Shown one piece after another: positions 1 through 64,000 of a stretch of 64,000 bases of DNA (position 1 is its first letter; each line of letters begins with the position of its first letter). A program made the position numbers and the translations under genes. Location: contig NZ_BPFX01000035.1 in NCBI RefSeq assembly GCF_019655855.1, positions 12,164-76,163 on the forward strand, written 5' to 3'. This DNA is from Pseudomonas paralcaligenes. GTDB taxonomy: Bacteria > Pseudomonadota > Gammaproteobacteria > Pseudomonadales > Pseudomonadaceae. The notes under the pieces are model-generated. The model did not search any database and was not told where the DNA came from. It saw nothing but the letters and a program-made list of their open reading frames with translations.

Positions 1-90
1 GTATTGCGCTTGGACATTAAGTTTCGATTCGAAAGATAAGTGCGCGAATCAAAACCCAACGAAAGCGTTTGGTCAAGTTCCCGATGGACA

Positions 91-112
91 AAAGGCGGCC
101 TCGGCCGCCTTT
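91..112 (-). terminator. Terminator-like hairpin after glmU
   Basis: Stem AAAGGCGGCC / GGCCGCCTTT with a 2-nt loop, 20 bp past the glmU stop codon. A short T run follows on the minus strand, so it probably ends the atp-glmU transcript. The remaining bases 1-90 contain no gene I can support; a small palindrome TTTCG-ATT-CGAAA lies at about 24-36. Confidence 0.75.
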
Positions 113-132
113 CCTGAAAGCAATCGCCTCAT

Positions 133-1491
133 CTATTTCTTGGTCGGGCGCTTCCAGCCTTCGATGTTGCGTTGCTTGGCGCGCCCCACGGCCAGGGCCT
201 TGGCCGGTACATCCTGGGTCACGGTGGACCCGGCGCCGGTGGTGGCGCCGTCACCGAGGCTGAGCGGCGCGACCAGGGCGCTGTTGGAGCCGATGAACAC
301 ATCCTCGCCCAGCACGGTACGGTGCTTGTTGGCGCCGTCGTAGTTGCAGGTGATGGTACCGGCGCCGATGTTGGTCCGCGCGCCGATCTCGGCGTCGCCC
401 AGGTAGCTCAGGTGGCCGGCCTTGGCGCCCTCGCCCAGCACCGCGTTCTTCAGTTCGACGAAGTTGCCGACATGCGCCTTGGCGCCCAGTTTGGCGCCCG
501 GACGCAGACGGGCGAACGGGCCGCAGTCGGCGCCCTCGCCCAGCTCGGCGCCTTCGAGATGGCTGTTGGCTTTCACCACGGCACCGCGGCGCAGTACCGA
601 GTCCTTGATCACGCAGTTCGGGCCGATCGAAACAAAATCCTCGATGACCACCTTGCCTTCGAGGATCACGTTGATGTCGATGGTGATGTCACGTCCCACG
701 GTGACCTCGCCCCGCACATCGAAACGATGCGGGTCGAGCAGGGTCACGCCCTGGGCCATCAGCTGGCGAGCCATACGCTGCTGGTAATGACATTCGAGCT
801 GCGACAGCTGGATGCGGTCGTTGGCGCCGAGCACTTCCATCTCGTCCTGGGCAGTCTCGGTGGCGACTACCAGGCCATCGGCCACGGCCATGGCGATCAC
901 GTCGGTCAGGTAGTACTCGCCCTGGGCGTTGCTGTTGGACAGCCGGCCCAGCCAGTCGCCAAGGCGCCTGCCCGGCACGGCGAGGATGCCGGTGTTGCCC
1001 TCGCGGATGGCGCGCTGTGCGTCGCTGGCATCCTTGTGCTCGATGATCGCCTGCACCACGCCGGCGGCGTCGCGGACGATACGGCCGTAGCCGGTGGGGT
1101 CGGCCAGGTTGACCGTCAGCAGGCCCAGCTGGGAATCGTTGGCCTGCTCCAGCAGGCGGGTGAGGGTTTCGACCCTGGTCAGCGGCACGTCGCCGTAGAG
1201 GATCAGCACCTTGTCCGCTTCCAGCGCCGGTAGCGCCTGGGCCACGGCATGGCCGGTGCCCAGCTGCTCGCTCTGCAGCACGAAGTGGATATCGTCGGCC
1301 GCCAGGCGCTCGCGAACCAGCTCGGCGCCGTGGCCGATCACCACGTGGATCTTGCGCGGCGAGAGCTGGCGGGCGGTGTCGATGACGTGGCCGAGCATGG
1401 GCTTGCCGGCGACCGGATGCAGGACCTTGGGCAGGGCCGAGCGCATGCGGGTGCCCTGGCCGGCGGCGAGGATGACGATATCGAGGGACAT
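133..1491 (-). CDS. glmU: Bifunctional UDP-GlcNAc pyrophosphorylase / glucosamine-1-phosphate acetyltransferase
   Basis: GlmU acetylates glucosamine-1-phosphate and then uridylates it to UDP-N-acetylglucosamine, the precursor of peptidoglycan and lipopolysaccharide, in the cytoplasm. The 452-residue product has the nucleotidyltransferase signature [15 protein letters not shown] near residues 8-22 and a C-terminal left-handed beta-helix of imperfect hexapeptides from about residue 250, as expected for the family. I chose the ATG that gives [11 protein letters not shown]; an upstream in-frame ATG adds only seven residues that are not family-like. It is last in line after the ATP synthase genes, but a hairpin at 1551-1576 separates it from atpC, so it likely has its own promoter in the 110-bp gap. 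Confidence 0.97.
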
Positions 1492-1527
1492 GGCGGAATC
1501 CTGAACGGGCACAGGCGCAACACCACC

Positions 1528-1536
1528 TGTGGATAA
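1528..1536 (-). promoter_or_regulatory. Perfect DnaA box upstream of glmU
   Basis: TGTGGATAA on the plus strand is the exact complement of the consensus TTATCCACA. It lies between the atpC terminator and the glmU start. Binding is inferred, not shown. Confidence 0.5.
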
Positions 1537-1550
1537 AACGGCAGAAAAGA

Positions 1551-1576
1551 AAAAGGGTAGCCAAGGCTACCCTTTT
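1551..1576 (-). terminator. Terminator between atpC and glmU
   Basis: A 12-bp perfect stem, AAAAGGGTAGCC / GGCTACCCTTTT with an AA loop, 25 bp past the atpC stop. It has a T run on either strand and would end or attenuate the ATP synthase transcript. Confidence 0.85.
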
Positions 1577-1601
1577 ACCTGCTCGCGCTGAAGTCGTCGG
1601 A

Positions 1602-2027
1602 TCAACCGCCGAACTTCTTGCGCAGCTGCTGGACGGTGCGCAGCTGGGCTGCCACTTCGGCCAGGTGAGCGGCGGCGGAACCGTAGTCGAATTCCGAGCC
1701 TTTCTCGTTGAGCGCCTTCTCGGCGGCCTTGAGGGCCTCCTGAGCAGCCGCTTCATCGATGTCGCCAGCACGGGTCACGGTGTCGGCCAGGACCTTCACC
1801 ATGTTCGGCTGTACTTCGAGGAAGCCACCAGAGATGTAGAACACCTCATGCTCGCCACCCTGCTTGACCAGGCGGATCGGGCCCGGCTTCAGGTCGGTGA
1901 TCAGCGGGGCATGGCCCGGAGCAATACCGAGATCACCCAGGTTGCCGTGCGCGATCACCATCTCGACCAGACCGGAGAAGATCTCCGCCTCGGCGCTGAC
2001 GATATCGCAATGGACTGTTATGGCCAT
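1602..2027 (-). CDS. atpC: ATP synthase epsilon subunit
   Basis: Epsilon is part of the central stalk of F1 and regulates ATP hydrolysis. The 141-residue protein has the usual N-terminal beta-sandwich (ending near the [17 protein letters not shown] segment, residues about 30-46) and a C-terminal two-helix region rich in Ala and Glu. It follows atpD by 42 bp and is the last subunit gene of the operon, the standard position. Length and sequence are typical. Confidence 0.97.
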
Positions 2028-2069
2028 ACGCTTGCCTCACGAGCGCCCGTTGCCGGGCGCACAGGGGGA

Positions 2070-3467
<1,398 letters not shown>

Positions 3468-3495
3468 TCAACCGTTCTAAACAGTTGAACCGTTC

Positions 3496-4356
3496 TTAAA
3501 CCGCGGCAGCGCCGCCGACGATTTCCGAAATTTCCTGGGTGATCGCTGCCTGACGAGCCTTGTTGTAGATCAGCTGCAGGTCCTTGATCAGATCACCAGC
3601 GTTATCGGTGGCGTTCTTCATCGCGATCATCCGCGCCGCCTGTTCGGCAGCAGCGTTCTCGACCACCGCCTGGTACACCTGCGACTCCACGTAACGCACC
3701 ATCAGGCCGTCGAGCAGCTGCTTGGCGTCGGGTTCGTACAGGTAGTCCCAGTGGTGCTTGAGTTCGGCATCCGGAGTCGCCACCAGGGGAACGAGCTGCT
3801 CCACTGTCGGCTTTTGCGTCATGGTATTGACGAACTTGTTCGAGACCACGGACAGACGATCGATGCGACCTTCGAGGTAGGCATCGAGCATCACCTTGAC
3901 GGAACCGATCAGATCGTTGATCGAGGGTTCTTCGCCCAGGTGGCTGATCGCAGCAACGACATTGCCACCGAAGCTGCGGAAGAACGCCGCACCCTTGGTA
4001 CCAATCACGCAGAGATCGACCTCTACGCCTTGCTCGCGATTGCTCGCCATGTCCTTGACCAGAGCCTTGAACAGGTTGGTATTCAGACCACCGCACAGAC
4101 CACGGTCCGAACTCACCACCACGTAACCGACGCGCTTGACCTCACGCTCGATCATGAACGGGTGACGATATTCCGGGTTGGCGTTGGCCAGATGACCAAT
4201 CACCTGGCGGATACGCTCCGCGTAGGGACGACTGGCAGCCATGCGCTGTTGAGCCCTGCGCATCTTGCTGGTCGCCACCTTTTCCATGGCGCTGGTGATC
4301 TTCTGCGTGCTTTTGATGCTCGCAATCTTGCTGCGAATCTCTTTTGCGCCTGCCAT
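3496..4356 (-). CDS. atpG: ATP synthase gamma subunit
   Basis: Gamma is the rotating shaft of F1, coupling proton flow to catalysis. The 286-residue product starts [20 protein letters not shown], the conserved N-terminal helix of the coiled coil, and ends with the matching C-terminal helix ([16 protein letters not shown]). Placed between atpA and atpD. Length is typical. Confidence 0.98.
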
Positions 4357-4406
4357 GTAACACCTATCAGGTTAGCAAGCGGGGACCTCGCGGCCCCCAC
4401 TGCGGC

Positions 4407-5951
4407 TTACCAGGTTTGGGTGGCCTTGAACTTCTCGATACCGGCTTTCAGCTGGCCATCGATGTCGTCATTGAAGTCGCCCTTCTCGTTGATCTTCGCC
4501 ATCAGAGCGGCGTTCTCACGGTTGAAGTAGGCGATCAGGGCCTGCTCGAAGCTGATGATCTTGGCGACTTCGACGTCGGCCAGGAAACCACGCTCGGCGG
4601 CATACAGGCTCACCGACATGTCGGCGATGGACATCGGCGCGTACTGCTTCTGCTTCATCAGCTCGGTAACGCGTTGACCGTGATCCAGCTGCTTGCGGGT
4701 AGCTTCGTCCAGGTCGGAAGCGAACTGGGCGAAGGCCGCCAGTTCACGGTACTGAGCCAGAGCGGTACGGATGCCACCGGAGAGCTTCTTGATGATCTTG
4801 GTCTGAGCGGCACCACCCACGCGGGAAACCGAGATACCGGCGTTGACGGCCGGACGGATACCCGAGTTGAACATGGCCGATTCCAGGAAGATCTGACCGT
4901 CGGTGATGGAAATCACGTTGGTCGGAACGAACGCGGAAACGTCGCCAGCCTGGGTTTCGATGATCGGCAGAGCGGTCAGGGAACCGGTCTTGCCAGTCAC
5001 GGCGCCATTGGTGAACTTCTCGACGTACTCTTCGGAAACGCGGGAAGCGCGCTCCAGCAGACGGCTGTGGAGATAGAACACGTCGCCCGGGTAGGCTTCG
5101 CGGCCCGGCGGACGGCGCAGCAGCAGGGATATCTGGCGGTAGGCAACGGCCTGCTTGGACAGGTCGTCGTACACGATCAGGGCGTCTTCACCGCGGTCGC
5201 GGAAGTATTCGCCCATGGTGCAACCGGCGTACGGCGCGAGGAACTGCAGGGCAGCCGACTCGGACGCGGACGCGGCGACAACGATGGTGTTGGCCAGGGC
5301 ACCGGCTTCTTCCAGCTTGCGAACCACGTTGGCGATGGTCGATTGCTTCTGACCGATGGCTACGTAGACGCAGCGGATGCCGCTGTTCTTCTGGTTGATG
5401 ATGGCGTCGACGGCCAGGGCGGTCTTGCCGATCTGACGGTCACCGATGATCAGCTCGCGCTGGCCACGGCCTACCGGGATCATGGCATCGACCGACTTGT
5501 AGCCGGTCTGTACCGGCTGGTCGACCGACTTACGCCAGATCACGCCCGGAGCGACTTTCTCGACGGCGTCGGTGGCTTGAGCATTGATCGGGCCTTTGCC
5601 ATCGATCGGGTTGCCCAGGGCATCGACCACGCGGCCCAGCAGTTCCGGACCAACCGGGACTTCCAGGATGCGGCCGGTGCACTTGGCGCTCATGCCTTCG
5701 GCGAGGCTGGTGTATGCACCCAGCACTACGGCGCCGACGGAGTCTTGCTCCAGGTTCAGCGCCATACCGTAGACGCCGCCCGGGAACTCGATCATTTCGC
5801 CGTACATGACGTCGGCCAGACCGTAGATACGCACGATACCGTCGGAGACGGATACCACGGTACCTTCGTTGCGGGCTTGGGAAGAGACGTCGAGTTTCTC
5901 GATACGCCCCTTGATGATTTCACTAATTTCGGAAGGATTGAGTTGCTGCAT
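4407..5951 (-). CDS. atpA: ATP synthase alpha subunit
   Basis: Non-catalytic nucleotide-binding subunit of F1, three copies alternating with beta. The 514-residue protein has the P-loop GDRQIGKT at residues about 170-177 and the alpha-family segment [14 protein letters not shown] near residue 365. The start [14 protein letters not shown] is the usual Pseudomonas N-terminus. Operon order is conserved. Confidence 0.98.
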
Positions 5952-5972
5952 TGCTCTGCTGCCCCTTCAAAC

Positions 5973-6509
5973 TCAAGATTTCAACGCTTCGGCCAGTTTC
6001 GCGATCTTGCCGCGAACCGAGCCATCGATAACCAGGTCGCCCGCGCGGATCACCACACCACCGATGAGGGCGGGGTCTTCCGTCACGTGCAGACGCACTT
6101 CTCGGCTGAGCCGTGCGTTGAGAACCTTGGCGAGTTTGTCTTGCTGTTCTGTGCTCAATGCGAAGGCACTGGTCACTTCCACGTCCACCGACTTCTCCTG
6201 CTCGGCCTTGTACAGCTCGAACTGGGCGGCGATTTCCGGCAACAGGTCGAGACGACCGTTTTCGGAGACGATGGAAATGAAGTTGCGTGCCTGGGCGTCG
6301 AACTTGTCACCACACACTTCGTTGAAAGTGGTGGCCTTCTCTGCGCTCGTCAGACGCGGGGCCTTGAGCACGCGCTGCATGGTGTCGTCCTGCGACACCG
6401 CCGCAGCCAGGCCGAGCATGGCTGACCAGGAGGCCAGTTGCTGGTGGGCCTGAGCGTGCTCGAAAGCTGCCTTAGCGTAAGGTCGGGCCAGCGTGGTCAG
6501 TTCTGCCAT
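5973..6509 (-). CDS. atpH: ATP synthase delta subunit
   Basis: Delta joins F1 to the peripheral stalk. The 178 residues begin [19 protein letters not shown], the conserved N-terminal helix bundle, and end with the [23 protein letters not shown] segment split here as [10 protein letters not shown] and DGSVRGK motifs typical of the family. It lies 12 bp after atpF and 21 bp before atpA. Confidence 0.97.
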
Positions 6510-6521
6510 GATCGCCCTCGC

Positions 6522-6992
6522 TTAGATTTCGGCGGCCAGTTTGTTAACCAGCTCCGCATGCGCGTTTTGATCGATGGACGCACCCAGGATCTTCTCGGCA
6601 CCGCCGACGGCCAGGGCACCCACTTGGGCACGCAGGGCGTCTTTGACGCTGTTCAGTTCCTGTTCGATCTCGGCCTGAGCCTGGGCCTTCACGCGGTCAG
6701 CCTCGACACGAGCCTGATCACGGGCTTCGTCGACGATCTGAGTGCCGCGCTTCTTGGCTTGCTCGATGATTTCAGCAGCCTGGGTTTTGGCTTCGCGCAG
6801 TTGCTGGGCCACTTTCTCGTGGGCCAGTTCCAGATCGCGAGCCGCACGGTTGGCGGCGTCCAGACCATCAGCGATCTTCTTCTGGCGTTCGCGCAGAGCC
6901 GTGATGACCGGAGGCCATACGAACTTCATGCAGAACAGCACGAAAATGAAGAACGCAACGGCCTGGCCAATCAGGGTTGCATTAATGTTCAC
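6522..6992 (-). CDS. atpF: ATP synthase b subunit
   Basis: Forms the dimeric peripheral stalk of Fo-F1. The 156-residue product has one N-terminal transmembrane helix (about residues 5-25, starting [20 protein letters not shown]) followed by a long charged helix. Follows atpE after a 53-bp gap containing a strong hairpin. Confidence 0.97.
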
Positions 6993-7024
6993 GCCAACAC
7001 CTCGCTCGTTCGTTGTCTATCCAG

Positions 7025-7342
<318 letters not shown>

Positions 7343-7395
7343 TTAAGTGAAGCGGTAAAGCGGTTTTCAGCTACCAGAGACGCGCGAGGCGCCTC

Positions 7396-8689
<1,294 letters not shown>

Positions 8690-8760
8690 CTCGCTGTTCC
8701 TCTGGCTCGGCACATCAAATCAATAACTTGGCATACTTTGTGCCGACAAAATGCGCGCAG

Positions 8761-8789
8761 AGTATAGGGGGGGTTCCCACCCCGTTCAA
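8761..8789 (-). promoter_or_regulatory. Sigma70 promoter of the atp operon
   Basis: On the minus strand TTGAAC and TATACT are separated by exactly 17 bp, close to the sigma70 consensus, about 70 bp before the atpI start. The spacer is itself a small inverted repeat (GGGGTGGGAACCCC). Confidence 0.8.
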
Positions 8790-8834
8790 CTGGCCGGTAG
8801 TGAATTCCGACCGCCCGCTACATGAGTAATTGTG

Positions 8835-9707
8835 TCAGCGGATGTGGGCCAGAACGCCCTGCAATTCATCCAGCGAGCTGTAGCGGATCACCAGTTGCCC
8901 CTTGCCCTTCTGCCCGTGCCTGATCTGCACCGGAGCCCCTAGCTTCTCGGCCAGACGCTGTTCCAGGCGGTTGATGTCCGGGTCGACCTTGACCTTCTCG
9001 ACAGGCTTTTCCTTGCTGTTCAGCCACTGGCGCACCAGCGCCTCGGTCTGGCGTACGGTGAAGCCCCGTGCGACAACATGTCGCGCGGCTTCGACCTGCT
9101 GTTCTAGGGGCAGGCCGAGCAGGGCACGGGCATGGCCCATCTCCAGGTCACCGTGGGCGAGCAAGGTCTTGATCTCTTCCGGCAAGGCGATCAGGCGCAG
9201 CAGGTTGGTGATGGTGACGCGCGACTTGCCCACCGCATCGGCGACCTGCTGCTGGGTCAGCTCGAATTCCTGCTGCAGGCGCTGCAGGGCCACGGCTTCC
9301 TCGATCGGATTGAGGTCCTCGCGCTGGATGTTCTCGATCAGCGCCATGGCGATGGCGGCTTCGTCCGGCACCTCACGGACCATGGCCGGGATCTTGTCCA
9401 GGCCGGCCTGCTGGCTGGCGCGCCAGCGGCGCTCGCCGGCGATGATCTCGAAGCGGCCGCCGCCGATGGGGCGCACGACGATCGGCTGCATCACGCCCTG
9501 GGCCTTGATCGAGTTGGCCAGTTCTTCGAGGGCGGCGGGGTCCATGTCGCGGCGCGGCTGGTACTTGCCACGCTGGATCAGGTCGAGGGGCAGATGCTGC
9601 AATTCACGGCTATCGGCCTTGACCGCTTCTTCTTCCAGGGTGGCGGCGGTGCTGCCGCTGAGCAGGGCGTCCAGTCCGCGGCCGAGCCCGCGCTTCTTGA
9701 TGGCCAT
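8835..9707 (-). CDS. parB: Chromosome partitioning protein ParB
   Basis: ParB is a CTP-dependent DNA clamp that loads at parS sites near oriC and spreads, helping segregate the chromosome with ParA. The 290-residue protein has the N-terminal GRGLDALLSG motif, the ParB/Srx domain with the GERRWRA motif near residue 95, a helix-turn-helix (QQVADAVGKSRVTITNLLRLI, shown here in part near residues 150-170) and a C-terminal dimerisation tail. It follows parA by 9 bp. Two perfect parS sites lie in recF, 11 kb away on the other side of oriC. Confidence 0.97.
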   Translation of the reverse strand: MAIKKRGLGRGLDALLSGSTAATLEEEAVKADSRELQHLPLDLIQRGKYQPRRDMDPAALEELANSIKAQGVMQPIVVRPIGGGRFEIIAGERRWRASQQAGLDKIPAMVREVPDEAAIAMALIENIQREDLNPIEEAVALQRLQQEFELTQQQVADAVGKSRVTITNLLRLIALPEEIKTLLAHGDLEMGHARALLGLPLEQQVEAARHVVARGFTVRQTEALVRQWLNSKEKPVEKVKVDPDINRLEQRLAEKLGAPVQIRHGQKGKGQLVIRYSSLDELQGVLAHIR

Positions 9708-9716
9708 GGGATTCCT

Positions 9717-10505
9717 TTATGCGGTTGCGGTTTTCGCGGCGGCACGCTGGCGGCGCACCAGTTCGCCGGCCAGGGCCAGGTAGGCGATGGCGCCGCGGGA
9801 TTGCTTGTCGTAGGCCAGCGCCGGCATGCCGAAGCTGGGTGCCTCGGCCAGGCGCACGTTGCGCGGAATGACCACGTCGTAGAGCTTGTCGCCGAAGTGC
9901 GCCTTGAGCTGGGCGGAAACGTCGTTGGTCAGGCTGATGCGCGGGTCGTACATGGTGCGCAGCAGGCCTTCGATCCTGAGGTCAGGGTTGAGCAGCTGGC
10001 CGATGCGCTGGATGCTGTTCATCAGGTCGGTCAGCCCCTCCAGCGCGTAGTACTCGCACTGCATGGGAATGATCACGCCATCGGCCGCGACCAGGGCGTT
10101 GATGGTCAGCATGGACAGCGCCGGCGGGCAGTCGATGAGGATGTAGTCGTAGTTCTCGCGGATCGGCGCCAGGGAGTAGCGCAGACGGCTCTCCTTCATC
10201 TTCATCTCGAGCAGGGCAACTTCGGCGGCGGTCAGGTCGCGGTTGGCCGGCAGCAGCTGGTAGCCGCCGTGCTCGGAGAACTGCATGGCCTCGCCGACCG
10301 TGCTCTCGCCGATCAGCACGTCGTAGATGGAGTGCTCCAGGGTCTGCTTGTCGACACCGCTGCCCATGGTGGCGTTGCCCTGCGGGTCGAGGTCGATCAG
10401 CAGTACGCGGCGCTTGGTGGCGACCAGCGAGGCGGCCAGGTTGATGCAGGTGGTGGTCTTGCCAACCCCGCCTTTCTGATTGGCGATCGCGAATACCTTG
10501 GCCAT
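9717..10505 (-). CDS. parA: Chromosome partitioning ATPase ParA
   Basis: ParA/Soj-type ATPase acting with ParB in origin segregation. The 262 residues begin MAKVFAIANQKGGVGKTT, with the deviant Walker A motif KGGVGKTT at about 11-18. A longer upstream reading exists but is not family-like. It sits 11 bp after rsmG, the usual order rsmG-parA-parB. Confidence 0.97.
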   Translation of the reverse strand: MAKVFAIANQKGGVGKTTTCINLAASLVATKRRVLLIDLDPQGNATMGSGVDKQTLEHSIYDVLIGESTVGEAMQFSEHGGYQLLPANRDLTAAEVALLEMKMKESRLRYSLAPIRENYDYILIDCPPALSMLTINALVAADGVIIPMQCEYYALEGLTDLMNSIQRIGQLLNPDLRIEGLLRTMYDPRISLTNDVSAQLKAHFGDKLYDVVIPRNVRLAEAPSFGMPALAYDKQSRGAIAYLALAGELVRRQRAAAKTATA

Positions 10506-10516
10506 CTTGCTTCCCC

Positions 10517-11163
10517 CTAGACCGAGCGACGCAGTATCAACAGGTGACGCTGGCCTTGGCAACCGGGAACCTTGAGCACGTCGCAGCTTTGCAGGCGGAA
10601 GTCCGCCGGCAGGGCCTGCAGTTCGTCGTCAGGCTGCACGCCCTTCATGGCCAGCCAATGGGTATCGCCATTTCCCAGGTGCCGGGTCCAGTTGCTGAAG
10701 TCTTCCAGCGAACTGAAGGCCCGCGAGCAGATACCGGCAAAAGGCGTTTCCGGCTGGAATTCCTCGACCCGGCTGTGGACAACTTCCAGATTGGCCAACC
10801 CGAGTTCCAGCTTCACCTGGGTGAGGAAGCGGGTCTTCTTGCCATTGGAGTCGAGCAGGGTGAAGCGCTTATCCGGGAACAGGATGGCCAGTGGCACGCC
10901 GGGCATGCCGCCGCCGCTGCCGACATCCAGCCAGCTGTCGCCGAGCTTGGCAACGAAGGGCACCACGGACAGGCTGTCGAGCAGATGGCGCGAGACCATC
11001 TCGTCCGGGTTGCGCACGGCGGTGAGGTTGTAGGCCTTGTTCCACTTGATCAGCAGGGCCAGGTAGCCAAGCAGGCGTTGCCGCTGCTCGGCAGAGAGTT
11101 CGACGCCAAGCGCCTGCGCGCCCTGCGCGAGTTCCTCGGCATGGCGTTCGGTGACCATGGACA

Positions 11164-11164
<1 letters not shown>
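10517..11164 (-). CDS. rsmG: 16S rRNA (guanine-527-N7) methyltransferase
   Basis: RsmG methylates G527 of 16S rRNA using S-adenosylmethionine. The 215-residue product has the SAM-binding motif [15 protein letters not shown] near residue 80. Its ATG overlaps the mnmG stop codon by one base, so the two are translationally coupled. Length matches the family. Confidence 0.96.
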
Positions 11165-13056
<1,892 letters not shown>

Positions 13057-13442
13057 CACGCACCTCGTGCCTGTTGAGAAGGGGGATTGGAAAAAGGGGT
13101 GGCAAGTATAGGGAGTTGGCCTGCCTGAATGAAGCCTTCTGGACAAAAAATAGCCAGTCGGAGCGCTTTCAGAAAATAGAGAATAAAAGAGAGAAATTTT
13201 ATAAAGCTTAGTTTTTATGTTTATTCATGGTGAAACGCTTTTCTGTGGATAGATCGCTGCAGCCTAGACCAGCAAAGGGCTCTGGCGATGTATAAGGCTG
13301 TGCCGTTCCTGGCCCTATCCGCTGGGCAAGCTGCACAACTCCTGTGGATTAAAACGCATCTTATGCACAGGCGGATTTTCCAACCCCTTGTCACCAGGCT
13401 TATCGACTGGGCTCAGGCCGGGTTTTCCACAGGGCTCAGGGC
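13057..13442. other. Gene-free A/T-rich gap between mnmG and mnmE with DnaA-box-like sites
   Basis: I see no gene here. About 13170-13225 is strikingly A/T rich for this genome. Four one-mismatch relatives of the DnaA box occur: TGTGGATAG 13244-13252, TGTGGATTA 13343-13351, TTATGCACA 13361-13369 and TTTTCCACA 13423-13431. It probably also holds the mnmG promoter. A secondary origin or DnaA reservoir is speculative. Confidence 0.45.
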
Positions 13443-14810
13443 CTACTTGCCGATGCAGAAGCTGGAGAAGATACGGCCCAGTAGATCATCCGAGCTGAAG
13501 GCGCCAGTGATCTCGCCCAATGCCTGCTGGGCCTGGCGCAGGTCCTCGGCCAGCAGTTCGCCAGCGCCCATCAGAGTCAGCTGGCTACGGCCATGCTCGA
13601 GGCTGGCCTGGGCCTGGCGCAGTGCCTCCAGATGGCGGCGGCGCGCGCTGAAACCGCTCTCCGCCGTCTGCTCGAAGCCCATGCAGGCCTTCAGGTGCTC
13701 GCGCAGCAGCTCCAGGCCTTCAGCCGATCTGGCGGAGAGCGAGATGGTCACGTGGCCGTCGTCGCTGGTGTCCAGCAGCACCGGTTCGCCAGAGAGATCG
13801 GATTTGTTGCGGATCAGGGTGACCCGCGCCGGATCGGGCGTATCAAGGAGGAATTCCGGCCACAGGGCGAACGGATCGGCCGCTTCCGGAGCGGTGGAGT
13901 CGATCACCAGCAGCACCCGGTCGGCCTCGCCGATGGCCTTGAGTGCGCGCTCCACGCCGATGCGCTCGACCTGATCGTCCGTATCCCGCAGGCCTGCAGT
14001 GTCGACCACGTGCAGCGGCATGCCGTCGATGTGGATATGTTCGCGCAGCACGTCGCGGGTGGTGCCGGCGATATCGGTGACGATGGCCGCCTCGCGCCCG
14101 GCCAGGGCGTTGAGCAGGCTGGACTTGCCGGCATTGGGCCGGCCGGCGATCACCACGTTCATGCCGTCGCGCAGCAGGGCGCCCTGGCCGGCTTCACGAA
14201 TCACTGTGGATAAGTAGTCGCGGACGCCATCGAGTTGGCTCAGCACATGACCATCGGCGAGGAAGTCGATCTCTTCCTCGGGGAAGTCGATGGCCGCCTC
14301 CACGTAGATGCGTAGCTGGATCAGTCGCTCGGTCAGTTCATGCACTCGCCGCGAGAACTCTCCCTGCAGGGAACGCAGGGCGTTGCGCGCGGCCTGGGCC
14401 GAGCTGGCTTCGATCAGGTCGGCGATGGCCTCGGCCTGGGCCAGGTCGAGCTTGTCGTTGAGGAAGGCGCGTTCGCTGAACTCGCCCGGGCGCGCCTGGC
14501 GCGCGCCGAGCTGGAGGCAGCGCTGCAGCAGCATGTCCAGCACCACCGGGCCACCGTGGCCCTGCAGTTCCAGCACGTCCTCGCCGGTGAAGGAGTTCGG
14601 CCCGGGGAAGAACAGCAGCAGGCCCTGGTCGATCACCTCGCCGTCTTCGTCGCACCAGGCACCGTAGTGCGCGTGGCGTGGCTTGGGCTCCAGCCCGGCG
14701 AGGATGATGCCGATGGCGCGGGCGCGCGGCCCGGAGACCCGCACGATGCCGACGCCTCCGCGGCCCTGGGCGGTGGCGACTGCGGCGATGGTTTCGCGGA
14801 CGGCGTGCAT
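13443..14810 (-). CDS. mnmE: tRNA modification GTPase MnmE (TrmE)
   Basis: GTPase that works with MnmG on tRNA wobble uridine. The 455 residues start [19 protein letters not shown] (N-terminal folate-binding domain), contain the G1 motif [12 protein letters not shown] near residue 223 and G3 DTAGLRDT, and end in the conserved CIGK, whose cysteine is functionally important. An upstream ATG would add 11 residues and is less likely. Carries an internal perfect DnaA box at 14205-14213. Confidence 0.97.
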
Positions 14811-14840
14811 GGCGTTTTCCCGGTAAAAAGTGACGGATAG

Positions 14841-14865
14841 CAAAACGCCCCACGAGGGGGCGTCT
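14841..14865 (-). terminator. Terminator between yidC and mnmE
   Basis: Stem ACGCCCC / GGGGCGT (14845-14851 and 14857-14863) followed by TTTT on the minus strand, 20 bp after the yidC stop. Confidence 0.75.
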
Positions 14866-14883
14866 TGTGCAGCTTCGGCGGAA

Positions 14884-16560
14884 TCAGGCTTTTGCCGTCG
14901 CGGCCTCGATCTTGCGGGTAATGTACCACTGCTGGGCGATGGACAGGACGTTGTTGACCACCCAGTACAGCACCAGACCGGCGGGGAACCAGAGGAAGAA
15001 GAAGGTGAAGATGATCGGCATCATCTTCATCACCTTGGCCTGCATGGGGTCCGGCGGGGTCGGGTTCAGGCGCTGCTGGATGAACATGGTGGCGCCCATG
15101 ATGATCGGCAGGATGAAGAACGGGTCCTTGATCGACAGGTCGGTGATCCAGCCCAGCCAGGGAGCCTGGCGCATCTCGACGCTTTCCAGCAGTACCCAGT
15201 AGAGCGCCAGGAACACCGGCATCTGCACCAGGATCGGCAGGCAGCCGCCGAGCGGGTTGATCTTCTCCTTCTTGTACAGCTCCATCATCGCCTGGGACAT
15301 CTTCTGGCGATCGTCGCCATGCTGTTCCTTCAGCGCCTGCAGCTTGGGCGACACGGCGCGCATGCGGGCCATGGACTTGTAGCTGGTGGCGGAGAGCGGG
15401 AAGAAGGCCAGCTTTATGATGATGGTCAGGACGATGATCGACCAGCCCCAGTTGCCGAGCAGGTCGTGGATGTGTTCCAGCAGCCAGAAGATCGGCTGGG
15501 CGATGAACCAGAGGATGCCGTAGTCGACGGTCAGCTCCAGGCCTGGCGACAGCTGCTTCAGGTGCTCCTGGATCTTCGGACCGGCATACAGGACGGCACC
15601 GGTTTCGGCGCTGGCGCCGGCGGCGACGCTCAGCTGCGGGCCGGTGAAGCCGACGATGTAGTTGCCCTGGCTGTCCTTGCGGGTCTGGACGCTGTTGCTG
15701 TCGTCCTTGTTGGCGACCCAGGCGGTGACGAAGTAGTGCTGCAACCAGGCGACCCAGCCGCCCTGCACGGTCTCGCGCAGGCTCTTGTCGTCCATGTCGC
15801 CCATCTTCACCTTTTTGTAGGGCTCTTCGGCGGTCCACAGGGCGGCGCCCAGGTAGGTCGCGGTGCCGGTGGCGGTGGTGGAGGACGGGTCGCCGCTGTT
15901 ATCGCGCTTGAGCTGGGCGTAGAAGTTGCCGCTCCAGGCCTGGCCGCTCTGGTTGTCGATCTTGTAGGTGACGCCCAGGTCGTACTGGCCGCGCTCGAAG
16001 GTGAAGCGCTTGATGTAGTTGACGCCGTCTTCGGCGTAGGTGAGGTCGACCATCAACTGGTCCTGGCCTTCGGCCAGTTCGTAGCTGCGCTTCTCGCTGC
16101 TCCACAGGGCGCGGCCGCTGGACTTGTCCGGCGCGTTGCCGCCGATCAGGCCGCTCTGTGCCAGGTAGGTGCGCTCGCCGCCGTTGTCGAACAACTGGAA
16201 CGGAACGTCCGGACGATCCTGGCGGCGCGGGTACAGCGGCAGGGTCAGCTGGACGATGTCGCCGCCTTTCGGGTCGATGGCCAGGTCGAGGACATCAGTC
16301 TTCACCCGGATCAGCTGGTCGCTGACGGCAGCTGGAGCGACCAGTTGCGGATTGGCCTCGCCATTGGCGGTCGGTACGTCGTCCGCGGCACCGGTAGTGG
16401 CGGTGGGTACGTCCGGCAGACTCGCGGAAGGATTACCTCCGAGAGTGGCGCTGGCGGTAGCCGGGATCGCGGCCTGGCCGTAGTCCTCGTTCCACTGCAG
16501 CACCATCAGGTAAGCGACGATGGCCAGGGCGACGAGCAGGATCGAGCGTTGGATATCCAT
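14884..16560 (-). CDS. yidC: Membrane protein insertase YidC
   Basis: Inserts and folds inner-membrane proteins, alone or with Sec, including the ATP synthase c subunit. The 558-residue protein has an N-terminal signal-anchor helix ([20 protein letters not shown]), a large periplasmic domain to about residue 330, and the conserved C-terminal helices with the insertase arginine region ([20 protein letters not shown]). It follows yidD by 3 bp. Confidence 0.97.
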
Positions 16561-16563
16561 GGT

Positions 16564-16803
16564 TTACTCGGTCATCGAATGGGATGAAGAAAGAGGCGGA
16601 ACCGGGTCGTAACCGCCGGGATTCCAGGGATGGCAGCGGCTCAGCCGGCGCAGGCCGAGCCAACCGCCGCGCAGCACGCCATGGGTCTCGATGGCTTGCT
16701 GGGCATAGCAGGAACAGCTGGGATGGAAGCGACAGTGATTGGCCATCAAGGGGCTGATGGCGTAGCGGTAGAACTGGATCGGGAGAATGACCAGTTTACG
16801 CAT
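16564..16803 (-). CDS. yidD: Membrane protein insertion efficiency factor YidD
   Basis: Small amphipathic protein that aids YidC-dependent insertion. The 79 residues carry the family core with three cysteines in [16 protein letters not shown] and the [17 protein letters not shown] motif. Its start overlaps the end of rnpA by 8 bp. Confidence 0.95.
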
Positions 16804-17191
16804 GGGCGCTGTCGCTTAGCCCGGGAGGGGCGGCTTCGTTGCGTTGCCTGGCGAGGCGCTTCCAGAGCTTGCCGAACTGCTGGTGCAGTTCCGGGTTTTC
16901 CAGATCGCCAAGGCCCTTGCGTGCCACGACGACGATATCCAGACCGGCCAGCAACTCCTGGTTGAGCCGGAAGGAGTCTCTGATCACGCGCTTGATCCGA
17001 TTGCGCTCGACGGAGAGCTTGACGCTCTTCTTGCCGATCACCAGCCCCAGGCGGGGATGTTCGAGATCATTGAGGCGCGCGAGAAGCAGGACGTTCTTGC
17101 CAGGAGCCTTGCCGCTCGGTGAGTCGAAGACTGCCTTGAAGTGCCGGGGTGTCAGCAGGCGCTTTTCCCGGCCGAAGCCTCGACTCACCAC
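16796..17191 (-). CDS. rnpA: Ribonuclease P protein component
   Basis: Protein subunit of RNase P, which matures the 5-prime end of tRNAs with the M1 RNA (not in this window). The 131-residue basic protein has the signature [19 protein letters not shown] near residues 58-76 and the N-terminal [15 protein letters not shown]. The start is GTG (17191), 12 bp after rpmH; coupling of the two genes is usual. Confidence 0.96.
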
Positions 17192-17203
17192 CCGTTCCGG
17201 TTA

Positions 17204-17338
17204 TCAGACGGTCAGACGCTTGCGGCCCTTGGCGCGACGACGCGACAGGACGGCACGGCCGTTCTTGGTGGCCATGCGAGCGCGGAAACCATGGGTGCGG
17301 GCGCGCTTGAGAGTGCTGGGTTGGAAAGTGCGTTTCAT
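17204..17338 (-). CDS. rpmH: 50S ribosomal protein L34
   Basis: A 44-residue, very basic ribosomal protein read as [17 protein letters not shown] and ending KGRKRLTV. This is the invariant L34 sequence pattern. It is first in the rpmH-rnpA-yidD-yidC cluster and faces dnaA across oriC. Confidence 0.98.
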
Positions 17339-17397
17339 GGTGATTTACCTGGGTGGTTCATACGGGCCGAGATGGCCCCCGTTTAAAGAGACCGGCG

Positions 17398-17426
17398 ATT
17401 CTAGTGAAACCGGCGCCCCAGGTCAA
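17398..17426 (-). promoter_or_regulatory. Sigma70 promoter of rpmH
   Basis: On the minus strand TTGACC and TAGAAT are spaced 17 bp apart, about 60 bp upstream of rpmH. Near-consensus. Confidence 0.8.
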
Positions 17427-17439
17427 TTTCCAGCCAGCC

Positions 17440-17800
17440 GGGAATTGTCTGGATAGATAAAAGGAAAGAAATTCTTTAAAGCTTGAAGTGATTACTCATG
17501 TTGGAGGACGGAGTCTCTGTGGAAAACTTCCTGCAGCAGCCGGCCCACATGGCTTGCAGGGGAAGGATAAGACTGTCTGCAAGCGGTGGGTGTCATGTTC
17601 GCTTCGGGTGCATCGCCTGTGGAGGAAATGCACATTTACCCACAATGCGGTTTTTCTCCCAGTTTGGCACAGGGTTTTCCACCCCCTTCCGGTTACCTTT
17701 ATCCACAGTTTTCATCATTCCATTTCGTGAGGGTGGTAGACATAAATAAATCATTGATTTTACTGGCTTGAAATCACCAATTCGTGTGGATAACTAGGTC
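17440..17800. other. Chromosomal replication origin oriC
   Basis: Gene-free region between divergent rpmH and dnaA, the known oriC position in Pseudomonas. Perfect DnaA boxes: TTATCCACA 17699-17707 and TGTGGATAA 17785-17793. Near matches: TTACCCACA 17636-17644 and TGTGGAAAA about 17518-17526. A/T-rich stretches suited to unwinding lie at about 17455-17500 and 17738-17763. Confidence 0.9.
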
Positions 17801-17815
17801 CCTCGGGGCTACAAT
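17785..17815 (+). promoter_or_regulatory. Putative dnaA promoter overlapped by a DnaA box
   Basis: A TACAAT -10 element (17810-17815) lies 49 bp before the dnaA start. The -35 position falls on the DnaA box TGTGGATAA (17785-17793), so DnaA could repress its own gene, as in other bacteria. The -35 hexamer itself is poor. Confidence 0.5.
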
Positions 17816-17863
17816 GCGGGCTGTTTTTTGCGATCGCCAGCCGTAGCGACCCAGGGGATTTCA

Positions 17864-19309
17864 GTGTCCGTAGAACTTTGGCAGCAATGTGTCGAGCTGC
17901 TTCGCGACGAGTTGCCAGCGCAACAATTCAACACCTGGATCCGCCCCCTTCAGGTGGAGTCGGCCGGAGACGAGTTGCGTGTCTATGCGCCCAACCGCTT
18001 CGTGCTCGACTGGGTGAACGAGAAATACATGGTCCGCCTGCTCGAACTGCTGGCGGAGCGGGCCAACGGTCTGGCGCCCGCGTTGTCGCTGCTGATCGGC
18101 AGCAAGCGCAGCACCGCCCCGCGCATGGCCGCTCCGGTGCCTTCTCCCGCCAGTCCTGCCGCTCCGGTGAGCATGGCGAACGAGCCACCCGCCGCCGATC
18201 CTCTGGTGAATGCCGCGCCGGCCTCTTCGGCTCCGGCTGCAAGCCGGCCCACGGAACGCACCGTGCAGGTGGAAGGCGCGCTCAAGCACACCAGCTATCT
18301 GAACCGTACCTTCACCTTCGAGAACTTCGTCGAGGGCAAGTCCAACCAGATGGCCCGCGCTGCGGCCTGGCAGGTGGCGGACAATCTCAAGCACGGCTAC
18401 AACCCGCTCTTCCTTTATGGTGGCGTGGGCCTGGGCAAGACCCACCTGATGCACGCCGTGGGCAACCACCTGCTGAAGAAGAATCCCAACGCCAAGGTGG
18501 TGTACCTGCATTCCGAGCGCTTCGTCGCCGATATGGTCAAGGCGCTGCAGCTCAACGCGATCAACGAGTTCAAGCGCTTCTACCGCTCGGTGGATGCGCT
18601 GCTGATCGACGATATCCAGTTCTTCGCCAAGAAGGAGCGCTCTCAGGAGGAGTTCTTCCACACCTTCAACGCGCTGCTCGAAGGTGGTCAGCAGGTGATC
18701 CTCACCAGCGACCGTTACCCGAAGGAGATCGAGGGTCTGGAGGAGCGCCTGAAGTCGCGCTTCGGCTGGGGCCTGACCGTGGCGGTGGAGCCGCCGGAGC
18801 TGGAGACCCGCGTCGCCATTCTGATGAAGAAGGCCGAGCAGACCAAGGTCGACCTGCCTCACGACGCCGCCTTCTTCATCGCCCAGCGCATCCGCTCCAA
18901 CGTGCGTGAGCTGGAAGGCGCATTGAAGCGGGTGATCGCCCACTCCCACTTCACCAACCAGGCGATCAGCATCGAACTGATCCGCGAGTCGCTGAAGGAC
19001 CTGCTGGCCCTGCAGGACAAACTGGTCAGCGTGGACAACATCCAGCGCACCGTGGCCGAGTACTACAAGATCAAGATCGCCGATCTGCTCTCCAAGCGTC
19101 GCTCCCGTTCGGTGGCGCGCCCAAGGCAGGTGGCTATGGCTCTCTCCAAGGAACTGACCAACCACAGCCTGCCGGAAATCGGCGATGCTTTTGGCGGAAG
19201 AGACCACACCACAGTACTGCACGCCTGTCGTAAGATTGCGGAACTGCGCGAAGCCGACGCGGACATCCGCGAGGACTACAAGAATCTGCTGCGCACCCTG
19301 ACCACCTGA
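17864..19309 (+). CDS. dnaA: Replication initiator DnaA
   Basis: Binds DnaA boxes at oriC and melts the origin as an ATP-dependent filament. The 481-residue protein has the N-terminal DnaB-interaction domain (to about 80), a Pro/Ala-rich linker (about 85-135), the AAA+ domain with Walker A GGVGLGKT at 186-193 and Walker [10 protein letters not shown], and domain IV with the signature [15 protein letters not shown]. The start is GTG at 17864 (MSVELWQQC), the usual Pseudomonas start; an upstream in-frame ATG is not family-like. The linker seems shorter than I recall for P. aeruginosa (514 aa). Confidence 0.98.
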
Positions 19310-19340
19310 ATCGCAGCCCACGAGGCAAAGGGACGAGACC

Positions 19341-20444
19341 ATGCATTTCACCATTCAACGCGAAGCCCTGTTGAAACCCCTGCAACTGGTCGCCGGCGTC
19401 GTCGAACGCCGCCAGACCCTGCCGGTCCTGTCGAATGTGCTGCTGGTGGTCGAAGGCCAGCAACTGTCGCTGACCGGTACCGACCTGGAAGTCGAGCTGG
19501 TCGGTCGCGTGACGTTGGAAGACAGCGCCGAGCCGGGCGAGATCACCGTTCCGGCGCGCAAGCTGATGGACATCTGCAAGAGCCTGCCGAGCGACGTGAT
19601 GATCGACATCCGCCTCGATGAGCAGAAACTGGTGGTCAAGGCCGGTCGTAGCCGTTTCACCTTGTCTACCCTGCCGGCCAACGATTTCCCCACTGTGGAA
19701 GAAGGTCCGGGCTCGCTGACCTTCAATCTGGTGCAGAGCAAGCTTCGTCGCCTGATCGACCGCACCAGCTTCGCCATGGCCCAGCAGGACGTGCGCTACT
19801 ACCTCAACGGCATGCTGATCGAAGTACAGACCGGCGCGTTGCGCGCCGTTGCCACCGACGGTCACCGCCTGGCCATGTGCGCCATGGAAGCGGCCATCGA
19901 GAACACCGAAAGGCACCAGGTCATCGTGCCGCGTAAGGGTATTCTGGAACTGGCCCGACTGCTCACCGAGCAGGACGGTGAAGTCGCCATCGTGCTGGGC
20001 GCGAACCACATCCGCGCCACCACCGGCGAGTTCACCTTCACTTCCAAGCTGGTCGACGGCAAGTTCCCGGATTACGAGCGCGTGCTGCCGCGCGGCGGCG
20101 ACAAGCTGGTGATCGGCGATCGCCAGGCCCTGCGCGAAGCGTTTAGCCGTACCGCGATCCTGTCCAACGAGAAGTACCGTGGCATCCGCCTGCAGCTCGC
20201 CAGCGGCCAGCTGAAGATCCAGGCCAACAACCCGGAGCAGGAAGAAGCCGAAGAAGAAGTGGCGGTCGACTACAACGGCGGTTCCCTGGAGATCGGCTTC
20301 AACGTCAGCTACCTGCTGGACGTGCTGGGCGTGATGACCACCGAACAGGTGCGCCTGATCCTCTCCGACGCCAACAGCAGCGCCCTGGTGCAAGAAGCCG
20401 GCAACGACGATTCGTCCTACGTCGTCATGCCGATGCGTCTGTAA
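19341..20444 (+). CDS. dnaN: DNA polymerase III beta sliding clamp
   Basis: Ring-shaped processivity clamp. The 367-residue product starts MHFTIQREALLKPLQLVAGVVERRQTLP and ends with SYVVMPMRL, the conserved C-terminal peptide-binding MPMRL tail. Follows dnaA by 31 bp in the conserved dnaA-dnaN-recF-gyrB order. Confidence 0.98.
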   Translation: MHFTIQREALLKPLQLVAGVVERRQTLPVLSNVLLVVEGQQLSLTGTDLEVELVGRVTLEDSAEPGEITVPARKLMDICKSLPSDVMIDIRLDEQKLVVKAGRSRFTLSTLPANDFPTVEEGPGSLTFNLVQSKLRRLIDRTSFAMAQQDVRYYLNGMLIEVQTGALRAVATDGHRLAMCAMEAAIENTERHQVIVPRKGILELARLLTEQDGEVAIVLGANHIRATTGEFTFTSKLVDGKFPDYERVLPRGGDKLVIGDRQALREAFSRTAILSNEKYRGIRLQLASGQLKIQANNPEQEEAEEEVAVDYNGGSLEIGFNVSYLLDVLGVMTTEQVRLILSDANSSALVQEAGNDDSSYVVMPMRL

Positions 20445-20456
20445 CCAAGCCACTGA

Positions 20457-23976
<3,520 letters not shown>

Positions 23977-23994
23977 TCGGTTCGCTGTAAAAGG

Positions 23995-24023
23995 AAAACC
24001 CCGGTCCAGTGCCGGGGTTTTTT
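23995..24023 (+). terminator. Terminator of gyrB
   Basis: Perfect 10-bp stem AAAACCCCGG / CCGGGGTTTT followed by more Ts, 18 bp past the gyrB stop. Confidence 0.9.
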
Positions 24024-24024
24024 A

Positions 24025-24215
24025 TTGCAGGGTGAGTAGCCAAAGGCTTACACGCGAAGGCGGAAAGGGACTCTGCCCTCCCGCTCGGGCGTTGGCTAAT
24101 CTAGCCACACCTACCGGGAATAAGGATGTCCCGGGTCAAGGAAGACAGGCCGCGCCAGGATGGCAAACGACAGGATGTCGGAAGGTCGCGAAAAACCCGC
24201 TTCGGCGGGTTTTTT
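24025..24215 (+). ncRNA. Candidate Rsm/CsrB-type small RNA (RsmA-sequestering)
   Basis: No coding gene lies here. Between the gyrB terminator and a second strong terminator there are eight GGA triplets. Four successive short hairpins put GGA in the loop: CCGGGA-ATAAGGATG-TCCCGG (24114-24134), GTC-AAGGAA-GAC (24135-24146), GCC-AGGAT-GGC (24154-24164) and CGAC-AGGAT-GTCG (24168-24180). ANGGA in a hairpin loop is the known RsmA/CsrA binding motif. The 3-prime end is a CCCGC-TTCG-GCGGG terminator with six Ts (24196-24215). Upstream, CTTACA at 24047-24052 is half of a GacA-type site; the other half is poor. A core RNA starting near 24108 would be about 108 nt, the size of RsmX/Y/Z; a start just after gyrB would give about 190 nt. 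P. aeruginosa RsmV is reported as 192 nt with four sites; I cannot tell if this is its orthologue. Confidence 0.7.
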
Positions 24216-24241
24216 GTTGCCCGCCATTCATGGCAGCGGTT

Positions 24242-24305
24242 GTAGAGTGCGCGGGGCCGCCCAGGCTGTGCGCACCGGAGGCTTGGGCGGCCCCGCGCAC
24301 CCTAC
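24242..24305. repeat. Palindromic repeat, GTAGRGTGCGC family, copy 1
   Basis: Two 22-bp arms (24242-24263 and 24284-24305) pair with a single mismatch. The ends read GTAGAGTGCGC and GCGCACCCTAC, the same ends as the elements at 35634 and 63266. It abuts the 3-prime end of the CdsA-like gene. Confidence 0.8.
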
Positions 24306-24309
24306 GGCC

Positions 24310-25242
24310 TCAAGCCCACCAATAGCGCACGAAGTGGAAGAAGATCGGCGCCGCGAAGCAGACCGAGTCCATGCGGTCGAGCATGCCGCCGTGGCCTTCG
24401 ATCATGTGGCCCCAGTCCTTCACCCCCCGGTCGCGCTTGATCGCGGACATCACCAGGCCACCGGCGAAGCCGAGCAGGTTGACCACCAGCGCCATCAGCG
24501 CCGCCTGCCAGAAGCTGAACGGCGTGATCCAGAACAGGGACGCGCCCACCAGGCTGGCCAGTGCCACGCCTCCGACGAAGCCCTCGACGGTCTTGGAGGG
24601 CGACAGCTTGGGCGCGATCTTGTGTTTGCCGGCCAGCTTGCCGCAGACGTATTGCAGCACGTCGGAGAGCTGCACCACCAGGATCAGCCAGGCGATCAGC
24701 AGAAGGTTGCGCCCTTCGTATCCGGGGATGTCCAGCGTCAGCAGCGCCGGAACCGCGGACACGCAGTACACCGCGATCATCAGTCCCCACTGCACTTTCG
24801 AGGCCCGCTCCAGGAAGCGTGTGGTATCGCCGCCCAGCGACGCCAGGATCGGCAGCAGCAGGAACAGATAGACGGGAATGAAGATGGCGAACAGGCCGTA
24901 CCAGTCCAGGGCGATCAGCAGGTACTGCATCGGCAGCGCGAAATAGAAGGCCGCGGCCAGCGCCGGATAGTCGCTGCGTCGGGTCGGCGTCAGGGTGAGG
25001 AACTCGCGCAGGGCGTAGAAGGAGACGAAGTAGAACAGCAGGATCACGCCGTTGTTGCCGAACAGGAAGGCGAGGCCGATCACCAGCACCATGGCCCACC
25101 AGGCGTCGATCCGCGCGTTGAGGTTCTCGATCACCGCGTTGGGCGTCTGGCCCGCCCGGTGGCGCAGCACCCGGGCGATCAGGGTAGCCAGCAGGAGTAC
25201 GGCGCCGATGCCGGCGAACAGCAGGATTGTATTGCGATCCAT
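24310..25242 (-). CDS. CdsA-like phosphatidate cytidylyltransferase (YnbB type)
   Basis: Predicted to make CDP-diacylglycerol from CTP and phosphatidic acid in the inner membrane. The 310-residue protein has about eight hydrophobic segments and the full CdsA signature near its C-terminus (SAIKRDRGVKD followed by GHGGMLDRMD). From memory it resembles E. coli YnbB more than the housekeeping CdsA, including the C-terminal FFxFxRYxx. It is last of a three-gene minus-strand unit, 1 bp after the acyltransferase stop. P. aeruginosa has a similar trio around PA2536-PA2541, so this looks like an accessory copy of a lipid-remodelling set, not the essential cdsA. Confidence 0.85.
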   Translation of the reverse strand: MDRNTILLFAGIGAVLLLATLIARVLRHRAGQTPNAVIENLNARIDAWWAMVLVIGLAFLFGNNGVILLFYFVSFYALREFLTLTPTRRSDYPALAAAFYFALPMQYLLIALDWYGLFAIFIPVYLFLLLPILASLGGDTTRFLERASKVQWGLMIAVYCVSAVPALLTLDIPGYEGRNLLLIAWLILVVQLSDVLQYVCGKLAGKHKIAPKLSPSKTVEGFVGGVALASLVGASLFWITPFSFWQAALMALVVNLLGFAGGLVMSAIKRDRGVKDWGHMIEGHGGMLDRMDSVCFAAPIFFHFVRYWWA

Positions 25243-25243
25243 C

Positions 25244-25867
25244 TCAGACCTCCTCCGGAGCCAGGGCCAGCAGGGCGCTGCGTGCGCGTTCGAGGAAGGC
25301 TGTCTTGTCCTCCCCGGCGATGCGTTCCAGCGGCGCGCCGAAGCTCAGGGTGCAGAGCAGCGGCAGCGGTAGCGTCCTGCCCTTGGGCATCACCCTGTTG
25401 AGGTTGGCGATCCACACGGGTATCACCTCCACCTCGGGCATTGCTTGGGCGAGGCGGAACAGACCGCTCTTGAAGGGCAGCAGCTGTTCTTCGGTGAGGT
25501 TGCGCGTGCCCTCCGGAAAGATGATCAGCGAGTCGCCCTGTTCCAGCGCGTCCAGCATCGCTTGCAGGGGATTGGCCTGGGGTGAGCGCTGCTCCCGGTC
25601 GACCAGCACGGCGTTGAACACGTCGCGGATGAGGAAGCGGCGCAGATTGCCGTTCAGCCAGTAGTCGGAGCCCGCCACGGGACGGGTGCGCCGCCGCAGC
25701 TCCGGCGGCAGCGAGGCCCAGAGCAGCACGAAGTCGCCGTGGCTGCTGTGGTTGGCGTAGTAGAGGCGCTGGGTGGGCTGTGCGGTGCAGCCCAGCCAGA
25801 GCGCGCGGGCGCCGGTCAGCAGTCGGGCCGCCGAGGTGATCGCGAAGGACGTGAGGGAAGCGAGCAT
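25244..25867 (-). CDS. 1-acyl-glycerol-3-phosphate acyltransferase family protein
   Basis: Predicted acyl transfer to a lysophospholipid, giving the substrate for the adjacent CdsA-like enzyme. The 207 residues hold the acyltransferase block I NHSSHGD (His-x4-Asp) near residue 40 and block III FPEGTRN near residue 117. I start at the ATG of MLASLTSFAITSAARLL because AAGGAG lies seven bases upstream; the frame is open 21 codons further but without a ribosome site. Separated by 85 bp from the upstream phosphatidyltransferase gene. Confidence 0.85.
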   Translation of the reverse strand: MLASLTSFAITSAARLLTGARALWLGCTAQPTQRLYYANHSSHGDFVLLWASLPPELRRRTRPVAGSDYWLNGNLRRFLIRDVFNAVLVDREQRSPQANPLQAMLDALEQGDSLIIFPEGTRNLTEEQLLPFKSGLFRLAQAMPEVEVIPVWIANLNRVMPKGRTLPLPLLCTLSFGAPLERIAGEDKTAFLERARSALLALAPEEV

Positions 25868-25952
25868 GGATGACTCCTTTATCCGGCCATGCGCAGCATG
25901 GCTTGGCGGGATGGCCGGCCCGCTGGGCATGCCGTCCCGGTTGTACAGCGAA

Positions 25953-26564
25953 CTAGACGGTCCCGACCTCGGCCAGGCCCTGGCGCACGCGGTTGGTCAG
26001 GGTCGCCACCAGCAACAGCAGGACGATCACCAGCAGCCCGTTGATCCAGGACGAAGGCAGCCACCCGGTGGCGACGCCGGCGCCGAGCACGCCGAAACAG
26101 AAGGCGCGATCGCTCTTGCCCATGGGGCCGTCGTAGCGGCGGGAGGCGCCGACCATGGGGCCGAGCACCCCGGCGTACTCGCTGATCAGCGCCAGGACCA
26201 CCACCAGAATGACTAGTGCTGGCGAAACGCCGGCGAGCAGGGCGAAGGGCAGGTACAGGGCGCTGTCGGCGACCACGTCGCTCAGCTCGTTGAGGTAGGC
26301 CCCGAGCTTCGACTGCTGGCCGAATTCCCGGGCCAGCATGCCGTCCACGGCGTTCAGTGCCATGCGCAGCAGCATCCACAAGGGGATCAGGGCGAACAGC
26401 CAGGTGTGCTGAGGCAACCAGGCCAGCAGCGCGCCCAGCAATACCGAGACGGCGGCGGCGGTCAGCGTCACCTGGTTGGCGGTAACCCCGCGTGCGTGCA
26501 GGCGCGTGACGCCGGGGCGCAGCAGGTCCTGAAAGCGGGGCTTGAGCTGATAGATCGAGGGCAT
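25953..26564 (-). CDS. CDP-alcohol phosphatidyltransferase (YnbA type, Asp to Asn variants in the motif)
   Basis: Family members transfer a phosphatidyl group from CDP-diacylglycerol to an alcohol. The 203-residue, multi-spanning protein has the family motif DGMLAREFGQQSKLGAYLNELSD in a variant form, at about residues 77-100: the four conserved acidic positions read Asn, Asp, Asn, Asp instead of Asp, Asp, Asp, Asp. E. coli YnbA, as I recall it, has the same asparagines, so this is a subfamily trait and not random decay. The alcohol substrate is unknown. Start MPSIYQLKPRFQDLLRPGVT. First gene of the lipid module. Confidence 0.85.
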   Translation of the reverse strand: MPSIYQLKPRFQDLLRPGVTRLHARGVTANQVTLTAAAVSVLLGALLAWLPQHTWLFALIPLWMLLRMALNAVDGMLAREFGQQSKLGAYLNELSDVVADSALYLPFALLAGVSPALVILVVVLALISEYAGVLGPMVGASRRYDGPMGKSDRAFCFGVLGAGVATGWLPSSWINGLLVIVLLLLVATLTNRVRQGLAEVGTV

Positions 26565-26651
26565 GCGCGGAAATGCCTTTGACGAGGTGGGACAGTTAGC
26601 TTAACCGCTCTGCCCAGCGGACATGCGGCGTGGAACGTGCGGCGGTACGCG

Positions 26652-26679
26652 AAAATACTTATACCCCGATGCGCTTCAA
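26652..26679 (-). promoter_or_regulatory. Putative promoter of the lipid module
   Basis: Minus-strand TTGAAG and TATTTT with a 16-bp spacer, about 90 bp before the phosphatidyltransferase start. The -35 overlaps the left arm of a 9-bp inverted repeat. Confidence 0.5.
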
Positions 26680-26719
26680 CTGGCCTGAAGAGGAATTAGC
26701 CGGAATATCAGCCAGTTGA
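26676..26719. promoter_or_regulatory. Inverted repeat, possible operator
   Basis: TCAACTGGC (26676-26684) and GCCAGTTGA (26711-26719), perfect 9-bp arms 26 bp apart, overlapping the putative -35. It may bind a repressor, or form a stem after the acyltransferase gene; no T run follows. Confidence 0.45.
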
Positions 26720-26757
26720 GACGCCTAATGGCACACTGATGGTATTTCCTGCACAGC

Positions 26758-26766
26758 TTATCCACA
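26758..26766 (+). promoter_or_regulatory. Perfect DnaA box
   Basis: TTATCCACA three bases past the stop codon of the minus-strand acyltransferase gene, 9 kb from oriC. Confidence 0.5.
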
Positions 26767-26769
26767 GCC

Positions 26770-27543
26770 TCAGGCCACGCTGGAGGCGCTTTCCGTGCTG
26801 ACTACCGGCGCCACGCCGCTGATCTGCTCCTGGGTCTGGGCCACCCATTTGAAGGCGCGCTCGTTGAGCTCGGCGATGGCGCGCGGGCCGGTGCCCTCGG
26901 CGTGCATCACCGGGCCGATCACCACCTGGATGGTGCCTGGGTACTTGGCCCAGCCCTGCTTCGGCCAGAACTCGCCGGCGTTATGGGCGATGGGCAGCAC
27001 CGGCAGGCCTGCGTTCACCGCCAGCGCGGTGCCGCCACGGGAGAACTTGCCGATCTGCCCCGGCGGGATGCGCGTGCCTTCGGGGAACACCAATACCCAG
27101 GCGCCCTGCCGGATGCGCTCGTCGCCCTGTTTGGCCAGTTGCTTGAGCGCCGCCTTGGGGTTGCTGCGGTCGATGGCGATCGGTCGCAGCATGGCCATGG
27201 CCCAGCCGAAGAACGGTACGTAGAGCAGTTCGCGCTTGACCACCTGTGACAGCGGTTCGAAGAAGGCTGACAGGAAGAAGGTCTCCCAGGTGCTCTGGTG
27301 CTTGGCGAGAATCACGCAGGGCTGCGCAGGGACGTTTTCCAGGCCATGCACTTCGTAGCGGATGCCGACCACCACCTTGGCCAGCCAGGTGGCGCTGCGG
27401 CACCAGGCCTGGATGACGAAACGGTAGCGGGCGCGGAACGGCAGCAGCGGTGCGATGAACACGCAGAGGATGCACCAGAAGAAGGAGCTGGACGACAGCA
27501 GCAGGTAGAAGAAGAAGGTTCTGATGGCCTGCACTGTCGTCAT
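26770..27543 (-). CDS. plsC: 1-acyl-sn-glycerol-3-phosphate acyltransferase
   Basis: Acylates lysophosphatidic acid to phosphatidic acid at the inner membrane. In 257 residues there is an N-terminal membrane helix (about 8-32), block I KHQSTWE (His-x4-Glu) near residue 82 and block III FPEGTRIPPG near residue 152. It occupies the position of P. aeruginosa PA0005, directly after gyrB in that genome and before gmhB, so this is the conserved backbone copy; the acyltransferase at 25244 is a second, distinct family member. It follows gmhB by 15 bp. Confidence 0.93.
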   Translation of the reverse strand: MTTVQAIRTFFFYLLLSSSSFFWCILCVFIAPLLPFRARYRFVIQAWCRSATWLAKVVVGIRYEVHGLENVPAQPCVILAKHQSTWETFFLSAFFEPLSQVVKRELLYVPFFGWAMAMLRPIAIDRSNPKAALKQLAKQGDERIRQGAWVLVFPEGTRIPPGQIGKFSRGGTALAVNAGLPVLPIAHNAGEFWPKQGWAKYPGTIQVVIGPVMHAEGTGPRAIAELNERAFKWVAQTQEQISGVAPVVSTESASSVA

Positions 27544-27558
27544 GGGACTCGGGCTCTC

Positions 27559-28089
27559 CTAGAGCAGAAGCTGGTCGGCTATGGCCGCCAGATCATCGAA
27601 TATCAGGGTTCCCGCTGGCAACGGCTTGGCCAGCGTGCGCTCGCCCTTGCCGGTTTTCACGAGAACGGGTTGGCAATTGACGGCCAGGGCGGCCTCGAGG
27701 TCACCGCCGCTGTCTCCGACGAACCAGACGCCCGCCAGTTGCGTGCCGTAATGCGCCGCGATCTGCCGCAGCATGCCGGGCTTGGGCTTGCGACAGTCGC
27801 AGCCGTCGTCCGGGCCGTGCGGGCAATGCACGATCAGGCCGACCTCGCCGCCCCGCTCCGCCACCAGTTGGCGCAGACGTGCATGCATGGCGTCCAGGGT
27901 GGCCGCGTCGTAGTAGCCGCGTGCCAGGCCGGACTGGTTGGTGGCCACGGCCACGGTCCAGCCGTCCTTGCTCAGGCGCGCGATGGCGTCGATGGAGCCC
28001 GGGATCGGAATCCACTCGTCGAGAGACTTGATGTAGGCGTCGGAGTCTTCGTTGATGACGCCGTCGCGGTCGAGGATCAGTAGCTTCAT
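27559..28089 (-). CDS. gmhB: D-glycero-beta-D-manno-heptose 1,7-bisphosphate 7-phosphatase
   Basis: Removes the 7-phosphate in ADP-heptose synthesis for the lipopolysaccharide core. The 176-residue HAD-family protein begins MKLLILDRDGVINEDSD (nucleophile Asp9 and acid Asp11) and has the zinc-binding loop CPHGPDDGCDCRKPKPGM near residue 95. Located between glyS and plsC as in other pseudomonads. Confidence 0.95.
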   Translation of the reverse strand: MKLLILDRDGVINEDSDAYIKSLDEWIPIPGSIDAIARLSKDGWTVAVATNQSGLARGYYDAATLDAMHARLRQLVAERGGEVGLIVHCPHGPDDGCDCRKPKPGMLRQIAAHYGTQLAGVWFVGDSGGDLEAALAVNCQPVLVKTGKGERTLAKPLPAGTLIFDDLAAIADQLLL

Positions 28090-28103
28090 CGCTGTTAAGC
28101 CTC

Positions 28104-28138
28104 GAGCCGTGAGCTTCAGCGCGTGAAGCCTACGGCTC
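28104..28138. repeat. Inverted repeat between glyS and gmhB
   Basis: Outer arms GAGCCGT / ACGGCTC and inner arms GCTTCA / TGAAGC, with a 2x2 mismatch between them. It lies 15 bp after the glyS stop on the minus strand. There is no T run, so it may be a repeat element or a transcript-stabilising stem. Confidence 0.55.
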
Positions 28139-28153
28139 TTCGCCTGCCGGGCG

Positions 28154-30208
28154 TCAGCCCAGCACCGAGATGTCGGCGACGCCGAGGAACAGGCCGCGCA
28201 GCTGATTCAGCAGCGCGTAGCGGTTGGCCCGCACCGAGGCGTCCTCGGCGTTGACCAGCACGGCCTCGAAGAAGGCGTCCACCGGCTCGCGCAGAGCGGC
28301 CAGGCGCTCCAGCGCCACCCGGTAGCGACGCTCGGCGGCCAGCGGTTGCACGGCCTGGCTGGCCTGCTGGATGGCGGAGTACAGGCTGAACTCGGCCGGG
28401 TTGTCGAAGTAGTGGGCTTCGGCGCTGGCGGCGACCTGGCCTTCGTACTTGCCGAGCAGGTTGGACACGCGCTTGTTGGCGGCGGCCAGGGCCCCGGCCT
28501 CCGGCAGCTGGCGGAACGCCTGCACGGCCTGCACCCGCTGGTCGAAGTCCAGCGGCGAGGCCGGCTTGAGGGCACGCACGGCCTGGTACACGGTCACCTC
28601 GACGCCCTCGTCCTCGTAGCGGGCGCGCAGGCGGTCGAAGACGAAGTCCAGCACCTGGGTGGCCAGGCCGTCGGCCTTGACCTTGTCGCCGTACAGGCCG
28701 ATGGCGAAGGTCACGGTCTCAGCCAGGTCGAGGTCCAGCTGCTTCTCGATGAGGATACGCAGCACGCCAAGGGCGGCGCGGCGCAGGGCATAGGGGTCCT
28801 TGGAGCCGGTCGGCAGCATGCCGATGCCAAAGATGCCGACCAGGGTGTCCAGCTTGTCGGCCACCGCCACGGCGGCGCCCGTCAGGGTGCCCGGCAGCTC
28901 GGCGCCGGCACCGCGCGGCATGTACTGCTCGTTCAGCGCCAGGGCCACGTCGTCGGCTTCGCCATCGTGCCTGGCGTAGTAGTAGCCGGCGATGCCCTGC
29001 ATTTCCGGGAACTCGCCAACCATCTCGCTGGCCAGGTCGCACTTCGACAGGATGCCGGCGCGGGCCGCGCGGCTGGCGTCGCCGCCGATGCGCTCGGCGA
29101 TGAAGGCGGCCAGCTTCGATACCCGCTCGGCCTTGTCGAACACGCTGCCCAGCTGGGCCTGGAACACCACGTTGGCCAGGCGCTGGTTGCGGGTCTCCAG
29201 GGGCTGGCGCTTGTCCTGCTTGAAGAAGAATTCGGCGTCGGTGAGGCGCGGACGCACCACCTTCTCGTTGCCGGCGACGATCTGCGCCGGGTCCTTCGAT
29301 TCGATGTTGGCCACGGTGATGAAGCGCGGCAGCAGCTTGCCGTTGCCGTCGAGCAGGCAGAAGTACTTCTGGTTGTCCTGCATGGTGGCGATCAGCGCTT
29401 CCTGTGGCACTTCGAGGAAGCGCTCTTCGAAGGAGCAGACCAGCGGCACCGGCCATTCGACCAGGGCGGTCACTTCATCGAGCAGCGCCGGTGGGACGAT
29501 GGCCGTGCCGTTCTCGGCGCTGGCCAGCGTCTCGACGCGGCCGGCGATCTGCTGGCGACGCTCGGCGAAGTCGGCGACCACATAGGCGCTGCGCAGGTCC
29601 TCGGCATAGCTCGCCGGGTTGCTGATATGCACGTCGCGGTTGGCGTGGAAGCGATGGCCGCGGGAGGTGCGGCTGGCCTTCTGGGCGAGGATTTCGCAGT
29701 CGACGACCTGGTCGCCGAACAGCATCACCAGCCACTGGGTCGGACGGACGAACTCGTCCTTGCGCGCGGCCCAGCGCATGCGCTTCGGAATCGGCAGCTC
29801 GCCCAGCGAGGCCTCGACGATGCCCGGCAGCAGGCTGACGGCCGGCTGGCCGGCGATGGACTGGCTGAACTTGAGTTTCGGGCCGCTGCGGTCGATCTGG
29901 CCCAGGTCGACGCCACACTTCTTGGCGAAGCCCAGGGCCGCCTGGGTCGGCTTGCCCTCGGCGTCGAAGGCGGCCTGCACGGGCGGGCCGTCGAGGTTGA
30001 CGGTGCGGTCCGGCTGCTGCGCGGCGAGCTGCTCGACGAGCACCGCCAGGCGACGCGGGGCCGCGTAGAAACGGGCGCTGGCATAGGCCAGGCCGGCACT
30101 CTTGAGGCCTTTCTCGATACCGGCGAGGAAGGCTTCGCCGAGGCTTTTCAGCGCTTTCGGGGGCAGCTCTTCGGTGCCCAGTTCAACCAGAAAATCCTGA
30201 GCGCTCAT
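28154..30208 (-). CDS. glyS: Glycyl-tRNA synthetase beta subunit
   Basis: Beta subunit of the alpha2-beta2 glycyl-tRNA synthetase, involved in tRNA recognition. The 684-residue protein begins [20 protein letters not shown], the family start, and ends in an anticodon-binding domain. Its ATG shares a base with the glyQ stop (TAATG-type overlap), so subunits are translationally coupled. Typical length. Confidence 0.97.
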
Positions 30209-31155
30209 TATTCGGCCTCCTTCAGCTTCGCCAGCACTTCGTCACGCAGTTCGGGGGTGGCCATCGGGAAGCCGAGCTTGGCGCGGGCCAGCAGGTAGCT
30301 CTGGGCGATGCTGCGCGCCAGGGTGCGCACGCGCAGGATGTACTGCTGGCGCGCGGTCACCGAGATGGCGCGGCGGGCGTCGAGCAGGTTGAAGCTGTGC
30401 GAGGCCTTGATCACCATCTCGTAGGCCGGCAGCGGTAGCTGCAGCTCCATCAGGCGGTTGGCCTCGGACTCGTAGAAGTCGAACAGGTCGAACAGCTTGT
30501 CGACGTTGGCGTGCTCGAAGTTGAAGGTGGACTGCTCCACCTCGTTCTGGTGGAACACGTCGCCGTAGGTGACCTTGCCGAACGGGCCGTCGGAGTAGAC
30601 CAGGTCATACACCGAGTCGACGCCCTGCAGGTACATGGCCAGGCGCTCCAGGCCGTAGGTGATTTCGCCGGTGACCGGGTAGCACTCGACGCCGCCGACC
30701 TGCTGGAAGTAGGTGAACTGGGTGACTTCCATGCCGTTCAGCCAGACTTCCCAGCCCAGGCCCCAGGCGCCGAGGGTCGGCGATTCCCAGTTGTCCTCGA
30801 CGAAGCGGATGTCGTGCACCAGGGTGTCGACGCCGATGCGGCGCAGAGACTCCAGGTACAGGTCCTGGATGTTCTCCGGGTTCGGCTTGAGCACCACCTG
30901 GAACTGGTAGTAGTGCTGCAGGCGGTTGGGGTTCTCGCCGTAGCGGCCGTCGGCCGGGCGGCGCGAGGGCTGCACGTAGGCGGCGTTCCAGGTTTCCGGG
31001 CCGATGGCGCGCAGGAACGTGGCGGTGTGGAAGGTGCCGGCACCCATTTCCATGTCGTAGGGCTGCAGGATCACGCAGCCCTGCTCGGCCCAGTAGCTCT
31101 GCAGGGCGAGGATCAGGCCTTGGAAGGTGCTCACGTCGGGCTTGGTCTGGCTCAC
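30208..31155 (-). CDS. glyQ: Glycyl-tRNA synthetase alpha subunit
   Basis: Catalytic subunit that activates glycine and charges tRNA-Gly. The product has the class II elements [17 protein letters not shown] near the N-terminus and [19 protein letters not shown] near residue 55. I placed the start at the GTG at 31155, giving 315 residues (the usual Pseudomonas size), because GGTGA lies a few bases upstream; another in-frame GTG three codons earlier is possible. Confidence 0.96.
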
Positions 31156-31289
31156 GAATTTCACCGGTATCGAGGCTTAGGCGGAAAGCCGCGCAGTATA
31201 CCCGAACGCATCCCGCCTGACCCAGCCGCGCCGGGCCTTGCCAGGGGCAAGCGGGCGAAGACCTCAAACGGAAGGCAGGTAGAAAAATC

Positions 31290-31363
31290 CGTCATTCCCG
31301 CGAAGGCGGGAATCCAGACGCAGGCCACCGCGCCCCTGGGTCCCCGCCTGCGCGGGGACGACG
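31290..31363. repeat. REP-like inverted pair, CGTCATTCCCGCG family, copy 1
   Basis: Two 28-bp imperfect palindromes in opposite orientation: one starts CGTCATTCCCGCGAAGGCGG (31290-31317), the other ends GCGGGGACGACG (31336-31363). The same pair in reverse order occurs at 63116-63198. It lies between glyQ and the sigma factor gene. Confidence 0.85.
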
Positions 31364-31421
31364 GGTGTTAGGGGGCGTGGGCAGCCCGCCGTTGCGCGCA
31401 GCGCGGCGAATCCGTTAATTT

Positions 31422-31437
31422 GAGAATAATTATCATC
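31422..31437 (+). promoter_or_regulatory. Fur box-like operator
   Basis: GAGAATAATTATCATC resembles the GATAAT-type Fur consensus and lies 21 bp before the sigma factor start, as usual for iron-starvation sigma genes. Confidence 0.75.
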
Positions 31438-31458
31438 TTTAACGGTCCGCAGAGCCCC

Positions 31459-31968
31459 ATGAGCAGCGAGCGCACTTTCGAACGGGACGTAGAGCGTCTC
31501 TACCTCGACCATCATGGCTGGCTGAAGAACTGGCTGCGTCGGCGCCTGGGCGAGGCGGCGGATGCGGACGACCTGGCGCAGGACACCTTCGTCCGGGTCC
31601 TCCGCAGCCGCGCCGCGGTCCATGAACTGCGCCAGCCGCTGGCCTATCTCGCCACCATCGCCAACAGCCTGCTGGTCAACCGCTGGCGCCGGCTGGCCGT
31701 CGAGCGGGCCTACGCCGAGGCGCTGGCAGCACAGCCGGAAGCCGTGGAGCCGTCGCCGGAGGACCGGCTGCTGCTGATCGAAGCGCTGGTGGAGATCGAC
31801 GAGCTGCTGCACGGCCTGTCGCCGAGGGTGCGGCAGATCTTCTTCCTGTCCCAGCTCGACGGCCTGACCTACCCGCAGATCGCCACCCGGCTCGGGCTCA
31901 GCGTCAACCAGGTGCAGAAGGCCATGGGCAAGGCCTTCGCCGCTTGCTACGCCAACCGCTACGAGTGA
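31459..31968 (+). CDS. ECF sigma factor, FecI type (module 1)
   Basis: Iron-starvation sigma factor expected to drive the receptor gene at 33169. The 169 residues have the sigma region 2 (DADDLAQDTFVRVLRS near residue 40) and region 4 helix-turn-helix (QLDGLTYPQIATRLGLSVNQV near 135). I start at ATG 31459 (MSSERTFERD), downstream of the Fur box; the open frame upstream runs through the operator. FecR follows by 5 bp. Confidence 0.92.
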   Translation: MSSERTFERDVERLYLDHHGWLKNWLRRRLGEAADADDLAQDTFVRVLRSRAAVHELRQPLAYLATIANSLLVNRWRRLAVERAYAEALAAQPEAVEPSPEDRLLLIEALVEIDELLHGLSPRVRQIFFLSQLDGLTYPQIATRLGLSVNQVQKAMGKAFAACYANRYE

Positions 31969-31973
31969 CCGCC

Positions 31974-32936
31974 ATGAGCGACGCACCCATCGCCCCCGCC
32001 ATCCGCGACCAGGCCATCGCCTGGTTCACCCTGGCCCAGTCCGGCTGCCTCGGCGAGGCCGAGCGCCTGCAGCTGGAGAGCTGGCGCCGCGCCGACGGCG
32101 AGCACGAGCGGGCCTGGCAGCGCCTGGCGGGCATTCCCCAGGGCCTGCGGGCCAGGGCGGAGATGCTGCGCGACCCGGCGGCACGGCGCGCGGCGGAGCA
32201 GACCCGCCCCATGGACCGGCGCCAGGCGCTGAAGGTGCTGGTCGGCGCCGGGCTGCTCGGCGCGGTGGCCTGGCAGGGGCACGACAGCCGCCTGCTGCAG
32301 GGCGCGCTGGCCGACCTCTCCACCGCCACCGGCGAGCGCCTTCACCAGCGCCTGGCCGACGGCAGCGAGCTGTGGCTGAACACCGCCAGCGCGGTGGACG
32401 TGCGTTTCGATACGGCCCAGCGCCTGCTGCGCCTGCGCCACGGCGAGCTGGAGCTGCTGACCGGTCAAGACCCGCGTCCCCTGGTGGTGCTGACCGCCGA
32501 GGCGCGGCTGCGCCCGCTCGGCACGCGCTTCAGTGTGCGCCGCGACAACGGCGGGCGAGGCACCCTGCTGGGCGTCAGCCAGGGCCGGGTGGCGGTGGAG
32601 CCGCTGGACGGCTCGCCCGGCCGGATCGTCGAGGCCGGCTGGCAAACCCGCATCGACGCCAATGGAGTCGCCCCCGCCTGGCCGGCGGACGGGAGCGGCA
32701 CGGCCTGGGTCGACGGCTTCATCGTCGCCGAGCGCATGCGCCTGGGCGATTTCGTCGCCGAACTCGCGCGCCATCGCCCCGGTGTGCTGCGCTGCGATCC
32801 GGCCTGCGCCGACCTGCGCCTGACCGGCTCGTTCCCGCTGGACGATGGCGAACGCGTCCTCGTCCTGCTGGAAAGCAGTCTGCCGGTGCGGGTGTCGAGG
32901 CTGACGCCGTACTGGGTGACCATCCTGCCGCGGTAG
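31974..32936 (+). CDS. FecR-type sigma regulator (module 1)
   Basis: Inner-membrane regulator that passes the signal from the outer-membrane receptor to the sigma factor. The 320-residue protein has an N-terminal cytoplasmic DUF4880-type domain (about 8-55), a membrane segment preceded by DRRQALK (about 78-100), and the periplasmic FecR domain (LADGSELWLNTASAVDVRF near 125). Start ATG 31974 (MSDAPIAPAIRDQAI), five bases after the sigma stop. Confidence 0.92.
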   Translation: MSDAPIAPAIRDQAIAWFTLAQSGCLGEAERLQLESWRRADGEHERAWQRLAGIPQGLRARAEMLRDPAARRAAEQTRPMDRRQALKVLVGAGLLGAVAWQGHDSRLLQGALADLSTATGERLHQRLADGSELWLNTASAVDVRFDTAQRLLRLRHGELELLTGQDPRPLVVLTAEARLRPLGTRFSVRRDNGGRGTLLGVSQGRVAVEPLDGSPGRIVEAGWQTRIDANGVAPAWPADGSGTAWVDGFIVAERMRLGDFVAELARHRPGVLRCDPACADLRLTGSFPLDDGERVLVLLESSLPVRVSRLTPYWVTILPR

Positions 32937-32967
32937 TGAGCGGGTGCTCAGGAGCCGCTGTTCTTGT

Positions 32968-33030
32968 GGGAGCGGGCTTGCCCGCGAATGATGAAGGCAG
33001 CGCAATAGCTTCGCGGGCAAGCCCGCTTCC
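32968..33030. repeat. Pseudomonas REP element (paired)
   Basis: GGGAGCGGGCTTGCCCGCGA (32968-32987) and its inverted copy (33010-33030), the common GCGGGCTTGCCCGC repeat of Pseudomonas. It sits between fecR and the receptor gene. Confidence 0.9.
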
Positions 33031-33070
33031 TCGGATGAATCTCATGGAACGCACCGAGGATGCGAACCAA

Positions 33071-33101
33071 CAATATTTTCAGCAAGCCGGCAGGTTTTCC
33101 G
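33071..33101 (+). promoter_or_regulatory. Putative ECF promoter of receptor 1
   Basis: CAATAT, 16 bp, then GGTTTTCCG and a nearby CTCG. The second block is identical to that ahead of receptor 3 and close to that ahead of receptor 2. Confidence 0.6.
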
Positions 33102-33168
33102 TTCTCGCGTGGCCTAGGGGAAATCCCGCCTGTACGCGCGGGCAAAACCTGAAACGGAACCTCTGCCC

Positions 33169-35616
33169 ATGATCCATCCTCTTCGCCCGCTGGCCCGCTC
33201 GATCGGCTACGCCACCGCTTCCAGCCTCAGCCTCGCCCTGCTTGCCGGCGCCGGTACCGCCCTGCTCGCCGGCCCCGCCCTGGCGGCGGAAACCGCCGCT
33301 CAGGCCCGCACCGTTGTCTTCGACGTGCCCGCCGGCCCGCTCGACCAGGCGCTCGGCCGCTTCGGCCGCCAGGCCGGCATTCCGCTGTCGACCAACGCCA
33401 GCCTCACCGCCGGCAAGCGCAGCGCTGGTGTGGAGGGCCGCTACGGCGTCGACGAAGGCCTCGCCCGCCTCCTCGCCGGCACCGGTCTGGCCAGCGCGCG
33501 CCAGGCCGACGGCAGCTACCTGCTGATCGAGCGCGGCGAAGCGGGCGACGCCCTGGAGATCGGTGCGACCTCCATCAGCGGCAGCGCGGCGCTGGGCGCC
33601 ACCACGGAGGGCAGCGGGTCCTATACCACCGGCGAGACCAGTGTCGGCACCAAGCTGCCGGCTTCGCTGCGCGAGACACCCCAGTCGGTGACGGTGGTCA
33701 CCCGGCAACGCATGGACGACCAGAATCTGCAGAAGCTGGAGGACATCGCCACCTACACGCCCGGCCTGACACTGCGCAAGACGGGCGGTGAGCGCCCGGA
33801 GTTCTATTCCCGCGGCGCGGCCATGGACAACATCATGATCGACGGCCTGCCGGTGGCTTACGACAGCGACACACTAGGTACCTCGAGCCTGCCCATGTAC
33901 GACCATGTGGAGGTCGTCCGTGGCGCCTCCGGGCTGATGGTCGGCGCGGGCAACCCGTCGGGAACCCTGAATCTGGTACGCAAGCGGCCCACCGACACGC
34001 CGAGGCTGTCCATCAGTGCCAGCGTCGGCCGTTGGGACGACTACCGTACCGAGCTGGACGTCAGCAACCGGCTGGACAGCGCAGGCGACCTCCGCGGCCG
34101 CTTTGTCGCCGCGTATCAGGACCGCAACAGCTTCGTCGATGCCTACGGCAACAAGCGCCAGCTGTTCTACGGCATCGGCGAATACGACCTGGGCCCGGCG
34201 ACCACCCTGACGCTCGGGGCCTACTACAACCGCGAGGACAATCCCGGCGCCGACTGGAACGGCCTGCCGACCCGGCCCGACGGCAGCTTCTTCGATTTCC
34301 CCCGCTCGACCCGTACCGCGCCGGGCTGGACCTACTGGGACAAGGAGAATCGCAGCGTCTTCGCCGAGGTGGAGCATCGCTTCGACAACGACTGGAAGCT
34401 GCGCCTGAACGGCACCTGGCTGCGTGGTGACATGGAAATGCTCGGCGGCAGTTTCTACACCGACGAGAACGACGACTACCACCTGAACGTCGGGCGTTAT
34501 ACCTACCAGCACACCCAGAAGAGCGTCGACACCTACCTCTCCGGTCCCTTCAGCCTGTTCGGCGCGACCCATGAGCTGGTCGTCGGCGCCAGCTTCCGCC
34601 GCGACGACACCGACGACGGCCCGGGTGGCCCGGGGATCGATACCGATGTCATCGTCGATCCGACCCGTTTCGACCCCAAGGCCTACGCCAAGCCGGCGAT
34701 CGAGCACAACTGGTCGCGCGATGGCCGCGAGGAGCAATCCAGCACCTACGCCACGGCACGCTTCAACTTGCGCGAGGACCTGCGGCTGATCCTCGGCTCG
34801 CGCCTGGACTGGTACGACTACGAGCAGACCACCCACTCTGGCGGCTACACCTTTGGCGGCGATTACAAGGCCACCCGCGAATACACACCCTATGCAGGCC
34901 TGATCCACGACCTCGACGACACCTACTCGGTGTATGCCAGCTGGACTCGCATCTTCAAGCCCCAGGCTGCCCAGGACGCCGGCGGCAGTCTGCTGGAGCC
35001 GGTGACCGGCACCAACTACGAGGCGGGAATCAAGGGCGAGTACTTCGACGGCGCGCTCAACGCCAGCCTCGCGCTGTTCCAGCTGGTGCAGGAAAACCTG
35101 GCCAAGTCGTTGCCCTCCAGCCAGTGCAGCACGGGCATCAGCGCCTGCTACGAAGCCAGCGGCGAAGTCCGCACCCGCGGCATCGAACTGGAGATCGGTG
35201 GCGAGCTGGCTGCCGGCTGGCAGGTTTCGGCGGGCTACACCTACGCCGGCGCCGAGTACACCAGGTCCACCGATTCGGCCAGCAAGGGCGACCGTTTCGA
35301 CAGCGATACGCCCTACAACCTGTTCAAGGTCTTCACCACCTATCGCCTGCCGGGTGCGCTGGACAAGTGGACCGTGGGCGGTGGCTTCCGGACCCAGAGC
35401 GGTGCCTATACGAGCTTCGGTGTGAAGCAGGGCGGTTACAGCGTGAGCGACTTGATGCTGGGTTACCAACCGAGCCAGGAATGGCAGCTGCAGGCCAACC
35501 TGAACAACGCGTTCGACAAGCGCTACTACCAGAACATCAGCAACTCCTGGGGCGCCAACAGCTTCGGCGATCCACGCAGCCTGATGCTGACGGTGCGCTA
35601 CAGCCCTTCGTTCTAG
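33169..35616 (+). CDS. TonB-dependent siderophore-type receptor with signalling domain (module 1)
   Basis: Outer-membrane receptor predicted to import a ferric siderophore and to signal through FecR. The 815-residue protein has a signal peptide (to about 40, ending PALAAE), an N-terminal secretin/TonB signalling domain (about 47-115), a TonB-box/plug region (SLRETPQSVTVVTRQRMDD near 165) and a 22-strand barrel ending in the outer-membrane phenylalanine (RYSPSF). Among known receptors the plug resembles the FpvA/FoxA/FhuE group, so a hydroxamate or pyoverdine-like ligand is possible but not shown. It is 232 bp after fecR, the gap holding a REP element and a putative ECF promoter. Confidence 0.93.
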   Translation: MIHPLRPLARSIGYATASSLSLALLAGAGTALLAGPALAAETAAQARTVVFDVPAGPLDQALGRFGRQAGIPLSTNASLTAGKRSAGVEGRYGVDEGLARLLAGTGLASARQADGSYLLIERGEAGDALEIGATSISGSAALGATTEGSGSYTTGETSVGTKLPASLRETPQSVTVVTRQRMDDQNLQKLEDIATYTPGLTLRKTGGERPEFYSRGAAMDNIMIDGLPVAYDSDTLGTSSLPMYDHVEVVRGASGLMVGAGNPSGTLNLVRKRPTDTPRLSISASVGRWDDYRTELDVSNRLDSAGDLRGRFVAAYQDRNSFVDAYGNKRQLFYGIGEYDLGPATTLTLGAYYNREDNPGADWNGLPTRPDGSFFDFPRSTRTAPGWTYWDKENRSVFAEVEHRFDNDWKLRLNGTWLRGDMEMLGGSFYTDENDDYHLNVGRYTYQHTQKSVDTYLSGPFSLFGATHELVVGASFRRDDTDDGPGGPGIDTDVIVDPTRFDPKAYAKPAIEHNWSRDGREEQSSTYATARFNLREDLRLILGSRLDWYDYEQTTHSGGYTFGGDYKATREYTPYAGLIHDLDDTYSVYASWTRIFKPQAAQDAGGSLLEPVTGTNYEAGIKGEYFDGALNASLALFQLVQENLAKSLPSSQCSTGISACYEASGEVRTRGIELEIGGELAAGWQVSAGYTYAGAEYTRSTDSASKGDRFDSDTPYNLFKVFTTYRLPGALDKWTVGGGFRTQSGAYTSFGVKQGGYSVSDLMLGYQPSQEWQLQANLNNAFDKRYYQNISNSWGANSFGDPRSLMLTVRYSPSF

Positions 35617-35633
35617 CTCCAGTAGCCTGATGA

Positions 35634-35695
35634 GTCGTAGGGTGCGCCGCGCGCACCGCCTCCAAGCCATCGGTGCGCACGGCGCACCCTACGAC
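35634..35695. repeat. Palindromic repeat, GTAGGGTGCGC family, copy 2
   Basis: Perfect 16-bp arms GTCGTAGGGTGCGCCG and CGGCGCACCCTACGAC with a second, inner pairing CGCACCG / CGGTGCG. It starts 18 bp after the receptor stop and could act as a terminator-like stem. Confidence 0.85.
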
Positions 35696-35711
35696 GTTCC
35701 TGGCTACTTAA

Positions 35712-35727
35712 CTGGTTTTTTATACAG
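35712..35727 (+). promoter_or_regulatory. LexA (SOS) box-like operator of tag
   Basis: CTGGTTTTTTATACAG fits CTG-N10-CAG with a perfect right half (ATACAG). It lies 9 bp ahead of a TATAGT -10-like hexamer (35737-35742) and 49 bp before tag, so LexA bound here would cover the -35 region. Confidence 0.6.
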
Positions 35728-35775
35728 TTATTCGCCTATAGTGGCGGCTCCGGTTTCCATGAGGACGGCTCCGCC

Positions 35776-36324
35776 ATGCCCCGCTGCTTCTGGTGCAACG
35801 ACGATCCCCTGTACATCGCCTACCACGACGAGGAATGGGGCGTGCCGCAGCGCGACCCGCAGTGGCTGTTCGAGATGCTGTTGCTGGAGGGCTTCCAGGC
35901 CGGTCTGTCGTGGATCACCGTGCTGAAGAAGCGCGAACGCTACCGCCAGGTGCTGTTCGGCTTCGATCCCGGGCGCCTGGCGCGCATGAGCGACGAGGAG
36001 ATCGAGGTGCTCATGCAGGACCCCGGCATCATCCGCAACCGCCTCAAGCTCAAGGCCGCGCGGCAGAACGCGCGGGCCTGGCTGCAGCTGGAGGACCCGG
36101 TGACCCTGCTCTGGTCCTTCGTCGGCGGCGCGCCGAAGATCAACCGCTTCGCCGGGCGCGGCGAGGTGCCGGCCGTGACGCCGGAGGCCGAGGCCATGAG
36201 CAAGGCGCTGAAGAAGCGCGGCTTCACCTTCGTCGGCCCGACCATCTGCTATGCCTACATGCAGGCGGCGGGCATGGTCATGGACCACACCACTGACTGC
36301 GACCGCCACGCCGAACTGTCGTAG
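35776..36324 (+). CDS. tag: DNA-3-methyladenine glycosylase I
   Basis: Excises 3-methyladenine from alkylated DNA. The 182-residue protein has the zinc ligands of the family at Cys4, His17, His171 and Cys175, and starts MPRCFWCNDDPLYIAYHDEEWG. Typical length. It is the first gene of the backbone after the inserted iron module and is preceded by a LexA-like box. Confidence 0.96.
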   Translation: MPRCFWCNDDPLYIAYHDEEWGVPQRDPQWLFEMLLLEGFQAGLSWITVLKKRERYRQVLFGFDPGRLARMSDEEIEVLMQDPGIIRNRLKLKAARQNARAWLQLEDPVTLLWSFVGGAPKINRFAGRGEVPAVTPEAEAMSKALKKRGFTFVGPTICYAYMQAAGMVMDHTTDCDRHAELS

Positions 36325-36434
36325 CCGGAGACCATCCACCAGCCGCCCGGGCTGGTATTCCTGGAACGCATGCAGGCCACTTCCGCTGCGTTCCGCGGCT
36401 ACAATGCGGCCTTTTGCGCATTCGGGAGTTGCTC

Positions 36435-37322
36435 GTGGAGAAATTCAAAGGCGCCCTGGTCGTCGGCTTTCTGCGGTTGTTCGCCCTGCTGCCCTGGGGC
36501 GCCGTGCAGGCCGTGGGGTCCGCCATCGGCTGGCTGATGTGGAAGGTGCCCAACCGCTCGCGCGAGGTGGTGCGCATCAACCTCGCCAAGTGCTTCCCCG
36601 AACTCGACGAGGCGGCCCGCGAGCGCCTGGTCGGCGAGACCCTGCGCGACATCGGCAAGACTTTCACCGAAAGCGCCTGTGCCTGGATCTGGCCGGTGGA
36701 GCGCACCCTCAAGCTGGTGCGCGAGGTCGAAGGGCTGGATGTCCTCCACGAGGCCCTGGCGTCTGGCAAGGGGGTGGTCGGCGTGGCCAGCCACCTGGGC
36801 AACTGGGAGGTCCTCAACCACTACTTCTGCACCCAGTGCAAACCGGTGATCTTCTACCGGCCGCCCAAGCTCAAGGCGGTCGACGAGCTGCTGCAGAAGC
36901 AGCGCGCCCAGCTGGGCAACCGGGTCGCCGCCTCGACCAAGGAAGGCATCCTCAGCGTGATCAAGGAGGTGCGCCGCGGTGGCGTGGTGGGCATCCCCGC
37001 CGATCCGGAGCCCAGCCTTTCCGCCGGAGTCTTCGTGCCCTTCTGTGCGATCCAGGCGCTGACCAGCAAGTTCGTGCCCGGCATGCTCGCCGGCGGCAAG
37101 GCCCGTGGCGTGCTGCTCAACGCGATACGGCTGCCGGACAACAGCGGCTTCAAGGTGATCTTCGAGGCCGTGCCGGACGACATGTATAGCGAGGACCCGC
37201 AGGTGTCCGCCGCGGCCATGAGTCGCGAGCTGGAGCGCTACGTGCGCGCGTACCCGAGCCAGTACCTGTGGAGCATGAAGCGTTTCAAGAAGCGCCCGGC
37301 CGGCGAGAAGAAGTGGTATTGA
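36435..37322 (+). CDS. htrB: Lipid A biosynthesis lauroyl-type acyltransferase
   Basis: Adds a secondary acyl chain to lipid A at the inner membrane. The 295-residue protein has an N-terminal hydrophobic helix (about 6-28) and the catalytic HLGNWE (His-x4-Glu) near residue 120. Start is GTG 36435 (MEKFKGALVVGF), with GGGAG six bases upstream; this gives the size I recall for P. aeruginosa PA0011 (HtrB2). The frame is open seven codons further but without family resemblance. Confidence 0.92.
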   Translation: MEKFKGALVVGFLRLFALLPWGAVQAVGSAIGWLMWKVPNRSREVVRINLAKCFPELDEAARERLVGETLRDIGKTFTESACAWIWPVERTLKLVREVEGLDVLHEALASGKGVVGVASHLGNWEVLNHYFCTQCKPVIFYRPPKLKAVDELLQKQRAQLGNRVAASTKEGILSVIKEVRRGGVVGIPADPEPSLSAGVFVPFCAIQALTSKFVPGMLAGGKARGVLLNAIRLPDNSGFKVIFEAVPDDMYSEDPQVSAAAMSRELERYVRAYPSQYLWSMKRFKKRPAGEKKWY

Positions 37323-37380
37323 TGCCGCGCCCGATAGCTATTACCGTCAGAGCCATCTTCCCGCCCGGAACAGGACAGGC

Positions 37381-37647
37381 ATGGACAACAAGCGCGAGCA
37401 CAACCGAACCCCGCTGAAGGTCCAGCTGCGCATCGACCATCCGGTCCATGGGCGGATGATGGTGACGACCCGCGATATCTCGGAAAGCGGCGTGTTCGTG
37501 GTGATAGACGACGCCCAGAGCCTGCTGCAGATCGGTGAGGTGGTCAGCGGCCAGGTCCAGGGCCTGCCGGTGGAGGCGCCCGTGGTGCAGATGCAGGTGG
37601 TGCGCTTCGAACCGAGCGGCGTGGGGCTGATCTTCAAGCGGGACTGA
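37381..37647 (+). CDS. PilZ-domain protein
   Basis: Small c-di-GMP receptor-type protein. The 88 residues are one PilZ domain with both ligand motifs: RxxxR in KREHNRTPL (Arg5, Arg9) and DxSxxG in DISESG (about 33-38). Both are intact, so binding of c-di-GMP is likely. The partner process cannot be told from context; it sits 58 bp after htrB and converges with the TPR gene. Confidence 0.88.
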   Translation: MDNKREHNRTPLKVQLRIDHPVHGRMMVTTRDISESGVFVVIDDAQSLLQIGEVVSGQVQGLPVEAPVVQMQVVRFEPSGVGLIFKRD

Positions 37648-37679
37648 CCCGTTCTCCCTGACCCCTCCGCTCCGGCGCC

Positions 37680-38021
37680 CTACTCCCCCTGCTCCCGTTC
37701 GCTGGCGGCCGCCTTCTCCAGGCGCCGCAGGAACACGGTCATTTCCTTCTCCGTCTGCTTGTCGCCGCGCTTGCGCGCCACTTCCAGCCCGTTGTGCCAG
37801 GCCTGGCGTGCCTCTTCGAGCATGCCCTGGCGCTGGCAGGCCTGGCCCAGCAGCTTCCAGGCAGCGGAATAGTTGGGGTCGAAGCCCAAGCACTTCTGCA
37901 GATGCTCGGCGGCGCGCTCGGCATCGCCGCCGTCGAGGTAGGCCTTGCCCAGGCCGAAGCGCAGCAGGGCGTTGTCCACCCCGCGGGTCAGCAGTCTTTC
38001 CAGTGAGTCCGGCGTCGTCAT
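37680..38021 (-). CDS. Tetratricopeptide repeat protein
   Basis: A 113-residue protein with about two TPR units (LLRFGLGKAYLDGGDAERAAEHLQ near residue 20, and AAWKLLGQACQRQGMLEEARQAW near 53) and a basic, charged C-terminus. No signal peptide. TPRs mediate protein contacts; the specific role is unknown. It lies 25 bp after trkA on the same strand. Confidence 0.85.
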   Translation of the reverse strand: MTTPDSLERLLTRGVDNALLRFGLGKAYLDGGDAERAAEHLQKCLGFDPNYSAAWKLLGQACQRQGMLEEARQAWHNGLEVARKRGDKQTEKEMTVFLRRLEKAAASEREQGE

Positions 38022-38046
38022 GCCCTGGCCTCGGCGAAATGCCCTG

Positions 38047-39420
38047 TCAGAAGAAGGTCAGACCGACCTGGAACAGGCGTTCCACGTCGCGGATGTACTT
38101 CTTATCGACGAGGAACAGTATCACGTGGTCGCCCGAGGCGATCACCGTGTCGTCGTGGGCGATCAGCACTTCCTCGTCGCGGATCACCGCGCCGATGGTG
38201 GTGCCCGGCGGCAGGGCGATCTCCTCGATCATCTTGCCGACCACCTTGCTCGAACGGGCGTCGCCGTGGGCGATGGCCTCGATGGCCTCGGCGGCACCGC
38301 GGCGCAGACTGTGTACGCTCTCGATGTCGCCGCGGCGCACGTGGGTCAGCAGGGTGCCGATGGTGGCCAGCTGCGGGCTGATGGCGATGTCGATGTCGCC
38401 GCCCTGCACCAGATCGACGTAGGCCGGGTTGTTGATGATGGTCATCACCTTGCGCGCGCCCAGGCGCTTGGCCAGCAGCGAGGACATGATGTTGGCCTCG
38501 TCGTCGTTGGTCAGGGCGAGGAAGATGTCGGCCTCGTTGATGTTCTCCTCCACCAGCAGGTCGCGGTCGGAGGCGCTGCCCTGCAGCACGATGGTGCTTT
38601 CCAGGTTGTCCGAGAGGTAGCGGCAGCGCGCCGGGTTCATCTCGATGATCTTCACCTGGTAGCGGCTCTCGATCGCCTCGGCCAGGCGCTCGCCGATATG
38701 GCCGCCACCGGCGATGACGATGCGCTTGTAGCTGTCCTCGAGGCGGCGCAGCTCGCTCATCACCGCGCGGATGTGGGCCTTGGCGGCGATGAAGAACACC
38801 TCGTCGTCGGCTTCGATCACCGTGTCGCCCTGGGGCATGATCGGCCGGTTGCGGCGGAAGATGGCGGCGACGCGGGTGTCGACGTTGGGCATGTGCTCGC
38901 GCAACTGGCGCAGCTGCTGGCCGACCAGCGGGCCGCCGTAGTAGGCCTTGACCGCCACCAGCTGGGCCTTGCCCTCGGCGAAGTCGATCACCTGCAGGGC
39001 GCCGGGGTACTCGATCAGGCGCTTGATGTAGTTGGTGACCACCTGCTCGGGGCTGATCAGCACGTCGACCGGGATGGCCTCGTTGTCGAACAGCGCTTCG
39101 CGGGTCAGGTAGGCCGATTCGCGCACCCGGGCGATCTTGGTCGGGGTGTGGAACAGGGTGTAGGCCACCTGGCAGGCGACCATGTTGGTCTCGTCACTGT
39201 TGGTCACCGCCACCAGCATGTCGGCGTCGTCGGCGCCGGCCTGGCGCAGCACGGTGGGGAATGAGCCGCGACCGACCACGGTGCGGATGTCCAGGCGGTC
39301 GCCGAGGTCGCGCAGGCGGTCGCCGTCGGTGTCGACCACGGTGATGTCGTTGGCCTCACTGGCCAGGTGCTCTGCCAGGGTCCCGCCGACCTGGCCGGCG
39401 CCGAGAATGATGATCTTCAT
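38047..39420 (-). CDS. trkA: Trk potassium uptake regulator TrkA
   Basis: Cytoplasmic NAD(H)-binding regulator of TrkH/TrkG potassium channels. The 457-residue protein has two tandem RCK units, each with a Rossmann motif: [13 protein letters not shown] at about 7-19 and [14 protein letters not shown] near 238, each followed by a TrkA-C domain. Same size as the family. It follows rsmB by 13 bp. Confidence 0.96.
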
Positions 39421-39433
39421 GCGGACTCTTTCC

Positions 39434-40747
39434 TCAGCCGCGCGGTGCTGCGGCGATCTTGATCAGCTTGGCATAGTAGAAGCCGTCGTGGCCGTCGACC
39501 TGGGGCAGCAGCTGGCGGCCGTGGGTCTGCTTGAGGCCGAAGGCGCCGGGGATGTCCAGTTCGCGGGCGCCCGGCGTGCGCTGCAGGAACGCGGCGATGT
39601 TGTCGCGGTTCTCCTCCGGCAGCACCGAGCAGGTGGCGTAGAGCAGCACGCCGCCGACCTCCAGGGTTGGCCACAGGGCATCGAGCAGCTCGCTCTGCAG
39701 GGTGGCAAGCGCGGTGATGTCGTCGGCCTGGCGGGTCAGCTTGATGTCCGGATGGCGGCGGATCACGCCGGTGGCCGAACAGGGCGCGTCGAGCAGGATG
39801 CGCTGGAACGGCTTGCCGTCCCACCAGGCGGCCACGTCGCGGCCATCGGCGGCGACCAGGGTGGCGTCGAGCCGCAGGCGGTCGAGGTTTTCCTGCACTC
39901 GGGCCAGGCGCGCCGGCTCCAGATCCAGGGCGACGGCTTCCTTCAGGCCCGGCTCGGCTTCGAGCAGGTGGCAGGTCTTGCCGCCGGGTGCGGCGCAGGC
40001 ATCCAGCACGCGCTGGCCGGGCGCCAGGTCGAACAGGTCGGCGGCCAGCTGGGCGGCCTCGTCCTGCACGCTGACACGACCTTCCATGAAGCCCGGCAGG
40101 GTCTTCACGTCGCAGGGTTGCAGCAGGCGGATACCGTCGCGGCTAAAGGTGCAGGGCTCGGCCTCGATGCCGGCGCCGCGCAGCTCGGCCAAGTAGTCGT
40201 CGCGGCTGCCGTGGCGGCGATTGACCCGCAGGATCAGTGGCGGGTGCTCGTTGTTGGCGGCACAGATCGCCTGCCAGTGCTCCGGCCAGTCGGCCTTGAG
40301 GCGTTTCTGTAGCCAGCGTGGGTGAGCGGTATGCAGCACCGGGTCGCGATCCAGTTCGGCGAACAGCGCCTCATTATCGCGCTGGGCATTGCGCAGCACG
40401 CCGTTGAGCAGGCCCTTGAGCGAGGGCTTCTTCAGTTTGTCGACGCAGGCCACGGTCTCGCCGATGGCGGCGTGGGCCGGGATGCGGGTGTGCAGCAGCT
40501 GGTACAGGCCGATCAGCAGCAGGGCCTCGACGTCGCGGTCGGCAGCCTTGAAAGGTTTCTGCAGCAGCTTGTCGGCGAGCAGCGCCAGGCGCGGTTGCCA
40601 GCGCGCGGTGCCGAAGGCCAGGTCCTGGGCGAGCGGCCGGTCGCGCGGCTCGACCCGGTCCAGCAGCGGCGGCAGGCTGCTGCCCAGCGACGCCTTGCCA
40701 TTGAGCACGGCGGCCAGCGCGCGGGCGGCGGCCAGGCGAGGGTTCAT
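39434..40747 (-). CDS. rsmB: 16S rRNA (cytosine-967-C5) methyltransferase
   Basis: Methylates C967 of 16S rRNA. The 437 residues consist of an N-terminal NusB-like domain and a SAM-dependent domain with [15 protein letters not shown] near residue 250, and the catalytic cysteines in [17 protein letters not shown] and [11 protein letters not shown]. The start overlaps the fmt stop by 4 bp (ATGA). Confidence 0.96.
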
Positions 40748-41676
40748 TGACCGAGCACCAGGCCGGGGGCGAACTGCTCGCGGCGGCTGTTGTACAGGTC
40801 GGCGAAGGCCAGCGGCTTGCCGCCGGGCAGCTGCAGGCGGGTCAGGCGCAGGGCGCCGTCGCCACAGGCGACGGTCAGGCCGGTCTTGTCGGCGGCGAGC
40901 ACGGTGCCGGGCGCACCCCTGCCCTCACCCGGTTCGGCCGCGTGCACCTTGAGCGCTTCGCCATTCAGGGTGCTGTGGCAGATCGGCCAGGGGTTGAAGG
41001 CGCGGACCAGACGCTCCAGCTCGACGGCCGGGCGGCTCCAGTCGAGGCGCGCCTCGTCCTTGTTCAGCTTGTGCGCGTAGGTCGCCAGACTGTCGTCCTG
41101 CACTTCGCCGCGCAGCTCACCGGCAGCCAGCTTGCCCACGGCCTCGACCACCGCCTGGGAGCCCAGCTCGGCCAGGCGGTCGTGCAGGCTGCCGCCGGTG
41201 TCGTCGGCGGTGATGGTGGTGGTGACCTTGAGCAGCATGGGGCCGGTGTCCAGGCCCGCTTCCATCTGCATTACGGTGACGCCGCTGCTGGCATCGCCGG
41301 CCTCGATAGCGCGCTGGATCGGCGCCGCACCGCGCCAGCGCGGCAGCAGCGAGGCATGGCTGTTGATGCAGCCCAGGCGCGGGGTATCCAGCACCACCTG
41401 GGGCAGGATCAGGCCGTAGGCCACCACCACCATCAGGTCCGGCTTGAGCGCGGCCAGTTCGGCCTGGGCAGCCGGGTCGCGCAGGGTCTGCGGCTGGTAC
41501 ACGGCGATATCGTGTTGCAGGGCCAACTGCTTGACCGGGCTGGGCATCAGCTTCTGCCCGCGGCCGGCCGGCCGGTCCGGCTGGGTATACACGGCGATGA
41601 TCTCGCGGCCCGCATCGAGCAGGGCCTGCAGGTGCTGGGCGGCGAATTCCGGGGTGCCGGCAAAGATGATGCGCAT
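40744..41676 (-). CDS. fmt: Methionyl-tRNA formyltransferase
   Basis: Formylates initiator Met-tRNA. The 310-residue protein starts [20 protein letters not shown] and has the formyl-transfer signature ([16 protein letters not shown] with [12 protein letters not shown], residues about 108-142). Normally adjacent to def; here a 167-nt palindrome separates the two genes. Confidence 0.97.
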
Positions 41677-41700
41677 GGATCACTCACTGCTTGAAAAGAA

Positions 41701-41867
41701 AAAGGCTTGCCTTCCAGGCTACGTGAGAACTGCTGCGCTCGGTTATGCCGCGTCAAAAACAGGCTCGGAATGCTCATGTACAACTCGTACACTCCGCTTC
41801 CTCGCCTGTTTTTTTCCTTGCCTAACCTTCGCTCGCGACGTTCTCACGCAGCCTGGGGCAAGCCTTT
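41701..41867. repeat. Giant palindrome between def and fmt
   Basis: Nested complementary blocks form one long hairpin: AAAGGCTTGCC / GGCAAGCCTTT (41701 and 41857), AGGCT / AGCCT, CGTGAGAAC / GTTCTCACG, a mismatched middle, AAAAACAGGC / GCCTGTTTTT and a tip TGTAC-AACTC-GTACA. It starts 12 bp after the def stop and ends 24 bp before the fmt start. The core around the tip matches a palindrome I have seen in other gamma-proteobacteria. Confidence 0.85.
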
Positions 41868-41879
41868 GGGAGTCGTGGA

Positions 41880-42386
41880 TCAAGCCTGCTGGCGGTGCTG
41901 TTTTTCCAGCTTCTTCTTGATCCGGTCACGCTTGAGGCTGGACAGGTAGTCGACGAACAGCTTGCCGTTGAGGTGATCACACTCGTGCTGGATGCACACG
42001 GCGAGCAGGCCTTCGGCGATCAGTTCGTAGGGCGTGCCGTCGCGGTCCTGCGCCTTGATCTTCACCTTCTGCGGCCGGTCGACGTTCTCGTAGAAGCCCG
42101 GGACGGAGAGGCAGCCTTCCTGGTACTGGTCCATCTGTTCGGTCAGCGACTCGAACTCGGGGTTGATGAACACCCGCGGCTCGGATTTGTCCTCGGACAG
42201 ATCCATCACCACCACACGCTTGTGCACGTTGATCTGGGTGGCCGCCAGGCCGATGCCGGGCGCGGCGTACATGGTCTCGAACATGTCGTCGATCAGCTGG
42301 GACAACGCCGCGTCGAAGACAGTCACCGGCTTGGCGATGGTGCGCAGGCGCGGATCGGGGAATTCGAGGATGTTGAGTATCGCCAT
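41880..42386 (-). CDS. def: Peptide deformylase
   Basis: Removes the formyl group from nascent proteins. The 168 residues hold the three family motifs: GIGLAATQ near 45, EGCLSVPG near 88 (metal Cys) and QHECDHLNG near 131 (two metal His and catalytic Glu). Start [16 protein letters not shown]. Divergent from the LysM gene. Confidence 0.98.
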
Positions 42387-42518
42387 GGCTGTTTGTGATG
42401 CACTTGTGGAATAAAGTAAAAAACCGCTGCTAAGATGATGAGCAGCTTGAAAAACGGCTCAGAGGCCGCTGGTTCTGCGGCTTACAGGCGCCAGCCACAT
42501 AATAAAGGGATTCACCGC

Positions 42519-43559
42519 ATGAGGAAATCACTACTCGCCCTGCTGCTGGTCGCCGCGGGCGGTCTGGCCCAGGCCGGCCTGGTCCAGGCAGAAGTCCAGC
42601 TCAAGGAAGGCCACCCGGACCGTTACACAGTGGTCAAGGGTGATACCTTGTGGGATATCTCCGGCAAGTTCCTCAGCAAGCCCTGGAAGTGGCCCGAGCT
42701 GTGGCATGCCAACCCGCAGATCGAGAATCCTCACCTGATCTACCCGGGCGACACCCTCAGCCTGGTCTACATCGACGGCCAGCCGCGCCTGGTGCTCAAC
42801 CGTGGCGAATCCCGCGGCACCATCAAGCTGTCGCCCAAGGTACGCAGCACCCCGCTGGCCGAAGCCATCCCGACCATTCCGCTGGATGCGATCAACAGCT
42901 TCCTGCTGACCAACCGCATCGTCGACTCGGCCGAGGAATTCACCGGCAAGCCCTACATCGTGGCCGGCCAGCAGGAGAGCGTCATCAGCGGTGCCGGCAA
43001 CCGGGTCTACGCCCGCGGCAGCTTCGAGGAAGGCCAGAACATCCTCGGCATCTTCCGCCAGGGCAAGTCCTATACCGACCCGGACACCAAGGAATTCCTC
43101 GGCATCAACGCCGATGACATCGGCACCGGCGAGATCGTCGCGGAAGAGGGCGACATCGCCACCCTCAACCTGACTCGCTCCACCCAGGAAGTGCGCCTGG
43201 GGGACCGCCTGTTCCCGACCGAAGAGCGGGCGATCAACTCCACCTTCGTGCCGAGCGAGCCGCCGACCGACGTCAATGGCGTGATCCTCGACGTACCGCG
43301 TGGCGTGGCCCGCGTCGGCCAGTACGACGTGGTGACCATCAACAAGGGCAAGATCGACGGCCTGAGCGAAGGCAACGTGCTGGCGATCTACAAGACCGGC
43401 GAAACCGTGCGCGACCGCGTCAGCGGCGAGTCGGTGAAGATTCCGGACGAGCGCTCCGGCCTGCTGATGGTGTTCCGCACCTACGAGAAGCTCAGCTACG
43501 GCCTGGTGCTGTATGCCACCCGCGACCTGGCGGTGATGGACAAGGTGAAGAACCCGTAA
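42519..43559 (+). CDS. LysM-domain peptidoglycan-binding protein
   Basis: Exported protein of 346 residues with a signal peptide (MRKSLLALLLVAAGGLAQAG) and a LysM domain at about 35-85 (YTVVKGDTLWDISGKFL to IYPGDTLSL), followed by a mostly beta region of unknown role. It corresponds in position to P. aeruginosa PA0020. I start at ATG 42519, the one giving the signal peptide; the frame is open 28 codons upstream. A good terminator follows. Confidence 0.93.
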   Translation: MRKSLLALLLVAAGGLAQAGLVQAEVQLKEGHPDRYTVVKGDTLWDISGKFLSKPWKWPELWHANPQIENPHLIYPGDTLSLVYIDGQPRLVLNRGESRGTIKLSPKVRSTPLAEAIPTIPLDAINSFLLTNRIVDSAEEFTGKPYIVAGQQESVISGAGNRVYARGSFEEGQNILGIFRQGKSYTDPDTKEFLGINADDIGTGEIVAEEGDIATLNLTRSTQEVRLGDRLFPTEERAINSTFVPSEPPTDVNGVILDVPRGVARVGQYDVVTINKGKIDGLSEGNVLAIYKTGETVRDRVSGESVKIPDERSGLLMVFRTYEKLSYGLVLYATRDLAVMDKVKNP

Positions 43560-43565
43560 CACCCG

Positions 43566-43597
43566 GAACCCCCGCCCTCGCGGGGGTTCTGCTTTTC
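43566..43597 (+). terminator. Terminator after the LysM gene
   Basis: Perfect 10-bp stem GAACCCCCGC / GCGGGGGTTC with a 4-nt loop, then TGCTTTT. Confidence 0.8.
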
Positions 43598-43621
43598 AGT
43601 GGCACGATCAGGGACGATCGC

Positions 43622-44722
43622 ATGCACCACCTCTCTCCCTCCGAACTGGAGGCGCGCCTGCGTCTCCACCTTCTGCCGGAACTGGGGCCGCGGCGCTTCC
43701 GCCGCCTGCTGCAGGCCTTCGGCAACGCTTCCGCCGCACTCAGCGCGCCCGCCTCGGCCTGGCGTTCGCTTGGCCTGCCTGCCGTCTGTGCCGAACCTAG
43801 GCGCAGCGCCGAGATACGCGAGCGGGCCATGGCCGCCCTGCGCTGGCTGGAGCGCCCCGGCCAGTCCCTGTTGATGTGGGACGATTCGGGCTACCCCGCG
43901 CTGCTGGCGGAGCTGAACGATGCCCCGCCGCTGCTGTTCGTCGCCGGCTTGCCGTCCCTGCTCGAGTGTCCACAACTGGCGATGGTCGGTAGCCGGCGCG
44001 CGTCGCGTCCCGGTCTCGACACCGCGGGCGCCTTCGCCCGCAGCCTGGCCGGTGGCGGCTTCGTGATCACCAGCGGCCTGGCGCTGGGCATCGACGGCGC
44101 CGCCCACGAAGGCGCGCTGGAGGTGGGTGGAGGCACCGTCGCGGTGCTGGGGACCGGCCTGGAGCACATCTATCCGCTGCGCCATGCCGGTCTGGCCGCG
44201 CGCATCGTCGACCAGGGCGGCGCGCTGGTTTCCGAACTGCCACTGGACTGCCCGCCCCAGGCCAGCAATTTTCCCCGGCGCAACCGGATCATCAGTGGCC
44301 TGTCCCTGGGCGTGCTGGTGGTGGAGGCCAGCCCGTCCAGCGGTTCGCTGATCACGGCCCGCCTGGCGGCCGAGCAGGGCCGCGAGGTCTACGCGATTCC
44401 CGGCTCGATCCACCATCCCGGCGCGCGGGGTTGCCACCAGCTCCTGCGCGAGGGGGCGACCCTGGTGGAGAGCGTCGAGGACATCCTGCAGGCGCTGCGG
44501 GGCTGGCAGCGGCTCGCGCCGGCCGAGAGAGAGCCGCCCGCTTCCCCGGACCATCCGCTGCTGGAGCAACTGCGCGCCGCGCCCCACACCAGCGAGGCGC
44601 TGGCCCTGGCCTGCGGGCTCGAACTGGGCGAGACCCTCGCCGCGCTGACCGAGCTGGAACTGGAAGGGTTGGTCGTCTGCGAGGCCGGGCGCTGGGTACA
44701 CCGCGCCGTCCGAGCTGGGTAA
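43622..44722 (+). CDS. dprA: DNA processing protein DprA
   Basis: Binds single-stranded DNA and loads RecA in natural transformation. The 366-residue protein has an N-terminal SAM-like region, the Rossmann-fold core ([11 protein letters not shown] near 120, [16 protein letters not shown] near 153, [12 protein letters not shown] near 217) and a C-terminal winged-helix-like domain (about 310-366). Between LysM and tsaC, as in other pseudomonads. Confidence 0.95.
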
Positions 44723-44753
44723 ACTCGCCGCCAGATCAGACGCGGGGGCGATC

Positions 44754-45311
44754 ATGCACAGCAGTTGGCGGGTACGAAACGTGGCGCGGGTAGTGCGGGC
44801 GGGCGGCGTCATCGCCTATCCCACCGAGGCGGTCTGGGGGCTGGGCTGCGATCCCTGGAACGAAGCCGCGGTGGACCGCCTGCTGGCGCTCAAGGACCGC
44901 CCGGTGCACAAGGGGCTGATCGTGGTTGCCGACAGCATTCACCAGTTCGACTTCCTGCTCGACGACCTGCCCGAGCGCTGGATCGACCGGCTCGCGAGCA
45001 CCTGGCCTGGCCCCAACACCTGGCTGGTGCCACACCGCGACCGCCTGCCCGAATGGGTCACCGGCCAGCACGACAGCGTGGCCCTGCGGGTCAGCGACCA
45101 TCCCCTGGTACGGGAACTCTGCGCCCTGGTCGGCCCGCTGATCTCCACCTCCGCGAACCCCGCCGGCCGCCCGGCCGCCCGCAGCCGCCTGCGGGTGGAA
45201 CAGTACTTCCCGCGCCAGCTGGACGCTGTGCTGGGCGGTGAACTGGGTGGCCGCAAGAACCCCAGCCTCATCCGCGACCTGCGCACGGGGGATGTGATTC
45301 GGCCTTCGTAG
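44754..45311 (+). CDS. tsaC: Threonylcarbamoyl-AMP synthase
   Basis: Makes the threonylcarbamoyl-adenylate used for t6A in ANN-decoding tRNAs. The 185-residue YrdC-fold protein has [13 protein letters not shown] near 23 and the ISTSANPAG motif near 136. It is the last backbone gene before the CRISPR-Cas insertion; in P. aeruginosa PAO1 qor-hemF-aroE follow here, as I recall. Confidence 0.95.
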
Positions 45312-45315
45312 GGCG

Positions 45316-45345
45316 TTGTTCAGTCTCGATCCCTGATGACAGAAT
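45316..45345 (+). promoter_or_regulatory. Putative cas operon promoter
   Basis: TTGTTC and CAGAAT with an 18-bp spacer in the 64-bp gap between tsaC and cas1. Moderate match to sigma70. Confidence 0.4.
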
Positions 45346-45370
45346 GCCCCTGTCGCGACTTCATACAGGG
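45346..45370 (+). promoter_or_regulatory. Hairpin over the cas1 ribosome binding site
   Basis: CCCTGT (45348-45353) pairs with ACAGGG (45365-45370); a further G-C pair can form with one bulged C. The right arm contains the AGGG Shine-Dalgarno, 5 bases before the cas1 ATG, so the stem would hide it. Confidence 0.5.
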
Positions 45371-45375
45371 CAGCC

Positions 45376-46344
45376 ATGGACGACCTCAGCCCCTCCGACC
45401 TCAAGTCGATCCTCCACTCCAAGCGCGCCAACCTCTACTACCTGCAGCACTGCCGGGTGCTGGTCAATGGCGGTCGGGTCGAGTACGTCACCGACGCCGG
45501 CAAGCAGTCGCTGTACTGGAATATCCCGATTGCCAACACCACCACGTTGCTGCTCGGCACCGGCACCTCGATCACCCAGGCGGCGATGCGCGAACTGGCC
45601 AAGGCCGGTGTGCTGGTGGGTTTCTGTGGCGGTGGCGGCACGCCGCTGTTCTCGGCCAACGAGATGGACGTGGAGGTCGCCTGGTTCTCGCCGCAGAGCG
45701 AATACCGGCCCACCGAATACCTGCAACGCTGGGTGAAATTCTGGTTCGATGACGGCAAGCGTCTGGAGGCCGCCAAGGCTTTCCAGCTCGCCCGCCTGCA
45801 GCGTATCCGCGACGGCTGGCTGAACAGCCGGCCGCTGAAGGATGCCGGATTCCGGGTGGATGCCGGCGCCCTCGAACGCGCCCTGGAGGCGTCGCAAGGC
45901 GCCATCCAGGCTGCGCCGGACAACACCTTTCTGCTCACCGAGGAAGCGCGTCTGAGCAAGCAACTGTTCGCCCTGGCGGCTCGTGCGGTGAACTATGGCG
46001 ATTTCACCCGCGCCAAGAACGGCTCCGGCGGCGACCCGGCCAACCGCTTCCTCGACCACGGCAACTACCTGGCCTATGGCCTGGCCGCCAGCGCCACCTG
46101 GGTGCTCGGCATCCCCCACGGCCTGGCCGTGCTGCACGGCAAGACCCGGCGCGGCGGCCTGGTCTTCGACGTGGCCGACCTGGTCAAGGACGCCACCATC
46201 CTGCCGCAGGCCTTCGTCAGCGCGGTGCGTGGCGACGAGGAACAGGAGTTCCGCCAGGCCTGCATCGAGAACCTGACCCGCAACGAGTCGCTGGACTTCA
46301 TGATCGACACCCTCAAGGCCGTGGCCGAGCGGGTCGGCGCATGA
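45376..46344 (+). CDS. cas1: CRISPR-associated integrase Cas1 (type I-F)
   Basis: Integrates new spacers at the array leader, in complex with the Cas2 part of Cas2-3. The 322-residue protein begins MDDLSPSDLKSILHSKRANL and keeps all four metal-site residues at the numbering known for P. aeruginosa Cas1: Glu190, His254, Asp265 and Asp268 (motif LHGKTRRGGLVFDVAD). It starts 64 bp after tsaC and overlaps cas2-3 by 4 bp. Confidence 0.98.
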   Translation: MDDLSPSDLKSILHSKRANLYYLQHCRVLVNGGRVEYVTDAGKQSLYWNIPIANTTTLLLGTGTSITQAAMRELAKAGVLVGFCGGGGTPLFSANEMDVEVAWFSPQSEYRPTEYLQRWVKFWFDDGKRLEAAKAFQLARLQRIRDGWLNSRPLKDAGFRVDAGALERALEASQGAIQAAPDNTFLLTEEARLSKQLFALAARAVNYGDFTRAKNGSGGDPANRFLDHGNYLAYGLAASATWVLGIPHGLAVLHGKTRRGGLVFDVADLVKDATILPQAFVSAVRGDEEQEFRQACIENLTRNESLDFMIDTLKAVAERVGA

Positions 46345-49300
46345 ATGTCCTGCTGATCAGCCAGTGCGACAAGCGCGCCTTGGTGGAAAGCCGGCGCATC
46401 CTCGACCAGTTCGCCGAGCGCCGTGGCGAACGTACCTGGCAGACGCCGATCACCCAGGCCGGCCTCGATACCCTGCGCAAGCTGCTGAAGAAGACCGCCC
46501 GGCGCAACACCGCCGTGGCCTGCCACTGGATTCGCGGCAAGGACCACAGCGAACTGCTGTGGATCGTCGGCGACGCCAGCCGCTTCAACGAACAGGGCGC
46601 GGTGCCGACCAACACCACCCGCCGCGACGTGCTGCGCAGGGACGACGAGAACGACTGGCACACCGGTGAGGACATCCGGCTGCTGGCGCAGATGGCGGCG
46701 CTGTTCCACGACATCGGTAAGGCCAACACCGCCTTTCAGGCCAAGCTGCGTGGCAAGGGGCCACTGGCCGACGCCTATCGCCACGAGTGGGTGTCACTGC
46801 GCCTGTTCGAAGCCTTCGTCGGCAGCGATAGCAGCGACGCGAACTGGCTGCAGCGCCTGATCGACGGCGACGATGAAGACTGGCTGGCACGCCTGCGTGC
46901 CGATCACCCGCAGACGCAGCCCAGCCCCTTCATCAAACAGCACCTGCCGCCGCTGGCCCAGGCAATCGGCTGGCTGATTGTCAGTCACCACCGCCTGCCC
47001 ACCAACGACCTGGCGGCGCCGGGTCTGAAGATGCTGCCAACTCCGATACGGGCCGACTGGTGTGGCGCACGCAGTGAAGCCAGTGCGCAGGAGAAGGCCG
47101 CTTGCTGGCAGTTCCCGTCCGGCCATCTTCCGTTTGCCAGTGCCGCCTGGAACAAGCGCGTCGCCACCTGCGCCCAGGCCTTGCTGGAGCGACCCGGCCT
47201 GCTGCAACAGGCGGACAGGCTGCTGGCCGATCCCTACGTCATGCACCTGTCACGCCTGGTGCTGATGCTCGCCGACCACCACTATTCGAGCCTACCCGCC
47301 AATCCGCGCCTGGGTGCGCCAGACTTTCCCGCCCACGCCAATACCAACAAGGACGGCACGCTCAAACAGCGCCTCGACGAACACCTGCTCGGTGTCGCCC
47401 AAGGCGCGCGACGCATCGTCGGCCTGTTGCCGCGCCTGGAGCGCAGCCTGCCACGCATCGCCCGGCACAAGGGTTTCAAGCGCCGCGCCACGGACGAGCG
47501 CTTCCGCTGGCAAGACAAGGCCTTCGACCTGGCCTGCAGCCTGCGCGAAGCCTCCACCCGGCAGGGTTTCTTCGGCATCAACCTGGCGTCCACCGGCTGC
47601 GGCAAGACCCTGGCCAACGGGCGCATCCTCTATGCCCTGGCCGACCCGCAGCGCGGTGCGCGCTTTTCCATCGCCCTCGGTCTGCGCACGCTTACCCTGC
47701 AGACGGGCGAAGCCTATCGGGAAAAACTCGGCCTGGACGAGGACGACCTGGCCATCCGCGTCGGCGGCACGGCGGTGCGTGAGCTGTTCGAGCTGAACGC
47801 ACGCGAGCGTCACGCCGCAGCGCAGGGCAGCGAGTCGGCGGCCGGCCTGCTGGACAACGGCCACGTGCACTACGAGGCCAACCTGGAAGACGGACCGCTG
47901 AAGGACTGGCTGCAGCACGATCCGCTGGCGCACAAGCTGGTTAGCGCGCCCGTGCTGGCCTGCACCGTGGATCACCTGATCCCGGCCTGCGAAAGCACCC
48001 GTGGCGGCCGGCAGATCGCGCCGATGCTGCGCCTGCTCACCTCCGATCTGGTACTGGACGAGCCGGACGATTTCGATCTGGCCGACCTGCCCGCGCTGAC
48101 CCGCTTGGTGCACTGGGCCGGGCTGCTCGGCAGCCGCGTGCTGCTGTCCTCCGCGACCCTGCCGCCGGCCCTGGTGCGCGGGCTGTTCGAGGCCTATCGC
48201 GCCGGACGCGCCGTCTACCGCCAGCATCGCGGCGAGCCGGGCGGCACGGCCGACATCTGCTGCGCCTGGTTCGACGAGTTCGGCTGCCGGACGTCGAGCC
48301 ACGCGGACGGAGAGAGTTTCGCCAGGCAGCACGGCGCCTTTATCGACACACGCCTAGCCGCCTTGAGCAGGCAGCCCGTGCGCCGTCGCGCCCGTATCGT
48401 GCCCATCGCCAGCAGTAGCCGCGAACGCGGCACGATTTGCTCCGAGCTGGCCGGACAACTCCCCACCTGGATGAACGAGCTGCACTGGCAGCATCACAGC
48501 ACCGCAGCCGACGGCCGGCGCGTCAGCTTCGGTCTGCTGCGCCTGGCCAATATCGACCCGCTGATCGAGCTGGCCCAGGCGCTCCACGCCCAGGGCGCCC
48601 CCGAGGGTATGCGCCTGCACCTGTGCGTGTATCACTCGCGCTTTCCATTGCTGCTGCGCTCGGTCATCGAACGACAACTGGATACGCTGCTGCGTCGGCA
48701 TGAGCCACAGGCGATATTCGAGCAGCCGGCCGTGCGCGATGCCCTGGCCCGCTACCCGGAAACCGACCAACTGTTCGTCGTGCTCGCCTCGCCGGTGGCG
48801 GAAGTGGGCCGCGATCACGATTACGACTGGGCCATCGTCGAGCCTTCTTCGATGCGTTCGATCATCCAGTTGGCCGGGCGCATTCGCCGCCATCGGCCTG
48901 GCGCCTGCGAGGGCGACAACCTCTACCTGCTGTCGCACAACCTCCAGGCCCTGCAGGGCGCGCCGGTCGCCTTCACCCGCCCAGGTTTCGAGAGCGAGGC
49001 TTGGCGTCTGGCCAGCCATGACCTGCGCGAGCTGCTGCCAGCCGAGGCACTGGCCATCGACGCCGCGCCACGCATCGTCGAGGTGAGCGCCTTGCAGCCC
49101 GGAACCCGCCTGGTGGATCTGGAACACGCCCGCCTGCGCGCCGACCTGCTGGCCGAGGGTGCCAGCAACACCGCCTTCACCGCACCGCTCTGGTGGCAGA
49201 GCCCTGCTTCGCTCAGCGGCGTCATGCAAAAGCAGCAACCCTTTCGCCAGGGCCGTCCGCAGCTCGATTACGCCCTCTTGCCCGATGCGGATGACGAGTT

Positions 49301-49583
49301 GCCGTTTACCTTCCATCGCGACGAGGGCGATGGCACCTGGCGAGCGTTGGACAATCTGCGCGCCGAGTTGCCTCTCGAGTACGGTGCCCGTATCCACAGC
49401 TGGGGGCATGCCGGCTATGAGGCCGAGTTGAGCGCGCTGGCCGAGCGCCAGGGCTTGAGCCTGCGTGTCTGCGCCATGCGCTACGGAGGCATCAGCCTCG
49501 ATTGCGCACGTAACGACAGCGGCACGCTGACGGATCGTCCATGGTGTTGGAACCCGCATCTCGGCTTTGCCCGCAGCAAATAA
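46341..49583 (+). CDS. cas3: Cas2-Cas3 fusion, nuclease-helicase (type I-F)
   Basis: Degrades DNA bound by the Csy complex and scaffolds Cas1 in adaptation. In 1080 residues: an N-terminal Cas2-like domain (about 1-95), an HD nuclease domain with His123-Asp124, His148 and His216-His217, and an SF2 helicase with Walker A STGCGKT (417-423), DEPD (573-576), SAT (604-606) and the QLAGRIRRHRPG motif VI near 855. A C-terminal accessory domain follows. All key residues are present, so it should be active. Size matches the known I-F fusion. Followed by a 196-bp leader, unlike the tight packing elsewhere in the locus. Confidence 0.98.
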   Translation: MNVLLISQCDKRALVESRRILDQFAERRGERTWQTPITQAGLDTLRKLLKKTARRNTAVACHWIRGKDHSELLWIVGDASRFNEQGAVPTNTTRRDVLRRDDENDWHTGEDIRLLAQMAALFHDIGKANTAFQAKLRGKGPLADAYRHEWVSLRLFEAFVGSDSSDANWLQRLIDGDDEDWLARLRADHPQTQPSPFIKQHLPPLAQAIGWLIVSHHRLPTNDLAAPGLKMLPTPIRADWCGARSEASAQEKAACWQFPSGHLPFASAAWNKRVATCAQALLERPGLLQQADRLLADPYVMHLSRLVLMLADHHYSSLPANPRLGAPDFPAHANTNKDGTLKQRLDEHLLGVAQGARRIVGLLPRLERSLPRIARHKGFKRRATDERFRWQDKAFDLACSLREASTRQGFFGINLASTGCGKTLANGRILYALADPQRGARFSIALGLRTLTLQTGEAYREKLGLDEDDLAIRVGGTAVRELFELNARERHAAAQGSESAAGLLDNGHVHYEANLEDGPLKDWLQHDPLAHKLVSAPVLACTVDHLIPACESTRGGRQIAPMLRLLTSDLVLDEPDDFDLADLPALTRLVHWAGLLGSRVLLSSATLPPALVRGLFEAYRAGRAVYRQHRGEPGGTADICCAWFDEFGCRTSSHADGESFARQHGAFIDTRLAALSRQPVRRRARIVPIASSSRERGTICSELAGQLPTWMNELHWQHHSTAADGRRVSFGLLRLANIDPLIELAQALHAQGAPEGMRLHLCVYHSRFPLLLRSVIERQLDTLLRRHEPQAIFEQPAVRDALARYPETDQLFVVLASPVAEVGRDHDYDWAIVEPSSMRSIIQLAGRIRRHRPGACEGDNLYLLSHNLQALQGAPVAFTRPGFESEAWRLASHDLRELLPAEALAIDAAPRIVEVSALQPGTRLVDLEHARLRADLLAEGASNTAFTAPLWWQSPASLSGVMQKQQPFRQGRPQLDYALLPDADDELPFTFHRDEGDGTWRALDNLRAELPLEYGARIHSWGHAGYEAELSALAERQGLSLRVCAMRYGGISLDCARNDSGTLTDRPWCWNPHLGFARSK

Positions 49584-49779
49584 TCCTCCTGGGGCGAGGC
49601 TGTTTGTCTGGAAAGCATATTGGAAAGCACTCCATAGCTGACTCGCGAGCGTGAACAGCCAGCGTGCTTTGGTCGCAGCTCCTCTTCCTTGTACAGGATA
49701 TGGCCATTGGCTATGTTCGAGGCGTGGATAAACCGGGAAGCCAACCCGGAGCGATCCATATCCAACAAGGAGGTGCCTT
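49584..49779 (+). promoter_or_regulatory. Structured leader between cas2-3 and csy1
   Basis: No gene seen. Three inverted repeats: AAAGCAC 49624-49630 / GTGCTTT 49664-49670; an outer pair GGATATGG 49696-49703 / CCATATCC 49756-49763; and inside it CCGGG 49733-49737 / CCCGG 49745-49749. The outer right arm ends 3 bases before the AAGGAGG ribosome site of csy1 (49767-49773). It may hold an internal promoter; the best I see (TTGGTC-17-TACAGG) is weak. Confidence 0.5.
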
Positions 49780-51096
49780 TTGAGCAACGCTGCTCCCACG
49801 ACGGCCGCCGCACTCCGCGACCTGATCCAGACCTTCATCCACACCCGCCTGCAGGCCAAGCTCGACAAGCTGGCCGCCGACGACCCCAAACGCCAGCAAC
49901 TGCTCGACGACCATCGCCCCGCCGCCTGGCTCGCCGATGCCGCACGGCGCGTCTCCCAGATCCAGCTCGCCACCCATACCCTCAAGCCCATCCACCCGGA
50001 TGCACGCGGCAGCAACCTGCATGCGCCGCCTGCCGACGTCGAATTGCCCGGCCTGGTCTCCAGCCATTGCCTGGTCGGGCACTGGGACGATGACGTAGTG
50101 GGCAACGCGGCGGCGCTGGACGTGTTCAAGTTCCTCAAGCTGGAGCATGACGGCCGCAGCCTGCTGCAACGCATTCTGGAACACGACGCCGACCTGCTCG
50201 CCGCCCTCAGCGACGATGCCGGGCAGGCCGAAGCCTGGCGCGCCAGTTTCTCCGCCATTACCGAAAGCCGTGGGCCGGCGGCCTCCCATACCTTGGCCAA
50301 GCAGGTCTACTTCCCTTTGCCGGATGGCGGCTATCACCTGCTGGCGCCGCTATTCCCCACCAGCCTGGTGCACCGCGTGCAACAACACATGCGCGAGGAT
50401 CGCTTCGGCGAGGCGGCCAAAGTGGCGAGGGATGCGCGGAAGGGTCGGCAGCCATCCGAGCATGGCTACTGCGAATACCTAGACCTGGCGATCCAGAAAT
50501 TCGGAGGTACCAAGCCGCAGAACATCTCGCAACTCAACAACGAGCGCTACGGCGAAAACTGGCTGCTCGCCTCACTGCCACCGCAGTGGCGCACACTCGA
50601 TCTGCGCCCACCACTACGATGGGATTCAGCCTTCGATTTCCTCTACCGCAACGACAAGACACTACGTGCCCGCGTGGCCGAGTTGCAGCACTTCCTGCGC
50701 ATGACGATGCACAACAACTGGCAGATCCGCCGCAAGCGCGCCCGCCTTCTCGGCGAGATTGCCGATGCCTTCCACCAATTCGCCGCCGAACTGCTGGAAG
50801 CCAACCGTAGCGAGGCGCTGGCCGCCGGCTGGAGCGCCCATCCCGACTGCCGTCTGGACGACAGCGAGCGGCACTGGCTCGACCCGCTGCGCGCTCATGA
50901 TGATGCAGATTTCCGCAGCAGTCACCTGTGGCGCGATTGGCCCGAGCAGGCCAGCAAACGCTTCGGCAACTGGCTCAACGGCAAGCTCGATCACGATGCC
51001 CTGCGCCTGGGCCAAGCCGAAGCCGAGCACTGGCGTGGCGTGCTGCACGACGAACTGAGGATGTTCAAGGAGACGCTCGACGATGGACGCGCCTGA
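49780..51096 (+). CDS. csy1: Csy1 (Cas8f), large subunit of the type I-F surveillance complex
   Basis: With Csy2 it binds the 5-prime handle of the crRNA and helps recognise the PAM. The 438-residue protein matches the family in length and order. The start is TTG at 49780 (MSNAAPTTAAALRDLIQTFI), supported by a perfect AAGGAGG six bases upstream; no ATG is nearby. It overlaps csy2 by 14 bp. Confidence 0.95.
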   Translation: MSNAAPTTAAALRDLIQTFIHTRLQAKLDKLAADDPKRQQLLDDHRPAAWLADAARRVSQIQLATHTLKPIHPDARGSNLHAPPADVELPGLVSSHCLVGHWDDDVVGNAAALDVFKFLKLEHDGRSLLQRILEHDADLLAALSDDAGQAEAWRASFSAITESRGPAASHTLAKQVYFPLPDGGYHLLAPLFPTSLVHRVQQHMREDRFGEAAKVARDARKGRQPSEHGYCEYLDLAIQKFGGTKPQNISQLNNERYGENWLLASLPPQWRTLDLRPPLRWDSAFDFLYRNDKTLRARVAELQHFLRMTMHNNWQIRRKRARLLGEIADAFHQFAAELLEANRSEALAAGWSAHPDCRLDDSERHWLDPLRAHDDADFRSSHLWRDWPEQASKRFGNWLNGKLDHDALRLGQAEAEHWRGVLHDELRMFKETLDDGRA

Positions 51097-52057
51097 AGCC
51101 CTGCTCCTGCTGCCGCGCTTGCGCGTGCAGAATGCCAACGCCATTTCCGGCCCGCTGACCTGGGGCTTTCCCGCCGTTACCGCCTTTACCGGCTTCGTCC
51201 ATGCCCTGCAGCGCAAGCTGTGCGAGGACATGGATATCAGCCTGGATGGCGTGGCCATCGTCTGCCACCAGCACCAGACGCAGACTTCGCAACCCGCCGG
51301 CAAGCGCACTCGGGTGTTCCACCTGACGCGCAACCCGGTCGGCAAGGATGGCGGCACGGCCGCCATCGTCGAAGAAGGTCGCCTGCACCTGGAGATTAGC
51401 CTGCTGGTCGGCGTATCCGGCGGAGTGCTCTACGAGGGCGTGCTGGATAACGCGACCATCGCCCAACGCGCCTGGGATACCGCCCTCGGTATGCGCCTGG
51501 CCGGAGGCAGCCTGCTGCCACCGACCTGGAGGCTGGGCGAACGCAGCCAGCCCTCGCTCGCACCCTGGCCCGGCACCTTCGAGGAAGAATCCAGGCTCAG
51601 CCGCCGCCTGGCGCGCCGCCTGCTGCCCGGCTTCGCCCTGATTCCGCGCGACGACCTGCTGGCGCGCCATACCGCCATTCTGCAGGAGAAGGACGCCAGC
51701 CTGACCAGCCTCGATGCCCTGCTCGACCTCTCGCGCCTGAACGTCGAACCGCCCGGCTCGCCGGATGAAAACGGCGAACCACGTCAAGACTGGCAAGTGC
51801 GCCAGCGCTCGGGCTGGCTGGTGCCGATCCCGCTGGGCTACCGCTCGCTATCGGCCCACGCGCCCGGCGGCGTGCGCAATGCCCGCGACCGCAACGTGCC
51901 GTTCCACTTCGTCGAAAGCCTCTACGGCCTCGGCGAATGGCGCAGCCCGCTGCGCTTCAGCGATATCCGCCAGTTGCTCTGGTATCACCAGGTCGAGCCC
52001 GAGGCCGGCCTGTACCGTTGCACCACACCCTTTCTCGATCTCGACGCCCACGCATAA
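51083..52057 (+). CDS. csy2: Csy2 (Cas5f), tail subunit of the type I-F complex
   Basis: Forms a heterodimer with Csy1 on the crRNA 5-prime handle. The 324-residue protein begins MDAPEALLLLPRLRVQNANAI with the family segment SGPLTWGFPAVTAFTGFVHAL near residues 25-45, part of the RNA-recognition fold. Translationally coupled to csy1 by overlap; csy3 follows by 12 bp. Confidence 0.96.
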   Translation: MDAPEALLLLPRLRVQNANAISGPLTWGFPAVTAFTGFVHALQRKLCEDMDISLDGVAIVCHQHQTQTSQPAGKRTRVFHLTRNPVGKDGGTAAIVEEGRLHLEISLLVGVSGGVLYEGVLDNATIAQRAWDTALGMRLAGGSLLPPTWRLGERSQPSLAPWPGTFEEESRLSRRLARRLLPGFALIPRDDLLARHTAILQEKDASLTSLDALLDLSRLNVEPPGSPDENGEPRQDWQVRQRSGWLVPIPLGYRSLSAHAPGGVRNARDRNVPFHFVESLYGLGEWRSPLRFSDIRQLLWYHQVEPEAGLYRCTTPFLDLDAHA

Positions 52058-52069
52058 GGACATCCGATC

Positions 52070-53128
52070 ATGGCCAAGAACAGCGAACTGACCACTGCCT
52101 CCGTACTCGCCTTCGAGCGCAAGCTCGACCCCTCCGACGCCCTGCTCTATGCCGGTCGCTGGAACGAACGCGACGCCGGCACCTGGCAGCCCGTGCAAAT
52201 CCGCGAGAAGTCCGTGCGCGGCACCATCTCCAACCGCCTCAAGACCAAGGATCGCGACCCGGCCAAGCTGGATGCCTCGATCCAGGCGCCCAACCTGCAG
52301 ACCGTCGACGTTGCCGCCCTGCCCGCCGATGCCGACACCCTCAAGGTACGCTTCACCCTGCGCGTGCTGGGCGGCGCCGGCACGCCCTCGGCCTGCAACG
52401 ATGCCGACTACCAGGCCAGGCTGCTGGCCACCGTGCAGGGCTACGTGAGCAGGCATGGCTTCGCCGAACTGGGCCGGCGCTACGCCGCCAACCTGGCCAA
52501 TGGCCGTTTCCTCTGGCGCAACCGAATCGGTGCCGAAGCCGTCGAGGTACGGATTGCTCGCCTGCAGGGTGGCGAGGCGGCCCAGACCTGGACGTTCGAC
52601 GGCCTGGCGCCGTCGCTGCGGACGTTCGTCGCCCACGCCGATGTCGACAGCCTGGGCCAAGTGATCGCCGATGGCTTGGCCGGCAAAGGTCACCTGCTAC
52701 TGGAAGTGGTGGCCTTCGTGCGCATCGGCGACGGCCAGGAAGTCTTCCCCTCGCAGGAACTGATCCTCGATCGTGGCGACAAGAAAGGTCAGAAGAGCAA
52801 GACGCTCTATCACGTACGTGACGTGGCCGCGATCCACTCGCAGAAGATCGGCAACGCCCTGCGCACCATCGACACCTGGTACCCGGACGCCGGCGAACTC
52901 GGCCCTATCGCCGTCGAGCCCTACGGCTCCGTCACCTCCCAGGGCAAGGCCTACCGCCAGCCAAACCCAGGTAAGGATGAAAATGGCAAACCCAGGCAAG
53001 CGCTGGACTTCTACAGCCTGTTCGACGGCTGGGTGCTCAACGATGCCGTGCCAAGCCCTGAGCAGCAGCACTATGTGATTGCCAACCTGATCCGTGGCGG
53101 CGTATTCGGTGCCGCCGAGGAGAAGTAG
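52070..53128 (+). CDS. csy3: Csy3 (Cas7f), backbone subunit of the type I-F complex
   Basis: Six copies polymerise along the crRNA spacer. The 352-residue protein starts [19 protein letters not shown] and has the family-typical glycine-rich stretch ([20 protein letters not shown] near residue 137). Length close to the family (about 340). Good spacing to csy4 (2 bp). Confidence 0.97.
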
Positions 53129-53130
53129 CC

Positions 53131-53694
53131 ATGGATCACTATCTCGACCTGACACTGCTGCCAGATCCGGAATTTCCGGTCACGCAGCTGATGAGCGCGT
53201 TGATTGCCAAGCTGCACCGGGGGTTGCACGACCTGCGTCGTACCGATGTGGGCATCAGCTTTCCCGAGGTGGAGACAGCCAAGCATGGTCTGGGCTCGCG
53301 GCTGCGGCTGCATGGCCCGGCCGCAGCACTGGATAGCCTGCTGGCGCTGAATTGGTTGAGCGGCATGCGTGACCACCTGCACCTGGGTGAGCTGGCACCG
53401 ATCCCGGCAAAGGTGAGCTGGCGCTGCGTCAGCCGGGTGCAGGTGGACAGCAATCCAGAACGCGCCCGCCGTCGTCTGATCAAGCGTCACGGTTTCAGCG
53501 AGGAGGAGGCGCACCGGCGCATTCCTGACAGCGCCGCCAAGCGTTGCGACCTGCCCTATGTGGCACTGCGCAGCAACGGCAATGGCAATGGTTTCCGCCT
53601 CTTCATCCGCCATGGACCGCTGCTCGGTGCTCCTACCACGGGTTCGTTCGGTGCCTACGGCCTCAGCGCCGAGGCTAGTATCCCCTGGTTCTGA
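53131..53694 (+). CDS. csy4: Csy4 (Cas6f), CRISPR RNA endonuclease
   Basis: Cuts the repeat transcript at the base of its hairpin and stays bound to the 3-prime handle. The 187-residue protein starts MDHYLDLTLLPDPEFPVTQLM and has the catalytic histidine at position 29 and the arginine-rich helix (NPERARRRLIKRHGFSEEEA near 110) that reads the stem-loop. It ends YGLSAEASIPWF, as the family does. The array begins 130 bp downstream with the CTGCC-GTATA-GGCAG hairpin this enzyme recognises. Confidence 0.98.
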   Translation: MDHYLDLTLLPDPEFPVTQLMSALIAKLHRGLHDLRRTDVGISFPEVETAKHGLGSRLRLHGPAAALDSLLALNWLSGMRDHLHLGELAPIPAKVSWRCVSRVQVDSNPERARRRLIKRHGFSEEEAHRRIPDSAAKRCDLPYVALRSNGNGNGFRLFIRHGPLLGAPTTGSFGAYGLSAEASIPWF

Positions 53695-53824
53695 CCCTTT
53701 TTCTCACCCTCAAGCCGAGCCCTTGCAAAATCAATCACTTGCAAGCGGCTCCGGAAAGAGGGTGAAACGGTGGGAAATAGGGAAGGCTCTTTTATAATCA
53801 GATAGTTAGTGTGTTTGAATTCTA
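53695..53824 (+). promoter_or_regulatory. CRISPR leader with IHF site inside nested inverted repeats
   Basis: AATCAATCACTTG (53729-53741) is a perfect match to the IHF consensus WATCAA-N4-TTR. It lies in the centre of three nested inverted repeats: TCACCCTC 53704-53711 / GAGGGTGA 53758-53765; AGCCG 53713-53717 / CGGCT 53746-53750; CTTGC 53722-53726 / GCAAG 53741-53745. A perfect TATAAT at 53793-53798 is a likely -10 for array transcription. The outer stem could also end the csy transcript. Confidence 0.75.
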
Positions 53825-54097
53825 CTTCACTGCCGTATAGGCAGCTCAGAAATCGCGCCGTTGGTGTAAGCCCCCGGGCGCCAGCTTCACTGCCGTATAG
53901 GCAGCTCAGAAAGGCCGACGACTGGACGCCGAACGCCTCGGTGACTTCACTGCCGTATAGGCAGCTCAGAAATGGCAGCGCGTGACGTGCTGCAGCAGCT
54001 GGTCCTTCACTGCCGTATAGGCAGCTCAGAAAGTCATCCTCCGGCGGGCACTCGTGGTCGTAGTCTTCATTGCCGTAGCCGCATAGGCAGCTCAGAA
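53825..54097 (+). CRISPR. Type I-F CRISPR array, 5 repeats and 4 spacers
   Basis: Repeats of 28 bp, from CTTCACTGCCGTATAGG to CAGCTCAGAAA, at 53825, 53885, 53945 and 54005 are identical. Spacers are 32 bp each: 53853-53884, 53913-53944, 53973-54004 and 54033-54064. The repeat holds the Cas6f stem CTGCC-GTATA-GGCAG. The fifth repeat (54065-54097) is degenerate: C to T in the stem, a 6-nt tandem duplication (GCCGTA-GCCGCA) that enlarges the loop, and a changed last base. Degeneration at the far end and the leader at the csy4 side fix the direction. I found no second array near cas1. Confidence 0.98.
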
Positions 54098-54170
54098 TCT
54101 CTCCACTCCACTGCCGCACAGCCTTCCCCCGGACCGAACTCCCCTCGAAAGCACGGCCCGGTGGCGTCGA

Positions 54171-56636
54171 TCAGAAGTCGCCGCGCAGGGTCAGGACATA
54201 GCTGCGTGGGGCGCCGAACAGGTTGACCCGGTCCACGCCATCGGCCGCCACGTAGTACTTGCGATCGAGCAGGTTTTCACCGGTCACGCTCACCAGCCAG
54301 TGCTGGTCGAGTTTCCATGCCACACGGGCATCCCAGATGGCGCGACCCGCCGCGCCGTATTTGTAGCCGTCCCAGGTTTCGTTCTCGTAACGCGACTGTG
54401 CGGATACCCCGGCGCCGATCGTCAGGCGGTTCCAGTCGCCCGGCAGGGTGTAGCTGGTCGATACCCGCGCCAGGTGCCTGGGCGTTTCACTGGCCACCGG
54501 GCCGCCGTTGCTGCTGCGGGTCATGTTGTAGGTGTAGCCGGCCAGCACTTGCAGGCCCGGCAGCACTTCGCCGCTGGCTTCCAGGTCGACGCCCTTGCTG
54601 CGCTGGATGGTGCCGTTGGTGTAGCAGGTGCCCCATTCGTCGTTGCTCATGCACTGGCCGCTGTTGGCGGCGTCCTCCACCAGCACGTCTTCCTGCTTCA
54701 CGTAGAACAGTGCCGCGGACAGGTTCAGTCGCTTGTCGAACAGCTCGCCCTTGATGCCGGTTTCGTAGTTGGCGCCGACCGCCGGCTCGAGACCCGCGCC
54801 GCTGACGTCGCGGTATCGGCTCTGCGGCTGGAAGATGTCGGCGTAGCTGGCGTACCAGGACCAGTTCTGGTCGATGTCGTAGACCAGGCCGGCGAACGGC
54901 GTGACCTGGCCGCTTTCCTTGGTGACATAGTCCATGCCCTCCATCCGGTAGTCGAAGTCGTAGTCGAACCAGCTGACCCGCGCGCCGAGGATCAGGCTCA
55001 GCGGCTCGGACAGGCGCAGGCGGCTGTTGGCGTAGAGGCCATAGCGTTCGTCCACCAGGTCGGTGATCGAGTTCCAGGCCGGCTTTGCCGGCCTGGCGAA
55101 GGCGTGGTGGTCGACGTCGAACACGTTGACCGGAATCCGCTCGGCCCCCGCGAAGAAGATGTCCGCCATCTTGTCCTCCACGCGCTGCTGCGACCAGTTG
55201 GCGCCCACGGTGATCTGGTGGGTCAGGCCGAAGGCCTCGAAGGTGCCGTTGAGGTGGCTGTCCAGGCTCTTGCTGGTCACATCGAGTTCGCGGAACTGCA
55301 CGCCGCGGAAGGTCGAGCCGGTCTGCGTCACCGGGTCGATGGCGCCACGGGCGTAGGCCAGGTCCTGCTCGAAGCCGCCATCGGAGTAAGTGAAGGAGGT
55401 GGTGGCGGTCCAGTTGTCGTCGAAGCGGTGGTCGATTTCGACGAACGCCTCGTTCATCTCCGTTTCATGGCGGTTCCAGTCCTGCACCAGGGCGGTGGAG
55501 CGGGAGATGTCCAGCGCCTGGCCATTGCTGTAGCGCGGCAGGCCGAAGATCGAATAGCCGTCGATGCGGCCGGTCTGGCGGCGCAGGCTCAGGGTCAGGG
55601 TGGTGTCGTCGTCGAGGTCGCCTTCGACGATGCCGTAGAGCAGCGGCGTCTTCGAGTGTTTCTCGTCGAGGTAGGAGTCCTTGTCCTCGTAGGCGGCCAC
55701 AGCGCGGCCGCGCAAGGTGCCGGCGTCGTTGAGCCGGCCGCTGCCGTCCAGGTCCAGGCGGTAGTTGTCCCAGGAGCCGGCGCGGGTGCTGACCGAGAAC
55801 TTCGGCTCGGCGGTGGGACGCTTGCGCACCAGATTGACCGCGCCCCCCGGGTCGCCGGCGCCGACCAGCAGGCCCGCGGCGCCGCGCAGCACTTCGACGC
55901 GGTCGTAGATGGCCATGTCCGGCGGCAGCCAGCCCGTAACGGTGTAGGCCTGCCCGGGCACGCCGTCCATCAGGTAGCTTTCCTCGCCGAGCACGAAGCC
56001 GCGCGACTGGAACACGTGGGCGCCGTAGTTGCGCTGGCTGAAGGTGATGCCCGGGGCCTTGGCCATCACCTGGTCCAGGCTGGTCAGGTTCTTGTCGTCT
56101 ATCAGCTGGCGGGTCATCACGCTGACCGACTGAGGCGTCTCGCGGAGGGTTTGCGTGGTCTTGCCGAGGGTGATCGCGCCGGTGGCGTACGAGCCGCTGC
56201 CCTCGGTGGTGGTGCCGAGGCCGCGGGCATCGATGCTGGTGGCGCCGAGGACCACGGCGCCTTCGCCATCGGCCTGCGGGACGAGGGTGTAGTCGCCGGA
56301 GGTGCCGCGGGCCAGTTGCAGGCCGCTGCCGGCCAGCAGCTGGGCGAAGCCCTGTTCGATGCCGTAGCTGCCCTGCAGGCCCGGGCTCTGCTTGCCGGCG
56401 GTCAGCCCCGCATCGAAGGACAGCACCACGTCGGCTTCGCTGGCGAAGCGGCCGAGCACGGCGCCCAGCGGGCCCGCGGGAATGGCGTAGTGCTTCGCTG
56501 GCGCCTCGGCGCGGGCCTGACCGGCGTCGGCCAGCAGCGGTTGAACGAGCCCGCCATGCAGCGCCAGGGTGGCGCCGAGAACGGCCATGGCCAGTGGCTT
56601 TCTGGCGAGGGATGGGCGGGTGGCTTGGGGTGACAT
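54171..56636 (-). CDS. TonB-dependent siderophore-type receptor with signalling domain (module 2)
   Basis: Outer-membrane ferric-siderophore-type receptor that also signals to FecR. The 821-residue protein has a signal peptide (about 1-45), a secretin/TonB signalling domain (about 47-120), a plug with TLRETPQSVSVMTRQL near 155, and a barrel ending LTLRGDF. It shares many stretches with receptor 3, including NYETGIKGELFDKRLNLS, so the two look like duplicates that have diverged. I start at MSPQATRPSLARK because AAGGAG precedes it; the frame is open further upstream. Stop lies 74 bp from the CRISPR array. Ligand unknown. Confidence 0.93.
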   Translation of the reverse strand: MSPQATRPSLARKPLAMAVLGATLALHGGLVQPLLADAGQARAEAPAKHYAIPAGPLGAVLGRFASEADVVLSFDAGLTAGKQSPGLQGSYGIEQGFAQLLAGSGLQLARGTSGDYTLVPQADGEGAVVLGATSIDARGLGTTTEGSGSYATGAITLGKTTQTLRETPQSVSVMTRQLIDDKNLTSLDQVMAKAPGITFSQRNYGAHVFQSRGFVLGEESYLMDGVPGQAYTVTGWLPPDMAIYDRVEVLRGAAGLLVGAGDPGGAVNLVRKRPTAEPKFSVSTRAGSWDNYRLDLDGSGRLNDAGTLRGRAVAAYEDKDSYLDEKHSKTPLLYGIVEGDLDDDTTLTLSLRRQTGRIDGYSIFGLPRYSNGQALDISRSTALVQDWNRHETEMNEAFVEIDHRFDDNWTATTSFTYSDGGFEQDLAYARGAIDPVTQTGSTFRGVQFRELDVTSKSLDSHLNGTFEAFGLTHQITVGANWSQQRVEDKMADIFFAGAERIPVNVFDVDHHAFARPAKPAWNSITDLVDERYGLYANSRLRLSEPLSLILGARVSWFDYDFDYRMEGMDYVTKESGQVTPFAGLVYDIDQNWSWYASYADIFQPQSRYRDVSGAGLEPAVGANYETGIKGELFDKRLNLSAALFYVKQEDVLVEDAANSGQCMSNDEWGTCYTNGTIQRSKGVDLEASGEVLPGLQVLAGYTYNMTRSSNGGPVASETPRHLARVSTSYTLPGDWNRLTIGAGVSAQSRYENETWDGYKYGAAGRAIWDARVAWKLDQHWLVSVTGENLLDRKYYVAADGVDRVNLFGAPRSYVLTLRGDF

Positions 56637-56691
56637 GGACGGCTCCTTCAAAGGCCAACGAGGCGGTTTGCAGGAGGGGTCGAGCGAGCGC

Positions 56692-56723
56692 CGGCAAATC
56701 GACAATCGGCAGCGAAGATTTTT
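56692..56723 (-). promoter_or_regulatory. Putative ECF promoter of receptor 2
   Basis: Minus-strand AAAAAT, 17 bp, GATTTGCCG, then GCGCTCG. A relative of the motif ahead of receptors 1 and 3. It lies between fecR and the receptor start. Confidence 0.5.
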
Positions 56724-56724
56724 T

Positions 56725-57666
56725 TCAGCCCCGCGGCCGCACGCGGGTCCAGAAGCGGGTACGGCTGTCGATGCGCACCGGCAGGGCCGTTGCGATCGCG
56801 GCCAGGGCGCGGTCGGTGTCGTCCAGCGGGAAGGCGCCGGACAGCCGCAGGTGGGCGACTTCGTGGGCGCAGTCGATGAAGCCCGGGCGATAGCGCTGCA
56901 GTTCGGCGAGCGCCCGGTCCAGCCGCCAGCCGTCGATCACCAGGCGGCCGTTGCGCCATTCGGCCTGGTTCGGGTCCGCCGGCTGCGGCGCCGGCAGGGG
57001 GCCGTCGCCGAAGTCCAGGCGCAGGCCGGCCTCCACACGCAGTGCTTCGGCGGTCGCTGCGTTGCGCACCGCGACGGCATGCTCCAGCACGTTGAGTTCG
57101 GTGTGCCCCCGATGCTGTCGCACGCCGAAGCGGGTGCCCAGCGCCTGCATTTCGCCGTGAGCGCTGCGCACCCGGAACGGCCGTGCGTCCCTGGCCGTCT
57201 CGACGAAGATCTCGCCAGCGCGCAGCAGTACCAGTCGCTGCGCCGGCTCGAAGCGCACGTCCACCGCGCTGGCGGTGTTCAGGGTCAGGCGGGTGCCGTC
57301 TTCGAGGGTCAGGCTGCGCCGCTCGCCGGTGCCCGTGCGCAGGTCGGCGAGCCATACGGGGGATTGCCGGTAGCCGGTCCAGGCCAGGCCGGAGACGCCG
57401 AGCCCGAGCGCCAGGCCCTTGAGCAGGGTGCGCCGCTGCAGCCCGGCCTCGCCGCCGGCCAGTATGCGCCGGGCCAGCGGCCCGGGCAGCCCGCGCAGTT
57501 CCGCCTGCAGGTGTTCGAGGCGCTGCCAGGCCCACTGGTGGAGGTCGTCGCCCTGGTACCAGTTCTGCCACTGCTGGCGGGTGACCTGGCAATCGGGCGC
57601 CGCGCCCAGGCGCGCGTGCCACTGGGCAGCGTCGCGCAGGGCCTGGCGCTGCCCGGCCGGGTTCAT
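56725..57666 (-). CDS. FecR-type sigma regulator (module 2)
   Basis: The 313-residue protein has an N-terminal cytoplasmic domain, a membrane segment at about 85-105 (after LQRRTLLKG) and the FecR domain (LEDGTRLTLNTASAVDVRF near 130). Start MNPAGQRQALRDAAQWHARL overlaps the sigma stop by 4 bp (ATGA), so both are coupled. It should relay the state of receptor 2 to the sigma factor. Confidence 0.92.
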   Translation of the reverse strand: MNPAGQRQALRDAAQWHARLGAAPDCQVTRQQWQNWYQGDDLHQWAWQRLEHLQAELRGLPGPLARRILAGGEAGLQRRTLLKGLALGLGVSGLAWTGYRQSPVWLADLRTGTGERRSLTLEDGTRLTLNTASAVDVRFEPAQRLVLLRAGEIFVETARDARPFRVRSAHGEMQALGTRFGVRQHRGHTELNVLEHAVAVRNAATAEALRVEAGLRLDFGDGPLPAPQPADPNQAEWRNGRLVIDGWRLDRALAELQRYRPGFIDCAHEVAHLRLSGAFPLDDTDRALAAIATALPVRIDSRTRFWTRVRPRG

Positions 57667-58187
57667 GCCTGTGCGTCCAGGGTGAACAGCAGGCACTGTT
57701 CGGTGGCCTTGGCCATGTACTTGGTCACCGAGCTGACGGAAACGCCCAGGCGCTCCGCGATCTCGGCGTAGCCCAGGCCGTCCAGCTGGGCGAGCAGGAA
57801 GGCCTGGCGTGTCTTGTGGCCGAGGCCGTCGAGCATGGCGTCGAGCTGCAGCAGGGTTTCCAGCATCAGCAGGCGTTCTTCCGGGGAGCATTCCTGCAGT
57901 TCCGGCTGGTGGGCCAGGGCCTCCAAGTAGGCCTCTTCCAGGCTGCGACGGCGCAGGTGGTCGACCATCACCCGCTTGGCCACCGTCGCCAGGAAGCTGC
58001 GCGGCTCGCGCAGCGGCTGGGCCACGCTGCCGACCAGCAGGCGCAGGAAGGTGTCGTGGGCGATGTCCGCGGCCCGCTCGCGGTCGCCCAGGCGCCTGCG
58101 CAGCCAGCCCTGCAGCCAGCCGTTGTGGTCGCGGTAGAGCGCGTGCAGGTCGTGCGGTGGCGGCGCGTCGGGGAATGCCGTGGACAT
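57663..58187 (-). CDS. ECF sigma factor, FecI type (module 2)
   Basis: The 174 residues have sigma region 2 (RAADIAHDTFLRLLVGS near 40) and region 4 (QLDGLGYAEIAERLGVSVSSV near 140). I start at ATG 58187 (MSTAFPDAPPPHDLHALYRD), with GGGAGG upstream. A Fur-box-like element lies 25 bp before it, so expression should rise in iron starvation. Confidence 0.92.
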   Translation of the reverse strand: MSTAFPDAPPPHDLHALYRDHNGWLQGWLRRRLGDRERAADIAHDTFLRLLVGSVAQPLREPRSFLATVAKRVMVDHLRRRSLEEAYLEALAHQPELQECSPEERLLMLETLLQLDAMLDGLGHKTRQAFLLAQLDGLGYAEIAERLGVSVSSVTKYMAKATEQCLLFTLDAQA

Positions 58188-58210
58188 CCACCCTCCCGGA
58201 ATAGTGAGTT

Positions 58211-58236
58211 GCAAATAAGAATTTGTCTCAAATTCT
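58211..58236 (-). promoter_or_regulatory. Fur box-like operator (module 2)
   Basis: A/T-rich GCAAATAAGAATTTGTCTCA (plus strand) ahead of the sigma gene resembles Fur sites of iron-starvation sigma genes. Match is partial. Confidence 0.55.
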
Positions 58237-58331
58237 ACGGGCGCGGAGGACGATTGGGAATGGCCGGCGCCGAAGACGCCGTGGCGATGGGGCGTTCCAT
58301 GACCGGGCGAATCGTGTCCCGGGCGAACGAA

Positions 58332-58355
58332 GACGCAGGCCCGAAGGCCTGCGTC
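58332..58355 (-). terminator. Terminator of receptor 3
   Basis: Perfect 10-bp stem GACGCAGGCC / GGCCTGCGTC with loop CGAA, 21 bp past the receptor stop on the minus strand. The following T run is short. Confidence 0.7.
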
Positions 58356-58375
58356 GTGGGGTGCGTCGGTGGGGT

Positions 58376-60778
58376 CTAGAAGTCGCCGCGCAGGGTCAGC
58401 ATGTAGCTGCGCGGCGTGCCGTAGGTGGTGCCACGGGTCCAGTAGCCGGTGGAGGCGAAGTACTTGCGATCCAGCAGGTTCTCGATGTCCACGCCAACGG
58501 TCCAGTGCGGGTCGATCTTGTAGGCCGCGCGCGCGTCGAAGATCGCCCGGCCGCTGTTGCTGGTGCCGTTGTAGGCATCGTCGTAGGCGGACTGGGCCGA
58601 CACGCCGCCGCCGACGCTGAGGCGGTTCCACTCGCCCGGCAGGGTGTAGTGGGTGTTGACGCGCAGCAGGTGCTTGGGGGTCTGCGCGGAGATCGGCCCG
58701 CCGTTCTGCGAGCGGGTGGTGTTGAAGGTGTAGCCGGCCGCGATCTGCAGTCCCGGCAGCAGCTCGCCGCTGGCCTCCGCCTCGAAGCCCTTGCTGCGGC
58801 TGATGCCGTCGCTGTTCACGTAGCAGCGGCCGGCGACGTCCTGCGGGCAGTTGCCGTCGTTGGCGTAGTCGCGGGCGGCCACGTCCTGCTGTTCGATGTA
58901 GAACATCGCGAGCGACAGGTTCAGGCGCTTGTCGAACAACTCACCCTTGATCCCGGTCTCGTAGTTCGAGCCGATGGCCGGGTCCAGCATGCTGCCGCCG
59001 GCGGTGCGGTAGCTGGCCTGGGGCATGAAGATGTCGGCGTAGCTGGCGTACAGGGACCAGGCGTCGTCGAGGTCGTAGATCGCGCCGACGAAGGGGGTGA
59101 ACTCGTGCTTCTGCTCGTTGACGTTCACCCGCGGGCCATCCCAGGCCTCGGTCTTGTACCAGCTCAGGCGCGCGCCGAGCACCAGGCTCAGGTCCTCGCT
59201 CATGCGCAGGCGGGTGTTGAGGTAGGTGCCGTAGCGGGTGTCGATGGTGTCTTCCCTGTAGTCCCAGGCCGGCCGCGCGGGCTCGGGCATGATGTGGTGG
59301 TCGGGGTCGAACACGTCGAGCGGGATGGGGCTGTCCAGCCTGACCGTCGCGTCCTTGTCGTTCATCTCGCGCCTGGACCAGTTGGCGCCCAGGGTCACCT
59401 GGTGGGTCAGGCCGAAGGCCTCGAACTCGCCGTCCAGGTGGCCGTCGACCGCGTCGGCGGTGGCGTCGAACTTGTGGAAGCTGGTGTCGTAGATCATCGG
59501 CCCGGTCGGGCTGCCGTATTCCAGCGTGTCTTCCGCGCCCCACTCGATGGCGCTGCGGTTGTAGGCGCTCTCGGAGTGGGACAGCGCCAGCTTGCCGCTC
59601 CAGTTGTCGTTGAAGCGGTGGTTGAGGTCGGCGAACACCTCGTCGGTGCGGGTCTGCAGCGTGGCCCAGTCCTGGCCCAGGAAGGTCGAGCGCTTGAGGT
59701 GCGGGTTGCTGCCGTCGGGGTTCATCGGCAGGCCCAGCACGCTGTAGCCGTCGATGCGCGAGGTCTGCCGGCGCAGGCCCAGAGCGACGGTGGTGGCGTC
59801 GCCCAGGTCGCCCTCGACGATGCCGTACAGCAGCGGTCGCTTGGATTCGATGACGTCGATGAAGTCGCCACGGTCCTCGTAGGAGGCGACCATGCGGCCG
59901 CGCAGGCTGCCGTCGGCGTTGAGCCGGCCGCTCGCGTCCAGGTCCAGGCGGTAGTTGTCCCAGGAGCCGGCGCGCGTGGTGATGGAGAAGCGCGGGTCGG
60001 CGGTTGGACGCTTGCGCACCAGGTTGACCGCGCCGCCCGGGCCGCCGGCGCCGACCAGCAGGCCGGCGGCGCCGCGCAGCACCTCGACGCGGTCGAACAC
60101 CGCCATGTCCGGGATCATCCAGCCGGTGTAGGCGTAGGCCTGCCCGGGCACGCCGTCGACCATGTAGCTGTCGTCGGTCAGGTCGAAGCCGCGGGAGCTG
60201 AAGTGGTTGTTGCCATAGCCGCGGTTGGCGCGGGTGATACCCGGGGTCTGGGCCATTACCTGGTCCAGCGACACGAGGTTCTTGTCATCCATCAGCTTGC
60301 GGGTGACCACGGTCACCGACTGGGGCGTGCGGCGCAGCGACTGGGCGGTCTTGCCGATGGTCACGGCGCCGGTGGTGTAGGAGCCGCTGCCTTCCGTGGT
60401 TTCGTTCAGGCCCGTGCTGTTGATGCTGGTCGCGCCCAGCTCCAGCGCGCCGTCGGCGTCGACCGCGGGCACCACGCTGAAGGTGCCGCCGCCGGTGACG
60501 ATCACCTGCAGGTCGTTGCCCGCCAGCGCCCGCTGCAGGGCTTGCAGGGCGCTCATCTCGCCGTGGATGGCGGGCGCCCGCTTGCCGGCGACCAGGCCCG
60601 GGTCGAGGGAAATCACCTGCCCGCTCTGCCGGGCAATGGCGTTGAGGGTTTCCGCCAGGCCGGCGGCGGGCAGGTCGAAGCGCTGCACCTGCTGCTGGAC
60701 GGAGCCTTCGGCCCGGACGAAGGCCGTGGGCGCGGCGGCCAGGGCGATGGCAAGGGCGAGGGGCCAGGGTTTGAGCAC
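58376..60778 (-). CDS. TonB-dependent siderophore-type receptor with signalling domain (module 3)
   Basis: The 800-residue protein has a signal peptide (MLKPWPLALAIALAAAP to about 25), a secretin/TonB signalling domain (about 30-105, with QRFDLPAAGLAETLNAIARQ), a plug (SLRRTPQSVTVVTRKLMDD near 145) and a barrel ending LTLRGDF. I start at GTG 60778, with AGGAGA eight bases upstream; the frame also contains an ATG 15 codons earlier without a ribosome site. Divergent duplicate of receptor 2. Ligand unknown. Confidence 0.92.
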   Translation of the reverse strand: MLKPWPLALAIALAAAPTAFVRAEGSVQQQVQRFDLPAAGLAETLNAIARQSGQVISLDPGLVAGKRAPAIHGEMSALQALQRALAGNDLQVIVTGGGTFSVVPAVDADGALELGATSINSTGLNETTEGSGSYTTGAVTIGKTAQSLRRTPQSVTVVTRKLMDDKNLVSLDQVMAQTPGITRANRGYGNNHFSSRGFDLTDDSYMVDGVPGQAYAYTGWMIPDMAVFDRVEVLRGAAGLLVGAGGPGGAVNLVRKRPTADPRFSITTRAGSWDNYRLDLDASGRLNADGSLRGRMVASYEDRGDFIDVIESKRPLLYGIVEGDLGDATTVALGLRRQTSRIDGYSVLGLPMNPDGSNPHLKRSTFLGQDWATLQTRTDEVFADLNHRFNDNWSGKLALSHSESAYNRSAIEWGAEDTLEYGSPTGPMIYDTSFHKFDATADAVDGHLDGEFEAFGLTHQVTLGANWSRREMNDKDATVRLDSPIPLDVFDPDHHIMPEPARPAWDYREDTIDTRYGTYLNTRLRMSEDLSLVLGARLSWYKTEAWDGPRVNVNEQKHEFTPFVGAIYDLDDAWSLYASYADIFMPQASYRTAGGSMLDPAIGSNYETGIKGELFDKRLNLSLAMFYIEQQDVAARDYANDGNCPQDVAGRCYVNSDGISRSKGFEAEASGELLPGLQIAAGYTFNTTRSQNGGPISAQTPKHLLRVNTHYTLPGEWNRLSVGGGVSAQSAYDDAYNGTSNSGRAIFDARAAYKIDPHWTVGVDIENLLDRKYFASTGYWTRGTTYGTPRSYMLTLRGDF

Positions 60779-60829
60779 GGGGATTCTCCTGAATGGGTTG
60801 GCGTTGTCAGGAGAGAGGTGCAACGAGCG

Positions 60830-60861
60830 CGGAAAACCGGACAGGAATGAGAAAAATTTTC
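60830..60861 (-). promoter_or_regulatory. Putative ECF promoter of receptor 3
   Basis: Minus-strand GAAAAT, 17 bp, GGTTTTCCG, then CGCTCG. The second block is identical to that of receptor 1. Confidence 0.6.
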
Positions 60862-60874
60862 ACTCTCACCGGAT

Positions 60875-61822
60875 TCAGGGCGCGTCGATCAGGGTCAGCC
60901 ACGAGCCGTAGCGCTCGACCCGGATCGGCAGGGTCTCGGCCAGCGCGGCGAGGGTGCGCTCGCTGTCGTCCAGGGGAAACACGCCCTGCACGCGCAGGTC
61001 GCGCACCCGCGGGCTGACCCGGATGAGCCCGGGGCGGTAAGGGCGCAGGGCGTCGATCACCGTCGCCAGCGGCTCGTCCAGCACGCTGAGGCGGCCCTCG
61101 ACCCAGTCGGCGCGGTAGGCCTGGCCGGCCGCCAGCGGCTCGATGCGCCGCGCGTGCAGCAGGGCGGCCTGGCCCTCCGCCACGTCCAGCGCCGTGCCGT
61201 CGGGCAGCGAGACGCGCACGGCATGCTCCAGCACCACCACCCGGGTGGCGTCCGCCTGCTGCTCGACCAGGAAGCGCGTGCCCAGGGCGCGCACGTCACC
61301 CTGGGCGCTGCGCACAATGAACGGCCGCGCCGGGTCCGCCGCCACCTGCACCACCAGGGCACCACGACGCAGGTGCAGCAGGCGACGCTCGGCGGAGAAG
61401 TCGAGATCGACCGCGCTGCCGGCGTTCAGGCTCAGCCGGCTGCCGTCGGCCAGCGACAGACTGCGGCGCTCGCCGGTGCCGGTGCGCAGGTCGGCCAGCA
61501 GCACCCGGCCACTGTCGCTGCCGGCCGCCAGCCAGAGGCCGCCGCCGAGCAGGCCGAGACCGGCCAGCCCGCGCAGCAGGTCGCGACGGCCGAGTTCCGG
61601 TTGCAGCAGGGTGTCGCGCAATGCGCCGGGGGCGCGGCGCACCACGTCGTAGTGGTTGCCTAGGCCGCGCTGCAGCTGTTCCCAGGCGCGGGCATTGGCC
61701 GGGTCCTGGCCCAGCCAGTGCTGGAAGCGGGCCTGCTGGCGGGCGTCGTCGCGCCCGGAGCGCAGGCGCACCATCCAGGCGATGGCCTGCTCGCCGGCCT
61801 GGTCCGGCGCGTCGCGGCTCAC
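60875..61822 (-). CDS. FecR-type sigma regulator (module 3)
   Basis: The 315-residue protein has an N-terminal cytoplasmic domain (QAIAWMVRLRSGRDD near 12), a membrane segment near 85-105 (after GRRDLLRG) and the FecR domain (LADGSRLSLNAGSAVDLDF near 130). Start is GTG 61822 (MSRDAPDQAGEQAIAW), overlapping the sigma stop by 4 bp. Confidence 0.9.
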   Translation of the reverse strand: MSRDAPDQAGEQAIAWMVRLRSGRDDARQQARFQHWLGQDPANARAWEQLQRGLGNHYDVVRRAPGALRDTLLQPELGRRDLLRGLAGLGLLGGGLWLAAGSDSGRVLLADLRTGTGERRSLSLADGSRLSLNAGSAVDLDFSAERRLLHLRRGALVVQVAADPARPFIVRSAQGDVRALGTRFLVEQQADATRVVVLEHAVRVSLPDGTALDVAEGQAALLHARRIEPLAAGQAYRADWVEGRLSVLDEPLATVIDALRPYRPGLIRVSPRVRDLRVQGVFPLDDSERTLAALAETLPIRVERYGSWLTLIDAP

Positions 61823-62319
61823 GGCCGCGCCCCGCTCAGGTAGCACTGGCGCAGGGCCTGGGTCATGTAGCGGCCCACGGTGCGCTCGGAAACCCCCAGC
61901 CGGCGGCCGATCTCGGCGTAGCCGAGGCCGTCGAGCTGGCTCAGCAGGAAGGCCTTCTTCACCACCAGCGGCAGCCCGGCCAGCGCCTTGTCGATGGCGC
62001 TCAGCGCCTCCAGCAGGAGGAAGCGCTCCTCGGGCGAGGGCGCCAGTTCTTCCGGCAGCAGGGCCAAGCGTTCCAGATAGGCTTGCTCCAGGCGGCGACG
62101 GCGATGGCGGTCGAAGATCAGCCGGCGGGCGATGGTCGAGAGGTAGGCGCGCGGCTGCTCGATGGTGGCCGGGTCCACCTGGGCGGCGAGCAGCTGGCAG
62201 AAGGTTTCGGCGGCGGTGTCCTCGGCGTCCGCGCGGTTGCGCAGCAGGCGCTGCACATGCAGGAGCAGCCAGCGATGGTGGTCGCTGAAGAAGAAGCCGA
62301 GCTTGTGGGTAGTGGACAC
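61819..62319 (-). CDS. ECF sigma factor, FecI type (module 3)
   Basis: The 166 residues have sigma region 2 (DAEDTAAETFCQLLAAQ near 35) and region 4 (QLDGLGYAEIGRRLGVSERTV near 133). I prefer GTG 62319 (MSTTHKLGFFFSDHHRWLLL), just downstream of a Fur-box-like element; an ATG 11 codons earlier would place the operator inside the gene. No clear ribosome site supports either. Confidence 0.88.
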   Translation of the reverse strand: MSTTHKLGFFFSDHHRWLLLHVQRLLRNRADAEDTAAETFCQLLAAQVDPATIEQPRAYLSTIARRLIFDRHRRRRLEQAYLERLALLPEELAPSPEERFLLLEALSAIDKALAGLPLVVKKAFLLSQLDGLGYAEIGRRLGVSERTVGRYMTQALRQCYLSGARP

Positions 62320-62328
62320 GGGACGCAC

Positions 62329-62353
62329 ATGACAAATGAGAATTCGTCGCATC
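62329..62353 (-). promoter_or_regulatory. Fur box-like operator (module 3)
   Basis: GACAAATGAGAATTCGTC (plus strand) directly upstream of the sigma start, a partial palindrome around GAATTC similar to Fur sites. Confidence 0.55.
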
Positions 62354-62491
62354 TTATCGGTCCTGCGCCTCTCACCGCAATCGGCGACGAGGAACGGCAT
62401 CCCGCGCGAGTGCAGCTAATCTGAACTTATTCGGCCCGGGGCGGGCCACAACAGCAAGTGCATCGCCTTTCGTCATCACAAGGAGAGCGTC

Positions 62492-62707
62492 ATGTCCGAT
62501 CACCACACCTACAAGCTGATCGATCTGGTGGGTTCGTCGCGGACCAGCATCGAGGATGCCATCAACAATGCGCTGACCGAATGCGCGAAGTCGGTGCGCA
62601 ACCTGGACTGGTTCGAGGTGGTGGAAACTCGCGGCCACATCGAGAACGGCAAGGTCGGGCACTACCAGGTCACCCTGAAGGTCGGGTTCCGCATCAGCGA
62701 CAGCTGA
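62492..62707 (+). CDS. Dodecin (flavin-binding storage protein)
   Basis: Dodecins form hollow dodecamers that bind flavins. The 71-residue sequence is the family pattern: a beta strand HTYKLIDLVGSS, one helix TSIEDAINNALTECAKSV, then VVETRGHIENGKVGHYQVTLKVGF. The tryptophan in LDWFEVVE is the flavin-stacking residue position. A strong AAGGAG precedes the ATG. Divergent from sigma 3. Confidence 0.95.
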   Translation: MSDHHTYKLIDLVGSSRTSIEDAINNALTECAKSVRNLDWFEVVETRGHIENGKVGHYQVTLKVGFRISDS

Positions 62708-62796
62708 GCCCGAAGAGTCGCCACCCGCATCCTGGGCTACCCTTCGAGGGCCGGGGCGGGTCGCCCCGAGAGTCCCCCAACGAAGGAGCGTTACCG

Positions 62797-63021
62797 ATGA
62801 AGCGAATGATGCTGGGCCTGGCCCTGTTCTCACTGGCGGGTTCCGTGTGGGCCGCCGGCAAGCCGTGCGAGGAGCTGAAGGCGGAGATCGACGCCAAGAT
62901 CAAGGCCAACGGCGTACCCGCCTACACCCTGGACGTGGTCGACAAGGGCGACGCCGGCGACTGCAAGGTGGTGGGCTCCTGCGAGGCCGGCACCAAGGAA
63001 ATCGTCTACCAGCGCGGCTGA
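62797..63021 (+). CDS. Small secreted protein, DUF1161 type
   Basis: A 74-residue protein with a signal peptide (MKRMMLGLALFSLAGSVWAA) and a mature part of about 55 residues with three cysteines (KPCEELK, GDCKVVGSCEAG), likely including a disulphide in the periplasm. The pattern fits DUF1161; function unknown. AAGGAG lies upstream of the ATG. A terminator follows. Confidence 0.85.
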   Translation: MKRMMLGLALFSLAGSVWAAGKPCEELKAEIDAKIKANGVPAYTLDVVDKGDAGDCKVVGSCEAGTKEIVYQRG

Positions 63022-63036
63022 TCGCCGCGTTCCCCG

Positions 63037-63073
63037 AAGGCCAGGGCCGCCGAAAGGCGCCCTGGCCTTTTTT
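63037..63073 (+). terminator. Terminator after the DUF1161 gene
   Basis: Perfect 11-bp stem AAGGCCAGGGC / GCCCTGGCCTT followed by five more Ts. Confidence 0.9.
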
Positions 63074-63115
63074 ATGGCGATGTCCACGTTAGATGTTGTA
63101 GTGCCTTGAGGCCTT

Positions 63116-63198
63116 CTGGGTCCCCGCCTGCGCGGGGATGACGAGGTGGGGGTGGAATTGCTCCCGGAACCGTCATTCCCGCGCAGGCGGGGATCCAG
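63116..63198. repeat. REP-like inverted pair, CGTCATTCCCGCG family, copy 2
   Basis: Two 28-bp imperfect palindromes, 63116-63143 and 63171-63198, in reverse order relative to the pair at 31290. The rest of the 63022-63328 gap holds the terminator and the palindrome described next; no gene seen. Confidence 0.85.
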
Positions 63199-63265
63199 GG
63201 GCTGGCAGCTGTAGCGTCACGCAACGGGGGTTCATGGGCATGTGCCTGCGGGGCGCTGGGATGCC

Positions 63266-63328
63266 GTAGGGTGCGCCGTGCGCACCGGCAAGCCCGTACA
63301 TGGCCCCGGTGCGCACGGCGCACCCTAC
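63266..63328. repeat. Palindromic repeat, GTAGGGTGCGC family, copy 3
   Basis: Perfect 23-bp arms (63266-63288 and 63306-63328), starting GTAGGGTGCGCCGTGCGC, with a 17-nt loop. It ends at the base before the stop codon of the LysR gene, so it probably also acts as its 3-prime stem. Confidence 0.9.
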
Positions 63329-64000
63329 TCATGACTGGTCCCAGTGCGGGTCGGCCTGCAGCCGTTCGGCGAGGAAGTCGAGCAGGGCGCGCAGGGCCGG
63401 CAGCATCTGCCGGCGCGAGCCGTACACGGCGTGGATGCCCAGGGCCTCGACCCGGTACTCCGGCAGCAGCGTCACCAGGCGTCCGGCGCGCAGCAACGGG
63501 GCGACGGCATAGAGCGGCTGGCGGGCGATGCCGGCGTCGGCCAGGCAGGCCTCCAGCAGCACGCTGGATTCGTTGGCGCTGAAGTTGCCCCCCACCGGCA
63601 CCGTGAGCGGCTCGCCATCGCGCTCGAACTGCCACAGGCTGCGGCCGAAGTAGGTGTAGGTCAGGCAGTTGTGCCGGCTCAGCTCGGCCGGCACCCGCGG
63701 CGTGCCGTGGCGGGCCAGGTAGGCCGGGGTGGCGCAGATCACCGAGCGGCAGGTGGCCAGGCGCCGGGCGATCAGGTTGGGGTCGAGCTGGTTGGTGATG
63801 CGCAGCGCCAGGTCGATGCGTTCTTCCACCAGGTTGACCGCCTGGCTGCTGGCCTGCAGGTCGAGGGTCACCGCCGGGTGGCGGGCGACGAACTCGGCCA
63901 GCGCCGGGGCCAGCCAGGCGCTGGCGAAGGACTGGCTGGTGGCGATGCGCAGGTTGCCGCTGGGGCCGTCGTCGGCGCGCCGGCCCCGGTCCTGCAGGTC
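63329..64000 (-). CDS. LysR-family regulator, C-terminal part (cut by window edge)
   Basis: The frame is open to the end of the window, so the N-terminal DNA-binding domain lies outside. The 223 visible residues are the LysR effector-binding domain: it begins with the linker to GNLRIATSQSFASAWLAPAL and includes the segment VNLVEERIDLALRI and NCLTYTYFGRSLWQFERDG. Many relatives regulate a divergent neighbour gene; that gene is not in view. Effector unknown. Confidence 0.9.
   Translation of the reverse strand, partial: DLQDRGRRADDGPSGNLRIATSQSFASAWLAPALAEFVARHPAVTLDLQASSQAVNLVEERIDLALRITNQLDPNLIARRLATCRSVICATPAYLARHGTPRVPAELSRHNCLTYTYFGRSLWQFERDGEPLTVPVGGNFSANESSVLLEACLADAGIARQPLYAVAPLLRAGRLVTLLPEYRVEALGIHAVYGSRRQMLPALRALLDFLAERLQADPHWDQS

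Follow-up and report, generated by a model that had tools for sequence, protein, structure and literature searches.

What does the DNA directly behind gyrB encode in Pseudomonas paralcaligenes? Within the 64,000-nucleotide stretch that we analysed (the window), an earlier note had proposed a sponge RNA for RsmA/CsrA proteins at 24025-24215, about 190 nt long and possibly akin to RsmV of P. aeruginosa. Searches with Rfam models, the check suggested there, bear out that an RNA gene of this class lies downstream of gyrB. The rsmX model RF02144 matches over its whole length (1-114 of 114) at window positions 24109-24215 on the + strand, scoring 72.5 bits against a cut-off of 56, and the E value of 1.1e-13 in 351 bases is far beyond chance. 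The RsmY model stays under its cut-off at the same locus (29.6 bits, cut-off 57). We put the probability that 24109-24215 is an rsmX gene, encoding a GacA-driven RsmA sponge, at about 0.95; judged by sequence, structure model and promoter, it is a canonical rsmX. The proposed extent has to be revised. By the rsmX match the RNA starts at 24109 and is about 107 nt long, and of the 191 bases first described the leading 84 are promoter and the other 107 RNA. The features are as follows.

23993..24023, + strand: terminator-like hairpin between gyrB and rsmX (fold of 23992-24030: -19.6 kcal/mol, z -4.14)
24035..24052, + strand: GacA-type upstream activating sequence of 18 bp, AGTAGCCAAAGGCTTACA, 57-74 bp ahead of the predicted start
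24097..24102, + strand: -10 box TAATCT (TAATCT in 26 of 30 aligned sequences; the remaining 4 have TACTCT or TAACCT)
24109..24215, + strand: rsmX small RNA of about 107 nt (RF02144 match; 5' end predicted)
24114..24134, + strand: hairpin 1, loop AUAAGGAUG (rsmX model and fold of the 107-nt RNA; loop GGA in 23/23 orthologs)
24135..24146, + strand: hairpin 2, loop AAGGAA (rsmX model and fold of the 107-nt RNA; GGA in 23/23)
24154..24164, + strand: hairpin 3, loop AGGAU (191-nt fold and rsmX model, absent from the 107-nt fold; GGA in 23/23)
24168..24180, + strand: hairpin 4, loop AGGAU (191-nt fold and rsmX model, absent from the 107-nt fold; GGA in 23/23)
24196..24215, + strand: intrinsic terminator with UUCG loop and U run (both folds and rsmX model)

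The eight GGA triplets counted earlier in 24025-24215 are all present, six within the RNA and two upstream of it. Likewise, the four hairpins with GGA in the loop and the UUCG-loop terminator were placed correctly, the hairpins fit the rsmX covariance model, and hairpins 3 and 4 do share an AGGAU loop while differing in their stems. The motif ANGGA in full occurs only twice within the RNA. The loop GGAs at 24124, 24140, 24158 and 24173, whose loss among relatives was to count against the gene, are retained in all 23 orthologs, as is the GGA at the hairpin 4 junction (24180). The 191-nt stretch folds better than its shuffles (z -2.70, 3 of 200 equal), and so does the 107-nt RNA (z -2.38, 5 of 200 equal). 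Folded alone, the 107-nt RNA forms hairpins 1 and 2 and the terminator, and the regions of hairpins 3 and 4 pair otherwise; as first described, these two hairpins are supported by the longer fold and by the rsmX family model.

We examined covariation in 30 sequences, comprising the 23 orthologs and seven distant copies. Six pairs (11 cells) changed on both sides; shuffles gave 2.1 and 2.5, with 0 of 500 as high. Three of the six pairs sit in hairpin 1, a part misaligned in the distant copies. The outermost pair of hairpin 2 changes from G-C to A-U in 5 of the 30. Further pair types numbered 13, not above the 13.4 of the shuffles. Among the 23 orthologs alone, 2 pairs (3 cells) changed on both sides; 17 of 500 shuffles attained this pair count and 6 this cell count, and further pair types came to 5 against 5.5. 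Covariation within the close group is thus weak, as these orthologs vary too little. The misalignment of hairpin 1 in the distant copies also made the per-site GGA counts of the first alignment artefacts for hairpin 1 and for 24180, and the later ortholog counts given above replace them.

Alignment of the promoter in the window, its 22 orthologs and seven more distant rsmX copies shows that the spacing from box to -10 is exactly 44 nt in 30/30 sequences. Across the 23 orthologs, the top base has a mean frequency of 0.93 for the box, 0.97 for the -10, 0.71 for the spacer and 0.94 for the RNA, falling to 0.53 and 0.56 in the stretches outside. The window box is identical to that of two relatives (L125, L127) at 16 of 18 positions, and a search allowing up to three mismatches returns this sole place in the window (0.00 expected). 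Consensus scans of 23900-24350 for a strict sigma-70 promoter and for a simple terminator gave no site of either kind. The CTTACA half site at 24047-24052 had been recognized before, together with its degenerate left half, and both observations stand. The doubt about GacA control drawn from them loses ground, since the left half is degenerate in all aligned relatives too; on the promoter sequence, GacA control of the window rsmX is to be expected rather than doubtful. Set against the published GacA palindrome TGTAAG-N6-CTTACA (PMC4950607, in excerpt), the window box is perfect in the right half only. It agrees at 14 of 18 positions, counted by hand, with the box printed for P. brassicacearum rsmX as TATAGCGAAACGCTTACA, a species in which two rsmX copies are reported to be exclusively GacA-dependent (PMC7911923, in excerpt).

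How far does the gene extend beyond this genome? Of 298 genomes of the genus, 178 contain an RF02144 match above the cut-off, against 0 of 14 control genomes. A DNA search with 24020-24225 at E 0.001 matched 394 of 398 genomes, mostly partially, and we took as orthologs the 23 of 398 (own genome included) with a match at E 2.2e-29 or below, set apart from the next genome, whose best E value was 2.9e-19. With flanks of about 1.5 kb included, 22 of the 23 ortholog loci show a match to gyrB or to the cdsA-like gene, 10 of them to gyrB itself; L118 has neither. Four more distant genomes (G059, G137, G184, G241) likewise carry rsmX between gyrB and lptA, and in G008, G012 and G063 gyrB and rsmX stand some 8-10 kb apart. 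The interval from gyrB to cdsA or lptA can serve as a syntenic address for finding rsmX in part of the genus.

Adjacency to gyrB as a rule for the whole genus is unsupported. No rsmX over the cut-off was found in 60 further stretches downstream of gyrB and at most 5 kb long, in some of which cdsA adjoins gyrB, a non-random set picked mostly by GyrB similarity among 149 genomes, with 78 of the 149 left out and two stretches shortened by a contig end; a 5-kb stretch would overlook the 8-10 kb spacing described above. Ten named gyrB loci, examined out of a set of 80 (L002, L003, L004, L006, L007, L008, L010, L012, L015 and L065), likewise hold no rsmX. In three genomes of the genus, CrcZ (RF01675) is found no more than 5 kb past gyrB (L203:906-1285, L208:3469-3845, L168:6513-6885).

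At least 14 of the 23 ortholog genomes harbor a second rsmX-like copy elsewhere. Three of the 14 loci concerned (L149, L151 and L155 of L149-L162) score 82.1-84.2 bits with RF02144, and the remaining ones were identified by DNA similarity. Neither gyrB of the window nor its neighbours matched anything in the 14 stretches. The copy at L151 (about 5816-5923) stands next to ORFs resembling a glucosyltransferase H and a cytochrome b561. An RF02144 search of the window's own genome, a 351-contig assembly, found one rsmX only and no second copy.

Two other kinds of element in the window caught our attention. Pairs of GTAGGGTGCGC in opposite orientation occur at 24236-24310, 35637-35692 and 63266-63328, with a mismatch in one copy of the first pair; they resemble REP sequences or a small mobile element of palindromic form. 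Between rsmX and the cdsA-like gene, the two copies of the first pair enclose a long hairpin with nearly perfect pairing (-65.1 kcal/mol). The ORFs at 45376-54033 resemble a type I-F CRISPR-Cas set, and beside them stand four 28-nt repeats that match RF01317.

That rsmX and gyrB lie on the same strand raises the question of whether the RNA arises mainly by processing of the gyrB mRNA 3' end, with a sponge level that tracks gyrB transcription. In the window, gyrB and the box are parted by a strong hairpin that has a T run; counting the window, 7 of the 10 loci in which gyrB could be reached show, by eye, a similar hairpin in this place. At three of these ten (L113, L122, L124) the box begins 3 nt past the gyrB stop, leaving no room for a gyrB terminator, so that rsmX may end the gyrB mRNA there; this position is the sole uncommon feature of the case. 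The layout of these three loci suggests that the rsmX terminator may double as the gyrB mRNA end, which makes the three relatives a simple test case of a sponge RNA serving as an mRNA 3' end. For the RNA of the window we hold an origin mainly by processing of gyrB mRNA to be very unlikely, given the intervening hairpin and an rsmX copy with its own conserved promoter. A broader proposal is that the site behind gyrB is no accident: read-through from gyrB, a gene that responds to DNA supercoiling in its transcription, would feed the Rsm sponge pool, and in the sub-lineage whose box directly follows the gyrB stop, gyrB would share the terminator of rsmX and the 3' end of its mRNA would bind RsmA. 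This we regard as improbable.

Could the RNA nevertheless begin near 24025, as a 190-nt sponge with additional GGAs in its 5' part? The 191-nt stretch folds well and offers two more GGAs, at 24062-24070. By the rsmX match these fall in promoter DNA, and each of the remaining 29 aligned sequences carries between 0 and 2 GGAs in that region. Furthermore, 24053-24096 is conserved less than the RNA (0.71 against 0.94), and the supposed 5' part contains the box and the -10 at their fixed spacing. The long RNA was rejected on conservation, and we give it hardly any credence.

The gyrB gene of PAO1 is located near the origin. RsmV of this strain is 192 nt long, at 1,011,621-1,011,812 (PMC9308961, in excerpt), and is described as Gac-independent (PMC7366521, in excerpt). 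RsmV (RF04320) and the window rsmX are alike as GGA-loop sponges and belong to the same Rfam clan, CL00106, and two other genomes do have an RsmV-family RNA at most 5 kb past gyrB (L240:3805-3995, 183.3 bits; L245:2423-2613, 126.5 bits). A GacA-independent relative of RsmV at the window locus, the kinship once suspected, is nonetheless extremely unlikely. The window RNA measures about 107 nt by match and promoter position, it has a GacA-type box, and RF04320 finds nothing at the locus; the best score in the whole genome is 12.4 bits, elsewhere, against a cut-off of 100, and on this search we ruled the kinship out. RsmV and RsmW were termed apparently P. aeruginosa-specific in 2020 (PMC7366521, in excerpt); the RNAs of the two other genomes indicate that RsmV is probably not confined to that species.

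The probability that the stretch is coding or chance sequence is practically nil: ORFs of 138 and 413 codons cross it, but the larger is antisense to the cdsA-like gene, an Rfam match of this strength is not expected by chance, and single-base indels separate the orthologs, on which ground the coding reading was rejected.

Returning to the rsmX gene, the same genome encodes the partners that such an RNA would work with. We found one RsmY (98.8 bits) and one RsmZ (88.1 bits), both over their cut-offs, two proteins of the CsrA family and, above the NCBIfam cut-off, one GacA/UvrY-type regulator. From their sequences we take one CsrA-family protein to be RsmA, and the other looks RsmN/RsmF-like. 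GacA-type boxes also stand ahead of rsmY and rsmZ, starting about 75 and about 190 bp upstream of the Rfam matches. The window rsmX thus adds to the Gac/Rsm parts of one genome, namely RsmY, RsmZ, RsmA, a second CsrA-family protein and a GacA-type regulator. Family membership, conservation of the promoter elements and loops, and presence of the partner genes are established here.

Transcription, GacA control and protein binding of the window rsmX are taken over from the family. The promoter would be switched on by phosphorylated GacA bound to the 18-bp box, which lies 57-74 bp before the start, and an RNA of about 107 nt would be made, terminating at the UUCG hairpin. This RNA would offer GGA in four hairpin loops and once more at the hairpin 4 junction, binding RsmA dimers and probably also the RsmN/RsmF-like protein, and mRNAs repressed by RsmA-type proteins would be set free. 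In such a cell, the window rsmX would raise the sponge dose alongside RsmY and RsmZ.

The locus looks like a real gene, yet an ordinary member of the well-known rsmX family and new as an instance only. Multiple rsmX copies have been described in P. mendocina ymp and P. stutzeri A1501 (PMC4950607, citing Moll 2010, in excerpt); these strains are presumably not far from the genome of the window, so rsmX would not be new to this part of the genus. In the portions available to us of the literature on rsmX, RsmV, gyrB, mendocina and oleovorans, we found no description of an rsmX position behind gyrB. With the rsmX RNAs known from P. protegens, P. syringae and P. brassicacearum, the window copy shares the full-length RF02144 match, the GGA hairpins, the terminator and the 18-bp box with its perfect right half. 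It differs from known rsmX in sitting between gyrB and a cdsA-like gene and in its score, 72.5 bits against up to 125.7 among the members listed, and the loop of its hairpin 1 is one base longer than in its 22 orthologs. The second rsmX-like copies of close relatives (L149-L162) belong to the same family and occupy another genomic place, whereas RsmY (RF00195) and RsmZ (RF00166) share the function class of the window rsmX and constitute other families.
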